Shown here: piece by piece, positions 1 through 64,000 of the stretch
Layout of the letters: each line of letters starts with the position of its first letter
Position numbering within the stretch: position 1 is the stretch's first letter
From: Hypoxylon rubiginosum
Lineage: Eukaryota > Ascomycota > Sordariomycetes > Xylariales > Hypoxylaceae
Length of the DNA stretch: 64,000 nt
Direction: 5' to 3'
Assembly (NCBI GenBank): GCA_902806565.1
Contig: CADCXA010000036.1
Location: forward strand, 248,001 to 312,000
Notes under the pieces: model-generated
Told to the model about the DNA's origin: nothing
The model's database searches: none
Seen by the model: the letters and a program-made list of their open reading frames with translations, nothing else
Made by a program: the position numbers and the translations under genes

Positions 1-66
1 TCTCCCATCGTCATCACGGGCCGTACATGAAAATTCCCTTAGCACTCTCTATATCCTCTCCCCGCC

Positions 67-1509
67 TCAAGCCTTCCTAGGCGTGCTCTCCTCGAGCGAG
101 ACCGGGTGCAGCGCGAGCCGGGTGCGGACGACCGGCGAGTTGGCGGCCGCGCCGGCGCTCCAGTCGTAGCCCGAGGCGTACGCGAGGTACGCGCCGTCGC
201 GGCTGAAGGCGGCCGCCGTGATGGCGACGCCGACGCCGCCGCCGACGGCCGGGTACCCCTTGAGTCTGGAGTGCGCGGCGCGGTCCCAGAAGTGGAAGGT
301 GCCGTCGGACCCGGCGGTCATGAACACGGTCGGTCGCACCGGGTGGAACTGCACTGCGTTCACCGCCCATACCTGCGTTGGCTGTTGCTGCTGCTTATTG
401 GCGGCGGGTGGTGGTGCCGTGCGGTGGCATCGGAAGGTGAAGTTACTTTCGCTACGAGACGGGCGCGTTAGGATGAGAGGGAGGAAGAATCGATTGTGAC
501 AGCGGCGTGGAACGTAAAAAGAGACATAAAGATAGGTAGCAAATAAAACCATACCCGGCAGCGACCTCGTCCAAGACATTGATCCCGCACCGGCCCTCGA
601 GCCCGGCGGTCGCCCACCCCTTACCGTCGGGGAAGGCGGCGACGGCGCGGGTCTGGTACGTAAAAGGGGTGCTGACGGAGCGCATGATAGCGCCCGGGTT
701 CCGCAGGTCGACCAGGTGCACCTGGCGGTCGGCCGTAGCGACGAGGAGCAAATTCGCTTTCGCGTCCATGGCGTACACGCGCTCGCCGCAGGCGACAGTA
801 GCGACGGCGTCGCCGCCTCGGCGCCGCAGGTCCCAGTACTTGACGGTGCGGTCCCAGGACCCGGACGCCACGACGGGCGCGCCGGAAGACCCCGGGATCG
901 AGACGAACCGCACGCCGCGTATCGGTTTCTCGTGGGCGCCGAGCGTCGCCGTCTGGTTCGTGGCGACGTGCAGGATGTGCGTCTTCGCGTCGGCTCCTCC
1001 TGCGACGACTAGCGTCCCGTCCTGCTCTCTCGTGTTAACCCTCTCTCGCCCCCCGTCCTCTATGAGAGCAGCAGAAGGTCTTCACTTACCTAGTTGGATA
1101 CCAACATTGGTTTTCTTTTCTTATGTATGTGGATTTTTGTTTTGTTTTTGTTTTATTGTCCTCCCATCCTCCTCCCTCTCGAGAGGAGAAACGGATATAT
1201 AAACAGCTACAAGGGTTAGAAAAGAAAAAAACTTCAACGACTTACCTCGGCCCAGTCGCAGTCGAGCAGCGGGCCGTCGGCGGCGAGGGCGGCGACCCCC
1301 CGCGCGGCGCCGGACCCGGCAGAGCTGCCCACGTCGTAGACGCGGACCTTGCCGTCCCACGACGCCGCCGCCAGGTGCTGGGCCGCCGGCGACCACGACA
1401 CCGACGATATGGTGTCCTGCGCGTCGTCCGGCAGGCTGATGTCCCTGGCCAGGGAGCCCAGGGCGGAAGAAGGGGATGGCTTGGTGGTGGTAGTGCGAGA
1501 GTATGCCAT
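67..1509 (-). CDS. rae1: mRNA export factor RAE1/GLE2 (WD40)
   Basis: Beta-propeller nuclear export factor that docks mRNA export complexes at the nuclear pore through Nup98-type partners. Three exons on the minus strand, 1509-1246, 1021-555 and 451-67, join in frame to 371 residues, the usual length for RAE1. WD-repeat motifs can be read at VSWSPAAQHLAAASWDG, DCDWAEDGTLVVAGGADAKT, VVASGSWDRTVKYWDL and TAGSDGTFHFWD. The segment ESNFTFRCHR followed by VWAVNAVQFHP is characteristic of this family. Start chosen at the first ATG (1509), just before the propeller. Intron donors are GTAAGT-like and GTATGG. The sequence is GC-rich, like its neighbours in the core region. Family call is confident; the exact end of the first exon is read from splice consensus and reading frame. 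Confidence 0.93.
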
Positions 1510-1844
1510 CTTTGCTAGCTTATTGCTAGCTTAAGTATTTAATGAAAGAGCTTTGAGTGTTTGGAGATGTCAATGTTTAGAAATGCAAAGTTGGAGAAGG
1601 TAGGTAGGCATCAAGCTATTTATAAGCAACGAGTCGCTACACGATACGGTATGCGCATATGCGGAGCCGAATAATAAGCACCGGACCCCTGCTGTTGCCT
1701 TAGCCTCGTCGGGGTCCGGAGTTCGACAAGATGCTAATTCCACGGAATAGATACCAAATAGTTGAGGGATGGTATAGACAGTTCTAAATATTTTGGCTCG
1801 AATAGAAGAGAATTCATATACATGAACGCCACCATAATCTACCT
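1510..1844. other. intergenic between rae1 start and sas10 end
   Basis: AT-richer spacer holding the rae1 promoter and the 3' end of sas10. No conserved reading frame or RNA gene seen. Confidence 0.5.
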
Positions 1845-3704
1845 CTACAGCTTGACACTCTTGATCAGGCCGGGCTTGATACCCGTCAACTCGCCGGCGT
1901 AACCGCCGCGGCCCTGGGCCTTGAACACCGGCTTCATGCTCCTCAGCTTCTTCTGCTTCTGCTCGTACGCCTTCCTCTTCTTCACTCTCGGGTTCCTCGC
2001 GTCCTTGTTCCGCTTTGGCGCGAGGCCCTTGTTCTTCTCGATCTGGTAGGTGATCTTGCGCTTTCCGTCCTTGCCGACCACCTCGGTTTGCACTACCCGG
2101 TCTGCTGCGCTGGCCGCCGCGAGGGCTGCCGATCTAGCTGCCTTGTCTTCCTTCTTCTTGCTGGACCGCGCCGCGATCATATCGTAATATTCATCTTCAT
2201 CATCCCTGACCGCATTAGCAAGTTGGTTGTCCTCCTCGTCGCTAGCTTCTCCAAGATCGGCGCCCTTCGCGCTCCTCTTGCCACGATTCTCTGCTTCGGC
2301 ATTTAGACGAGCTTGCCTGTCCTTTAGACGTTCTCTGTAGGGAATATCATTATCACCACCAGCATCTCTGCCCGCGTCCGCCCGACGATTGGCCTTCTGC
2401 ACAATCTGCGAAGTGTAAAACCGAAGACTCTTCTTGCGAGCGGCCTTTTCAGCAGCTGCTTTAGCATCGAGGATTTCTTCTTCACCAAAGTCCGAATCGC
2501 TGTCGCGCGCCGTCGCCTTGACACTGGCCTTCTTATTGGGCTTCTTAGTAGCGACAAGCGCATCAAGGTCGGCAAGCGATTCTTCAATAGCCTTTGCTTT
2601 GCGCGCGTCCGCCTTAGATTTCGCCTTGGCTTTCTTTGCCGCAGGACTTTTACCCAACTTCTTCGGAAGCTCAGTTCCTACGTCGACTTCCTCATCAATG
2701 GCAGACGGCTCTTCTGGTGGAGACAGCAGGCTACTAGCCGCTCGTGCACTGTCGGATGCCTTGAGGTGTTCTACCTTCTTCCACGCGTCTCGACATACTA
2801 GCAGTGTTCCCATGACTTCGTGATCTCGTAGCTCTGAAGGATCTAGCGCCTTTGCCGTTCCGTTTGTAGCATCTCTAGCCGGCGATGTCAGAGTAGCGAA
2901 GTACATAGCAAGCGTAGCGACGTAACAACCAAGAATGCGGTACTTGACAACTGCTAGCGATTTGGATGGTTGGCTTTCAGCTTGTTTCTGGATTGTTACA
3001 AGTAGAGGCTGTAATTCTTGAAGTTCGTCGGCCAAGTAGTCGAATTCCGGGTACCTTGTCTTCAGGAGACGATATCTCTCCTCGGGGTCCATATCGGCGG
3101 GGATCTCAACCTCCTTCAGAACCTCGGTGACCACTTCGTCTTGGTCTGCATCTCCGGCTTCGGGATCGAGCCACTCCGTTTCGTCGAAGATGAAATCGCT
3201 TTCCGCCATCTTTGCCAATTTCTTCTTCTGCAGCCTTCGGGCCTCCCGCTCTTCCTCTACAGCGTCGGCTTCCGTTTCGAGGTTGTCGACATCGTAGTAT
3301 TCTTTCCTTGAGGAGCCCCACCAGCCAGAATCGCCTTCCTCCTCTTCTCCATCCTCTCCTTCAGAGCCATCATCGCGACGCGCCTTAGCGGACTTGGAGG
3401 CCTTGCGTTTGTGGTCGTCTTGGTCATCGCTCTCATCGTCGTCATCAGAGCCCTCGTCATCGTAAACTAAAGCCTCCTCGTCTGAGTTCTCTAGAAATTT
3501 CTCTTCTTCCTCCTGTCGTTTCTGTTTCTTGGACTTGGGGCCGTTCTCAAAGAGGATCTGGTCCTTGTTTAGGAAGTATTCTTCTTCCGAGTCGGCTATA
3601 TCTTCGAAGGTGTTGATGGGACCAAGTCTCGCATCAGCAGGATTGTAATCGCGAGGACCCTTTTGCTCTGAAGGGCCGCTAGAAGCCTTCCTCTTCTTGG
3701 CCAT
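1845..3704 (-). CDS. sas10: SSU processome protein SAS10/UTP3
   Basis: Component of the U3 small nucleolar RNP/SSU processome that matures 18S rRNA in the nucleolus. Single exon, 619 residues, starting at ATG 3704. The N-terminal third is very acidic (runs of E and D around residues 65-135) with basic nuclear-localisation stretches. A Sas10/Utp3/C1D domain lies in the middle (about residues 215-330, including LLKTRYPEFDYLADELQEL). The C-terminus carries the diagnostic Sas10 C-terminal domain, with KRKITYQIEKNKGLAPKR, RNPRVKKRKAYEQK and a final GELTGIKPGLIKSVKL. It shares a 477 bp promoter with the divergent ketosphinganine reductase gene. No introns, frameshifts or missing domains seen. Confidence 0.95.
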   Translation of the reverse strand: MAKKRKASSGPSEQKGPRDYNPADARLGPINTFEDIADSEEEYFLNKDQILFENGPKSKKQKRQEEEEKFLENSDEEALVYDDEGSDDDDESDDQDDHKRKASKSAKARRDDGSEGEDGEEEEGDSGWWGSSRKEYYDVDNLETEADAVEEEREARRLQKKKLAKMAESDFIFDETEWLDPEAGDADQDEVVTEVLKEVEIPADMDPEERYRLLKTRYPEFDYLADELQELQPLLVTIQKQAESQPSKSLAVVKYRILGCYVATLAMYFATLTSPARDATNGTAKALDPSELRDHEVMGTLLVCRDAWKKVEHLKASDSARAASSLLSPPEEPSAIDEEVDVGTELPKKLGKSPAAKKAKAKSKADARKAKAIEESLADLDALVATKKPNKKASVKATARDSDSDFGEEEILDAKAAAEKAARKKSLRFYTSQIVQKANRRADAGRDAGGDNDIPYRERLKDRQARLNAEAENRGKRSAKGADLGEASDEEDNQLANAVRDDEDEYYDMIAARSSKKKEDKAARSAALAAASAADRVVQTEVVGKDGKRKITYQIEKNKGLAPKRNKDARNPRVKKRKAYEQKQKKLRSMKPVFKAQGRGGYAGELTGIKPGLIKSVKL

Positions 3705-4181
3705 TTTTAGAAAGTTTTGGAGGTGTATAGTATGGAATTAGGTATGCAAATCTGAATTGAAGTCTGCTGCTCGAAAATTGAATAGGTTCGGATAGTTGCG
3801 GTCAGATCTTTTTTTCTCCCCACGCCAGTCGCAAAAGTGACTTATCGCTTATCGCTTATCGATACCAGCGCTACTGCGCTAGCGGGAGCTCTACCGATTA
3901 GCTGCACGATCAGCACGGTGGAGTTGCATAAAAGTCCCCTGAAAGCACCCCCTAAGCGAGAAAGGCTTACCCGCTAGGTCCGGGTCCGCTGGGTCCGTAT
4001 AATGTTTCTTTTTGAAGACCAACCACCGGGGGTTTCTTATTGCGCGTTCGTCCTTTACAGCTTAAGAGAAGGATGCACACAAAACAAACAACAAGGGGGG
4101 CCTGTTAGTAGATTCAGCTCATCTCATCTCCCGTGCCACTCTTTCTATATAAACCCTTATAAACAGACCGCCTTCTATGTA
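3705..4181. promoter_or_regulatory. divergent promoter sas10 / tsc10 with tandem CGATAAG sites
   Basis: Shared 477 bp promoter. At 3841-3862 three tandem CTTATCG units read on the minus strand as CGATAAG, a GATA-type or ribosome-biogenesis-type site. A second cluster at 3976-3999 has GGTCCG three times. Binding is inferred only from the repetition and location. Confidence 0.4.
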
Positions 4182-4182
4182 A
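4177..4182 (+). promoter_or_regulatory. start-stop uORF ATG-TAA overlapping the tsc10 start
   Basis: The sequence ATGTAATGG contains an out-of-frame ATG (4177-4179) followed at once by TAA (4180-4182). The final A of that stop is the first base of the main ATG (4182-4184). A minimal uORF of this kind can stall or recycle ribosomes next to the true start. Its use is inferred, since the transcription start is unknown. Confidence 0.5.
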
Positions 4183-5307
4183 TGGATCACATTCCCAACT
4201 TCTCGTGGACTAACATTGCCATCGCTCTCCTAATCGCCCTGATATCCGCTCTCGCAATGGGGGCCTTCTTCAGCAAGAACCAGATGCCCGTCGAGGGCAA
4301 GGTACGTGGACCCCCCCTCCCCGGCAAGCAGCTATTCGTGAAATGGAAAATCTCCTAACACCACTCTTCCGCCGCAGACCATCCTGATCACCGGAGCTTC
4401 CGAAGGCATGGGCCGGAGCGCGGCGCTGCAGCTGGCCGCGAAGGGCGCCAGCGTGATCCTGGTCTCGCGCAGCGCCGACAAGCTCGCCGCCGTCGTCGCC
4501 GGGTGCGAGGCGGCGGCGCGGGACCCGCAGACCCAGCGGTTCGCCTTCTTCACCGCCGACGTCTCCAAGCCGGACTACGCGGCGCCCTTACTAGCGGACG
4601 CCGTGGCCTGGAACGGCGGGCGCCCGCTCGACGTCGTGTGGTGCGTGGCCGGCACGTCGACGCCCGACTTCTGGCTCGAGGTCCCGCTCTCCCGGTCCCG
4701 GAGCCAGATGGACATCAACTACTGGGGCGCGGCCGAGATGGCGCACGCGGTCCTGCGCCTGTGGTGCGCGCCCGGCGCCCCCGTCGTCCCCGAGCCCAAG
4801 CACCTCGTCTTCACGTCGTCCGTCCTGGCCTTCTTCCCCGTCGTCGGGTACGGCCCCTACACGCCGGCCAAGAGCGCGCTGCGCGGGCTCGCCGACACCC
4901 TCGTGCAGGAGGTCGAGGCGTACCCGCAGGCCGTCCGGGTCCACGTCGTCTACCCGGGCTCCATCTCGAGCCCCGGCTTCGAGCGCGAGAACCGGACCAA
5001 GCCGGCCGTCACCCGGGTCATCGAGGACGGCGACCCCGTGCAGACGCCCGACGCCGTGGCCGCGGCCGCCATCGCGGGGCTCGAGAAGGGGCACTACGCC
5101 ATCACCGTCGCGTTCCTGGGGCACGTCCTGCGCTGGGGCGTCCAGGGCGGGTCGCCGAGGAACAATTGGTTCGTCGACACCATCATGGCCTGTCTGGTCC
5201 CGATAGTCTGGATATTCGCGCTGCCCGACGTCTACTCCAAGATCAGGAAGTACACCAAGGAGCACGGTCATCCTGCTACTTACCGAAACAAAAGCATTAC
5301 GGATTAG
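4182..5307 (+). CDS. tsc10: 3-ketodihydrosphingosine reductase
   Basis: ER short-chain dehydrogenase that reduces 3-ketosphinganine to sphinganine with NADPH, the second step of sphingolipid synthesis. Two exons, 4182-4301 and 4378-5307, give 349 residues. The N-terminus is a membrane anchor (IAIALLIALISALAMGAFF). The cofactor motif TGASEGMG begins the second exon, and the catalytic Ser (FTSSVLAFF) and YTPAK (Tyr-x-x-x-Lys) follow. A C-terminal hydrophobic hairpin (IMACLVPIVWIFALPDVY) is typical of the KDSR/Tsc10 branch. The intron is 76 bp with CTAAC upstream of its CAG acceptor. The open frame extends upstream to 4002 but that part lacks family features, so ATG 4182 is preferred. Coding GC is very high. 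Confidence 0.94.
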
Positions 5308-6169
5308 GAGAGCTAGGCTAGAAAAATGAGAAGCAGATGAGAAAGTTCTATTAAGCTGGTTTCTGAACTTGATCTTATTCCCCAGAAATAGGCACTTAAT
5401 AACTTACAGCAGAGTACAAATATAATAATGATACCCCGTTTATAAGACTTGCTTATTTGTCACATAGCCTAATTTTGGAACTTTTCGTCATTTGAAGTCA
5501 TTGAATTATCAATGTAGAGCTAGATTATATGGCATTCCCCCTAAGATTTGCCATCAGCGTTGGCCCCTATACATCACATCGGAACCTATCATAATAATGT
5601 GTGGCGTGTCTTCGGTTCAGCCCAGTTCAGCGTCAGATTTTTGAGTCAATAGCCGCCTCCCTTTCCTAGAACCCCCCGTACCAAAACGAGAAGGAAAAGA
5701 AAAGAAAAAAAATCAGCAGCCAGGACTCCTTAGGGTTTGAGAAGTACTGCATATCGCAGATACTTCCATATAGCCGACTAAGAAAAAAAGGAGAATAGTA
5801 CGTTCAGCGCTTTTGTGGGTTACTGGGGGGGGTTTTAATTAAAATTCCTCCATACTGCAGCTTGACTGTTATCCGGTGCTGCAATAACGGTAATGTGAGG
5901 TGGACGAGTATTCAACCTTCAATTGGGGGTTTAAATACTCGATCTCAAGATTGTCTTCCAGCCGGAAATCTGATAGTCGGTAGAACAGGCTGCTAGGAAG
6001 TGTGAACTGGTTGTTAGTCAATCGAAACTAGGCTGAAGCTCTAATCGGTTTGGACGGCGGTCGATCTGGCTGGAGCTGCTCTAATTCGATGAAATGAAGT
6101 TACGGTATTATTGCTGTCCTTAAGCCTGCTGCTCCTCTTGATTCATCTCGAATCTAGGTTGGTGCCCAC
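5308..6169. other. intergenic, convergent 3' ends
   Basis: Spacer between tsc10 and the DUF3716 gene, which end towards each other. It contains A-rich runs near 5700-5790 and no supported gene. Confidence 0.5.
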
Positions 6170-7277
6170 CTAGGGGCCATCCTGCTCGTTCATGACAGAT
6201 TGGTGCGGGCCCTGCGGACCACCGGCAGCCTGATTCTGTTCCTCGCGCAGGGCTTCCTCGTATAGCACGACTTGGTAGGCCAATTGGCGAGAGGCGGCGT
6301 CGATCATGAGCATGCGGCGGGACTTCTTGTCTGCGGCCCGGATTTGCGCCATCGCCTGCTCTATGGTGTAGCGGACGATGGGGTCGGCGGATGCGGGAGC
6401 CGACGCGTAGTTGAAGGGAGCCATGGCGGCGGCCGAGACAGCAGGCATTTGGAAGGCGAGGTTCTCGCCGCCGAGCATCGACGTTCCGTGGGCCTGGGGA
6501 TTACGCGCCTCTGCTTATATATGTTAGAACTGCCGGAGATAAAAAACATAGGAGCAGATTTAAACCTAGCTTACCATGAAAAGAACACCGCGCGCCAGAC
6601 GCGTTGAACCAGCAATTGGCGCAACTGCCACACATTTGTCCATCGACAATTACGCAACTGGTCCACGGGCCGTGACCCTTGTGACAGTTCTTACACGGCT
6701 GAGGCGCTTCCTCGCCGGCAATGTGCGCGAACAGAGCCTCAACGTTGCTCCTCCGCGCCAGGTTCAGCACCTGTTCAGGACGGCGCTGCTGGGCAAGGCG
6801 CATGCCAGGCTCGCGGGCCAATCGCTTCGCCAATGCGCTTTCGACGGTAACGTTCTGGTAGCCGGACTGCTCGGCAAGGTCCTCGGTGGTATGGACACCG
6901 CCGTTGTCGCCTTCCAGATGAGAAGTATCCAGGTGATGCTGCTCAACAGGATTTTGGACCGTGCTAGCGAGAATGCTAGCCGCCGTCAAGTCAAGCTGTT
7001 GCTGGTGGTGGTGCTGGGCAGCGGCGGCGGCAGCGACAGCAGCATCCGGGTCGAATGCTGCATGTTGATCATGGTCGTGATCATGGCCATGGTCATGGTC
7101 GTGGTGGTTGTGATCGTGATCGTGTCCCTCGTCAGCGGAAACAATGTGCTGCTCGAGTTCATTCGCGAGGGAGTCGGATGGGCCAACGCGTCGTCCAGGT
7201 CGACCGCGGGGCGCAATAGGAGGTTTGGTGACCTTATTGGACCGGCCATGGCCGGGCTGATGAATGATGCCTTTCAT
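6170..7277 (-). CDS. DUF3716 cysteine-rich fungal protein with His-Asp tract
   Basis: Function unknown. Two exons, 7277-6575 and 6510-6170, give 347 residues. The central DUF3716 zinc-ribbon-like module (about residues 200-235) shows CKNCHKGHGPWTSC, then CGSCANCWFNASGARCSF. The module ends at the intron. A His/Asp-rich tract around residues 50-72 (nt 7062-7131) could bind metal. An alanine/glutamine/histidine low-complexity stretch follows, and the C-terminal exon is predicted helical. Such modules are common in filamentous ascomycetes and may bind nucleic acid or protein, which is inference. The frame opens further upstream from a GTG at 7355, but the first ATG is 7277 and is used here. Confidence 0.8.
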
Positions 7278-8328
7278 GACGGGCCAGGATAGAGTCGCCT
7301 GCTGGCTGACAGTTGGTAGTCGAATTGATGATGTGGATGAAAGAATGGCGGACACCCAGCTGTCGGCAGCTGCGCTGAAAAAGGCTCTGATTGAATATGC
7401 AAAGGACGGGACCTCAATTGCATTTGTGGCGAAAGGAAAAAAGGGCTTATCTTTCGCGCTATGTTTCCCCGCACGCTATGTAACCGACTTATTGCATAGT
7501 ATGCAGAACATATTCTACGTATAGATGAATATACCCCTAACAGATCGCAAGTAGCTGAATTACGTAGAATATCATGAGCAGGGTAAGGGGAGTAATTATC
7601 GTAAACCAGTCACCATGAATGACACTGCACTACGTAATAGATTGTGGAACTCTCATTCTTAACTTTGTAAAATTCTTAAGACATTTACACCTATAGAAAG
7701 CGAACCCACAAGGCACGCTGTACAATCACAAGAGTATGGGGTATACATATTAGAATAATGGCTGGATTGATCTTTATATAGACCCAGCCACTCCGTTTGG
7801 GATGCTCACGACCCCCTTCCTCCATGGTATAGCTTCATCATTCGTCTTTCCCCTTGTTCAACGATCTCGAGACGCTGCCTTTAGTTGTAGCCCCCGGCCG
7901 AAATCCCGACCATCCACACACAGACACTCTCCCTTTCTCGGGGGTAAATGAAAAATGAAATAATGAAAAGAGACCGGCTTCACCGCGAATTCGTAATTAA
8001 ACAAGATATGTAATCTGCCATGACTTTAAATGCAAATGTCCTCCTTACTGTGTCACGACCCCCAGATTCTATAATCTAGGGTGTCCTGAAACCTCCAAGG
8101 TTAACAGAGCAGCCCAGCCAATGCGATGTAAGGGAGCATGTGAGACGATTCTGGCCGAAAACAAACACATGGAAGAAGATCCGGTCGAGCTGGTTCCTCG
8201 CCGAGGTATAGGTCAAGTCATCAGCCAGATCTATAACATTACCGGCAGCCGTCGAGCGTGATGGGGGTATTTTTTTCGGAGGATAGCTATCCTATCGTGG
8301 GATTCGTATACAGTCCGCGCAAGTACGA
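7278..8328. other. intergenic between Galpha 3' end and DUF3716 start
   Basis: About 1 kb holding the DUF3716 promoter and the Galpha 3' UTR. No conserved reading frame seen. Confidence 0.5.
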
Positions 8329-9546
8329 TCAGATTAGACCGCAGAGACGGAGGTTTTCTTGGATGATGATATCTGGTAACAGTTAGTATAATGGTAAGCA
8401 GTGAACAACAGACTCGGTCATACCGTTAACAGCAGCCATGACGAAGCGGATCTGTGTCGTATCTGTAGCACATGTAAAATGTGTGTAGATCTGCTTTGTT
8501 TCGTGTTGGTTTAAGCTGACGAAGCGGTTGAGGATGTAATCGCAAGCCGCTGCGTAGTCATCGCCTCCCTCGTAGTCGGGGAAGTAGTTCTTCATCGGGC
8601 TAACCGGTAGCTTCTCCTTGAAGCGATCGATCTTGTTTAAGAACAGGATGATGGACGTCTTGATGAACCATCTCGAGTTGCAGATCGAGTCGAATAGGGT
8701 TAGAGCTTCTTGCATACGGTTGACAGTTTCATCCTCGAAGAGCAGTTGGTCATACTCGGAAATGGCGACCAAGAAAAGGATCGTGGTGACATTTTCGAAG
8801 CAGTGAATCCACTTCTTTCGTTCCGACCGTTGGCCACCAACATCGAACATCCTGTACGTCAAATCGCCAATGATGAAAGTAGTCTCTGTAATACCGGTAG
8901 TCTTGACACGAGATCGGAGGACATCTTGATCGTTGGGCATGTAGTCAGGAGCGGCGATACGAGCGATGTTGTCGAAGTAGCTGCAGATTGTTAGACCCAA
9001 GACTCAGACTCGAGGCAAAGCTGATGCACTTACTATCTGGCCGAGTCGTTCAATTGGTATTCGCGCGAGCGCTTAAAACATTCCTGAACACCACGGTCCT
9101 TCCACAAAGCCTCGATCGCATTGCCAACCTCCGGTGGTAAAACGTCGCCTTCGATCTGCGCGGGTTGCATGAATATAGTCTGGACATGGTACTCCATCCG
9201 TTGATCTTCCAACGGTAATTCCAGACTTTCCATAGCTTCCAGGATGACACGCATAGACTGAACGGTATTGCTGAAAATGATTTCCTTGAAAGATTCCCGT
9301 TCGTCGCGCGAGTAGCCGCCTTCGTTAATAATCTTCATCTGCTTCAGAATAGTTGATTTTCCGGATTCACCAGCACCTGCGACCATTAGATCATTCCCAA
9401 GCACAGCCGAAGAGTCAATAACACTCACCCAGAAGAAGCATCTTGATCTCATTGCGCTGCATCATCTTATCCCTCTTCAACTGGTTCTCGATCTCCTCGT
9501 TGCGGGCCTTGCCCTCCTTCTCCTCCGTGCTCATTCCACAACCCAT
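8329..9546 (-). CDS. gna-1: heterotrimeric G-protein alpha subunit, group I
   Basis: Membrane-bound signalling GTPase controlling growth, mating, conidiation and cAMP in filamentous fungi. Four exons, 9546-9429, 9376-9034, 8980-8424 and 8372-8329, separated by introns of 51-53 bp, give exactly 353 residues. MGCGMS at the N-terminus is a myristoylation/palmitoylation site. P-loop GAGESGKST, switch [18 protein letters not shown] and a TCATDT-type box are all present. The C-terminus is CGLI, a pertussis-toxin-type cysteine four residues from the end, which defines the Gi-like group I (GNA-1) class. The last exon encodes only 14 residues. No defects seen. Confidence 0.97.
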
Positions 9547-12500
9547 CTTGACAAAGTCGACGCGCCCGAATTATTAAATAGGTTTAATGACGAAAATTTC
9601 AAGTCTGACGCGAAAGGCGTGTTGGCTGACTCGTAGCTATGCGAGGGCAAAAATGTGTTAGTGAATTGGTCATAGCGTGCCTATAGCGATGAATGAATTG
9701 GTAATGCCTATTCCGGGACGACAACGATGACGCTTTGATTCTGTCGGTGACAATACGCGAATTGTTTCTGTCGCCCAGGTAATAGTATTCTTCGTCCAAG
9801 TTCCAGGGTATTTTGCAGCTATGCCACAGCGTTTTCCTTTATTCAAAACAGATGCTGTAGGGGCGGCTCGAGGAACTGCGCCAGGCGTGATAACGGCGGC
9901 ACCGGAGGCGTGGGACGAAGAGACCACATAGGACACCACATGTTGATAGGAATTTGAACTTACCAAGGAATGACAATTGGACTGACGAGCCTCAAATTCA
10001 GGGAGTGGTGATGGGTAAAAATTCGCTGAGGGATGGGAACAGCGGATTGAGAAAAGCTGACGGGAAGGAAAAGAAAAAAGGGTGGCCGCGAGAGATTGTA
10101 ACGGGGCAAAGATGGATGACCAAGTGGAGCGGCTTTGGGCTTTGAGCGCAGCTTTTGGTTTGTTGCCGGACGCCCCTGGTTTATTGTAGGAATGGTTTTG
10201 GGAAGGGGGGTGGAAAAAAAAGAAGGGGGGGAACAAGGGGGTAAGAGAAGAGGACCCACGGGTGAGAATCAACATTCGGGTCAAAAAGAGAACTGGTAGT
10301 TGACTGGTAGACTAGCCGGGACTGGGGAACAAATTGAGGAGACTGTGGCCTAATTCGGTTAGATGTCATCAAAGGGTTATGCGAGGAACAGCCAGAACAA
10401 GCACATTGGGTTATTGGGCTATTCCAAAGAGTTACTAGTCGATCGAATAGAGGATAGATACCGAGAGTACCTCCTATTATTTCTACTGTGTTTGTATTTG
10501 TAGCTGTGTAGTGGCACTGCAAGTTGCAGATAGAAATGTGTTAAATACACGGTGTAAATAATTAAGAGGTGGAACTGTATGATATAAATACATTAATAGT
10601 ATGTATGCATATCACATACGTAATGTATGTAACTCACAGACTTACATGTAACCAACATTAAACTGCGGATTAGACTGCGGAATACTAAAAACGAACAGTC
10701 AAAAGATGCGATGATTTAGGAGCGGGTAGGCAAGTCATCATCTAATTGCATCATAATACGAGGTACAAGATACTTGATAGTTGTAAAGACATATCCTCTG
10801 TTGTTGGCTGAGGTGATCTGATACAATCTTTGTCCACTCCATTACACATGCAGTTATATGCGTAGGTGTGAAAGCGCTGAGATGTCGCCTCTCTGCTTAC
10901 CAGTCTGCCAGTACATCTGCTACATCTGCTACATACGCTACATACACGCACGGATACCAGACGTCAGCACTGCTGTTCGACATTACAGCCAAGTCTATCC
11001 AAAAGCTCAGATGACCAGACGAACAAGCCTTACCCATGGGATGAGAACGAACACGGCCACTTGGTATTGGTATCGCAGATGACCGAGGGACTGGTAACTG
11101 GAAATTGGAAACTGGAGAACCACATACCATAATATGGTAAACCACTTGGTGCACAGTAGTCAAAACACTGTATTTTTCTATATCGATCGAAAGAAGAAAG
11201 CCAGCAATAACTTCAGCGAAATCCAGCCTTGCCAGAGGTTGCCAGATGCTCGGACTCGCCGCAATGCTACGGTGCATATTTTCGGCACACACCAATCACG
11301 GAGTCGTACATAACAGAGCACATTGTCCATTCTCTTTCCCGCCCAGCTGCAAACGAGCGCGGTATATCAACGGGTAACGAGCACCGACTGGTCAGAAAGT
11401 ACTGCAATGGCACATCAGGCAGATCAGGATGGGCTTTGGACCCCTGTCTAGACCTGACTGCAGGTCCGCCCACTGCTACCCACCCATCTGCAGTTCTACA
11501 TTGCAGCATTACTTCGGGGGCGAATAGGCGTTCTTCGTTCTTCGTCACCAATTACACCTACACCACGAACCCACCACCACTTACGTCTCCCCCGTATGAC
11601 AGTGGATGTACGCAGCACCCTGAGCGCCTTACGTGAGCCCCGAAGAAAGCAGAATATGCAGGAGGTTGCGTGACAGCTGCGACAGTGGCTAGCGGTTTTG
11701 GCCAGCGCAGATCGAAGATTCCTGCAAGTGGCTCAGGCAAAAATGCTTCTAGAAGAGACGTAGGATAGGGGTCGGCCCCCCCAAGGAGCCCCAGGACCGT
11801 CCCAGTGGGCAGGCAGGTTCACTCCACCAGATCTCAAACTGCGTCGCCGAAACGAAGAATAAATAGCAGAGTGCAGTGCATGACATGATCTCACATGCTG
11901 TAGAACAACCTTGGAAGCCTTGTGTCCCCTCAACATCTGATTCATGAGCCGAAACCCCAACGAACATTTTCAGGGTTATAATGCTATATTGCTTTATTGT
12001 TTTGTCACTAAGGATTATGTCTTGACTCAAGCCTCCCTTTAGTTCTCCGTTTAGTTCTCAGTTGGCCGTTCTTGGCCTTGAGCCTCGAGATCTGCTAAAC
12101 AAGCTGTCTAATTGCGTATGGCCCATCTTTTCGGATGGCAGACAGGCCGTAGCCCTGGAACAATATTTCAAAGACCCGCAGTAGTGGCTGCGGTACCTTA
12201 CATGCAAAAATAAATAGTTCTGGTACTTGTACATGAAGAAAGGGGGCGCTGCCTAGAAAAAAAGGTGTCAAAAACCACAACCCTTATTACATGTACCTAA
12301 GGTACTGACTATCGTGAGCGCGCATGACAAATATAAAATGATATTAAATATGACAGAGCTTCTTGAAACATAAAATTATTCCTATTTCCATAGAATCAAC
12401 GTGCGATTCCCCAGTTCCCTTGGACGATAAATAGGAGGTGGTCTATATTACGCTTAGGCCCTCACTTAACAGTAGGATCGCTCACGTTTCAAGATACATC

Positions 12501-14247
12501 ACATCCTCTCATTGGACTTCTTGAAACGACAGCGACCATACAGCCATATTCATCAACCTAGCCGTCCTAGTCGTCGTCCCAACCACGCGAGAAGTCGATC
12601 CATCATCATTCCGGTCAGGCGGACGAACCACAATAGTCTATTCAAATACTGGTACCGACCTCTGCTGGTGCTGGTAAAAGCGCGAACCGCCCCTGACGCC
12701 AGTCCGATTCGATCCATGGTCCACGATGGGGTGTTTAAACCCTTAGCAAAGCTATTTAAGTGCAGGCATGGCTGGCATGATGAAATGGCGTCAAAGAACG
12801 GATCGGCTACCTACCCGAGGCCAGACTTGCAGAATTGCTAGGTCGGTTCATCTGTAAACTCGGCTCTAAGGAGGTGTGGATTTTACGTATTCTTTACCTT
12901 GTCAGCTTGTTGCAAGGAAAAGCCACGAGGGTTATGAGACCATGAGGCTCGGGCTCGGTGTAGACCTGCATGTTTGTTCCCCTAATCTCCAAAGGTTTTT
13001 TTTTCTCTTTCGATTCTCATCGATTCTCTATTCGGAACAATTCCTCCCAATTTAAAATAAGCTTGGTATGAACCAATAACCGATCCTACTTCATTTCTCC
13101 GAGGTTGCAATTTACGCCATCGTGGGCTAGAGGATACACTAGGTACTCTGACCCCGTCGATTTGCCTCGTGTCTAAACTGGGGTCCAGGCTAGAATTGGG
13201 GGGTTCTAGCTTTACATTTTTGTCTACAAGTTGATCCTTATAGAAATTGTTCTTCAGCTTTATTTTAGATCGTCTTTTAGAAAGGAGTCCCGACTTCAGG
13301 TACATAATAGCAACCGACGTGGCTCTCAATCATATCAGACGAAGGCTCGGACGAACTTTGAACACCTTAACAGCTATCCGACTTTGTACTGTAGATATGA
13401 GGACAGCACATAATAACACCTGCAACTTATACCTGCTAGGTCTAGTCGGAGAATTACCAGAACTGTCTTAGACAAACTTATGCGCATTATTGTTGCAACT
13501 CTCCCGTCAGTTTCAACTCATGGTTATTTTTGATCCTCCAAACTCGAGATGGGTAATGCCTGAACGAATGAACAAAGAAACCTTCTAGAAAGCCCCCAAA
13601 GTCCAATTCAAGTCGACGGTACTTGGATCTCCAGACGATGCTCCCGCATGATCTGAGCCTAGCACATATTGCCAAGACGTACATCACTTAGCTGAATCCT
13701 TTAATATAAAAAAGACAAAGAAATCCTTCGCACGTACATACTTACCCAACAATAGTCAGTCTCTTAAAGTTCTAGCAGGTAAGCTTCTGAGTGAAGAGAG
13801 GCTATAGGCTGGTGTCTTCGTGTAAGGTGAAACATTTTACAGATATCTCCGCTCCTTGCATCCCTTTTCCCGTGATAATTCTCGATTGGCGAATCGGGTC
13901 TCAGGGAAATCTCACATAAAGACAGATGGGAAGCAAGCCTTTCCCAGCCACCTTTTACAGTAGCGTCTCGGGGGAGAGAAGCGGATGAGCTGCAGATCGC
14001 GTCCCCACGCCCTGCTTTGCATCAAACTAGCTTCTAGGATCAAGCCTCCGCAGAAGCAAAGAAGAAGGGGGGAAAATAATCTAAGACAACTTTTTATTAT
14101 CCTTTAAGGCTTTTGCGGCTTATCGTAGAACTAGTAATCGTAGCCGATGCATCCAACCGCATATGCTCATCAGAATCCCTAGACCGCCATAATTTCTCAT
14201 CTCACCCACGCCGCCTTCTCGCTTACCCGCGGCGCGTCATCGACATC
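9547..14247. other. 4.7 kb gene-poor stretch
   Basis: No reading frame here has recognisable domains, sustained codon bias or family-like composition. The first kilobase is presumably the Galpha promoter and long leader; a GGTAAGTTC donor on the minus strand near 9957 could begin a leader intron. From about 10.5 to 13.7 kb only short scattered frames occur and the base composition is AT-richer. It may hold non-coding transcripts or eroded DNA; I see nothing decisive. Confidence 0.5.
10199..10253. promoter_or_regulatory. polypurine/polypyrimidine tract upstream of Galpha
   Basis: A run of G and A with only isolated T and C interruptions on the plus strand. On the Galpha coding strand it is a CT-rich tract, as is common near strong fungal promoters. 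Role inferred from position, about 0.65 kb upstream of the ATG. Confidence 0.35.
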
Positions 14248-15411
14248 ATGTCCATCCCCTTGACACGACTAGGAGGCGGAGGTATGCATTGCATAGTTAC
14301 TACTATACTACCGTGTCATACATATATCACCTAGCATTTGACCTCTCTCCCCTCCCCCTGTCTGCGGCTCAAGTGAGCAACACCACGTCAAACTTCGTTC
14401 ATAATATCCACATATTCTACACGCTCGCGTATGATTAACCAATCGCTTTATAGCCTTCAATCACAGCCCTAGCAATGACGCCGAGGCCGAATATGATCGG
14501 CTGCGGGACCTGGCGCGGGCGGAAGCCGGGAAACGGAACAGCTGTTTCGATCGGGTATATATATATGCTTCTTACCGTTGTGATGACATGAGCTCTCGTA
14601 CCTAATAAGAATGCTATGAAAAATTAGGCGCACCAGGCGTACGAGCGCGGCGACGGCGCCGAGGCGAAGGAGCTGAGCAACGAGGGCAAGCGGCACGCGG
14701 CCAAGATGGACGAGTACAACAAGCAGGCCAGCGACTACATCTTCCGGGAGAACAACGCGGTGGGCCGCGTCGCCGACGACACCATCGACCTGCACGGCCA
14801 GTTCGTCGAGGAGGCCGAGGACATCCTCGAGCAGCGCATCCGCTACGCCCAGCAGCACGGCCAGACGCACCTCCACGTGTATGTTGTTCCTTGTCCCCTT
14901 CTGAATTTCCGAGTGGTGTTTCTAGGTAGGCAACTTAAGACTCAACTCAACTCACTTACACGTACATGAACAATTTGGCAGCATCGTCGGGAAAGGCAAC
15001 CACAGCACCGACCACGTGCAGAAGCTCAAGCCCCGCGTCGAGCAGGTGTGCCGCGAGCTCGGGCTGCAGTACGCGACGGAGGAGAATTCGGGTCGCATTT
15101 ACGGTAGGTCAACTTTCCTGCGGTTGTAGCACGGTAACGGAACTCATATAAACAATGCAGTAAACCTTCAGGGCGGCGAGGCTATAATGCCGCCGCTGCC
15201 GCCGCCGGGCCAGCACGGCGGGTACGGGTACTCGGGCGAGAGCAGGCCGCATGGGGGGCAGCACCAGCAGCATCAGCAGCAGCAGCATCATGGCGGGCAG
15301 TCGCAGCATCATCAGCAGCAACAGCACCACCAGCAGGAGCAGCCCGACGAGATCGAGCGGTACGTGTCGAAGATTGTGCGGAAGCTGGGGGACTGCTGTG
15401 TGGTCATGTGA
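14248..15411 (+). CDS. DUF1771-Smr domain protein with poly-Gln/His tail
   Basis: Smr domains are MutS2-type nucleic-acid nicking or binding modules; fungal DUF1771-Smr proteins are linked to RNA or DNA metabolism, the exact role being unknown. Five exons, 14248-14281, 14454-14554, 14628-14878, 14982-15103 and 15161-15411, sum to 252 residues. DUF1771 spans AHQAYERGDGAEAKEL through DYIFRENN. The Smr core has TIDLHGQFVEEAE (the LHG motif), then THLHVIVGKGNHS (the GKGxHS motif), then VKPRVEQ-like and LNLQGGEA-type segments. The tail is a low-complexity Q/H/G stretch (nt 15242-15345). The start is a very short exon ending in a glycine run. The call is firm; the first exon is less certain than the rest. 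Confidence 0.88.
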
Positions 15412-16323
15412 GGATGTTAGTAAGGTCAGCAGATATTACGGCATTTCGTCGTTGGTGTTTACGCTTTTGGTTGTTCGGGTCTGGAAAATAGGGGCGATAT
15501 AACTTGAAGAGGATAATGAAAGGTGCTCATGGGTTAACGAATAGATGAAGACACTATTTCTGATCTTAATGATGTCTACTTTGAAAATGATGTGTACTAT
15601 TCGCTAGTTTCAGACGAATGTTCTTGGAATCAGTCCTCGATTCTACGCCGGGTTTCGATAATTATAAGCACGTAATTAGGGGCCAATTTGCTGGATCTTT
15701 TATCGTCTGATGTCTCGGCCGACCAAGCCAAGGCGAGTAGAAGATTCCATGTAACAGTAGAACTAGTATACTTCACGTCTGACTGCTCTGCGGTGTATCC
15801 GCGGTGTATAACGCCGCGTGGGAAGTATTTGTATGTGACAAAATTTGGGACAAAAATCCCAGCATTTAGCAAAGCATCTATATACCTAATACCCTAAATC
15901 TTGTCGACCGATGAAAACCCCCTTGAGTGGTTCCGGTACTCTTCTGAACTCACCTCTGTTGCTAATACCCGTTGCTGCTTTCTTGTCACATCATGTCAGA
16001 TCAATATCTGACTTAAATATCTCTGGATCCGATAACTTAAGAATGCCATGGTGAGTCTCCTCGAGGAACCCGAGCTATAGGCCTCAAAACACGACACCTC
16101 CTAATCTTCCACTGACGGAACTTCATCTGGTTCATGGGAGCTATCCTTACCACTCAAGCAACCAGGTAGTCAGTCACAATAGGAAGTACGTACAGGATAC
16201 GACGACTACTCGTAAGGATTCGTGCCTTCACACGACACAGCAGTCATTATACGACCGTAACAGATCGCCTTCACGTAGCTTTTCATATTACTACCTGCGA
16301 GCCAGCCACTCATATATCAATCC
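15412..16323. other. intergenic, convergent 3' ends
   Basis: Spacer between the Smr gene and cdc123, which end towards each other. It includes one TCGGCCGA palindrome at 15715-15722. No supported gene. Confidence 0.5.
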
Positions 16324-17671
16324 TTATCCGCCCATCTCCCAGTTCGCCACGTTCTCCCTGTACTCCGTCATCTCCCGCCACTTCCTCGCGAAGTCGCGCA
16401 TGCCGCCCTCGCCCGCCAGGCTCGCGTCCACGACGTCCCTGGGCAGCTTGTGCGCCGAGTACTGGGGCGAGCTGAAGTTGAACGCGGCCGGGTCCTCCTT
16501 CTCGACGAGCCGCAGCTCCGGCACGAAGTCGTCGTCCTCATCCTCATCCTCATCCTCTGACGATGTCTCGTCCGCGTTAGTACCCGGCGGAGGCGCTTCG
16601 TCCGCGCCCACGACGCCGAGCACGGGGCCCGGCACCTCCACGTCCAGCAGCTCGCCCCAGTCGAACAGCAGGCTGTCCGTGTGCGGCGCCCAGGCGTTGA
16701 TGTCGATGAGGCGGGCGCGGCTCAGGGCCTCGCCGCTGCCGCCCTCGCCCTCGGGGATGTACACGTCGAAGGCGAAGCAGCCGTCGGGGAACGTGTAGCG
16801 CAGCTTGTGGTTGAACAGCTGGGCGACGCGAGCGACGACGTCGGCGCGCAGCCCGGAGAGAAACTCGTAGAAGCTCAGGTCCCGCTGCGAGATACCGACC
16901 AGGTTCCGGTGCTTCACGAAGCACCGGAACTCCATCGCGGTGTGCGGGTTGAAGTACGACCGCAGCACAAGCACCGGCTTGAAGGAGGGCGGCGGCGGTG
17001 CCCCGCTGCTGCTACTGTTGTTATTGTTTGTGGGGACGGGAGCGGCGCTGTTGTTACTGAGGGTGCAGTCGTCGAAGGCGTGCTCTAGGTCGTACGTTAT
17101 GAAATTGGAGCTTTTTAGAAGGAGGTATATGTCGTTCGGGCTGGTGCATTTGATGGTATTTTGGTGCGGTGATATCCAGGCTGCGTCTTTCGGTGCCGTC
17201 CAGTTCAGCTTCGGTGCCACTGCGCCGCCTAGTTCTGCGATTTTGTCCTTGATCGTTTGGTGTAGTTCGGGGAACCTTTGATTCGGCGGTAGTCTCGGGG
17301 CCTCGTCTTCCTCGTCGCTGTCCGACTCCGAATCGACTTCTTCGATAGGGGGCCGGAAGGTCGAAGGTGTCGATTCCCACTCGTCATCTTCCGGCTCAGC
17401 TCCGTCATCGTCGGCCAGGATAATGCCGTCTTCGCGGATATACTCTACGAACTCGGGTGAAAGTGGAATTATTCGTGATTTGATACATGATGTGCGGTAT
17501 CTGGTAGATTTGTAAGTTATTAATGTTCCTAAATTGTCATATAAAGTATACGCACTTGGGAAACCAGGAGTCGTATGAACAATTAAGTATATGATCTCTT
17601 GTGATGGGAGGGAACTGAGCTGTCGAGCTTGCGGCGCCTGAGGCAGACTGCGCACTTGTGAATGTAGGCAT
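16324..17671 (-). CDS. cdc123: translation initiation factor eIF2 assembly protein CDC123
   Basis: ATP-grasp-fold chaperone that joins the eIF2 alpha and gamma subunits and so controls cap-dependent initiation and cell-cycle entry. Two exons, 17671-17556 and 17500-16324, split by a 55 bp intron with GTGCGT donor, give 430 residues. Family landmarks are HILNCSYDSWFPKYR near the start, FPELHQTIKDKIAELGG, KLNWTAPKDAAW, EFRCFVKHRNLVGISQRDL and IDINAWAPHTDSLLFDW. An acidic loop (TSSEDEDEDEDDDF) sits near the C-terminus, as in yeast homologues. The intron lies inside the conserved N-terminal block, and reading through it destroys that block, which supports the splice. Confidence 0.95.
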
Positions 17672-18056
17672 TTTCCACGTTTTTGGTAAGTGGTCAAGTA
17701 GAAATTAACAGATTTCGAAAACTTTGAATCTGATATATACTTGATCTAAGATTCTGACTCACAAGTTTAATGTGGTAGAAGAGCTCTTGCATGAAGGTAG
17801 GTACATAGTAGGATCTGGTAGTCAAGGGTCCTTTTGCGACTCATACTTATGGCGGGGCAGCGGGGCAATATGTTCGCCTTCAGGGTAGCTTTGGCCTGTA
17901 GCTTAAGATAATAGATAAAATGACTTAATACATGCAAAACCCCACCATCTCAATTTCCGCCACTTGTTACCGCCTTCCTTTCCCACCTTCGCAAGCTTCA
18001 GCTCTCCAACCTTTACAGTACTTCATTGTTAAGTATACTATCCAACCCACGAAGCC
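17672..18056. promoter_or_regulatory. divergent promoter cdc123 / cwc21
   Basis: 385 bp between two genes transcribed apart. Pyrimidine-rich before the cwc21 ATG. No specific operator recognised. Confidence 0.45.
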
Positions 18057-18630
18057 ATGTCTGATAACGTCGGACTCTCGACGCCGCGCGGAAGCGGAAC
18101 CTCCGGCTATGTCCAGCGAAACCTAGCGCAACTCAAGCCGCGCGACCGAGCCGGCCCCTACAACATCAAAGACTTCGATCTGAAGCACCGGCAGCGGCAA
18201 CCCGACAAAGAAATTCTGGAGCACGATCGCAAGCGCGAGGTTGAGGTCAAGGTGTTCGAGCTGCGAGACCGGCTCGAAGATGAAGAGTATGTCTCTATAG
18301 TGGTGCATCCAGTTCGCATTATTCGAATTGTTGGCTAATCGGTACGACTACAGGGTCGACGAGGAAGAGATCGACAAGCAGTGCGACGCCCTACGGAAGG
18401 AGCTGCAGGCCAAGATGAACAAGGGCGGCCGAGACGCGGCGCCGAGGAAACCGCTGAAGGCGCATCAGGTCCACGAGCTGGCCGACGCCAAGATTAAGGA
18501 GAGCGAGCGGTTGCGGAACGCGCTCAAGATCAGCAAGGACTACGAAGAGGGCAGCCACTGGAAGAGGCAAGAGGAGAGATTACGGAAGGCTGTGGAAAGA
18601 GACTCGCCCGCCAAGAATGAGAGAGACTAG
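18057..18630 (+). CDS. cwc21: pre-mRNA splicing factor CWC21/cwf21
   Basis: Small SRm300-related spliceosome subunit that contacts Prp8 and Snu114 near the catalytic centre. Two exons, 18057-18286 and 18354-18630, give 168 residues. The cwf21 domain is clear: ILEHDRKREVEVKVFELRD followed by LEDEEVDEEEIDKQCDALRK, with the intron inside it. The N-terminal SxNVGLSTPRGSGTSGYVQRN is the conserved Prp8-contact segment of this family. The C-terminus is a charged coiled-coil-like helix. Length is typical. Confidence 0.94.
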
Positions 18631-18680
18631 GTCCGGGTCTTCGGTACGATTTAGCATTGCTTAACTGTTCTATCAGTTTG

Positions 18681-18710
18681 CGCGTTGGCGTTGGCGTTGG
18701 CGTTGGCGTT
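18681..18710 (+). repeat. GCGTTG hexamer microsatellite
   Basis: About five tandem copies of the hexamer GCGTTG in the 3' flank of cwc21. Confidence 0.8.
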
Positions 18711-18873
18711 CGGGATGAGTTTGTTTTCGTTTGATCAAAATAACTTAGGGGCCGTTAACTCATGTGCCCCCTTATATCAGTGTTACGCGCCGACTTTCAC
18801 AAGAGGCATCAGACTCCAATGGGATTCGTGTCTCTCCTGTTACCAATGTCTATTTCTAAGGGTATCATGGGTT

Positions 18874-20185
18874 TTAATTGGCCGCCAGAATTTCTACCGC
18901 ATCCACTGAGGGAGCATGATCCTCCCTTCCAATATTGTTCCTGGCCTTCTCAACACGACGAGCCTTCTCATCAACCTTCCTTTGCCTTTCTTGTTTCACA
19001 TATGTTGCGTATCGCAGGGTGCTTAAAGTGAGGACCGCCATAAAAATTATACCCAAGACGGACCGGCGAATCAACACCCATCTTAATCCTTCGATATCGG
19101 ACCTGGAATCGCTGTTGAGGGTCACGCTGATTTTCAGGTTGAGTTGTTGGATCTTAGAATCATCAGTATACATAATAGCAAGTACTGGAGAATGGGCAAC
19201 AAACAGCGCTCTCCAACGTCTTCTGTTCTTCCCTCACGTTCATCCTGCGATCGTTGAACATGCCCTTTACGTCGTCTTTTAATGTCATGAGATCCTGGCT
19301 CATTCGCTGGCTCACGATGTCCACTTCGTGCTGCAACTGGGTCCGTTCCCGACGCATCGTCTCATCGGCGGCCTTCCTGTTATTTTTGACCTCGGCGCTG
19401 AGCTCCGAGCAGGCGGCGCGAAATAGATACGTTTCCTATAGGAGCCTATTAGCAGGCTGTGTGAGGTCGACTTGGAAGGATGCGCCCACGTTGTCGACGT
19501 CACTCTTGCTGACCAGCCCGTCCTGAGCAATGTCGAGATTCTGGGCTAGCAGCCCCCTGATAGCTTTCATGACAGTAATCGCCTGATCTCTGGTGTATAC
19601 ACCAGCCTCCAACTCCTTCACTAGTGTGTAGCTGTCAAAGTGGTGGACGTAAGGAGGCGTCGATATATGAGGATGGTGAGTGGATTCGGGTGGTGGTATG
19701 TGTAATACTGCCTCCATCGGACCGCTTTCCTGCATCTTAGCCTCTGTCGCAGCTTGTTGCGGGTTCGAAGACAGTGACCCAGGCATCGGAGTCGCATCCT
19801 GCGGAGCTGTCTCTGCCTTGTCTGGTTCTTTAGCCTTCGCATCCTCCGTCTCCTGTGGAGGCTCTGGAGGCTCTTGTGCCAACTCTTTTTCTATACTCGG
19901 ACCTTTCTTGTCTGCGGGTTCGAAGCTCGACAGCTTGGACAGATCCGCGCCTGGCCCCGGAAGGTTCACGACGTCCGGCGTAGCGGGCTGGGGCTCCACG
20001 GCCTTGCCATGTCTCTCAAAGACGGCCTGCCTCGCGGGAGTGGTAGACGAGAAGGCGGCTAGACGAGGTTTGCGGATATTCGGAGGCTTGCGACATCGGA
20101 CTTTCGCGCTACGAACGGAAGACTCGCCGAAGCGAACAGCCCGAAACAGGTGAGGGTATAGAAAGGTTAACCGAGCAGTTGACAT
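18874..20185 (-). CDS. mitochondrial DUF1640 (CCDC90/MCUR1-type) coiled-coil protein
   Basis: Family members are inner-membrane coiled-coil proteins (yeast Fmp32, animal MCUR1/CCDC90B) linked to respiratory complex assembly and calcium-uniporter function; the role in this fungus is inferred. Three exons, 20185-19490, 19435-19205 and 19152-18874, give 401 residues. The N-terminus is basic and hydroxylated, fitting a mitochondrial presequence (ending near RLAAFSSTTPARQAVF). A proline/glutamate-rich linker follows. The DUF1640 core has LVKELEAGVYTRDQA, LVSKSDVDN, ETYLFRAACSEL, LKDDVKGMFNDRR and a final DIEGLRWVLIRRSVLG that leads into one transmembrane helix. Introns are 52-54 bp with good branch sites. 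Confidence 0.9.
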
Positions 20186-21014
20186 GGTTGCTAGCTATCG
20201 AGTAGCTATAAGGAGGTATTTAAAATGTTAGTACAAAAAGAGAACATGGTGTCGACAGAAGTTGAGCTAAGTTAAAGGAGAAATTGTGTGAATCCACGTG
20301 GGACCTGTCTAGCTTGCGATTTGGAGTCTTTTCATGCCGACCTGTTAGCGAACCCGGTTCTATGGGTTAGCTACATACTACATCATAAACAGGGGTCATT
20401 CCGACCGTAAGCTCGGTATAAGTGGGTACATTAAGGCACCAAACGGTAAATTGATAAAAACGGGAATCCGTCTGTCCGTCAAGCCGTTACTTGGCTGCTT
20501 GGGTGCGGATACCGTTTTCCGTTACCGTTACCCAAATACGGAAAGACATCGAGCCAGGGGTTGCGCTGGTCACCCCGCAACCCGACAGTGAAAACAACGC
20601 AGGCCAGCTTAGGGTGGGAGCTTCTCCAAAATCCCTGTCAGCAACCAGCGAATTGGTTTGGCACTGCTGCAAGTCTCACCGATTTCTTTTCTTTCCCATA
20701 AGGCTGCCCTCTTTCTTGCATGGCTTCTTTCCTTTCGGGGACAACTATTTACAATTTTCTCAATTCCCGGCCTACGATGCCGTCGGTCTCTAAGACAACC
20801 TAAGGCCCAAGGGTAGCATACAATTACTTGCAGCTATTCATTCCACTGCTTGATACCCAAGCTCGCAATTATATCTACCTCCTATCTGGTCGACAATTAC
20901 TTGCCGCACATTCCGAAGCCGCCAACCTATTCGTCATCCCGCATTCCTACTGTTTTCCCACAGCATCCCTAACTCAACCAACCGAGCTGCCCGTCGACGA
21001 GTGTTTCCGCCGCT
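20186..21014. promoter_or_regulatory. divergent promoter DUF1640 gene / b561 gene
   Basis: 829 bp between two genes transcribed apart. CT-rich around 20690-20770. No specific site recognised. Confidence 0.4.
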
Positions 21015-23635
21015 ATGGCGTCGGCCGATGGGCTATCGGCCCCCGGGTCGGCGACCTATGATTCGGATACGTTGGTGGTAGGAGATGGAACTTGGGATTT
21101 TACTAAGAATACGTTTCTGCTGCCGAATCTTGTTGGACTGAACTTTGATACTATGCGATACAATGGTAAGCTGGCATTCTCTTTTGTCGAATAGCAATGC
21201 CAGAGCTAACAGACCACTTAGGCATGGGCAACCGCTTCTCGACATTGTCGCAATATCACCAATTGGTCCTGGGCCATGGCATTCTCGCCGTTATTACTTT
21301 TCTCTTTGTTGTACCAGCTGCGGTCATGCACGCAAGATTTAGACCATACGGCTCCCCTATTCGATTCCACGCCTACTTACAAACATTCGCCATTTTGCTC
21401 AGCACCGTCGTGTTCGTACTTGGGTGGTTCGCCGTGGGACCGAGCCGAAGTTTGACGAACCCCCACCACGGAATCGGAGTGGCCATATACACCATGATTC
21501 TAGTTCAGCTCATCGGAGGTCGCCTAGTGAAGAATATCCGCAAAAAGTCGTTTAGGCTCATGCTCCATCGATGGCTCGGACGGGCGATTACACTCCTAGG
21601 AATTATACAGATCCCTCTCGGCCTGACGCTCTACGGATCTCCTAAGTATACCTTTATTCTGTATGCTATATGGATGGCATTTTTAGTTCTGGTATACTTC
21701 ATCCTAAGTTGGCGCCATGAAAGTAGCCGAGACCGCGGGGACCTCTTAATCCATGGCGGACGCTCCGAAGGCGATATTACAGTATCGGATGACAAGTCCA
21801 AACATAAGAGAGGATGGCTTGGTCCGTTGCTGGCAGGAGCTGGTATCTGGGCGCTCCTGCGTGGACGGAAGCACCGCGAAGATGAACGAGACCGAAGCGA
21901 CGTTAGGTCTCGGCCGTCCAGTCGTAGTCGCCAGCCAGAGGTGATTCCGTCCCGAAGAGGCTCTGGGAGCTACCTAGAAGATGAAAAAGTCTCCGGTAGA
22001 ACCGATCGCCGTGAAGGCGGTGCGATGAATTGGCTGCTTGGCCTAGCTGGACTTGTCGGGGCTGGTGCCTTGGTTAAAGGAGTGCGGGATAGAAGAGAAA
22101 GACGAAGATATGATGACGAAGAGTATTCGGCGGTTGCAACGGACACACCTAGTCGGTTCAGCCGTCCTAATAGGACCCGAAAGCCTATTCCTGCGTATAC
22201 GGAGAGCGAATTTAGCGAGGACCGGACAGAAATTCACGGCGGTACTAGGACACATACTCCACTGCTGCCAGGCCCTGGAAACCCAGCAGATACAGCCACA
22301 GTTCTAAGTTCTGTAGCGCCTCGACCTTTAACGCCGCGCCAATCCCATGCTCGGCCGCCCCACGGAGCAGAAAGCAGCTTCGTATCAGATTACTCGTCAT
22401 ATGTTAGCCCGTCTAGGCGACCTGCAGATGATGAGAAGAGTAAGGTTGGGAAAGGTATCCTTGCTGCTATTGGGCTAGGCTGGTTAGCGAAGAGAATGAA
22501 AGACCGAAGTGATAAGCAAGCAGATGATGGGCGGCGAAGAGTGGAGGACGAAAGGCGGGATGGACATCACGGCTCAAGATATACAGGAGACGGTTACAGT
22601 ACACCAACGAGATCATCACGACGTCGGCCACCGCCGGCATCAGCACCAACCGCAACGTCCCTTACGTATGATTCGGGATCATCGATGCTTGAATCTCGCC
22701 CGGCTGGAACAACTGTTGGCGGACCGCCGATGCCACCTCTTGGTCCTTCAGGTAAACCACCTCCAGTACCTGTGCCTCTGCCAGTTCCAGCTCCCGGTTC
22801 ACGTTCCCATTCGCATTCCCAGTCTCATTCCCATTCTCGGTCAAGGTCAAGGTCAACGCGTGGCGCTGGTGGCGCTGTTACCGACCCAGCCACAATGCCG
22901 CCTATGCCGCCAGACCCGCGTGGCGTCCTTCATTCGCTAAGACCGGAGTCTGGAAGTGAGTCTTTTGCCTCTAGCGGAGGTAGGACGCACAAACGACATT
23001 CGTCTCGCCATCGCAAAGAGAGGGAGGGAACAACTACTGTGGCTGGTCCTAGTACTGTGGGACCAACAACGGAGGATGAAGATCGGCATCGTAGAGACCG
23101 CAGTCAGGCTCCTAGTGGGCCCGTCAGCGTGAAAGTGAGATATCATGACGATAGGGATAGGAACATCACTCTGCGACGCCTCACGGAAGAAGAAGCGGCG
23201 AGGGCGCGTCGTGGCCAAGGAGGAAGGTCTGATTCCGTCAGCAGTCTTTCGGAGAGCGAGGCGCCCGCTGGCCGTCGACGATACCGACGAGATTCGAGTT
23301 CGCAAAGAACTGCGGAAGAAGCTGCGGGTGGGAGATTAGTATCGGAACCCCTATCACCGCCTACCCCTGCTTTTGCTGGAGGCAAACGAGCAGGCAAAGA
23401 TTCGGCTTATTACTCGGGCCAGCCGGGTCCTTCGGGTGGAACTCCCTTGGCTGGACAGACTGTCTCTAGTATAGGCACGGAAAGTCATGAATGGAGCGCA
23501 ATGAGCCCTTCCCCCAGCGGACCGGCAGCCCCGGCAGCAGGGTCATCTGCCCCCTCAGCCGCGGACCGTAGACGGCGAAGACGTCTCGAAAGAAGAGACC
23601 AGAGGCCGTCGTCGAATACCGTCGAATTCAGCTAA
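21015..23635 (+). CDS. cytochrome b561-like membrane protein with long disordered tail
   Basis: Predicted transmembrane electron-transfer protein. Two exons, 21015-21165 and 21222-23635, give 854 residues. Residues about 50-235 contain five to six hydrophobic helices with histidines in b561-like places: QLVLGHGILAV, RFHAYLQTFAIL, NPHHGIGVAIY and LMLHRWLGRAI. These could be two haem-ligand pairs. The N-terminal part is too short for a DOMON sensor domain. The remaining 600 residues are mostly disordered and rich in Arg, Ser and Pro, with alternating SH/SR dipeptides near residue 580. Three short glycine-rich hydrophobic segments interrupt it: LGPLLAGAGIWALLRG, MNWLLGLAGLVGAGALVKG and KGILAAIGLGWLAKRM. 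The b561 assignment comes from topology and histidine spacing, not a diagnostic motif. Confidence 0.8.
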
Positions 23636-24316
23636 TACCCCAACGGTTTACTCATGATCATTCTGACACTCATTGCTCGGTGTTTTGGCGTTCTACTTTT
23701 TTAATGAATCCTTCCCGTCCACGAAATCGGCATATATTCCCAGGGAGCATGGTTGGGCGAATCCTGCACATTCTCGATAGATTACACATGATTTTCGGAG
23801 AGGACTGTTGTGGCTGACGAAAGAAAGGGGGTTTGCATGATATCCTAGGATATCCAAATGTTTGTTTCTTTTTACTGTCTATTGTGTTGTACTGGACATA
23901 CAGACTGAAATGATAATATGTACGATTCTCTCGATAGAATGAAATCGACTTTTCCCCCCCATGATCTCATAAATTATTACTCGTAAACATTTAAATTTAA
24001 ATGGACTTTGGTGATTAAGACCAGTTTAGCACCAGCCGTAGCGCAATAGGGGGGTTGCCCCACGTGCCGTCGCGACGTATCGATAAGCCAATACAACCTA
24101 AATTCGCGGTTCGAGATCGCAACGCGCCTATAATTAGCAAGAATCATACCCACCAAGGTTCTATCATATATCCTCGATGCGACGCAATACACTTGTCGCG
24201 CATAAAATCTAAGTTTCGCACGGCATACCAATCACTCACAAACTACCATACAACCCAACGAATTAGCTGGCAACTTGACCAATTACCCCAGACTAGGGGC
24301 AGGGTAGACAGCCAAC
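23636..24316. other. intergenic, nnf1 promoter
   Basis: 3' flank of the b561 gene and promoter of nnf1. No supported gene. Confidence 0.5.
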
Positions 24317-25475
24317 ATGACGACCGAAGCAGCAGCAGCAGCTTCTTCTTCTTCTTCTTCGCAACAGCAAGACCAACCACAACCACAGCATCAATCGCAA
24401 CCGCCGGCGTCGCCTCCCTTGCCGTCGCGCCACACGCCGCAGACGCCGGGCTTGCGGGCGTCGCGGTTCCAGGACCTGCTGGACTCGAGCCTGTCGCACA
24501 CGCTGGGCAAGATCGGCTGGGACAACTTCGCGTCGTGCTACCCGACGGTGGCGGCGCGGGCGCCGGGGGTGCTGCGCGCGGTGCAGAGGCAGATGGTGGA
24601 GCGGCTGGGGGCGCTGTGTAAGGTGAGTTTCTTTTTGCTTTTTTGCTCTTATGTGAAGTTTGAGCGTTGGTTACGGGGATGAGAATGAGGAGTGACGATC
24701 TGGGGAATGCGGCCATGTTCTAGGTCGAAAAGAGGAATTGTGACTCTAATTTGACAAGAGAGTATCTTTACTAACGCGTCTACAGAAAGAATTCGACTCG
24801 GTGCTGCAGAGCCGCAACGTGGTGGCCAAGCTTAACGAGCTCGAGAGCCTGGTCAGCGAGGCCGAGCACAGGAGGGACGAGGCGGGCGTCGTGGGAGCCG
24901 AGGCGCCTATTCCGTAAGTGGTGCAACTATTTCCTCTCGGTATATAAGTCTCAATCGCACTTCATTCTTCCACGTACGACCATAGGATGCGGAAAACTCG
25001 GGATCCCGTCCGCTCTCCCCTTGATAAACCGCATACCGCCGGATTAGTAGTTGGGTCGGTGACGACCAGCGAATCCCTGGTGTTGTACGTTTTGCATTTT
25101 TTTTGCCCTTTTTTTTGCCAATTTCAATTGATTTACGTTTTATTTCCATTTTCTTATTTTTATTACCCCAATTACCCTTAAGCTGATTCGTAAAGACCGC
25201 ATATGTTACCTGCAGATCAGATCTTGGCTGCGCATCTAGCACCACACCTGGCTCAGCAGCAATCGCAACTCAACGCCAAACTGCAGACGGTGCAAGCGCA
25301 CAACGCCAAGCTGTTCGACGACATACAGAAGCAGCGAGCGGAGATGCAGTCATTGATGGGCCTGCTGCACAAGGTCTTCGAAGATATCGACGGGGCTAAT
25401 GGCCAGATGGACGATGTTGTCGACGACTTAGCAGAGGAGACGCGGATGGTGGAAGCCGAGATGGTTACGTCGTGA
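24317..25475 (+). CDS. nnf1: kinetochore MIND/Mis12 complex subunit NNF1
   Basis: Subunit of the Mis12/MIND complex linking inner kinetochore to Ndc80 and Spc105. Three exons, 24317-24622, 24786-24913 and 25196-25475, give 237 residues. After a disordered Q/P/S-rich leader come the family helices: RFQDLLDSSLSHTLGKI, NFASCYPTVAARAP, VLRAVQRQMVERL and KKEFDSVLQSRNVVAKLNEL, then a long C-terminal coiled coil. The second intron (282 bp) is long for this window. The acceptor at 25195 was chosen because it keeps frame and a proline-rich turn; a shorter alternative cannot be excluded. The leader is encoded by repeated AGC/TCT codons. Confidence 0.88.
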
Positions 25476-26248
25476 TAGGGATGGTTACCGCCGCCGTTCG
25501 CTGAGCGGTTACTGATCTGGATGTTACGAGTTTATGAGCCCAAGGTTAGTGGTGACTAAGGGGGCGGGAGGATTATTCCGTAGGTCTGGCGTTCTGGCGT
25601 TAGAGAACAAATTCCTGTGTTAGACACATGGCGGGTGAATGCTATTACTCTTATTTCATGGAATTGGCATGCCCGATGTGCATTTTGATGTTAACCTTTG
25701 GTTTACTTACTATGAAGTTATCATAGCATTTTACCCGATGTTGCTCTGTTAAGAATAGAAGCCTGAGTAGAGCATGCTATATGAGCAAGGGTCGATTGAT
25801 ACATAGAAGCATTACGACTACTCTGGTCAATCCGGATTAGATCCTATGTGTTTACGGCCATTATCTGCAATCTTCTTGACATTCGCGTACAGCAGTCAGA
25901 GTTGCGTTGATTCATAATGATTGCTATAGCGAGGCATATCGTATACTTTATTGAGAAAAAGAAAGGACTAACTAGAACTAAATACTGAGATGAACAAAAG
26001 AAATCGAAGGAGAGTGCCTCCAATTCAAGATCAACGTGCCCTTCTTCTCCGTCCTTGGTGATCCAAGTCCTCCATTCCTAAGACCTCTTATCGCTTGATA
26101 CGAGCTGAAGCATACTACCTCAACAGCCAATTTCATGTCCCCAAGTGCCAATAACTACCTAGGTAATAACTGCTTTCAGTGACAGGATGCATGCCGCCCA
26201 GCGTAAGGGAAAGGCAATCGACACGGCCATCGTGTTTCTGTGTGCTGC
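25476..26248. other. intergenic, boundary of core and accessory DNA
   Basis: 773 bp AT-richer spacer after nnf1. It contains a TACCTAGGTA palindrome near 26156-26165, the first of many similar motifs in the region to the right. No supported gene. Confidence 0.5.
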
Positions 26249-26755
26249 TCATAGTATTTTCACGTCTTGCTCTTCAGATACTTCCTCCCAGCTTTTGGTA
26301 TCTGGCTTGGCAACGATCATCAGCCCGGCTCTCTTCATCAACCTGACTCTCCTCTCTGGTGTAGTACTCGTTGGATCAGTGCCGTCGCCGACGTTTTGGA
26401 GTATGAGTGCGATTCGACGAGTGATCTTGAGAGCGTACAAATCAACGTTCTCTGCGATCCTGCGATCGAGAAAGTAGCGTATCCTTATTTGCCCGTTTTG
26501 GCCGCGAATTTTGACCTTTATGTCATCTCTCCACCTAACCAAGGCTCCGTTGACGAGTTCAAGCTGCACCAATGAACTCCGTATGATGATATAGCCGCCG
26601 CTTTCGACTATACCTCTTGGACCCGTTTTGACATGATGATCAAGAGCTTTGGCAGACACATCTGCGTTCGAAGGCCAGACGTGCTTGACTGCTGGGGGAT
26701 TACTGGCCCAAGACCAAGATGGCACACTGTTATCTAAAGGGAACGTAGCCTGGAA
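26249..26755 (-). pseudogene. C-terminal fragment of a HET-domain protein
   Basis: About 168 codons open on the minus strand from after a stop at 26756-26758 to TGA at 26249. PSWSWASNP near the start is the hallmark that follows the HET domain in heterokaryon-incompatibility proteins. The downstream pattern (GGYIIIRSSLVQLELVNG, then a C-terminal GLMIVAKP and W-containing tail) matches the usual C-terminal half. The HET domain itself is absent, and the upstream sequence belongs to the NLR remnant in another frame. So it is read as a relic or truncated gene, possibly fused by rearrangement to the neighbouring NLR. Confidence 0.65.
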
Positions 26756-28475
26756 TTACCGACGCCCTTCCTATTAGAACACCAATGTTCTAGGGGGTAA
26801 TAACTCGGAGTTCGGCTTATCGAATCCACATAGAGAATGTATGCGAGAGAAGACCGAGCAAGTATTGCGTTCCCTTCGGACCTTTCTGTAGAGAACTTTT
26901 TAGCGTGGGGGGAGAGATTTGTTGTATTCTGCAGAAATTCGACGACACTCGAATGTTCGAATCGGAGAACTGCCTTGTTACGCCGGGTTGATTCATAGGT
27001 GTCATCGTCGATAGCGAATATGTCGCTCCCCTCCGAATCTGAATCCATTGCAATTAGGAATGTGCACTGTTCGAGAAAACTTGGCCACTGGTTTAAACAG
27101 TCGTCCCAGTCAAAATACGGCTCATCTGCTCTGGTAGCGACCGTTTGTCGAAGCTCCTCAAACCTAAGCGGCCGGGCAGCGTATAGAAGCCAACACAACA
27201 AGGTTCTGAGGTGTGCAATGGCAGCACCGTCTTGAATATTATCGAGAATACGCTCATAGATCTTGGTAAGACTCTCGAAATCTTTTGACTTCGTTCCAAG
27301 TACTACAACTCTCAATTCCCCTCAATAAGCCATCAGCCCATCTGAATCTATAAGGGATGGTTAGCTCATAATACACAAATTGCCAGCGAAATCTTACGAG
27401 CCATCGCAATTTGCCATTATATAGCTGATGATCTCATTGTTCTTATCATCATTCCATTGGCGACTTAGGTTTAGCTGATTGATATGATTCTCTATATCAT
27501 TATTGATAATCATGGGGCTGATATCTATTTTGTACCTCTTCAAGTCCGTCAGAGTTTCCTCGGTCTGTAGGGATTGGGTTGTGTTAGTGCTAGTAAGAAT
27601 GCGAATATCACAATCTTTCTGCTCGCAGAGCATCCTGATAACTTTACAGGTCTCGAGTTGTTCTGTGCATTCATCTAGAGCGTCAATGATGATATAGACA
27701 CGTTTAGGTACTTTTATCAGGTCTCGAAGCAGCTGTTCGTGGTCGACGGGCTGACTACCTTCTCCTGCTTGCGTATAAAACGCTTTCGCACTAGATCGCG
27801 TTGCGTTGTTGTATACCGCAAGTTGATACGCTAGGTTCCGAACAAGAGTTCCGCGTGTCTGAGATTGTGAATCCGTTATTGTGAAGAAATGGTAGAGCAA
27901 GACATAATCAGGAGACTCTTTGCAAAAGGAGCGCAATGGGTCGATGGCAGATGAGCTTTTGATATGTCAGTCGGTGCTTATTGTATTCCACTAGCTGGGA
28001 ATCTCGACTAACCATAGAACCGTCTTGCCGCATCCCGCTACGTAATTGATTAGTTTAATACGGAGCCATGCTCTATCAGAGGGTACAGATATTCAGAATA
28101 TAATGCGTACTAACATTTTCCATGTAGCCACAACAGGGAACGTGACTCCCTTTCTTGTTGTGGGTGAGACTTCCAGCTAGAAAAAACCTCTCCGTCGAGG
28201 AACCATAGACCAGTATCTGCAGTTCTTTTACTTTGCCACGGATTTTGGAAAATGTGCTGTAAAAAGACTGGTTCCGAGCCCAGAATCCATTTGGCTACCT
28301 GTTCCATTGTTGGTTCCGTTGCTTGCGACGCTGAAGCAGTTAGCTACCTACCTGGGTATGAGGTAGAGCACCACGCAATATAATACTAACTCTGATAGAT
28401 GTTCTCATATTGAATGAGAACCTCGGTAATATGGTTGTTTGAAAATCCATGGTGCGACCCATATGTTGAAGCCAT
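26734..28475 (-). pseudogene. NACHT NTPase (fungal NLR) with short N-terminal amyloid-like motif; frameshifted and lacking repeats
   Basis: STAND/NACHT receptor of the fungal non-self recognition type. Exons read as 28475-28391, 28330-28115, 28037-28013, 27955-27398 and 27347 onward. The first exon gives a short leader whose residues about 12-29 resemble the repeats of the neighbouring HeLo protein. Residues 29-97 are the family pre-NACHT segment with GLWFLDGEVFSSWK and LLWLHGK. The P-loop SGCGKTVL is carried mostly by a 25 nt micro-exon. Walker B is IIIDALDEC (about residue 200). After FRWADG the frame must slip by one base near a CCCC run at 27318-27321 to reach the winged-helix part (IYERILDNIQDG, WLLYAARPLRFEELR, RFEHSSVVEFLQ). 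It then stops at 26734 without WD40, TPR or ankyrin repeats. It is probably a damaged sensor unless the slip is a sequencing error. Confidence 0.75.
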
Positions 28476-28492
28476 GATGTTGAGGTGAAGTC

Positions 28493-28786
28493 TGTGACAA
28501 GGGTCTGATATAAGAGGCTTGGAATAACTTCAATTTCAATAATAATATTTATGGCTCCTAACGTCCTTGGTTTCCCACTCCTTTGAGGGGAAACAGGCCA
28601 CCTATTTATGCTAGAATGGTTGATGCCTAATAGCCACCTAACCGCCGCCTTAAGCGCTTGCTACGTGGTGTTGGGGCGAGGGTTCCATCCCAATATATCT
28701 CCTGCCAACCACCTTGAGCCAACGCACTTATTCTTCGTATTCAATCTTTTGCCAAGGTCTCTGACTATGGGATTCCTTATTCAGGT
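28493..28786 (+). repeat. direct repeat copy A in the NLR/HeLo promoter
   Basis: Matches copy B at 29328-29572. The two ends are well conserved: a left block with TATAAGAG and CTTGGAATA, and a right block with GCCAAG and GGGATT-CTTATTCAGGT containing an ATG. The middle is more diverged. The right block here reads ATG (28767) and six codons before a GTATCC. Confidence 0.7.
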
Positions 28787-29327
28787 ATCCAATAATGGGT
28801 CCGTGTGACAAAGTCCTCGGAGGCTTACAGTCAAGACACTTGAGAGTAGGTACTTTTCCCCAGATTTTTGTTAGATCGGAATTTTCTTCTTCTATATCCT
28901 AGTATACCAAATAAGCGTAATAGCTTGGTAGGGGTCTTGAGTACTTCAAGGTTAGACATTCGCGTTGCTGAGTAGGTACCTAACCTAGGTAGGTTCGTGT
29001 TCGTCCTATGTTTCAACCTCTTGATATCAATCAAGAAGAAGAGGTAAATGGCGAGGGGGATAGGTTCTTGGTCAGCCACGTGCGGGGATAGGTATTGACC
29101 GGTGTAGAGCTGAATACCTAGTAATGAGGGCAAATTGTTCGGGCGTCACCGAGCCAATGGTCGCTTGAAATGGCCTTGGTTTTGCACATTGGGCTTCGTA
29201 CCTCAGGATACCGACCAATCATGTAAGAAGATGACACTACACTCGATGAACGGATGATATGTGCCCGTATCCGATCCGACGGCCAAGAGCTGCGTCAGGC
29301 TCTGCTTAAGTTTCGAAAGCCAGGCTT

Positions 29328-29572
29328 TGTGATAAGGGTTTAGTATAAGAGACTTGGAATAGCTTCAAACTCCATATAATAATCTTTATGGTTCCTAAGG
29401 TCCTTGATTCCTTCCAATTTAGACAGGAATCTAAGGAAGCGCCCTCTGATGTGTTGTTGGTCCTACAGTTTCAATCCGAGTTAATTCCCACCATTCAACT
29501 TCAACCAACACACACATTTATCTAAAGGATACGCGCTGCCAAGATCTGTGACCATGGGATTACTTATTCAGG
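29328..29572 (+). repeat. direct repeat copy B in the NLR/HeLo promoter
   Basis: Partner of copy A, in the same orientation. Its right block has ATG (29554) plus five further codons, then GTGAGA, a good splice donor. It could be a relic first exon of a duplicated gene, but no acceptor joins it in frame to the HeLo coding sequence. Confidence 0.7.
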
Positions 29573-29736
29573 TGAGACACTCGGATCGAGCCGTGTAACA
29601 GGCTTTACTGTCGATTTCTCTTTATTTAATTCCGCCCTTCCCCCCAACCAAAGGACGGGTAACGCAGCTAGTCGCTAAATATAAGAGCACATATACATAC
29701 GAACTCCCATGCTGATCATTGGCTAGTTGCTTCAAA

Positions 29737-30555
29737 ATGGAGGTAGCTGGACTAATCGTTGGCGGGGTGAGCCTCGCCGGCATCTTCACAGCTTGTGTCG
29801 ACTGTTTCGAATACGTCCAATTCGGTCGCCAGTTCGGCAGAAACTACCAGACGGCAATCCTGAAACTCGACCTTATTAAACTTCGGTTATGTCGCTGGGC
29901 TGACGCCGTGAGCACACCTAGCAAACATGCCTCAGTTGGATCTGAAGCTGAGGCAGCTAAAGTGAAAGAAGTCTTAGGACAGATCATTTATCTTTTTGAA
30001 GAGACGGAGAGAACATCTAAAAAGTTCAAGACCTCGGAGGGCCGAACCGATACACACAGTGTAGCCGACCTTGACGCAGATATTGAGTCAATCCACTTGA
30101 AGATGAAGAATCTTGCACTCAAGCGCCAGAAACGTAGCAGCTTTACGCCGAAAGCATCGTGGGCGCTCTTCGAAGAGAAATACTTCAATCGGTTGATAGA
30201 GGACGTCGACCCTCTAGTCAGAGACTTGGTGGAGATGTTTCCAGCAGCTAAGGAAGAGCAGCAGAAGCTCAGCGTCGAAGAGGCGCAGCAGCTTCAGAAT
30301 GAGCAAGGCATCGCGACCTTACAGGACGCGAACGACGGCCAAGACGATCTTCTCCGGGAATCTATCGCGCAGGCCCTGGCCAGTAAAGGCAGACACCGGT
30401 TCGTGGGGAACGTCACCAAAGGCGACATACGGGTAACGTTCGGGAACACATTCGATGGCATGCTACCTATCACTACGGGAGCTGGGAGCTTGTATAAGAA
30501 TAACGAAGCATCGGGAAATGCGATAGTGCACTACGGCAATCATTATTATGGATAG
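29737..30555 (+). CDS. HeLo-domain HET-S-like protein with two C-terminal amyloid-type repeats
   Basis: Predicted pore-forming cell-death effector of the HET-S/HeLo family, acting at membranes after activation. Single exon, 272 residues from ATG 29737. The first about 220 residues are a HeLo domain: a glycine-spaced hydrophobic N-terminal helix (AGLIVGGVSLAGIF), then ACVDCFEYVQFGRQFGRNY, LDLIKLRLCRWADAV and KASWALFEEKYFNRLIEDVD. The tail carries two 18-residue repeats, GNVTKGDIRVTFGNTFDG (224-241) and NNEASGNAIVHYGNHYYG (255-272), spaced by 13 residues. Their order, size and asparagine/aromatic pattern match a HET-s-type prion-forming domain. It is divergent from a damaged NLR bearing a related motif. 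The frame is intact. Activity is inferred from family. Confidence 0.88.
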   Translation: MEVAGLIVGGVSLAGIFTACVDCFEYVQFGRQFGRNYQTAILKLDLIKLRLCRWADAVSTPSKHASVGSEAEAAKVKEVLGQIIYLFEETERTSKKFKTSEGRTDTHSVADLDADIESIHLKMKNLALKRQKRSSFTPKASWALFEEKYFNRLIEDVDPLVRDLVEMFPAAKEEQQKLSVEEAQQLQNEQGIATLQDANDGQDDLLRESIAQALASKGRHRFVGNVTKGDIRVTFGNTFDGMLPITTGAGSLYKNNEASGNAIVHYGNHYYG

Positions 30556-30837
30556 GGGTCAATCTTCTAGTCACCGGTATTTACCAGCAAAATCGCTGAT
30601 GCTACACAATCATTTCTAACTGGCTCTTCACCCTCTCTTATAACCTCCGAACAGCGGAGCGTGCGTGTTAATTTCTCATCTCTTCATATCCTTTCTAATA
30701 CTATATACCTGTCACCCAAAGAGAAATGCAAGGCGCTGTGAGCCCGAGTGAAGTCAAGTAGCCACGGGTGTAAACTAGGGGTGTAATGAAGAGAGAACGT
30801 AGACAGCTCGTGCGTATGGCTCAGGCTTAAAGATACA

Positions 30838-32820
30838 TCAAGACTTCCCCCGGAGGGCCAACCACTCTTCGTTGATATTTCGATAATCCTCCGGCCCATA
30901 AGGACTGGTCATCTCAGCCAACCTACCATTCTTCCTGAACGGATTCAACCCGAGGTCTTGCTGTAGCAGGTCGAAGTACGGAACCGCGTCGAAGATGAAG
31001 TTAGGCCCTTTGTTGCCCCATTCTGTAGGATAACGCCACCTGCCAAATCGGTTGTGCAGTACGGTCTCATACCGTAATCTCTCCATTGCGGCCTCATCGT
31101 CGATCTCCTTAGCGGGATCCCTCGCTAGTTTCCTCGAGAAATAGGCACTGATCCAGAGCCCCGTAATGTGGGCAGTGATGATGTTGCTGAAGTTGGTCTG
31201 AAGACCTATGAATGCTATGTCGCGAGGCTTCAAGAAGCGAGGTGACGGAGGAATAAGGAATCGATGTAACATGTAGGGTGTTAGAGGCGTTCGATGTATT
31301 GCTTCGATGTTGATTCCTTTCTGATCTATGAATGGGACGAACTTTTTATTCCAGACTGGTTGGTTCCTAAGTCTTGGGAAACGTCCTAGAATCTCGTGAT
31401 CGGCACGTTCGATAAGGGAATGTTGGTTCGCTAGGTCCTCCGAAGGCGCATTATCTACCACCTGGTGAGGAATTCCGAGTTCCTTTTCGATCCCTTCTGG
31501 GAGAAACTTCAGAGGCGTGAGATGCGTCCAGCCCGTATTCGCCAAGAACGCATCGGATTCGAACTCAGTACCATCAGCAAGATGAACCTTCCCCGGGCTT
31601 AGACGGGCGATCTCTCCAATATGAATTTCGACTTTGTCGCTCTTGACGAGCTCGAAAAAGTCTTGTTCGTAGTTGAGAATGCTATAGCTGCATCCTGTAA
31701 ACATGACATCAAGCCACGGCTTCAACTTGGCGGTATCTGGGTGAGAGTCAAGCTTATTGAGAGTAATGACATCCTGACCGAGTATGTTCCAAAAGCGATC
31801 GACTAGAAATTGTCCGACCCATGTGCGATGATAGAAACTGCGTATACCCTGGTAGCCATCGGCGTCACCCCAGATGCACGGACTAAACCAGGTGAGGAAG
31901 CGTATATCTTAGAAGGTGAGTTAGGACCGGGACTCAAGCAGCACAAGGTGGTGGGCATATGAATAGAACAAGATAGGTGACACTTACTCGCGAGTTTCTC
32001 GATCCACTTCTTGAAAGGCGTAACGTATGGAGGAGCCATCCAAATTGGGCCATGACCACTTGCTGTTGTCACTTGATTAGCCCAGGTTCTGATCAGGTTG
32101 GTATTATGAGAGAGAAATATACATCTGATAACCCAATTTACCTTGACTCCGGCGGTTGCGTACTTATACACGGCGTCCCAACCAGACTTGCCAGCCCCAA
32201 ACACGGTAACCGTTTTCGCTTTCAAGGTGTCAAGATTCTGCGGGAAATCCTGGCTGTGGAATATCTTCCGGTCGAATTTTTCTTGTCCTTCAAATTTTGG
32301 CATAAAGGGTTCGGACAATAAGCCCGTGGCAATAACAAGCCGGTGTGTAGAGATCTTAGTGGTATGTTCTTCGTGGAGTGGTTGGATGGTAAGATCCCAT
32401 CCACCTTCCGCCGTATCCCGGTGCTTTGCGGTTAGGACTCGTGTTTCGAGCTTGATGAAATCGATGATACCGAACTCTTGGGTATATGTCCTGAGATAGG
32501 CGTTGATGATCTCGCCAGGAATGTGTTCACCAGGTTTGACATTGAATTTCTCGCTGCTCATGGGGAAGTCTGGAAATTCATATGTCCCTAAGAGATTGTT
32601 GCTCTTGACACCTGGAAACAGACGATTCTCGGCCCATTTACCACCCAGAGTCGATTGGCCATCAAACACAACCAATTTACAGCCGGGTTGTGTGCAGTGA
32701 AGTTGTTTTGCAGCGGCCAGTCCATGGAATCCTATTATTAACTCAGCTCATTGGATTCATCGAGTTAGTCCTAGCCCACTTACCGGCACCCACCACTACA
32801 TAGTCATAGTCGTATTTCAT
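30838..32820 (-). CDS. FAD-dependent flavin monooxygenase (FMO-like)
   Basis: NAD(P)H- and FAD-dependent monooxygenase of the flavin-containing/Baeyer-Villiger superfamily; substrate unknown. Four exons, 32820-32784, 32731-32123, 32062-31988 and 31907-30838, give 596 residues. The FAD fingerprint YVVVGAGFHGLAA spans the first intron, and TLGGKWAENRLFPG follows. The NADPH fingerprint VTVFGAGKSGWDA sits near residue 200. A degenerate FxGxxxHxxx(W) site is read as FDRKIFHSQDF. SGHGPIWMAPPYVTPFKKW and LKPWLDVMFTGCSYSILNY are typical of the fungal branch with this architecture. Introns are 52-80 bp. It lies at the left edge of the accessory metabolic run and ends convergently to the HeLo gene. Confidence 0.87.
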
Positions 32821-33672
32821 AGTGTTGGAGGTGTCTCGTCTAGGTTCATATTTAGTGGCGTTTTTGTGGTGTGCAGAAATGAAGCGTTGTAGCGAAAGCT
32901 GTTGGGACGAAGAGGCAGACACGCTAGGATAAAAGGATATATTACCACACCACCCCCTTACTTTGCCGCACTAACACCCCACTCTCGCCGTTATCTCAGG
33001 TCTCAGCTGAGGTGACACTATAACGTACGGCTTACATAGTACCAACGACAGAAATCATCCCTTTTACGTTGTACTACAAGCGCTAGCTAGGTATATTAGG
33101 TAGATAGTCGCAGCGGTAAGTCACCTATGGATTCATATTCCCGAACGTGAATTATTAACTCAGCTGATGATATGTAGATAGCCCATATGATCGAGACAAG
33201 CTCAGCTTACTCAGTCGGTGTTGTTGCAAATGACATGGCGAATAGTAATACGACCAATGAGGATCGATGAATGTCATATTAGCGGCGATTGCTAGGAGTG
33301 CCGAATCATTCTGAGGCCTGTTATTATTGGACATATATAATTCAATCAGAAATGAACCATTGATAACGTGACAATGACAGGTAGTCGGCGCCCTTAGATT
33401 ACGATCTATGATCTTGAAGAGGTACCTACATAGGTATGCAGTTATTAGACATGCGGTACGATCATGTATTAAACCGTGTCTGATGACTCATCTTTCGGAC
33501 TTTCCAGGTTCTACCCGCCCCGGCTGCCTCCCGGTGGCCGGGAAACAAAACGAAACGGCGCCGAACCTCCATTCATAAACGCGATTCCTCACCCTTTTAT
33601 TGAGTCACGGTGACTTTAGATTATTTATCAAATATTTCAATTATAATGGCATCTAAAAAACAACTATGTATC
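32821..33672. other. intergenic between P450 3' end and FMO start
   Basis: FMO promoter and P450 3' flank. AT-rich around 33600-33660 with a GGTACCTACATAGGTA palindromic motif near 33421. No supported gene. Confidence 0.5.
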
Positions 33673-35427
33673 TCATCTTTTAACCTTACTTTCAATGTCG
33701 TATTGCCTGAGCGCATCTTGTGCAGCTGCGGCACTTTCCTTAACCAATCTTGCAATTTGGCTTGATCTGGGTATCAAGCGGAAGTTGAATGGTAGTGGTC
33801 TGTTAACCTGAGAAGAGCCATATGCGTTTGGATCTAAAGTCACCTCATTTCCCTAGAAAGTAGGTAATCAGCATTATTCAAGTAATCCTAAAACAATTCG
33901 GTAGGTCCCCAAAGGATATATACTACTCACATTCTCGTCGACACCGGGACGGATATCATACGCCCAAAGCAGAGAAACCACTATGAAGTATACGCCTTGT
34001 CTCGCTACAGGCTCGCCGCTGCATACACGGCGACCCCAACCAAAGGCGTGGTGGCCTCTGTTGTTCGGGTAGGGCGGACTTTTCTGATCGCTCATGAAGC
34101 GCTCTGGCATGAACCGATCCGGGTCCGGATACTCGCGAGGGTTTCGGCACATGGCGTAGAGGTTACCAATGACCGAAGTGCCCTTCGGGATGAAATAGCC
34201 ATTGTATGTGTCGTCCTCTACGGGCGCATGAGGCGGACCGCCCAGAGCAAAAGCTGGACGCCAGCGAAACGTCTCGTTGATCAATGCCGCGACGTATGGG
34301 AGCTGGGCCTCGTCAGACCAGTCGGGGTATCGCTCCGAACCGATAACAGCGTCGATCTCCTCGTGAGCCCGACGTTGTACATCTGGATGCAGACACATAG
34401 CCAGCACGAACGTTATGATTGTGCTGGTGGTCGTGTCGACGCCCGCGCCAATGAAGTTACCGGTCAGATTAGCGATTTCGACCTCGCTCAAGCCGTGTTC
34501 TTCTTGCTCCCGTAGCAGCCGTCGAGCAAAGTTGTCGTTAGGAGCTTCCGCGCCTTCAACAGACAGTGCGTAGAAGTAATTATTTGACGATGCCGCAAGC
34601 TGTCTCAGCAGCTTCGGAAGAGGGTTTAACCAGGACGGCATCTGCGCGAGCCACGGGATGGCTTCTGTGTATGTCTTGCCCGGAAGCCCCAAATTTGCGC
34701 TCCCCACGAAGGCTTGCGCGGCTTGCAGAACATTGTCTTGATACGAGTTGATTCGCCGGCCCCAGGCGATGATCGAGACGATGGACACAGTAAATCGCAT
34801 CAGTGCTTGCGTAAAGTCGACTTGGTCAGATTGGGTATCAGCCATGAAAATCTTGCCTTCGTTTGCTTGAACCTCCTGGTACGACTTGGCAGCCTGCACA
34901 TTCGTAGCAGAGTGCTGTAAAAACGATCCCATAAGTTAGCGTGTTGTTTTATGAGGGTGACGGTCCTGTTTAGAAGAACTCACGGTCAGTCGACGATGCA
35001 AGCGCCACTGCTCGCCGTATGGAAGGCCAGCTTGGTTAAACTTATGCAATCCAAACACCTTGCCGGTAAGCACGCTGACATGCCTCGAGGAGTAGATGTT
35101 TGCGCGCTTGTCGCAGAGATCAGCCATGGACCAGGCATCATTACACACCACGACAGGAGTGCTTCCCTGCCAAAACGTGATGATCGGACTGTTAAAGCTC
35201 TGCGACCATTCCTCAAGCTTCTTCCACTGCTTCTCTTTCGGAAAGCTAAAGATGTTACCGAATAGCGGAAGCGGAATCGGACCGGGCGGCATCCGCCGTC
35301 TTAGAGACAACACCTTAATATACTCATAGACCACGTGTACTATGAAAGCCGCAAGGCCAAGGTTTAAAACGCCGACGACTACTTTCAACGGAAACTCCAT
35401 AGTCATTATCGTGCCTCCAATGTCCAT
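33673..35427 (-). CDS. cytochrome P450 monooxygenase (first)
   Basis: Haem-thiolate monooxygenase anchored to the ER; resembles fungal secondary-metabolite tailoring P450s of the CYP64-like type (LRRRMPPGPIPLPLFGN after an N-terminal anchor). Three exons, 35427-34984, 34914-33931 and 33852-33673, give 535 residues. The oxygen-binding helix is FIGAGVDTTTS, the ExxR motif is ETFRWRP, and the haem loop is FGWGRRVCSG with Cys at about residue 446. The last exon encodes a 60-residue tail (DPNAYGSSQVNRPLPFNFRLIPR). All catalytic motifs are intact. It is divergent from the NmrA-like gene, with which it shares a 483 bp promoter. Confidence 0.92.
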
Positions 35428-35910
35428 CTCACTGGCCTAATCTATGTCGGTTTACAGAACTGTCTATATTTATCGTACACACTTATGGCCCAATAGCGTG
35501 CTATGTATATCATCAACCCCGATGCCCCCATTTCTGCCATGACCTGGTACGTGGGCTAGTGTGGATGTATTAGCGGACAAGATACATCGGAGATCTTCGG
35601 CCGAATAGACCGAGGAGACTGTGTCCGTCGGGCCCGTCCCGAAACCGTGCCAATTCTACCCCGCCCAACTAACTCCACAATCACCGTACTCGCCGCCGTT
35701 GTTCCCGGTAAGGATTCAGTAGAGTGACGAAAGAGTGATCGGCAAATGCAACATCTCGTATTTTAAACTTTCTACTAACAGCACCATTAAAGGTCCACCT
35801 ACTAACGTCTGACCTTAAAGTGTGATCGTCACGTTTCGTACACCCCATCCTTGATCCTCGACCTGGGACCACCTCATAGAACGTTAGTATTCATCGTCAA
35901 ATTTAGCATA
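35428..35910. promoter_or_regulatory. divergent promoter P450 / NmrA with TTCGGCCGAA palindrome
   Basis: Shared promoter of 483 bp. A 10 bp perfect palindrome at 35596-35605 contains TCGGCCGA, a back-to-back CGG/CCG arrangement of the kind bound by Zn2Cys6 dimers. Factor and function are inferred. Confidence 0.45.
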
Positions 35911-36968
35911 ATGACTATCTCTCAAGATCCCGCCGCCCCCCTCATAGTCGTCGTCGGTTCAACTGGCACGCAGGGGGGAAGCGTGGTCGATAACCTCGCC
36001 GCATCGGACAAGCCGTATCGGATTCGAGGACTCACACGAGACTCGAGCAAGAAGCAGGCGACGAGCCTCGCCGAGCGGGGCGTCGAGGTGGTTCAATGCA
36101 ACCTCACCGTAGACAACGTTGAAGGGATCAGAAAGGCGTTCCAGGGCGCAACCTACATTTTTGTAGGAGTCCCCCTTCCCCCCCTTTCCACTACCTACCT
36201 CCTAGATACCTATCCAGACGGATACATGAGCTCTTGTTATTGACTGTTTTCGAACGACAGATCGTCACCAATTTCTGGGAGCATCTAGATGGCGCCCGCG
36301 AGCGCGCTGAAGGCAAGGCCATGGTCGACTGCGCCAAGGAGGCGGGCGTCAAGCTGCTGCTCATATCGGGGCTCGTAAACGTCACGGAGGCGTCCAACGG
36401 CGAGCTGACCAAGGTGTTCCACTTCGACGCCAAACACGATATCGTCCAGTACGCCAAGAGCGTCGGCGTCCCGTACGTCGACGTGCAGGCGAGCGCCTAC
36501 ATGAGCAACATCGTCACCTTCATGCGGCCGGCGCCCCTGGGGGACGGCGCGTACGTCGTCCGCGGGACCTGGACGCCGGGCACGAAACTTCCGTATATCG
36601 ACACCCTGCACGACTACGGCCTGTTCGCGCGGCTGGCCATCGAGTCCGACGAGTTCAACACCGGCGACGGCAAAGCCCTGTCCGCGTGGTCGGAGTGGGT
36701 CAGCTTCGAAGACATCTGCAAGATCGTAAGCGAGATCTCGGGGAAGAGGGTGACGTACCAGCAGATCACGGAAGAGCAGGCGCGGGCCGGCATGGGGCAG
36801 GGCGGCATGCCGCCGCACGCGGTCGACGATTACATCGACATGAGCAAGTTCCACGAGTTCGTCTGGCCTCGCGTCTTCGTCGAGACGGACCTATCCAAGC
36901 TCGCGCGTCGGCCGCGAACATTCGAGGAGTATGCTAAGACTGTTGACTGGACATCGGTTCTCCCTTGA
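35911..36968 (+). CDS. NmrA-like NAD(P)-binding protein
   Basis: Atypical short-chain dehydrogenase fold; family members are redox sensors or isoflavone-reductase-like enzymes. Two exons, 35911-36162 and 36261-36968, give 319 residues. The dinucleotide motif is VVVGSTGTQGGSVV (GxTGxQG variant). VTNFWEHLDGARERAEGK and KLLLISGLVNVTEASNG fit the NmrA/HSCARG group, and no Tyr-x-x-x-Lys is present where a classical SDR would have it. So it may sense NADP rather than catalyse, though an enzymatic role in the cluster is possible. The C-terminal half is GC-rich. The intron begins GTAGGA after a T-run and is 98 bp. Confidence 0.88.
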
Positions 36969-37788
36969 GAGATTCTTATGAATAAACATTGAGATGTGGC
37001 TCTTTTTGCCCACCTATCTAAAATAACCTAATGGACCTTGTAAATAGTTTCGTTGGTCTCGCAAACTTGTCCCACATCGCACTCCATTTGATACAAGGAC
37101 CATGTGACAGACTACGGACTGGCGCCCACAAGGTAGTAGAATTGTCTGTACACCTTGCAATTCAGGCGTCAGATGGTGATAGATTAGGTACCTACCTCTA
37201 GGTACCATGTAGGTGCAGCTTTTTCAAGCGGCAGATTCAAAAGAATTAATAACGGAATTCCATCGCTTACCATTATTGAAGGATATGCAAATATGGTTCA
37301 AATATGATTGATCATACAGGATATGAAACACTCATCTCATTGCCAAGAGCCTTGGGAATACGAACTCGACCTTGGAAACCGTCGAGATGCTCTAGAAAGG
37401 CTATTAGAGACGTCAGCTCACACCGATATTGTTTATTTTTATCACACTTTTTGCGGAGAAAAGGGGGTGGGGCTCGGCCGAGATCTCCGAACTAAAGGGA
37501 GATCGATTCTCGCCCGTTCCATGCGATCATAGTGCCGAGGCCGAACGAGTGGCCCGGTTCCGTCGTTTCGTTGTAGGGGTTTGAGATGGAGTCCAAGTAC
37601 ATGCGGACGTCTACAATAATTGGAATATCTCATGAAAAAATACGTACCTCGCCAGCTGAGAACCCCGATCAAAGACCGCCTAGCCTCGAGCCGATATCGA
37701 CTCATCATTCTTGCTCAATAACTAGAACGAATCTACCCTCTAAAATCGGTTACTGGCGGCTCAAGTGTTGCCGCGATCATAGGTAACC
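36969..37788. other. intergenic upstream of the beta-lactamase-like gene
   Basis: 820 bp. It contains the 10 bp palindrome CTCGGCCGAG at 37473-37482 and a TACC-type repeat cluster near 37188-37214. No supported gene. Confidence 0.5.
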
Positions 37789-39169
37789 ATGTCAGAAGTC
37801 CTTAGCAAGAAATCTGCCTTTGAAGCGCTTTTCGCCAGCCTCACTGGGGAAAATGCGGCGCTTCCAGGAGTCGTGATGGCGGCCTTTCGTGAGGATGGTA
37901 ATTACCCATTCTCTCCGTCAAAATCGAACTGCAATGAGTAGGTAGGCTGATAGTTATACTTCTGTTTCTCGTGATAAAGGTATCTTCCATTCGCGCGCCG
38001 CCGGGCCTCTCCGAGCGGGTTCGCAGGATTCTATCGACTTGGATAGCGGCTTCTGGGGGTTCTCGTGCACGAAATTGCTCACTACCGTCGCTGTTCTGCA
38101 GTGTGTCGATAGAGGCTTGATCAAGCTTGATGACGCCGTAGCTCCGATCCTCCCCGAACTCGCAACCCCCGACATCATTTCCCCCAAGTCGGATAACCAA
38201 CACGGCTTCCAGCTTGCCCCAGCGACGACTCCGATTACCGTCCGCCACCTGCTCACGCATACGAGCGGATTGTCATACGATGCGATGAACCCGCTGCTCG
38301 TGGCCTGGCGCAAGTCCCGAGGCGAAGCCCCATTAGTCATGAGCGGCCTTGTTATCAAAGCCTACTCTCTGCCGCTGCTGTTCGAACCAGGAACCAGTTG
38401 GACATACGGATGCAGTCTTGACTGGGCAGGTGTTCTGGTGGGAAGGCTTAATGGGAACGTTACACTCGGCGAATACATGGCTGCGAATATATTCGCGCCA
38501 TTGAGGATTCAGCAAACAAGTTTTCATCCCTTTGAAGGACCCAACGGAGGGAGCCATATGGCACAAATGTTTTCCCGTACGGCAGAGGGTGCGCTCACGC
38601 CGATCGAGTCGCCATATCCCAAGCGAGCCCCCGAAGAAAGCGGTGGGATGGGCATTACTACCACTCCAGCGGACTTCGCGACTGTACTGAGCGACATATT
38701 GAAGGACAAGCCGTTGCTACTGAGAGCAGAGACAGCTCAGCTGATGTTTAGCGCCCAGTTCGAGGTTGGAAGTCCTCAATACAAGACATTCTTGAAACAA
38801 AACGTACGTAGTCGAGTCCCCTACATCTCTTTCTGACTGCGCGCGCGGGAGAACAGGCGCTAAGTTGCTATGAATTAGAATATGCACGCGCATCTGACGG
38901 GCGAACGAGAGGGAGAGCCAGATATCGCATTTGGCTTAGGGGGGTTAGTAGTACTCGATGGTGGAGTACGCAACCTGCCCAAGGGCTCGCTGTCGTGGAA
39001 TGGCATGCCTAACATTGGCTGGTTCGTGAATCGGGAACTGGGCTACGGTGCTGTCTTTTTCACTCAGTTGATGCCGCCGGCGGACCAGAAGTCGGTGTCG
39101 TTGATGGAGGCATACTGGGCCTTTGTGCACCAAGTGGCAGGTAAGAAGGATAGGCAGCCATCGAATTAG
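37789..39169 (+). CDS. beta-lactamase-fold serine hydrolase / transesterase (LovD-like)
   Basis: Class C beta-lactamase-fold protein; fungal members include acyl-transferring enzymes of secondary-metabolite clusters and simple esterases. Three exons, 37789-37897, 37980-38803 and 38879-39169, give 407 residues. The nucleophile motif SxxK is SCTK in GFWGFSCTKLLTT. The second motif is Tyr in SWTYGCSLDWAG, where YGCS takes the place of Y-x-N/S. A third-strand W-x-G element is read as SWNGMPNIGWFV. VRHLLTHTSGLSYD is a strong family signature. All catalytic residues appear present. Substrate unknown; with no polyketide synthase in view, an acyl-transfer role is only a possibility. Confidence 0.9.
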
Positions 39170-39838
39170 ATACGCCGTCTTTTCACATTCTTTCACATCG
39201 TCTTTAGCCTCTTAGGTGAGTGCCCTTAGATCTAGGTAGATGTGTTATTGGGGTTTTCCTCCCTTTCGAGAGCTAGACTATGCCCGCCTCCTAGCCATAG
39301 GATATGTGTCGAATACGCTACTAGATTAATAAAAGAGATTTTTGTTAAGAGTTTCTTATATGTACGTCTGACATGATAGCTTTTGGGCATTTGATGGATT
39401 GGATTAGACGAAGTTGTATTGTGTAGATTTCCGAGGTGATGCGCTAGCTACGGGAATTTAGTAGTACCCCGCTGACGTAACAAGAACCTAGGTGCTTAAT
39501 TATAGGCACACGGTGATACGATAACCGTAGTTCTATAGGGGTCTATGGGGTAACCGATCCCCTAATTCTAGTACCTATCCGGGATTGGGATTAGTCTAGG
39601 GGCGGGGACCCACGCATGGACGGAACTTATAGGGGGTACGGGTACGAGTGTGGGTATGGGCATGGGCATGGGCATGGGGGTAATGGTCATGAGAAACGGA
39701 ACTTCACTTCTTCATCTCAAGTTTTATCCAAGTGAATGAAACATCCATACAACCGGATTTTCTCGGTAATTGATTGATTAATTACTGTATCTATTGTCTG
39801 GCCTCGGTGTCCTCTGTCTACTTCTCTGTCAACCGAAG
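39170..39838. other. intergenic before the first Zn2Cys6 gene
   Basis: 669 bp with a G-rich hexamer array (entered separately). No supported gene. Confidence 0.5.
39651..39680 (+). repeat. TGGGCA-type hexamer repeat
   Basis: TGGGTA followed by three TGGGCA copies and a G-run, about 160 bp upstream of the Zn2Cys6 start. Confidence 0.75.
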
Positions 39839-42568
39839 ATGAACGATCAATCGGATGCCGCGCAGCACGCATCGAATCATTCGCAAAGCGACGCTGCAAT
39901 GAGCCCCATTCAAGATGGGAATCAAAACGATTCTATAGAAGTTTCCGTGGGAAATTCTAGGCAATCTACGCAAGAAACACCGCGGCCGGTCCGCCGAGTG
40001 TGCAACACTTGCAGAAGGCGGAAAGTGGGATGCGATAAGAAACAGCCATGCCATAATTGTGAACGGACCGGCACTGAGTGCGTCTATCCAAACGTTCAAA
40101 AGTCGTCTTCCGTACCCCTGGAAGGCCAAGAATTATGGAGCGAATTTCGAAACTTCCTGCCATTGTTGAGAACCTTGGTCAGCAATATGCAGGAAGACAA
40201 CGGAGGTTTCGAAGCGCAGTCGCGGAACGTGGTCGGAAAAGGACCGAGTCCTACGAAGAGGCCCGGGTCAAACAACGCTCACGGAAATACGCCCTCCTGG
40301 TCAAGTCGTGGAGAGATTCAGAATACAACAACTCTGGACCACGAAGCCAACACCAACACCAACACCAACACCAACGCCAACGCCAACGCCAACGCCAACG
40401 TGGGCTCGACATTCTTGTCCATCCAAGAATCAAGCGGTTCGGGGCTTGCCACGGATTTGGATCAGAGCATACAGTCTGTCGACCAGCTCGGCTCGCAAAC
40501 CCAAGGTGATTCGACCCTATTTGACTCTGAATCGCCGTCAAGTAGCATCGCAAGCTCCTGGTCACCTTACGGCGCCGGCGCTGGGAGACTAGTCAGAGAC
40601 GCAGGGCGCCGCAAGTATATTAGAGGTAGATTCTGGGAGTTTCTTCACAACGCAGTACGTTATCCATGTGAATCACTACAAGAGGTATGGTGGTTCTGAC
40701 AACGCTAACGCCCTCTGACCAGAGCGAGACAGAGGACGAAGACGAACTATCGGATGAGTCTGAGGAGGAAGATGAAAATGGGGTATATCCGTGCCCGTCT
40801 GAGACATCCACAACCCATGCTTTACTGTTCAATTCACTCGTTCCTACTTCGGCTCTTCGCTCATTCCAATTCTCTGAGTCGCAACACTTGCAAGCCTGGC
40901 AACTGTACAAACAGAATGTCCATCCTATGAGCCCCATCCTCCACATACCTACTACTGAGTCGATAATACTTGCGGTGGCTCGGAACCCCCGGGGTCTTAC
41001 ACCCGCGGTAGAAGCACTGACCGCGGTCGTTCACTTTGCAGCGATATCTTGTCTAAATCAGAATGTAGATGTCTCTCAAGTATTCGGCTCGCCTCGCAGT
41101 CAACTCATGCCGGCGTTGCGGAGCGCTGCGGAATTGGCGCTTGCGCGAGCCAACGTATTAGATACTGGGGACCTTATGACACTGCAGGCATTTGTCATAT
41201 TTATCTTTGTGCTTCGGTCTACTGACCCTACAAAGTCGTGGACTTTGAGTGGCCTGGCAATTCGGATATTGCAATCGGCCGGTATGCATCGAGACGGCGA
41301 TCATCTAGACCTAGACCTATTTGAAGCTGAGATGCGACGACGGCTCTGGTGGGGTCTGTCCAGCCTAGACGTTCCCGCAGCGGAAGACCATTCATGCTCC
41401 TCTAACATGTGAGTCAAGATCAAAAGTGTTAGGCAAAGTGGCCTATTGATCGGGCTTTCGCTAACACAGGTCTAGTCTGGAAATTGGCAATTCGGATACG
41501 AGGATCCCGCTCAATGTGGACGATGCACAACTATATCCAGAAATGACAACATACCCTGCGGAGTTTAGGGGATTCAGCGAAATGTCATTGCTCGTTGTCC
41601 GAAGCATGGCTACAGATATATGGAGGACCATGTATGACACACGCAGAGTAGATCCGTCAACTGGCCGTAATTTCGCCTCGATGACTCTGGGCGAGAAGGA
41701 GAAATGGGTTGACAGGCAATATCAAAACGTCAGAAGGAAGATTTTCGGCGCTGGAGACATAAGCTCTTCGCTTCATTGGGTAAGTGTTGCCTCCTACGTA
41801 TTTTCACACTGCGTCGTCTTCTCCAAAGCCCTTCGCTTCCCCTTTTAGTCTGCATTCGCTAAGAAGGCCCTGGCACAGTATTCCCACCACTACGTGGAAG
41901 CCATCATCCAAAATGTTCGCCTTTTTGTTTATGACGACATTCAATCAGAAGGTCTAGTGTCCGAGTTGCAGCACCATAACGCCTTTCCTGCTGCTCTAGC
42001 TTGTATGGCCCATGCGCAAATGTTGCGCAGCGATCCACGATACAGCCATTGGTCATGGTTTACTAACACATTCAACGAGTGGTACTCTTTCGCCGTCATC
42101 CTCAAACAGTTGCATAATAAGCCAGTAGGCCGGGAAACTGATAAGGCCTGGCACATTGTTGAGCAGTTTACTCTATCTCGGTGGGAATCCTCACGCAACC
42201 GGGGTGTACATCAGTGGCGATCTGTCATGAAATCTGTAGAGAAGGCTCGCAAAAGGAGAAAACAAGTTCGGCGCATGAAGATGATTCGAGCAGGCGAATC
42301 TAGTTCCGGAACGGGAAATACAAGAGACGCAGCATTTCGACGACAATCACGAGGACTTCCCTCTCCCAGCAACCGCCTCTCCAGTGAGCTCGCCGCGAGC
42401 TATGGCATTTCGACTTTGATGAGTCTGGATGAGCAATTGGGACGTCATGGTAACTTTATGGACGAGTCAGCTGATTTGAGCAGCTTCGATATTCCACTGG
42501 ATCTCAGTCAGCTTGGCTATCATATGAATGGACCTCTGCTTGAATCACAGGCGGATGAGCATATATAG
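39839..42568 (+). CDS. Zn2Cys6 transcription factor with fungal-specific domain (first)
   Basis: Nuclear binuclear-zinc regulator, candidate controller of the surrounding genes. Four exons, 39839-40654, 40723-41408, 41470-41779 and 41849-42568, give 843 residues. The zinc cluster is CNTCRRRKVGCDKKQPCHNCERTGTEC, split here as CNTCRRRKVGC and CHNCERTGTEC (about residues 56-82). A low-complexity NTNTNTNTNANANANAN stretch (nt 40347-40400) and an acidic TEDEDELSDESEEEDEN block follow. The fungal-specific domain contains HPMSPILHIPTTESI and EAEMRRRLWWGLSSLD. The N-terminal reading frame opens further upstream from a TTG; ATG 39839 is used. The C-terminal part is basic and disordered. Confidence 0.9.
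40347..40400 (+). repeat. coding hexamer microsatellite CCAACA/CCAACG
   Basis: Two adjoining hexamer arrays encoding Asn-Thr then Asn-Ala dipeptides inside the regulator. Length changes here stay in frame. Confidence 0.85.
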
Positions 42569-43055
42569 TTCGATTCTAGCTGATCCATATCTTGGATCAA
42601 TAAAATTACCTGACAAGTTGAGCCGAAATCGTAAAGTTTCATGTAAGTGTATGTGAGAGATAAGGGCCGTAAGCGAAAAGGAAAGATGCGCAGAAAAATT
42701 GATCCAAAGAAGCTCAGCATTCATAATCGATTGTTATACCTGACATGAATCCGGGCTATTATCTATCCCTAGGTAGGTACCTGCATTCGGACGCTCTCGT
42801 ATCCTGGATCCGACGCTAATCAGGTACTCGGGACCCCTCGGCATCGAAGCCGGCTCTCAGACGTGTCCCGCCATCATGCCCAAGCATGGTTAGAAGCTCG
42901 CTTAAACGAAGACGTTTTCGCCTTATCCCCTGCCACAGCTTGGACATCATCATCCTACGTACCTACCTACTCATCGTCGCCTGGGAACCTTAGCCTAAGA
43001 GCTCACGACACAGGGCCACCTGCATCTCTCCAAGCCGCCAGCCAGAACAGCCACC
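42569..43055. other. intergenic, SDR promoter
   Basis: 487 bp with a CCTAGGTAGGTACC motif near 42769. No supported gene. Confidence 0.5.
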
Positions 43056-43865
43056 ATGTCCAGAAGAACGGCAGTCATATCCGGCTCCTCACGAGGCATC
43101 GGCGCCGCCATCGCCCAGGAGCTCTCCCAGCGCGGCGTGAGCATAGTCCTCAACTACCCGACCCCGAGCCTGAAGGACGAGTGCGAGGCCGTGGGCAAGA
43201 CGCTCGCCACCGAGTGGATCGCGGTGTGCGCCGACCTCACGGACGACGACGCGGGCGCCGCGCACCTGGTCCGGGAGGCCGTCGCCCGCTTCGGGCACAT
43301 CGACGTCCTCGTGAGCAACGCGGGCATCGTGCCGCTCGGCCCCCTCTGGACCTCCAGCCTCGACGACTTCGACCGCGCCATGCGCCTGAACGCGCGCGGC
43401 GCCTACGCGCTGGTCCTCGCGGCGCTGCCGCACCTCACCCCGTACGCGCCGCCGCCTCCCGCCACCCTGCGGCACCAGTCCGGCGCCGTCGGGGGCTCGC
43501 GCATCATCGTGGTGGGCTCGGCCGCGTCGCGCAACGCGCGGGCGGGCCAGGGCGCCTACGCCGCGACGAAGGGCGCGCTCGACGCCGTGCTCCGGGTCTG
43601 GGCGCGCGAGCTGCCGGCCCGCTACGGCTGCACCGTCAACATGGTGGCGCCGGGCCCCGTGCTAACACAGACGTTCCGGGAGCACTTCGCGACGGAGGAC
43701 GAGTGGGCGGCGGTGCGCGAGGCGATGGTCCGGGAGACGCCCGTGGAGGGGATCGCGGCGGCCCCGGAGGACGTCGCGTGGGCGGTCGCGTTCCTGGCCG
43801 AGGAGAGGTCGAGGTTTATTAATGGCGAGTACCTCTGCGTGTCGGGAGGGAGCACGATGGGGTAG
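43056..43865 (+). CDS. short-chain dehydrogenase/reductase
   Basis: Classical SDR of the 3-oxoacyl-(ACP) reductase-like group; substrate unknown. Single exon, 269 residues, with a good start context (CCACCATGTC). The cofactor motif is SGSSRGIGAA, with Ser in place of the usual leading Thr. VSNAGIV is the NAG motif. The catalytic Ser lies in VVGSAASRNA and the Tyr-Lys pair in YAATK. The C-terminal SRFINGEYLCVSGGSTMG is the usual end of this group. It is intronless and far richer in G+C than the AT-rich flanks, which could reflect recent acquisition or simply strong codon bias. Confidence 0.93.
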   Translation: MSRRTAVISGSSRGIGAAIAQELSQRGVSIVLNYPTPSLKDECEAVGKTLATEWIAVCADLTDDDAGAAHLVREAVARFGHIDVLVSNAGIVPLGPLWTSSLDDFDRAMRLNARGAYALVLAALPHLTPYAPPPPATLRHQSGAVGGSRIIVVGSAASRNARAGQGAYAATKGALDAVLRVWARELPARYGCTVNMVAPGPVLTQTFREHFATEDEWAAVREAMVRETPVEGIAAAPEDVAWAVAFLAEERSRFINGEYLCVSGGSTMG

Positions 43866-45124
43866 GAAGATGATGTTAGGTAGGTACATACCTACTCCCG
43901 GGCTACTTAGAGAGTGGTGTCATAGGTACGGTTCCCTGAGCTATCAATAGGTATTATGAGAATTTGGTACAATTGACTCCTGATGAGTGGACGTATTTTC
44001 GTTCCTGCTTGGGCTTGGAGATCTTCAAATCAACCTGTTTTGACCCCCCTTTTCGCTTGGGCCCTTAAAAACTCGACATTTTCTAACTCTACAACATCTG
44101 TGATAGTAGGCTCAAATTAGCATCATGCGATACCTCCCAGGTATACAATTGAATATTATCATGTTATTTTAATTTGCAAAAATCTAAGGTAATACTTGCT
44201 ACAAGACTGCTATGAAGGAGAATGATGTTTGGATTACTTACACCTAAATCTGTATATGGGGCTTTGTATCACTTTTCCCCATGCAATTTCGTAGCGATTA
44301 TTCTATCAAATACCTATTTAACCTATCGCAAACCTACAATGTATAAATTGATTCAATTCGAAACATCATAAGCCGAGTCCTAGTCGAATCGCTCTGTCGC
44401 TTCAGTACCTACTGAGATGTCTATTCAGATATTCAGACGGCTGGCCGTATCACCCAAAACCGCCAAACCGGTCAAGACTCTAAAAATTGATGACATAATC
44501 TTGAGTTATAGAAGATATGCGCTGTAACTTACCGTAGTTATAGCGGGTCTCGGCACTAAGCTCCCTGTATTTGTAGGGCATTTATAGCACTTAAGAGACC
44601 TCGTTAGGTTTGACACCTGGCCAGCCCTATAAAACACCTAACCTTTTACCACATTTCCGAGTATACTTCAATTATAATTTAATTGCAGGCCAATTGCAAT
44701 TCAACTGTAATTATTATTAATTATTTCTAGTACGTATTTGGGTATACGCGAAGCCATTGCTTAGCCGTGGCTGAGCCACGGTTGTGACCTCTAGCACTAA
44801 GGTCCCCGTATTATAGGCAGTTTTATAGGGCGTATAAGCCCACCGCAATCCACGTATGAAAAAGTGGTGTTTTGGTGTAAGCGCTAATAAAAGGGGGCGG
44901 GGTCGCGAAAAGGGGTTATATATGTACAATGTAGATCCGACTGAGACTGCGCGAAGGTTATCATAGTTAAACCAGAGCTATGCGATAAATTCTTTCATAT
45001 TGAGCTAACCTATCTCAACTAATATCATTTGATTATTGGTATTATCTATAACTTGAATATCATAGAAATAACTGGGTAGGAGGTAGTTCTGGTAACCGGG
45101 AACGCTTAGAGGCTCTTATCCTCG
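43866..45124. other. AT-rich intergenic with imperfect repeats
   Basis: 1.26 kb AT-rich spacer. An imperfect direct repeat of about 35 bp (CACTAAG ... TATAG) occurs near 44553 and 44793. A perfect 8 bp hairpin CCGTGGCT-g-AGCCACGG lies near 44765. It looks like eroded repeat DNA; no supported gene. Confidence 0.45.
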
Positions 45125-47196
45125 TTAAGTCTGTTGGTATGCCCTCAGCATAATCTCACATTCCGGATCGGGAATACACTGCACACAAATAAATTGTTAG
45201 CTCAAGTAGAAATTAACAGGGGCACAAGCACGGGTTATCACTCACCAGTCCCTCAATTTCAATGTTTTTGGGCCGTCCGCTGTGGCCATCCACGTTGCGG
45301 ATGTCGTAGTTCAGGATGAACTCGATCAGGAGCAGCTTCACGATCACGTCGGCCATGTATCGTCCCGGGCAGGCGTGCTTGCCGTATCCCCAACCAAGAT
45401 CCTTCTTACCAACCGACACGAGCTGGTGGCTGGTTTTCTTGTCTTCGCTGGACATGCGGCTGCGGTAAAAACGCAACGCGTCGAACCTTTGGGCGTCTTC
45501 GAAAATATCTTCGTCGAGGTTGATAGCAATACTGGGAAGAATGACCTTGGTCCCTTTCGGTATAAACATGCCGTTGGGCAGCCGAAGGTCTGCCGTAGCT
45601 TTGCGCTGCATAGTTGCTGTAGTTTGTTAGAAACACCGCCTCCGACTTGAAAGAAAGAAAAAAAAAACCACGAGGAGGGGGCCATACTCAAGTCTTGTGA
45701 ATTGAGCCGCTGCGTTTCCTTTACGAAACTATCCAACTTAAGCATTTCTGACAACCCCTGCTTCGTCACGACTCCGCCGTGCTTCTCGGTAACTTGACGT
45801 ATCTCCGCGCGGAGCTCCGGCAAGATGTCGTTGTGGGTTGCCAAATCGATCAAGCATTGCATGGTGGAAGACGACATGGCCTGTATGGCCGCGACGCAGA
45901 GCTGCATGTGGACCACCAACTGCTTCTCCACGTCGTCCGCCGCTCCCGGGTGCTCGTCAGAATCGATCAGGAAGTCCATGAACGACGGAGGATCGTCCAA
46001 AGAATGGCCCCCCTTCGCCTTTCTCTTCCGCAGAGTCTCCCGGATTATGTCCCGGCCTTCGTCCCATTTCTTCCTCAAGTCGGCCCACCCAGGCAACCAG
46101 GTATACACGAATGGCCTCAGGGGCGTAGACCACTCCCGTAGCCCGTTCGTCCACTCGATGGCTAGATTGATGTAGCATGTTGCGATGTCAAGCCATTTGT
46201 CATCGTTTGCTGCGTCGCTGCCTTGGAATGTTCGAGCCGATATTCTTGATGCGAGCAGGTGCACATGCGGATGCAACTTAACGGCCTGATAGTCTGTACG
46301 GAAAATTGAAAATCAGTCCAAGGCTCTTTATTCCTTGTCTTGATGCTGTTGCAGAAACGCGCTCTTGAAAGATGGGTAACGCGACAGGCATAGCCACTAC
46401 AACGCAGAGATGTCCGAGGAGCGAGGGAACACATACCCTGGAATTTCTGAAGAGGCCAGTGCTGCTGGATGAGTTGTTGTATAACAGGCACATATTGTGC
46501 TATCGCTACCATTAGTAAAAGCTCAGATTTCCCGTGTATTCAACAAAATAGGAAGATGCTTACGAAGGGTAGGATTCAGCTTTTTAACGAGTATATTGAT
46601 CTGGTCCTCGTCCAAATTTCCGAGTTTGGTATAGGATTTAAAAGCAAACTGCTAATTATTAGAGAGTGGTCGACGGGCAGTAATCTGACCTGGTTTGCTG
46701 ACCTCTTCGTCAAGGAAAGCTCCGAAACTCAGGGCCTTCTGACCCCTGAGCTGATCCAAGTAACTCGGAGGTATGACAATGCTGGTCCCTTTAATGCCAA
46801 ATTAACATTGTGCCCCCAAGATATGAATAAGCTCGTATATGTAGATGACATCTGCTTACCTTCTGTCGTGGAAAGCCCGAAAGGCTGGCCTGGGAACTTT
46901 GTTACGTTAGTATGACAGATCCTCTTCGCTCATGAGTATCATCAGGCTATTCTTACCTGTCGGTAGCCATGGCAAAGTACCCTGCTTGAATCGTTGGTAT
47001 ATTGTCGGCTTCTTTCCTTGGCGCTTTTGAACTCGTCCGCAAGAACAATTGGGAGCTTCGGAAACCTGTACTCCACAAGAAAAGGGCGGGCCAGAAGCCA
47101 AACAATTCGAGCAACTATCAATACCGCAACAGAGCCTAATAGTGTGCGGTAAGTTCCATGTGCATTAAGCAAAAGGAGGGCCTCTCGCTCCAGCAT
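45125..47196 (-). CDS. cytochrome P450 monooxygenase (second, intron-rich)
   Basis: ER haem-thiolate monooxygenase resembling fungal ent-kaurene-oxidase/CYP68-like enzymes. Eight exons were read: 47196-46957, 46896-46860, 46788-46703, 46648-46564, 46499-46437, 46293-45688, 45616-45246 and 45178-45125. They total 513 residues with every phase matching. The membrane anchor is LGSVAVLIVARIVWLLA. FPGQPFGLSTTEGG and TSIVIPPSYLDQLRG are typical of the group. ExxR is KETQRLN, and the haem loop is GWGYGKHACPGR with Cys at about residue 455. The I-helix reads VAAIQAMSSSTMQ, lacking the usual acid-Thr pair. The fifth exon could start six bases earlier (46505), also in frame. It lies upstream of, and on the same strand as, the MFS gene. 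Confidence 0.88.
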
Positions 47197-47967
47197 GACA
47201 GCAGAGCTTTGGGCATATAATAGCCTATTGGTAGGTATTCCTAGGGAAGGGGATATGATGCAGACAAAAAGAGAGGTTGATTGGTAGCGACCGATCACCA
47301 GTTTCAAATATCATCTCATTCAATTCAAGTCTGTTGTGGCACTGGACGTACTATGGAGAACGTTGGCTAGGGTCTTTCTTTCTTAGCTCTCGCTCGGCCG
47401 ATGGAGCCGACGATGTGTAAACAAAATCTAATTAATCTAATTAGCACTCTGGGCCTCGTTTTGCCTCATCGATACGGCCCCATACCTAACCTGGACACTT
47501 CTAATTCAGGCAATCAAAACTAACAACTCCGAAAGCCTTGTATTTCCTCGATCCCACAGATAGTGCGTGACACGATGAATACCTACCTACGCACAGCAGT
47601 TTCAGCTTAGATCGGATTCTAATTCGACGGCTCATAGACTCGATCGGAAGATGCCGACAAGTAATGGGTATTTTAATATTGTAAACCTCTATCAGTGCCT
47701 GAGAACATCCTAACGACTATCGTACCTTTTCCGTAACTAACTAGAGTCTCCTTAGGTAGCTAGGTGCTGTAAGTGGAGGTATACACCTAGGTACCTAGGT
47801 AGTAGCATAACGGGTAGCATCGAGTAGCATTGCCTCTAATTATAACCAAATTCACAAGATATAGACGGTTCAGTACCTCGGTATACATTTACTTTCATGA
47901 CTTCTCAGATTCTCCATTAGTTGTACCCAGGCCTTCTCTTGCCTACCAGACGTACCATTACCTATCT
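47197..47967. other. intergenic between MFS 3' end and P450 start
   Basis: 771 bp. TCGGCCGA at 47394-47401, about 200 bp upstream of the second P450. A dense TACCTAGGTA cluster lies near 47750-47805. No supported gene. Confidence 0.5.
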
Positions 47968-49758
47968 CTAGCCATTGACCTTGGCATTGATAAACCGCCC
48001 GCGCGTCAAGCAGCACGAACAGACCGTGTATAGCGCGCCGGCCGCAATGACCAAGACCCAGACGTCACCGATAACAGACACGAGGACATCGAGACACCGG
48101 GCTCTGATTTCCGGAGCAGCGTCCGTGAGAACCTCGCTGCGGGCTCCCGCGACGGCAGCCTGGATTTGCGCGTCGGTGTAGCCGGGACCCAGGACCCGCT
48201 GGATGCCGGCGAACGCCTTGGTCTGGAAGATGGCGCTGGCGACGGCGAGCCCGACGAGCTGGCTGGAGCCCTGGGAGATGTTGAGGAACTGGATGAGCTC
48301 CGAGGCCCGCTCCGGCGGGACCAGCAGGTTGCCCACGGCGTACCCGGCCTGGCTCGTCGTCATGCCGAGGCCGAGCAGGACGGTGAAGCTGGCGATGTTC
48401 GCGTTGGACGTGGCCGCCGTCACCGTGTGCATCGTGGCCGCGCCCGCCGTGAGGAGCACGCCGCTGAACGTAAACCAGACAACGTGATAGCCGGTCCGTG
48501 ACAGGGCCGCGCCGCACAGCAGGATGGAGAATACGTAGCAGCAGATGTACGGGAGCAGTCGTACGGCGGCCTGAGTACCGGTGAGTCCGTAGACGAACAG
48601 GTAGTAGAGCGGTATATAGTAGACGGAGACGAAGAGCGCGGCGCCGCCGCAGGCCATAATGACATAAAGAAGGATGAGCTGCGGGTCCCGTAGGAAGTCG
48701 CAGGGGAAGAGCCGGTCGGTCTTGGTGGTCAAGGTGGCGCGAGCCTGGGTCACGCCGAAAGCGATGACGAGGACGCCGAACACGACAATCAAGGCGATAA
48801 CTCGCCCGTCGTTCCAGGCCCATACCGCGCCACCGAAGGTAAAGGCGACGGTGAAACAGCAGTACAGGCCGGCGGTAAGAAGCATCCCCAACCAGTCCAA
48901 GCTCTTTATCTTCTCCAGGACAGGCGTCCCCTCTCGACGCGGAACCGATGGCAGCAGAAATACATAAATCGGTGCCATCGCGCCAAAGATTACCAGATTG
49001 AGGTAGAATGCCTAGATGAGTGTTAGCCTTTAGGAACCTATACGCTTGACCGACAGCTGTTATGCTTACCCATCGCCACGTAGCGGAACTGTCGGCCAAC
49101 AGGCCACCGACAACAGGTCCCAGGATGCACCCACTGCCGTAGACGAAGCCGGTAATTCCCACGTAGAAACCCTGTTCCTTCGGCAGGCTCAGGGAGTTCG
49201 AGAGATTTAGTGTCCTGTATATTAAGAAATCAGTAAAGTTAACTTAACCAAACTTTGGATAATACCCCCCCTTCTCTATTCTTACCCGAGATACATGCCC
49301 GCGCCCCCGGCGCCGGCCCACACGCGTCCTACAATCATCGCATTCATCGACGGCGCACCTCCGCAGAGCGCGCTGGCGGCGGCGAAGTTGGCCAGGCAGC
49401 CGATGAAGATCCACTTGTTGTCGAAGGCGCCGAAGGCCTTGCCGAGGGGCAGGATCATGACGGCGGAGCCCAGCGTGAAGCCGACGCCGAGCCAGCCCAG
49501 CTGCGCGACGCCGTCGTCGTACGTCTCCGAGACCGCGCCCTGGATGTCGGCCACGATGGTGGTGTCGAGCCCGTACAGGACGTTGGCCGAGAAGATGGCG
49601 ACGCAGACCAGGAACCAGCGGACCCCGCGCACGGCGCGCTCCTCCGGGGTTCCCCGGCTGTCTTCCTGCGTCTCGCTCAGTTCGGACGACGACGGCGGCT
49701 CTGTGGTGTTGACCTCGGCGCTGCTGCGCTTCTCCATGTCTAGGTTACGATTCGCCAT
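47968..49758 (-). CDS. MFS drug/H+ antiporter (DHA2-like, 14 TMS)
   Basis: Plasma-membrane exporter of the toxin-efflux type. Three exons, 49758-49286, 49214-49070 and 49011-47968, give 553 residues. A 45-residue acidic/polar cytoplasmic leader is followed by membrane segments. LYGLDTTIVADIQGAV is the DHA2 first-helix motif. WLGVGFTLGSAVMILPLGKAFG and GRVWAGAGGAGMYLG are motif-A/B regions, and YVGITGFVYGSGCILGPVVG is a motif-C-like antiporter segment. About 14 hydrophobic helices can be counted. Such pumps often export the product of nearby biosynthetic genes. It shares its promoter with the alcohol dehydrogenase. Confidence 0.9.
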
Positions 49759-50493
49759 TGCCGTGATGACGAGAGACAGCTGAGCTGGTTATCGAACTAG
49801 GTAGACCTAGGCTCTATTGTGGCAGTCGAACGAAAGACGACCCCATCTTCGCTACCACGCCGTCTTTTATTCTCAACTCGAATCAACATTACTATTAAAT
49901 CCGTCGGAATGAGTCGAATGTCAAAGCTTTGTCCAATAATATGTCTTAGGAGGTAGGTATGTCAGGGGCTTTCTTTTCCTTCTTGCCAAAAGGAGATTCC
50001 GAAGCTGTCCTATTGGTCAGATGCGAAAGCTTGGCCGGAGTTCTCCTTTTGGACATGGGGATTTAGCTCGATTTCCCACTATGACACGACAAACCCAAGC
50101 TTGAAGGAGTGAAGCAATGCTTCTTATCCCCTTTGGGAAGGATGGCCATCTCCTTCAGGGATGTCAACCACCTGTCTCCTCGGCTTGACGCTTCGACCTT
50201 TATTGTAAAACCGTGGGAGACGCCTTCGGGTTTACGGATTTAAGTCGTGAGGGTATCCGTGCCGTGTCTAAAAGGCAGACAGTACAAAGATCATCATACT
50301 TGCCCAAAAAGTAGCAGCCTCGGCCCCTTGCATCTCATGGGCATCGAACTTAGATCTGTCTTACTGCACATGTACGACATTTAGTATATATCTGCTCTGG
50401 TGGCACGGAAGTCCTACAACTAGTATTGCTCACCTCCCCTCTTCTCAATAGGCAGATTTCTTTTATAAAAAACCCCCAAAAGACACCACCATC
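49759..50493. promoter_or_regulatory. divergent promoter MFS / alcohol dehydrogenase
   Basis: 735 bp between opposite starts. A TATA-like TTTTATAAAA lies about 20 bp before the dehydrogenase ATG. Similar GGAG/CTCC-flanked segments recur around 49985-50160. Confidence 0.4.
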
Positions 50494-51866
50494 ATGTCAC
50501 TTCCCAGCTCCTATAAGCAGGCCGTCTTCAAGGCACAGGGCCAACCTCTCGTTATCGAGCAGACCCCGCTTAAGCTCCCTAACGCGGGCGAAATCCTCGT
50601 CAAGGTTGAGGCCTGTGGTGTCTGCTTTTCGGACATGTTTGCACAGAATAACGTCATGGGTGGCGGCTTCCCCCTTGTCCCCGGCCACGAGATCATCGGT
50701 CGAGTTGCTGCTGTTGGCGCCGGCGTCTCGTCGTGGAAGGTCGGCGAGCGCGTTGGTGCTGGATGGCACGGCGGTCACGATGGTTAGTCCCCCCTGCTTC
50801 CCGTCCGTGTCTTCTAGCTGCGCCCCAGCATCCTTTCGTCATGTTGTTCTGACAGAGTGTGTCTTCTTTCTTTCGTCCTACAGGTACTTGTAATGCGTGT
50901 CAGAGAGGCTGGCATCAGATGTGCGATAATCGAGTTGTCAATGGCGAGACCAAGAACGGTGGATGTAAGTTAAAGACCCCCACCACCACATCCCCCCTCG
51001 CAAACACTGGCTTCCGACTCACCTCTCTTCCCTAATCATCTAGATGCTGAATACGTCCTCATCCGCAGCGAGGCGGCGGCACACGTCCCCGAGAGCGTAG
51101 ACGGGGCCAAGTATGCGCCGATTATGTGTGCGGGCACGGCGGTGTTCAACTCGATGAGAAACATGGGCGTGAACCCAGGGGAGACGGTCGCCGTACAGGG
51201 CCTTGGCGGGCTTGGCCACCTAGCCATCCAGTATGCAAGAAGATTTGGGTTCCGGGTAGTGGCTATCTCTCGCGATGCCAGCAAGGAGAAGTTTGCGCGC
51301 GAGCTTGGCGCTCACGAGTACATCGACGCGAGCGCGGGCGACACGGGCGAGCAGTTGCTAAAGCTAGGCGGCGCTAAGCTCGTGGTGGTTACGGCACCTA
51401 CCGCCGAGGTCATGACGCCGCTGCTCAAGGGACTCGGTATCCTAGGCAAGCTGCTCATCCTTTCAGTGCCGGGGCAGGTCCCCATAGACACTGCTGTTAT
51501 GGTGAGTCACTTATCCATTTCTTTTGTTGAGTGGCAAGTTTCTGTCTTGCCGCCGAGTCGAGTCGAGCTGACGAGTTCTTTCTCTGCTTTAGCTCACGTA
51601 CGGTACCTCCGTTCAAGTCTGGCCCTGCGGACACGCCACCGACGCCGAAGATACGATTCGCTTCACCGAGCTATCCAACATCGACTGCATGATTGAGAAA
51701 TTCTCCTTGGACCAAGCGAACGAAGCATTTAGTAAGTGTTTCCATTCGCCACTTACCCTGAACTGGTTCCCTTCTTTACCAGAGCATCAAACACTAACTT
51801 GTTATCCCTCTAGACCAAATGCTCAGCGGTAAAGTCCGTTTTCGAGCCGTCATCACGATGGATTAA
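50494..51866 (+). CDS. zinc-type alcohol dehydrogenase (MDR)
   Basis: NAD(P)-dependent zinc alcohol dehydrogenase. Five exons, 50494-50782, 50884-50964, 51044-51501, 51593-51731 and 51814-51866, give 339 residues. The catalytic zinc site reads CGVCFSD and GHEIIGRVAAVG. The structural-zinc lobe is HDGTCNACQRGWHQMC, with three of the usual four cysteines, as in many fungal members. The Rossmann fingerprint is VQGLGGLGHLAIQYA. The C-terminus is KVRFRAVITMD. A probable cluster reductase/oxidase or detoxifier of aldehydes. The gene is rich in short introns for its size. Confidence 0.92.
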
Positions 51867-52408
51867 TAGCTTTGAGACCTTAAATAGGACTTATGTTGGC
51901 ATCGGAAATATGTATCCATGTATTGTAGCCCTAGGCTTGAAAGTGTGTCCAACGCTGACAGAAAACGTTGTCAGCAAAAACAGAACAATAAACATGTAAA
52001 CATGACACTTCCTCAGACAATTTTAGAGCTCTTATGCTTCGTCATGAACCTGTGCTGACTAGAATATTATGTCTTTCGTGACCGTAATAATTCGCCGCAG
52101 ACTCAAATCTGTTACCCGCCTTCTAAACCGAGCAGGTTAACTAATTTCAGCCGTGTATTACACACCAATATCCTCAGTAGGTTACAGAAGTGATTGATTA
52201 ATTACCTAGGTAGGTAGCTGTCAGAAGAAAGCCGCGATAGTTGTCATACGTAGAGTGAATGCCTAGGTTAGTGGTGTCTGCGAGATAGAGATGATCCGTT
52301 AATGCTTGCTCGTCTATTTCCTCCGAAGAAGGTGCAAAGATATCGTTTATATGTTCATCCCAGGGGCGCTATATCCAATCTAGCTCCAGTCGCACTTATC
52401 CCCTGACA
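51867..52408. other. intergenic, convergent 3' ends
   Basis: 542 bp with a TACCTAGGTAGGTAG motif near 52203. No supported gene. Confidence 0.5.
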
Positions 52409-54911
52409 TTAGCTAGCCCCAAAGGTATACCCCCATTCGTCAGTCACGTTGCCAATGACAGACCAGAGTGTCTCGAGATTATCAGAGGATTCCACAGAAA
52501 AGGCCATGTCCATTGCTGGCACGTTACTCGTTGCCGCATCGTCTTCGTGTGTTAGCATCATGCCTCTACTGCCATCTATCACTTCCACCGCGTCGCCTAA
52601 CACTTGCGTCTGACCGTTACCCGTGGTTGAGGCGAGAAAATCGACTTTGGCTGCCAGATCCCGCATCACAGCCGCCGCGCTGTTTGCAGCAGCAAAACTA
52701 CAGCCAAATATTTCGAACACACCTACGGCGCGGTCCACGGCCTTGCGCACCACGGCCGTGGTGCTGGAGCTCGGGTAGGCAAAGAGGTACCCCGCTAGCG
52801 TGAGCGCGGCGTTCCATTGCCATTGAAAGGCCTCGTGCCATCCACATAGAATATCAGTCTCGGATAGCATCTGGTGTAGGATTTGGGTTATCGCCACGCC
52901 GTGATTGATGGCTGAATTGGCGTGCGATTGGGTTACCGGCGTTAGGGGTGGTGACGATGGAGAGCTGGATGCCGAGGGGAATGTTATGAATGGTCGGTAA
53001 AGATTCATGGCTAAGTTGTGGTACAATAGTTCTAGAAGTAGGCGCTGTCGCTGTAACCAGAGAGGCGCGAATCGTTCCATGACTAGAGGGGACAAGTCCG
53101 TCGACAATGCAACGCCATCACCCTCGCGCTTCGTCTTGAGCGCACCAGGGACGGCTTCGACCCATATGTGCAGAGTTTTAATTGACGTCGCGAGGAAATC
53201 GGCATATCTTTCTAGGGCCTCGAGGTCATCGTATATGGTATTGCCTTTCTCACCGTTGTAGACGTCTGAATATTTGGCATACAAAGCTGTGTGAACTGCA
53301 CGCGCGGCCAAGACTAATTTCGTGTTGTATAAATTATAACTGAGCCAAGTGACGTTCTCTCCCAGCGGTGCAAAGCTAGATCCGGCCAGCATGGCAACGG
53401 TGTGGTCATCGCCAGGTAGGCTACACATCGTTGTGGATAGCCCTAGCGAAAAGGGGCGACCAAGCTTCATGCAGGTCTTACTCTCGACTGTATATAGGGA
53501 CCAATAGAGACGTTTTCGCATCTCCTTCTCAGCGAGCGACATGGTCTCGGCTGGCTCCGAATGCAACCCAAGCATGTGTGCTGTACGGACGGCAAGAGCA
53601 AGGGTACTATGTGCCATATTCTGGAATGATGCACAGCAGAGATAAATGACGGAGAGAACTTGACACTGTAGAGTGCTTATAGTCGGACTCTCCAACTCGC
53701 CAGTGAGAAGACTTTGGCACCGTCGATAGTAGCAACGTCCGGCGATCGTCGGATCGTCGGCATCCACATCGGACGACACTCCGGTGCCGCTGCGGGGGAT
53801 AATAGCCACTGCCGAGTGGGGAGTCAGTCGGTGCCATACTCCATACTGAAGAGACGATGGATAGGCGGCAGGCAAGAGAAATTCAGAGACTCGGACACTA
53901 CTTACTGCCATACTGCATACTTATTGCAATAACAATGTCTACCAAGGCCGACGACTTTCGCGGTTTGCCCGGGATTACCCATAATGATTTGTAGTGTTCT
54001 TTGAAATCGAGCTCATTCAGGACGAGTAGGGAGCTGTGGTAAGATTGCCAGAACAGATTCAGGAAGTACTCTTCTTCTGTTGGTGCGAGAAATTCCCCCA
54101 AAGTCGCCGCCTTGCCTGGCTCCTGAGACGGTTCATGACCTTCCAATGGACGGTTGCAATTGGGGGTGGCGAACGATCTGGCGACTGAATTGAGTTCCAT
54201 CTGCTCATCTAGATGCAGTGATTGCAGCACCGACGTGAGGTAGGTGCTCATCCGGCTGATGAAATAGAAGAGCGACGACGGCCCGTACCACGTTTTCTGG
54301 CGCGAGTATGCTGCGCTCGTGTGAACACCGCCCCAGGTCTTCTTCCTCGTGCAGTCCCATATCTCATCGGGGATCGTTGGTTCCGAGGCTTTCGTCGAAG
54401 CTGGGGGGGATAAAATCGACGCCGTCACATCCAGCTTGACGGTGTCCGAGTTGTCGCGCTCTTCCTTGAGCTGCTTTTCCAGCTCACTTACTTGCTGCTT
54501 CAATCGGTCGATCTCACTAGCGGGCCTCAATATTTCGCAGTCCTTGGTTCATGGGTTCATGGGCGGCGGCACACTTACCGGTACGCGAGTGTCAACGTGT
54601 GCAATTCATTCGACCCCTTGTTGCTACATTGCCAGCCTCTGCTATGACAATTCTTGCAAGGGTAATTGTTATCGCACTTGACCCGCTGGGTGCGACACCT
54701 AGTCGATGGCTGTCAATCGTACAGGTTCGGCTCAGCACAAAAAGGCTTACCAGTCGCAGGCACGAGCTACTTGTGTTCGCTTCGGCCTGGGTGGAACGCG
54801 AACCAAGCTTTCGGGCGGCTCGGACGAGGGTGATACCAATGTGCCACCTGTATTCTTATTCTTGTCGCTCCCAGCTGCCGACTGAGGCGTTGCGACAAAG
54901 GTGGTGAACAT
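52409..54911 (-). CDS. Zn2Cys6 transcription factor with fungal-specific domain (second)
   Basis: Nuclear regulator, XlnR/Gal4-like middle homology. Four exons, 54911-54751, 54698-54579, 54525-53906 and 53808-52409, give 766 residues. The zinc cluster spans the first intron: ACDW then CRTQRVKCDNNYPCKNC, ending HSRGWQC (C-x2-C-x6-C-x5-C-x2-C-x6-C). A leucine-type coiled coil (IDRLKQQVSELEKQLKEE) follows and suggests dimerisation. The fungal-specific domain includes FFLNLFWQSYHSSLLVLNE-like residues, IAGRCYYRRCQSLL, TLQCQVLSVIYLC and EKEMRKRLYWSLYTVE. The ATG at 54911 is chosen because upstream residues are not family-like; a more upstream ATG cannot be excluded. It lies just downstream of the PLP enzyme. 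Confidence 0.88.
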
Positions 54912-55274
54912 GAAGAACTGTAGCTGCAGCGAGGTAAATGCTGGTCGGCCTGGCACAAATTCCCAAAGACCTAGGAGGAATTGCCTTGTAAAATCAACTT
55001 GAAATTTTTCAACAGGTGAGTAGACTATGGGGATTTCTACTTGGCTAAAGTACTTAGGTATGTCAAAAGAATGAAAAGAAAGGGTTTGTATGAGACCTCG
55101 CTGGCCCCAACAGCTCTTAATCTTCATGCCAAGACAGGGGTTTCTTTGTAGGGCCGGTAGGGCTTACAGCTTACATTAGGTACCCGCGAACCCCCACTCC
55201 TCTCCCTCCGTAGAGTCTTACCTCTGACACTTACAGGTACCTAAAGTATTTCAAGTTACCAGGTAGGTACACAG
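54912..55274. other. spacer between the PLP enzyme 3' end and the second Zn2Cys6 start
   Basis: 363 bp with GGTACC-type motifs near 55180-55270. No supported gene. Confidence 0.5.
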
Positions 55275-56647
55275 TTAAGTCGGAACAGCACTGCTTCTTC
55301 TCATACTCTCCTCGATATCATATAGTATATCATCGATGTGTTCAATGCCTACGGAGACGCGCACCATTTCCGGAGCAACACCCAAGTCGATCTTCTCATG
55401 CGGTAGCATTGGCTTGTGGGTCGTAGACCACGGATGCTGTGCCGTGGTTTTGGCGTCTCCCATCCTAAATAACGAATACCAAAGTCAGCATATGCCACGA
55501 GTATCTAACGAGTATGTGGTCGGTTCAACACGTACCCAGCATTGTTCGAGATCATCTCAAAATTGTCTACCAGCTGCTCGCCAGCATCGGCACCTCCTTT
55601 AATGCCGAACATCAATACCGAGCCGGCACCCCGAGGGAGGTATTTCTGGGCTAACTCGTAGTGAGCGTGCCCGGGCAACCCTGGATAGGACACCCATTCC
55701 ACCAAGGGGTGGTTCTCCAACCATCGTGCCAAAGTGATCGCATTATGCGCATGTCTTTCGCATCGCAGGCTGAGCGTCTCGAGCCCGATTAAGAACTGTT
55801 GGCTGTTGAACGGTGACAGGCAAGAGCCAACATCTCGCAGTAGCTGGCCGCGGATACGCCATATGAATGCCTGCCTGCCGAAGGTCTCGACGAAATTCGT
55901 GCCGTGGAATCCTGGGCAGGGCTTGTTGAACTGGACGAAGCGCTCCGCCTTGCTCCAGTCAAAGTTTCCGGAATCTACGATGATGCCGCCCGTGGATGTC
56001 CCGTGTCCGCCTAGCCATTTGCTCATGCTGGCCACGACGATGTCCGCGCCGTGCTTAATAGGCTGACAGAAGTACGCAGCGCCGACCGTGTTATCCACGA
56101 CGAGGGGCACGCCTCCCGCGTGAGCCACGTCGGCGATGGCTTGGATATCGGGAACGTTGAAAGATGGGTGCCCGATAGTCTCTATGTATACCGCCTTCGT
56201 CCGTTCGTCGATCGCGGCGCGAATCGCCTCCGGGGTTTCCTCGACGGTGCGACATTCGACGCCAAACTCGGGAAAGAGGAAATTGAACTGGTTGTAGGCG
56301 CCGTGATAGTAATGACGGGATGCGACGATGTTGTCGCCATGGCTGACAAGGGATGCGATGGTTGTGAACACGGCAGCTTGGCCCGAGGAGACGGCGACAG
56401 AAGCTACACCACCTTCCAAAGCTGCCATGCGGCGCTCTAGAACGGCCGTGGTCGGGTTACCCGTTCTTGTCGCTATCTCCCCATCTTTAGTCATAGCAAA
56501 GAGCTCGGCGGCATGAGCACAATTTTCGAAGTTGAAAACATACGTTTGGTAAATCGGCACGCCACGAGAGAGGAAGGCCTTGTCGGCTTGTTGGCCGCCG
56601 TGAATCTGGAGGGTTTCGAATGCGGGTTGTCGTTTAGGGGCAGCCAT
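55275..56647 (-). CDS. Cys/Met-metabolism PLP enzyme (O-acetylhomoserine sulfhydrylase-like)
   Basis: PLP-dependent enzyme that, in the best-known relatives, makes homocysteine or cysteine from an O-acetyl amino acid and sulfide; cluster paralogues catalyse other gamma-substitutions. Two exons, 56647-55536 and 55464-55275, give 433 residues. Landmarks: FETLQIHGGQ at the start, TRTGNPTTAVLERRMAALEG, SSGQAAVFTTIASLV, the PLP lysine in SMSKWLGGHGTSTGG, and the C-terminal VAPEMVRVSVGIEHIDDI. Length is typical. Lying inside an oxidative accessory run, it is more likely a specialised paralogue than the housekeeping enzyme; that is inference. Confidence 0.9.
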
Positions 56648-57114
56648 CGTTACAGAATCTACCTACTAGGGTAAGTTCCAGTATGAGTACCATCGGAGAG
56701 GATCGTGAGAAGAGCAGGTACATCAATAGCAAAATTTAGGAGATTTTGCGAAGCTGAGAAACGTACTCGTGCGCGCTGTTACTAGCGTCATAGGACGTAC
56801 GATGAAGCGATATGAGATCTCGGTGCGGTCGGCCGGCGCGTCCGTAGCTCGGCTTTTCGTGGCATTCCGCGACCCATTCGCTAAGTCGAATTGACGACCA
56901 CTCGGAGCTTTCCCGTAGAGAATACATTGCTCGACCTGACTTGTACGTAAAGATGTGATAAGCATTCAGCAATATTAGATATGGAAATATCATAAGTCTA
57001 CGTCAGACAGGGTCATAATTCCGACCGCCAGCCCATTCTCGTTGAACATTCCGCTTGCTACTTGACGTAAGACGGCGTCGAATACATCACTTCACAGCGC
57101 TGGATAATCTCAAG
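56648..57114. promoter_or_regulatory. divergent promoter PLP enzyme / FAD monooxygenase
   Basis: 467 bp between opposite starts, with a GC-rich block near 56821-56846 (CGGTCGGCCGG) that could hold Zn2Cys6 half-sites. Function inferred. Confidence 0.35.
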
Positions 57115-58602
57115 ATGACACTGCCGAGCGTGATCATTGTTGGAGCGGGCTTCGGTGGCCTCGGAGCTGCCATTGAATGCGCGAATCGTGGCATGAATGT
57201 TCGCGTGTACGAGAAATATCCCGACTCCAACAGCCATGGAGGTAGGCAGCAATGTTTTTTTTATTCATTTCACTACTTGTTGGGCTATTTTGGATGCGAC
57301 CTGCTAACGATGCCGAATGTTTAACAGATATTCTCGATATTTTCCCAAATGCAGGCCGCATCATCAAGCGCTGGAACGACGGCAAAGTCGGCCAAGAGAT
57401 CCATGATACTGGCTGCAGCAAGATTAGATCCATGGATATATATAAATATGACGGCAAATTTCTCGCCAGTACATCTTGGGCTGAGAACGACGAGTTCCAT
57501 GACATTACCTATGCAGGACACCGTGGAAAGTTGCATTCGATTATCCTAGCGTACGCAAAAACCCTGGTGCCGGAAATTCATATTGGTCTCGGCGTGCAGA
57601 AATACCTGGAAAATGATACGCAAGCTGGAGTTGTTCTATCCAATGGAGAGACGGTGTGGGCAGACTGCGTCATCGCCGCCGACGGGGCCAGGTCAATTGC
57701 AAGAGAGCAAGTCCTCGGAATCAACGATTCTGACGACAATGAGACGAGTTGGGCTGTGTTCAGGACTTTCCTGTCGACCGATGAGGCAGCCCGGAAAAAG
57801 CTAACAGCTCATGGCCTGCTCAGCACGAATGATGACTTGGTGCGATTCTGGATGTCTGATACTCTGTATCTCATGGCGTTCTCTTGGAATAAGGGGAAAG
57901 ACATCGCATGGACACTAACACACCCTGTAAGATGACCTCTAACACCTGCGTCTGACATGGTTTATTGCTGCCGCTTTAACTGACACGAACGAATAAATGC
58001 AGGACGATAAGGCTTCTTCCGAGGGATGGACGCGGTCGAGCATCGCCGATCGAGAACATTTGGCACAATGGATGAAAGATTTCACCACCGAAGACGCTCA
58101 GGTGCTTCTCGACATCACCCCCCAAGGCAGGACCATCAACTTCAAGCTCGTGTACCGCCCAACCATCGAGAAGTGGACGAGCAAGGGCGGCAGAACGATC
58201 CTGATCGGCGACGCCGCCCACGCCAACCTGCCGACCGCCGGGCAGGGCGCGTCGCAGGCGCTGGAAGACGCCGCCACGGTGGCGTACTGCCTCGCGAAGG
58301 GCGACGGCGACGTCCGGCTGGCCCTCGAGGCCACGCAGAGGATCCGCTACCACCGCTCCAACGCCGTGCACAAGAGCGGGGGGATCAACCGGGACGTGGT
58401 GAAGAAGACCCCCTGGGACGAGATCGAGGCGGACCCCAAGGGCTTCGTGGAGAGGCGGTGGGCCAAGATGCGGCCCTGGGACCCGTTGGCGTTTGCGGAG
58501 GAGCACTTTCCGAAGGTCGCGGAGGATATCGCTAAGGGCGTGCAAGGCCACCCGGATGTTGTCTCCGTACCGCCGCCGCCCGGAGGTTACTGGTATTCGT
58601 AG
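57115..58602 (+). CDS. FAD-dependent monooxygenase (salicylate hydroxylase-like)
   Basis: Class A flavoprotein hydroxylase; relatives hydroxylate or decarboxylate aromatic acids. Three exons, 57115-57241, 57328-57926 and 58003-58602, give 441 residues. The FAD motif is IIVGAGFGGLGAAIECA, the DG motif is CVIAADGARSIAR, and the GD motif is ILIGDAAHANLPTAGQGA. The C-terminal exon is clearly GC-richer than the first two. The end is a proline-rich VPPPPGGYWYS. The substrate is not readable from sequence. It is divergent from the PLP enzyme, and the MITE begins 205 bp after its stop. Confidence 0.92.
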
Positions 58603-58807
58603 TCGTGTGGAAGTATCTAACCTGGGTATCTAGTTGGGTTGTGAAGTAACCTATTATATATAACCTGCTTAACCTATGTATCCTGGTGTGGTCATACTAG
58701 GTGATTGTTGATACATGTATTCCTTTCGTTAATTCTAGCGGGGCTCGCTGCACTTCATCATCTCATTTAAGAGGTAGATGTTGCTTGCGGGAAAATGAGA
58801 TACTTTA

Positions 58808-59136
58808 CGGAGGTCGCTTTCAAAAGGGGTTCTCCATAAGAAAATGGATCTATCACCTATATAATACGCAGCAGAAAGAGTGCGCTATAATTACAGGGGA
58901 GCTAGTGGATACGATGTGCTATAAATACCTACCTGTTAGTGGGTAAGCGTGCTGTAATAGTTCTATTTATAAGGAGATTAGCAGGTAAGGTGCGCTATAA
59001 TTTTAAGGGAGTTAATGGATAAATGTCCTAATCGCTACTTTGCAGCTGTCCAGCCAGGGGACAGACCCTCGAGCTAGCAACAGCTGTGCGACAGCTGAAA
59101 AAGCCCCTATGGAAAGATTTTTGAAAGCGACCTCCG
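58808..59136. mobile_element. MITE with 18 bp perfect terminal inverted repeats and TA flanks
   Basis: The left end CGGAGGTCGCTTTCAAAA (58808-58825) is the exact reverse complement of the right end (59119-59136). TA lies directly outside both ends (58806-58807 and 59137-59138), as in Tc1/mariner-type target duplications. The 329 bp interior has no transposase frame, so it is non-autonomous. Inside, GTGCGCTATAATT begins two related 32 bp segments at 58880-58911 and 58990-59021. Confidence 0.85.
58880..59021 (+). repeat. internal direct repeat of the MITE
   Basis: Two 32 bp copies 110 bp apart (58880-58911, 58990-59021) that share GTGCGCTATAATT and a GGGAG-T-TGGATA end. Confidence 0.75.
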
Positions 59137-59565
59137 TATTCACTACTTAAATCAAGTAAAGTTTGCTGGCTATTGTAGGTCAAGAAGCAGTTCTATCTCT
59201 TTCTGAATTATATAGTTTCAGTTATTATCTACCTGGTACTTACGTAGGTACTTACCTGCATAAAGTACCTCCGGACTTACCATAGCAGCAAATCATGTTG
59301 CCCCTTTATGGGAATGGTTCCCCTTAAGGCCTCTTAGCCAACCAGCAACTACAATTATAATAGATTTACTAATTACACAAATGTTCATATAGTGGTTCTT
59401 CAATTTTCAATGTAAAAATGTACCACAATAAATAAGTCGTAAATTCGAGTGTTTAGTAAACTATCTAGCCTAATGAGAAAAATAAAAAAAACCACCGCAC
59501 AAATGAAACCAGAAAGTCAATCAGAAAGTCGAACAAACCAAATTATAATTCCATGAGCCCCAGGA

Positions 59566-61737
59566 CTACTTAGGATCGTCGGAGATCTTAGTAACAGTCG
59601 TAACTTCCACCCCATCAAGGACTTCACGAAGACTGTCCGTTTCTGGTTTCTCAAATATATCGTCAATTTCCTCGAGGGTTTTGCCTTGGGTTTCGGGAAA
59701 CATCCACCCTATATATCGTTAGTAAATGTTAATCACAAGTGCTGATGTTACCATAGGCTTGTGCTTTTGCCAGTGCAGCAATATATCTATCAGTTCGGAT
59801 CCCACTTACTAGCACCGGAGTTAGCTCTCTGATCGAACGATCATGGGATAGACATGCTATACGTACCAAATAATTGCGACCATAGGTGCAATCCATGCGG
59901 CGTTGATGAGGTAGAATCTCCAAGAGATGCGCTCAAGCGCAAGGGGCATTGCGTATGTCATCATACAGCCGAATAGGTAGCCTATCGCTTGACTGGCCAC
60001 CATACCCTTGGCTCTCTGGTTGTATTTGAGGATCTCGGACGGATACGAAAATTTCAAAATCATCCTATCAACAATCATTAGAACGGACACTTAAAAACGA
60101 AGAAACAAAAGGGAGAAGGCACAACATACCAGGATGAAAAGGATGTCCATTGGAATAAAAAGCATATGGCTATGGCGCCTACTCCGTAGGATGTATACTG
60201 ATAGGTATCAACGTAATACTGCAATATCCCAAGGATTAAAAAGCACAACCCGAGGATCGGCGTGCATAGCACTGCACGTAGAACAGTCACAAAGATTAGC
60301 TGGGTGGATCAATTTGGTGGGAGGCTAGGGAGCTTAGCTGGTCGGATGGTCTTACGAAACATTTTTCTTCTTCCCCATTGTGCCGTAAGATAGATCCCGC
60401 ATACGTTGGCCAATGCTGCCCAGACCGAGATACCGACATTAATCTTGAGCAAGGTAGACGTATCCGTAACGCCGGCCTCATGAATGACGATGGTAACAAA
60501 GTACCTGCGGAAAGCGTTAGTCGTACGAAAAGGAAGGGATAGCTCGTGACGAACGGCATGAAGTTTGTTCCGTTGGTCTGCCAGAATATGTTGGTTAGGA
60601 CGGCGATACTAAATCGTCGCAAATTCGGACCTGCGTGAGACGTGTTATTTTTGATGCCGCGGGCTGACGGGGGCGGTTGTTAAGAAATACCTGGGCTTAT
60701 AAGGGGCTTCCATGAGCTCCTCGAGGTCCCATCGCTATCGTGGCGAAGCGAACTGACGATGCTCTCAAACTTTGTGATTATTTCGGGGTCGTCTTTATCG
60801 CCGGACCGCAATGATAGTAGAGTCTTAAAAGCCTACAGCCATTTAAAAAGGTTAGAATCTTCCCTGCCTGCCATTGTGAAATCCCCTACCTCTTCTTCTC
60901 TATTCGTGGCTATTAAGTATCGGATACTTTCGGGGCAGAAGGGGAGGAGACAGAGGGCAATAACTGGTCCGACGAGTTCTCCCTGCTTTGTATTAGTTCT
61001 GTTGTATACCACTGGAATTTTGAACATTACCATCAGTCCGCCCCTCCATGCCCAATCAGATGTGCTCTCCCATATTCCCAAGTATAGAATCGCACCAATG
61101 GTACCGGTAATAGGGAGCGATCCGAGCATGCCGTGGGTAATAAGAGCTCGAGTTTTGGGGGGAGCCAGCTCCATCAACCAGGAAGGACCTCCAGAGCCCA
61201 CAACGATGAAGGACGAGCCTAACAGGAACCTTCCAACCAGAAGCTGGATAACTAAGTATCATACAATGTTAGTGTTTACTTGTTATGGTCTTGCCGCATT
61301 CGTATGCGTGAATCAGATTGTGGATTGACTTACTCTCCTGAGCGGCTACCTGAAGGATACAACCTATCAAGCCAACTACCGTCGCAATTATCATGCCTTT
61401 CCGCCGACCAAAATTGTCCAATATTGGTCCAGCCAAAGGCAATGCCAGGACAGATCCAGCGTATATGATTGCAACGGTAAGACTGGAGGTAGTAGAGTTA
61501 AGATTGAAATCTGTGAAGTTATCAGATAACAGTTGCCAACGTCAAATCAGAGAAGAAACCCAAGTGTTTTAATCTTGTATGTATTGTATTTCCGAGGGGA
61601 AGCAAGAGGAACTAACAGGTAGCGAAAGGTTCCATGACATTGAGACTATTGATCATTGCTGCATCGTAGGAGAAGTTGGCTATACTAGCCATGGTCGCTA
61701 CCATGGCTAGGAAGATGCGAAGATTTGGACCTGACAT
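59566..61737 (-). CDS. MFS sugar-type transporter, last junction uncertain
   Basis: Sugar-porter-family membrane transporter (about 12 helices). Exons read: 61737-61617, 61510-61334, 61251-61031, 60982-60890, 60832-60691, 60630-60555, 60504-60356, 60271-60130, 60064 to about 59867, and 59708-59566. Motifs: LDNFGRRKGM (GRR/K loop), LLVGRFLLGSS, LCLLPFCPESIRYL (PESxR), QWGRRKMF, SYPSEILKYNQRAKG and the terminal FPETQGKTLEEID. All phases match until the ninth-tenth exon junction. There the obvious donor (59866) and acceptor (59709) are out of frame. A 19 nt micro-exon near 59825-59807 reached from a donor at 59862 would restore frame; otherwise the 3' end is broken. The intron at 61030-60983 is 48 bp and could be retained in frame. 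Confidence 0.82.
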
Positions 61738-62398
61738 GGTGGATGTAAGGCTATTACAAGCCTGAGGGAAGTCTCTGGCTGTACCTAAGTTAAGACGATG
61801 GATTATCGGATTCAGTAGCATGCAACAGTCTGAGGAACAACTTGATATAACCAATACACCGGGCAGGCTTATGACCACGATTTCAAAGTTTATCTTGAGA
61901 TTGCAAAGACCTGAGTTGTGGGCGGCCTCTCTCTGGACACAGTTGGTAGCCTATCAATGAAAACAAGGGACGATATATTTCCTTAAAGAGCGAGCTCTCG
62001 TATTCACTGATTGCGTCCCCACGCCCAACCGCGCGGCAATTAACATGTTCGAATCACTGGGCATATCTTATCAATGTCGACGGTGTGTGCGTATAACAAT
62101 CTCAGCTTGTGTTCAAGTCTGGTGTGGCCTGGTACTTGACTGATAAGAGAAAGATTGCTTTAACTTAGCGGCGCGTTGTGGGTCAGAAAGGCATAGCCCG
62201 CCTGTCTTCATCGGCCGGCTCGGCCGCGGAATCCGAAGGCGAATATAGAATACCTAGTTAAACTTGATTGGTGGGGTTTCTTTTGAAAAAGACAACATAG
62301 TTGGACACCGTTTATTGTCTATATTATACCACGCCGTCGTATAATAGAAACTAAAGAGAGACTAAGTAGACTGAGACAAAAATGCCTTCATTGCCAAC
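61738..62398. promoter_or_regulatory. divergent promoter sugar transporter / Rieske oxygenase
   Basis: 661 bp. At 62211-62235 several CGG/CCG half-sites occur, including TCGGCCGG, TCGGCCGC and CGGAATCCG (62227-62235, an inverted CGG-N3-CCG). These are candidate Zn2Cys6 sites. Confidence 0.45.
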
Positions 62399-62453
62399 AT
62401 GCCGAGTACTTTTCCGGCGTCCTGGTATCGAGAGCCAGCGTTCTTTCAACTAG
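62382..62453 (+). promoter_or_regulatory. overlapping out-of-frame uORF before the Rieske start
   Basis: ATG at 62382 opens a 23-codon frame ending TAG 62451-62453, overlapping the main start at 62399 in another frame. Ribosomes must bypass it to make the enzyme, unless transcription starts between the two ATGs. Confidence 0.45.
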
Positions 62454-63826
62454 AACGCCGAGCGATCTTCAGCAAGTCTTGGATCCTCATTTCGCACTCA
62501 CTCCAGTTCGATGAACCCGGAAAATATGTAACATACGAAATAGCGGGCTACCCCTTTTTCGTCATCAAGGACCGCACAGGCCAGATTAATGCATTTTTGA
62601 ATGTATGTCGACACAGAGCATTTCCTATTCTTCATGAGAAGTCTGGCAAGGCCTTGGCATTGTCATGCAAATACCATGGTCAGTTGTCAGTCTGATCTGT
62701 TACTTGACCCCTATTACTTCGGGCACACCGTCTTGAACTTTAGCCCAACTTGAATTGCATTGTTCATTCGTGACCCATTAACTAAATGGATTCGGTCGAT
62801 GATAGGATGGTCCTACGGAATGAAGGGCAATCTTGCCAAGGCGCCGAGGTTTGATCACGTTGAAGGCTTTGACAAATCCGAGTTGTCTCTGTGGAAGCTC
62901 CACACCCATATAGACACGCGCGGCTTCTTGTGGGTAAATCTAGACGCCTCGGAGAAACCAACACTCAGCTGGGAAGAACAATTTGGTGGCGTTGATAAGC
63001 AAGACCGACTTGGGGATTTCGATATGAACAACTACGTATACGATCATACGTGGTCAATGGAAGGTGCTTTCAACTGGAAGACTTTGATTGAGAACTACAA
63101 CGAGGTGAGTACCGGTGATACTATAGTACCACACCCGGGTAGCTTACGTACTGAACATGTTTCCACTAGTGCTACCACTGTCCAACAGCACATCCAGGGC
63201 TAGCACCATTCTTCCGAAACAACAAGAAGATGGTATACGGCCTGAAGAAACACTACGTTGAGCATCTTGGAGCTGAGGGTGAGAAGCGAAGTGGCCACGT
63301 TAGCCCAACGTATATGTTTCCAAACGCGTCTGTGACCATGACGTGAGTACAGTAACACCCCTGGCGATGTCGACTCGTACTCTAACACTTTTCCATTAGC
63401 CAGAAGTTATTTTACATGATGTCGATAGTACCAGTCTCAGCTACCAAGAGTCTGATGCGATACGAGGTCTACCGACAAAAGTCAGTTTCTCCCGAGGACT
63501 TCAAAAAGGAAGTCGACTTCTTCGGCCAGGTGGAAGCCGAGGACAAGTGGCTCGCGAATGGGGTGCAGAGGAACTTCAACGGCGATACTTATGTAACTGG
63601 CCCTCTCCACCCGGATGTCGAAGAAGGGGTATCATACGTGATGAAGCTGGTCAGAAATATGATCCATGCCCACGCCGATGGAGAGAAGCAGCAGAAGGCC
63701 GAATGGTGGCCGGCAAGAAGGACTACGAAGGAAGCCGGAGCTAACGAGGATGAGGTATTTTGCCGGGACGTGTGCAAGAGCGCGGCGGTCGAGGGCGGAT
63801 CTTCTATAAATGTGTTAGCTTGGTAA
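62399..63826 (+). CDS. Rieske non-haem iron oxygenase (choline monooxygenase-like)
   Basis: Rieske [2Fe-2S] oxygenase alpha-subunit type; relatives oxidise choline, quaternary amines or aromatic rings. Four exons, 62399-62678, 62806-63104, 63170-63342 and 63400-63826, give 392 residues. The start WYREPAFFQLERRAIFSKSW is family-typical. The Rieske site is CRHRAFP followed after 17 residues by CKYHGWSYG, with the first intron inside the second half. The iron site is ENYNECYHCPTAHPGL. An out-of-frame ATG lies 17 bp upstream (62382). No reductase partner gene is next to it. With the divergent transporter it may form a catabolic unit. Confidence 0.9.
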
Positions 63827-64000
63827 ATTTATTCGTGTCCTATGGCCTGCTGTTATTATATTTTGGCCAAGTTGTATAAACGGTCAACCCTAGCCGGGTT
63901 GCCGGGTTGCCAGTTGGTCAAAAAATCCTGCAAACACTCTCTAAATAGCACAGCTCTTTAAGAAATCACAAACCCCCTCTAATGTAAGGGAAGATACAAC
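63827..64000. other. 3' flank of the Rieske gene at window edge
   Basis: 174 bp. Includes a short GCCGGGTTGCCGGGTTGCC tandem near 63893-63911. No gene. Confidence 0.5.

Follow-up and report, generated by a model that had tools for sequence, protein, structure and literature searches.

A HeLo-domain gene and an NLR gene stand head to head in the 64,000-nucleotide stretch of Hypoxylon rubiginosum DNA analyzed here (the window), raising the question of whether they form an amyloid-signalling pair and whether such a pair is still sound. The window very probably holds a decayed copy of such a pair.

The HeLo effector and its tail

The effector gene and its tail comprise the following features.

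29737..30555, + strand: HeLo cell-death effector, 272 aa, single exon, with the HeLo domain (PF14479) at residues 5-192
30391..30462, + strand: tail repeat r1, RHRFVGNVTKGDIRVTFGNTFDGM, from repeat extraction and family profile
30481..30552, + strand: tail repeat r2, AGSLYKNNEASGNAIVHYGNHYYG, from repeat extraction and family profile
30553..30570, + strand: early stop TAG (30553-30555) followed, still in frame, by GSIF and a stop, recognized from the tail ends of relatives

The ORF 29737-30555 matched the HeLo profile PF14479 (E 3.8e-44), and its sequence matched the HeLo structures of HET-s/HET-S (2wvn, E 2.4e-37; 2wvo, E 4.7e-37). The fold predicted for the full-length protein also matched 2wvn in Foldseek (E 5.5e-13). 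The four Foldseek rows with E <= 0.001 for this model were HET-s/HET-S HeLo structures, and no HET-s amyloid entry was present among the best 50 of its 324 matches. With 272 aa, the protein falls within the short HeLo effectors, defined as having <310 aa. Its C-terminus carries two imperfect repeats that have the arch glycine; the core positions V16, Y/F18, G19 and N20 are retained in both r1 and r2. The first-pass annotation had envisaged the tail as a two-rung beta-solenoid. In the full-length model, each repeat was predicted as a set of strands, and the two sets match (residues 221-223, 226-235 and 238-240 in r1; 252-254, 257-266 and 269-271 in r2), with pLDDT of 78-86 by blocks and 65 in the linker. 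The tail folded by itself gave a poor model (mean pLDDT 55.5).

The window r1 is the most diverged of the 37 that were scored, its profile score of 25.5 being the lowest (median 39.6), while r2 is unremarkable, ranking 27 of 36 from the bottom. The effector ends about five residues early, as the stop cuts off the C-terminal loop after r2. The frame of GSIF and stop behind the TAG resembles the ends of many relatives, and the tail of one relative aligns across the window stop up to its residue 59 of 60 with 52% identity. The strongest losses described for the alanine scan in Podospora anserina were at the arch glycine and, within the loop, at two aromatic residues (PMC4055769). The loss of the loop need not be fatal, since loop-less tails also occur in the relatives P0033, P0039 and P0043 and, according to the same source, in a fraction of homologues (PMC4055769), and the loop of the Chaetothyriales relatives has no aromatic residue. 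The reading frame of the HeLo domain is still open over its entire length. In the HeLo tree the window branch ranks no higher than 5th in length among 41, and therefore decay is not visible in the effector taken as a whole.

The NLR gene and its lesions

The NLR gene lies on the opposite strand and was resolved into the following parts.

28391..28475, - strand: first NLR exon, encoding the N-terminal motif r0, FSNNHITEVLIQYENIYQ, which aligns to P0168 and P0170
28331..28390, - strand: predicted NLR intron 1, GTTAGT..CTTCAG, 60 nt, joining r0 and NACHT in frame as in P0168
27254..28330, - strand: NLR exons 2-5 (28330-28115, 28037-28013, 27955-27398, 27347-27254), NACHT with P-loop
26734..27276, - strand: NLR continuation (ESLTKIYERIL...) in another frame, a net frame shift relative to the relatives
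26252..26722, - strand: remnant of the HET module, its C-terminal extension (PSWSWAS...), matched to P0167; the HET domain itself is missing

Exons 1-5 splice cleanly and give the P-loop GKSGCGKT, and exons 2-5 matched the NPHP3_N (E 1.3e-33) and NACHT (E 2.1e-8) profiles. The spliced frame ends at the TGA at 27256-27254, giving 325 aa in total. The net frame shift is located near 27276, where the spacing from FRWA to ESLT is 58 nt against 72 nt expected from P0168. The remnant further downstream corresponds to residues 942-1102 of P0167 (50% identity) and adjoins the part corresponding to residues 87-491. Residues 492-941 are absent in the window, which amounts to about 450 NLR residues including the HET domain. 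The ORF 26252-26755 was considered as a separate gene and rejected, because it aligns to the end of this NLR's HET module. Relative to P0168, the window r0 is missing four residues and has no arch glycine. No repeat family was found by profile search in the window NLR pieces, and with the frame shift and the loss of HET, the gene has no complete NACHT part with a C-terminal sensor.

As predicted from these reading frames, the window NLR would yield no more than an r0-NACHT stub of 325 residues in which r0 is damaged. Signalling through the pair has probably been lost because such a stub is all that the NLR provides and the effector has no C-terminal loop. A sound system is not supported for the window pair, the NLR being frame-shifted and devoid of HET and the effector tail shortened. 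The explanations that compete with decay are partly compatible with one another. We consider it unlikely that the pair still works, with the stub oligomerizing, r0 seeding the HeLo tail, and the shorter tail and HET loss being tolerated. The clean splicing of exons 1-5 with a retained P-loop, the HeLo ORF open up to the last five codons, the retained core of r1 and r2 and the loop-less tails elsewhere are consistent with such a working pair, but r0 has lost its arch glycine along with four residues, no other r1 among the 37 is as diverged, what follows NACHT is out of frame, and the loop missing here is critical for function in P. anserina (PMC4055769). As a single assembly from one strain was analyzed, sequencing errors could also account for the stop and for the frame shift, though less readily for the missing HET domain. 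That both are assembly or sequencing errors in a pair otherwise sound and short of HET only is quite improbable, given separate lesions in the two genes, including the loss of about 450 codons. If the pair is decayed, the window represents a natural set of lesions, and the P. anserina mutants described in PMC4055769 single out the arch glycine and the C-terminal loop.

The N-terminal motif and the relatives of the pair

The three 18-residue motifs reported by the first-pass annotation are encoded where it placed them, and the five positions it listed as shared were confirmed. Its further claim, that they match each other better than chance, did not hold reliably inside the window. In Smith-Waterman comparison of the window NLR N-terminus with its own repeats, the score was reached by 155/2000 shuffles for repeat 1 and 264/2000 for repeat 2. 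Profile HMMs were built from the repeats of relatives (36 r1, 35 r2, and a joint one); the window NLR score was reached by 39, 109 and 149 of 500 shuffles for r1, r2 and joint, respectively, and by 10, 48 and 61 of 187 other NLR N-termini. With hand-made profiles over the first 45 residues, the numbers of shuffles reaching the score for r1, r2 and joint were 100, 546 and 288 of 3000 without gaps and 1, 222 and 21 of 1000 with one gap. Over 100 residues they were 236, 1144 and 734 of 3000 without gaps and 1, 452 and 48 of 1000 with one gap. When compared with all HeLo repeats, the N-terminus of the window NLR scored 36, a score exceeded by 4/183 control NLR N-termini. Most within-window tests were not significant, and a significance of r0 drawn from the window alone was rejected.

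The relatives gave a different picture. Four NLR relatives were found at 44-49% identity to the window NLR. None of 5000 shuffles reached the score of the window N-terminus against P0168, and 209/5000 did so against P0170. Both of these relatives carry the aligned motif 13-15 residues ahead of a conserved WIxGSEP stretch, and the spacing in the window is 15. Since the layout is the same, an NLR start solely at the ATG at 28307 is unlikely. The gap-free register first proposed is not the one backed by the relatives, as the window motif is four residues short compared with P0168. Within the same species, the r0 of P0168 resembled the repeats of P0006 (2/2000 shuffles for r1, 21/2000 for r2), and that of P0170 resembled the repeats of P0040 (102/2000 and 12/2000). 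The r0 of P0168 has three extra residues relative to the repeats. For three of the four NLR relatives, a HeLo relative from that species lies on a contig of equal size (P0167/P0004, 179458; P0168/P0006, 122132; P0169/P0009, 156162), hinting that the two genes are probably linked in these species.

The relatives thus sustain, through motif and probable linkage, the proposal that the HeLo and NLR genes stand head to head as a pair connected by HET-s-related motifs. The adjacent NLR carries a single N-terminal motif, recognized by homology to P0168 and P0170 and damaged in the window. Judged by sequence comparison, the pair is real by descent and of the HET-S/NWD2 kind, because two NLR relatives have the aligned motif and three share contig size with HeLo relatives. 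A chance resemblance of the NLR motif between unrelated neighbours would agree with the mostly insignificant within-window tests and with the 4/183 controls outscoring the window, but the P0168 comparison and the equal contig sizes in three species already disfavour it, and it is very unlikely.

The HeLo domain, the two-repeat tail, r0 in relatives, the equal contig sizes, NACHT and HET were observed, and a possible mechanism can be outlined for the relatives. Their NLR, composed of r0 and NACHT with HET behind, would assemble on sensing a cue; the clustered r0 motifs would then fold as a beta-solenoid seed, which may convert the two-repeat HeLo tail and free the HeLo domain to damage the membrane of its own cell. 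Templating and cell death are inferred here by analogy with P. anserina. As described for HET-S/NWD2 of that species (PMC4344463, PMC3321046), a two-repeat HeLo effector lies beside a NACHT NLR with one N-terminal motif. Unlike that system, the window tail is not recognized by PF11558, the NLR relatives have HET after NACHT in place of WD repeats, and the window has a broken NLR and a shortened effector tail.

Motif subfamily, receptor architecture and genomic surroundings

The motif had been suggested to represent a distinct HRAM subfamily. This is not supported, as the histidine at position 3 (H3) of r1 and two Cladophialophora members of the HeLo family point to HRAM3, to which the motif of the window pair probably belongs. 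The subfamily is described as having H3 (PMC4518210), with an example from the genus Cladophialophora (PMC5485727). H3 is present in r1 of the window, of 36/36 profile relatives and of 39/43 relatives with an extracted repeat 1. In r2, position 3 is S in the window and H, S and N in 15, 19 and 1 of 35 relatives. Positions 5, 16 and 18 are hydrophobic, position 10 is mostly A, V or I, and position 8 is N, invariably so in r1 of the 36/36 profile relatives. The likeness to HRAM3 as described in PMC4518210 and PMC5485727 thus includes H3 of r1, the arch glycine 19, the hydrophobic positions 5, 16 and 18, a HeLo protein with two repeats, and the presence of Cladophialophora proteins in the family. 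It differs in S at position 3 of the window r2 and, HRAM3 being compared by description only, in N at position 8, where HRAMs are generally hydrophobic. An HRAM3-like motif, NLR12, has been tied to single copies in PNP_UDP effectors (PMC9815663). An intact, distinct subfamily appears improbable. Besides N8, the longer r0 of relatives and the lack of any match to PF11558 (HRAM1) in the window effector tail at E <= 1 fit such a subfamily; however, H3 and Cladophialophora suggest HRAM3, and the missing match says little because PF11558 recognized just 38/155 HRAM proteins (PMC4518210). The damage to the genes contradicts an intact state.

One receptor holding both HET and NACHT is also described for the HET-E/HET-D NLRs (HET-NACHT-WD), in which HET is the N-terminal output domain, whereas the relatives of the window NLR have r0 at the N-terminus and HET after NACHT (PMC9815663, PMC4986451). 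Sordariales NLRs with C-terminal non-canonical domains, such as PKinase as a possible decoy, likewise have an extra domain at the usual site of repeats (PMC12258605); compared by description only, a C-terminal HET is not mentioned for them in what that source describes. Unexpectedly, HET is C-terminal to NACHT in 4/4 close NLR relatives and N-terminal in the other 13 HET-bearing NLRs among the matches listed. Fungal NLRs usually have sensor repeats after NACHT, and HET is a TIR-like death domain. No printed description of HET after NACHT was found in limited literature searches. A tentative reading is that in several Sordariomycetes the receptor of the HeLo pair has an r0-NACHT-HET design, in which HET may be a bait or guard or a second death output, and that HET loss in the window accompanied the decay of the switch. 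As a bait or guard, HET would concern attacks on HET immunity; as a second output, it would stand beside the HeLo protein. If the design is real, amyloid/HeLo and HET death modules share one receptor system, and HET domains may be sensed besides acting. Since the cues activating fungal NLRs are presented as an open question (PMC10197012), it would offer a testable non-repeat sensor candidate.

Searches of the same assembly found neither a second HRAM effector nor an intact cognate NLR in this genome. One search returned, besides the window itself, a single HeLo relative at 35%, another the window alone, and a third the window with a weak match (E 0.7). Of the 37 matches listed in a further search, four were the window's own pieces and the others were at most 35% identical. 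Two repeats lie between the genes.

28493..28810, + strand: copy 1 of a dispersed repeat, whose start lies 18 bp from the NLR start codon
29328..29600, + strand: copy 2 of the dispersed repeat, whose end lies 137 bp from the start codon of the HeLo gene

These repeats at 28.5-29.6 kb were considered as a feature peculiar to the gene pair and rejected as such, being copies of one dispersed repeat.

HeLo effector, its tail repeats and their motif class

The window (C36:248001-312000) belongs to a fungal assembly that comprises 48.3 Mb in 70 contigs. The effector gene lies as follows.

29737-30555, + strand: HeLo protein of 272 residues (PF14479, E 3.8e-44)

The solved relatives of this protein are the HeLo domains of HET-s/HET-S (2wvn, 2wvo and 2wvq; E 2.4e-37 to 1.6e-34), and the same entries were returned by Foldseek with the predicted effector model (2wvn, E 5.5e-13). 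Protein search recovered 45 relatives besides the protein of the window itself. Both tail repeats (r1 and r2) were found at the aligned arch glycine in 42 of the 45, including four distant ones; one possesses repeat 1 alone and two have neither. Most tail repeats follow the consensus [HS]-x-[FY]-x-x-N-x-[AVI]-x5-[VA]-x-[YF]-G-[DN]. The full-length model (mean pLDDT 80.3, pTM 0.77; mean 63-76 in the other four models) shows the tail as two matching three-strand sets, at 221-240 and 252-271. The tail predicted in isolation was poor (pLDDT 55.5). The predicted two-rung fold is supported, short of proof.

Repeat positions were counted back from the arch glycine as position 19. Histidine at position 3 of r1, a residue assigned to HRAM3 in the available text of PMC4518210, was found in the window and, among the 43 relatives whose repeat 1 was extracted, in 39 (36/36 profile members), while position 3 of repeat 2 is S or H, with one N. 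The HRAM3 example in the accessible part of PMC5485727 is a Cladophialophora psammophila pair, and the HeLo homologue set contains two other Cladophialophora species. Judged from these residues and species, HRAM3 is the likeliest class. The first-pass annotation had suggested a distinct HRAM subfamily. The absence of a PF11558 match in the effector leans that way, as does position 8 of r1, which is N in all 36 profile relatives and is generally hydrophobic in HRAMs; a separate class is nevertheless the less probable reading in view of H3 and the Cladophialophora members, and assignment to HRAM3 is preferred.

The only other genome match of the effector query (contig C6, 2095289-2095900; L001) has, in one long open frame, a HeLo domain and behind it an NTPase portion whose P-loop was recognised by eye, indicating a HeLo-NLR fusion.

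NLR gene and its close relatives

The NLR gene was assembled from the following exons, joined by GT..AG junctions across introns of 60, 77, 57 and 50 nt.

28475-28391, - strand: NLR exon 1
28330-28115, - strand: NLR exon 2
28037-28013, - strand: NLR exon 3
27955-27398, - strand: NLR exon 4
27347 onward, - strand: NLR exon 5

The joined exons encode the N-terminal motif (r0), a P-loop and NACHT (E 2.1e-8) / NPHP3_N (E 1.3e-33). The first protein search returned distant NLRs alone (best match 28% identity); a longer query revealed four close relatives with 44-49% identity across 67-99% of the query.

Close NLR relatives
P0167: Rhypophila decipiens
P0168: Rhypophila sp. PSN 637
P0169: Podospora fimiseda
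P0170: Monosporascus sp. 5C6A

In three of these four cases, the longest contig is exactly as long as the contig listed for a HeLo homologue from that species (179458, 122132 and 156162). From these equal lengths we take the two genes to share one contig, and so to be probably linked, in three species; in Monosporascus the lengths differ (381888 vs 54742). In the database models r0 is cut short in P0167 and missing from P0169, and P0170 has no P-loop stretch, which we read as putative annotation faults. Receptors whose gene models, like those of P0167 and P0169, apparently leave out some or the whole of r0 may be overlooked in motif surveys of protein sets.

All four relatives carry a HET domain (PF06985) behind NACHT, in the C-terminal half (E 2.8e-16, 4e-15, 3.1e-21 and 2.3e-19), and the linker holds conserved stretches. 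HET precedes NACHT in 13/13 other HET-bearing NLRs among the matches listed (best 120 of 134 and best 120 of 217 NLR matches surveyed), and N-terminal placement is described for fungal NLRs in the available portions of PMC4986451, PMC9815663 and PMC10197012. A limited literature search, in the running text of mostly open-access papers, found neither a C-terminal HET in fungal NACHT proteins nor the term "NACHT-HET". On this limited evidence the order may be novel. The putative fusion is known from four gene models, and its HET might serve as bait, guard or second output.

Descent of the r0 motif

The window sequence by itself cannot say whether r0 is real. Its NLR N-terminus scored against r1 and r2 at levels reached by 155/2000 and 264/2000 shuffles. 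HMMs of the relatives' repeats (r1, r2, joint) failed to set it apart from 500 shuffles, of which 39, 109 and 149 reached its score, or from 187 other NLR N-termini (10, 48 and 61). Position-specific profiles gave the following counts.

Counts reaching the window score with position-specific profiles
First 45 residues, no gap: 100 (r1), 546 (r2), 288 (joint) of 3000
First 45 residues, one gap: 1 (r1), 222 (r2), 21 (joint) of 1000
First 100 residues, no gap: 236 (r1), 1144 (r2), 734 (joint) of 3000
First 100 residues, one gap: 1 (r1), 452 (r2), 48 (joint) of 1000

The single good value (r1, one gap) is to be discounted because several profiles and settings were tried.

Comparison with the NLR relatives shows r0 to be real by descent. 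Starting at the first methionine, the NLR N-terminus of the window can be aligned with P0168 at a score reached by 0/5000 shuffles, and it aligns more weakly with P0170 (209/5000); the scores are 44 and 33, and none of 183 control NLR N-termini scores above 30. The r0 of P0168 in turn resembles the repeats of the HeLo relatives P0006 (2/2000 shuffles for r1, 21/2000 for r2) and P0002 (0/2000 and 5/2000), and that of P0170 the repeats of P0040 (102/2000 and 12/2000). In shuffle tests the relatives' r0 fit the effector repeats better than the window r0 does, and in a best-of-all scan against all HeLo repeats P0170 scored 52, P0168 44 and the window 36, a value exceeded by 4/183 control N-termini (top 48, next 42). 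The top control, P0158, is a NACHT-WD protein of Ilyonectria destructans whose residues 1-30 look by eye like a HET-s-like motif. Compared with P0168, the window r0 is four residues shorter and E replaces the arch glycine. The proposed likeness of the three motifs is supported through P0168 and P0170; between r0 and r1 or r2 within the window it does not rise above shuffles in most tests.

Lesions in the pair, and dispersed repeats

The NLR carries a net frame shift: the FRWA-to-ESLT distance is 58 nt vs 72 expected from P0168, and the upstream frame stops at 27256-27254 after 325 residues in all. Residues 87-491 of P0167 match the window as far as 26755, and the match resumes at 26746 with residues 942-1102; its residues 492-941, including the PF06985 match (675-785), have no counterpart in the window. 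Genome matches to P0167 outside the window, among 52 listed, reach at most 45% identity, the closest over short HET stretches.

The effector stops about five codons early. The frame beyond reads GSIF and a stop, resembling the ends of many relatives; a stop followed by GSIF is found a single time when all six frames of the 64-kb window are read, and the tail of a relative, searched against the genome, gave an alignment running across the early stop. The r1 profile score is the lowest of 37 (25.5 vs median 39.6), and that of r2 is unremarkable, 27th from the bottom among 36; seven relatives whose repeats are shifted or distant were excluded from both ranks and from the profiles. Alanine scanning of the P. 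anserina domain gave the strongest losses at the arch glycine and loop aromatics; the loop is missing from a fraction of homologues, whose species keep another looped copy (both from the available text of PMC4055769). Genome searches with the effector and with the relative's tail found no second effector copy. Against decay, the HeLo branch is merely the fifth longest of 41, loop-less tails occur also in P0033, P0039 and P0043, and the loop of Chaetothyriales relatives has no aromatics. P0033 has the second-lowest r1 and the lowest r2 score; loop loss and motif divergence may go together.

By analogy with P. anserina, receptor assembly would lead to r0 seeding, tail conversion and membrane damage by HeLo. 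This chain is probably broken here at the receptor, r0 and the effector loop, as read from the DNA of one assembly. The HET-S/NWD2-type arrangement described in the first-pass annotation is supported for the pair via its relatives; in the window itself the NLR is frame-shifted and without HET, and the effector tail is shortened.

Much of the NLR-HeLo intergenic region is taken up by two copies (28493-28810 and 29328-29600) of a ~320-bp dispersed repeat, which come close to both start codons; copy 1 has at least nine other genome matches (76-84% identity). One copy of the same repeat (L022; contig C55, 984965-985254) lies ~450 bp from another NACHT match (C55:985699-986352); repeat and NACHT match are oriented to one another as they are in the window. 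A further NACHT match is located ~4.8 kb past the window's right end (C36:316839-317552).
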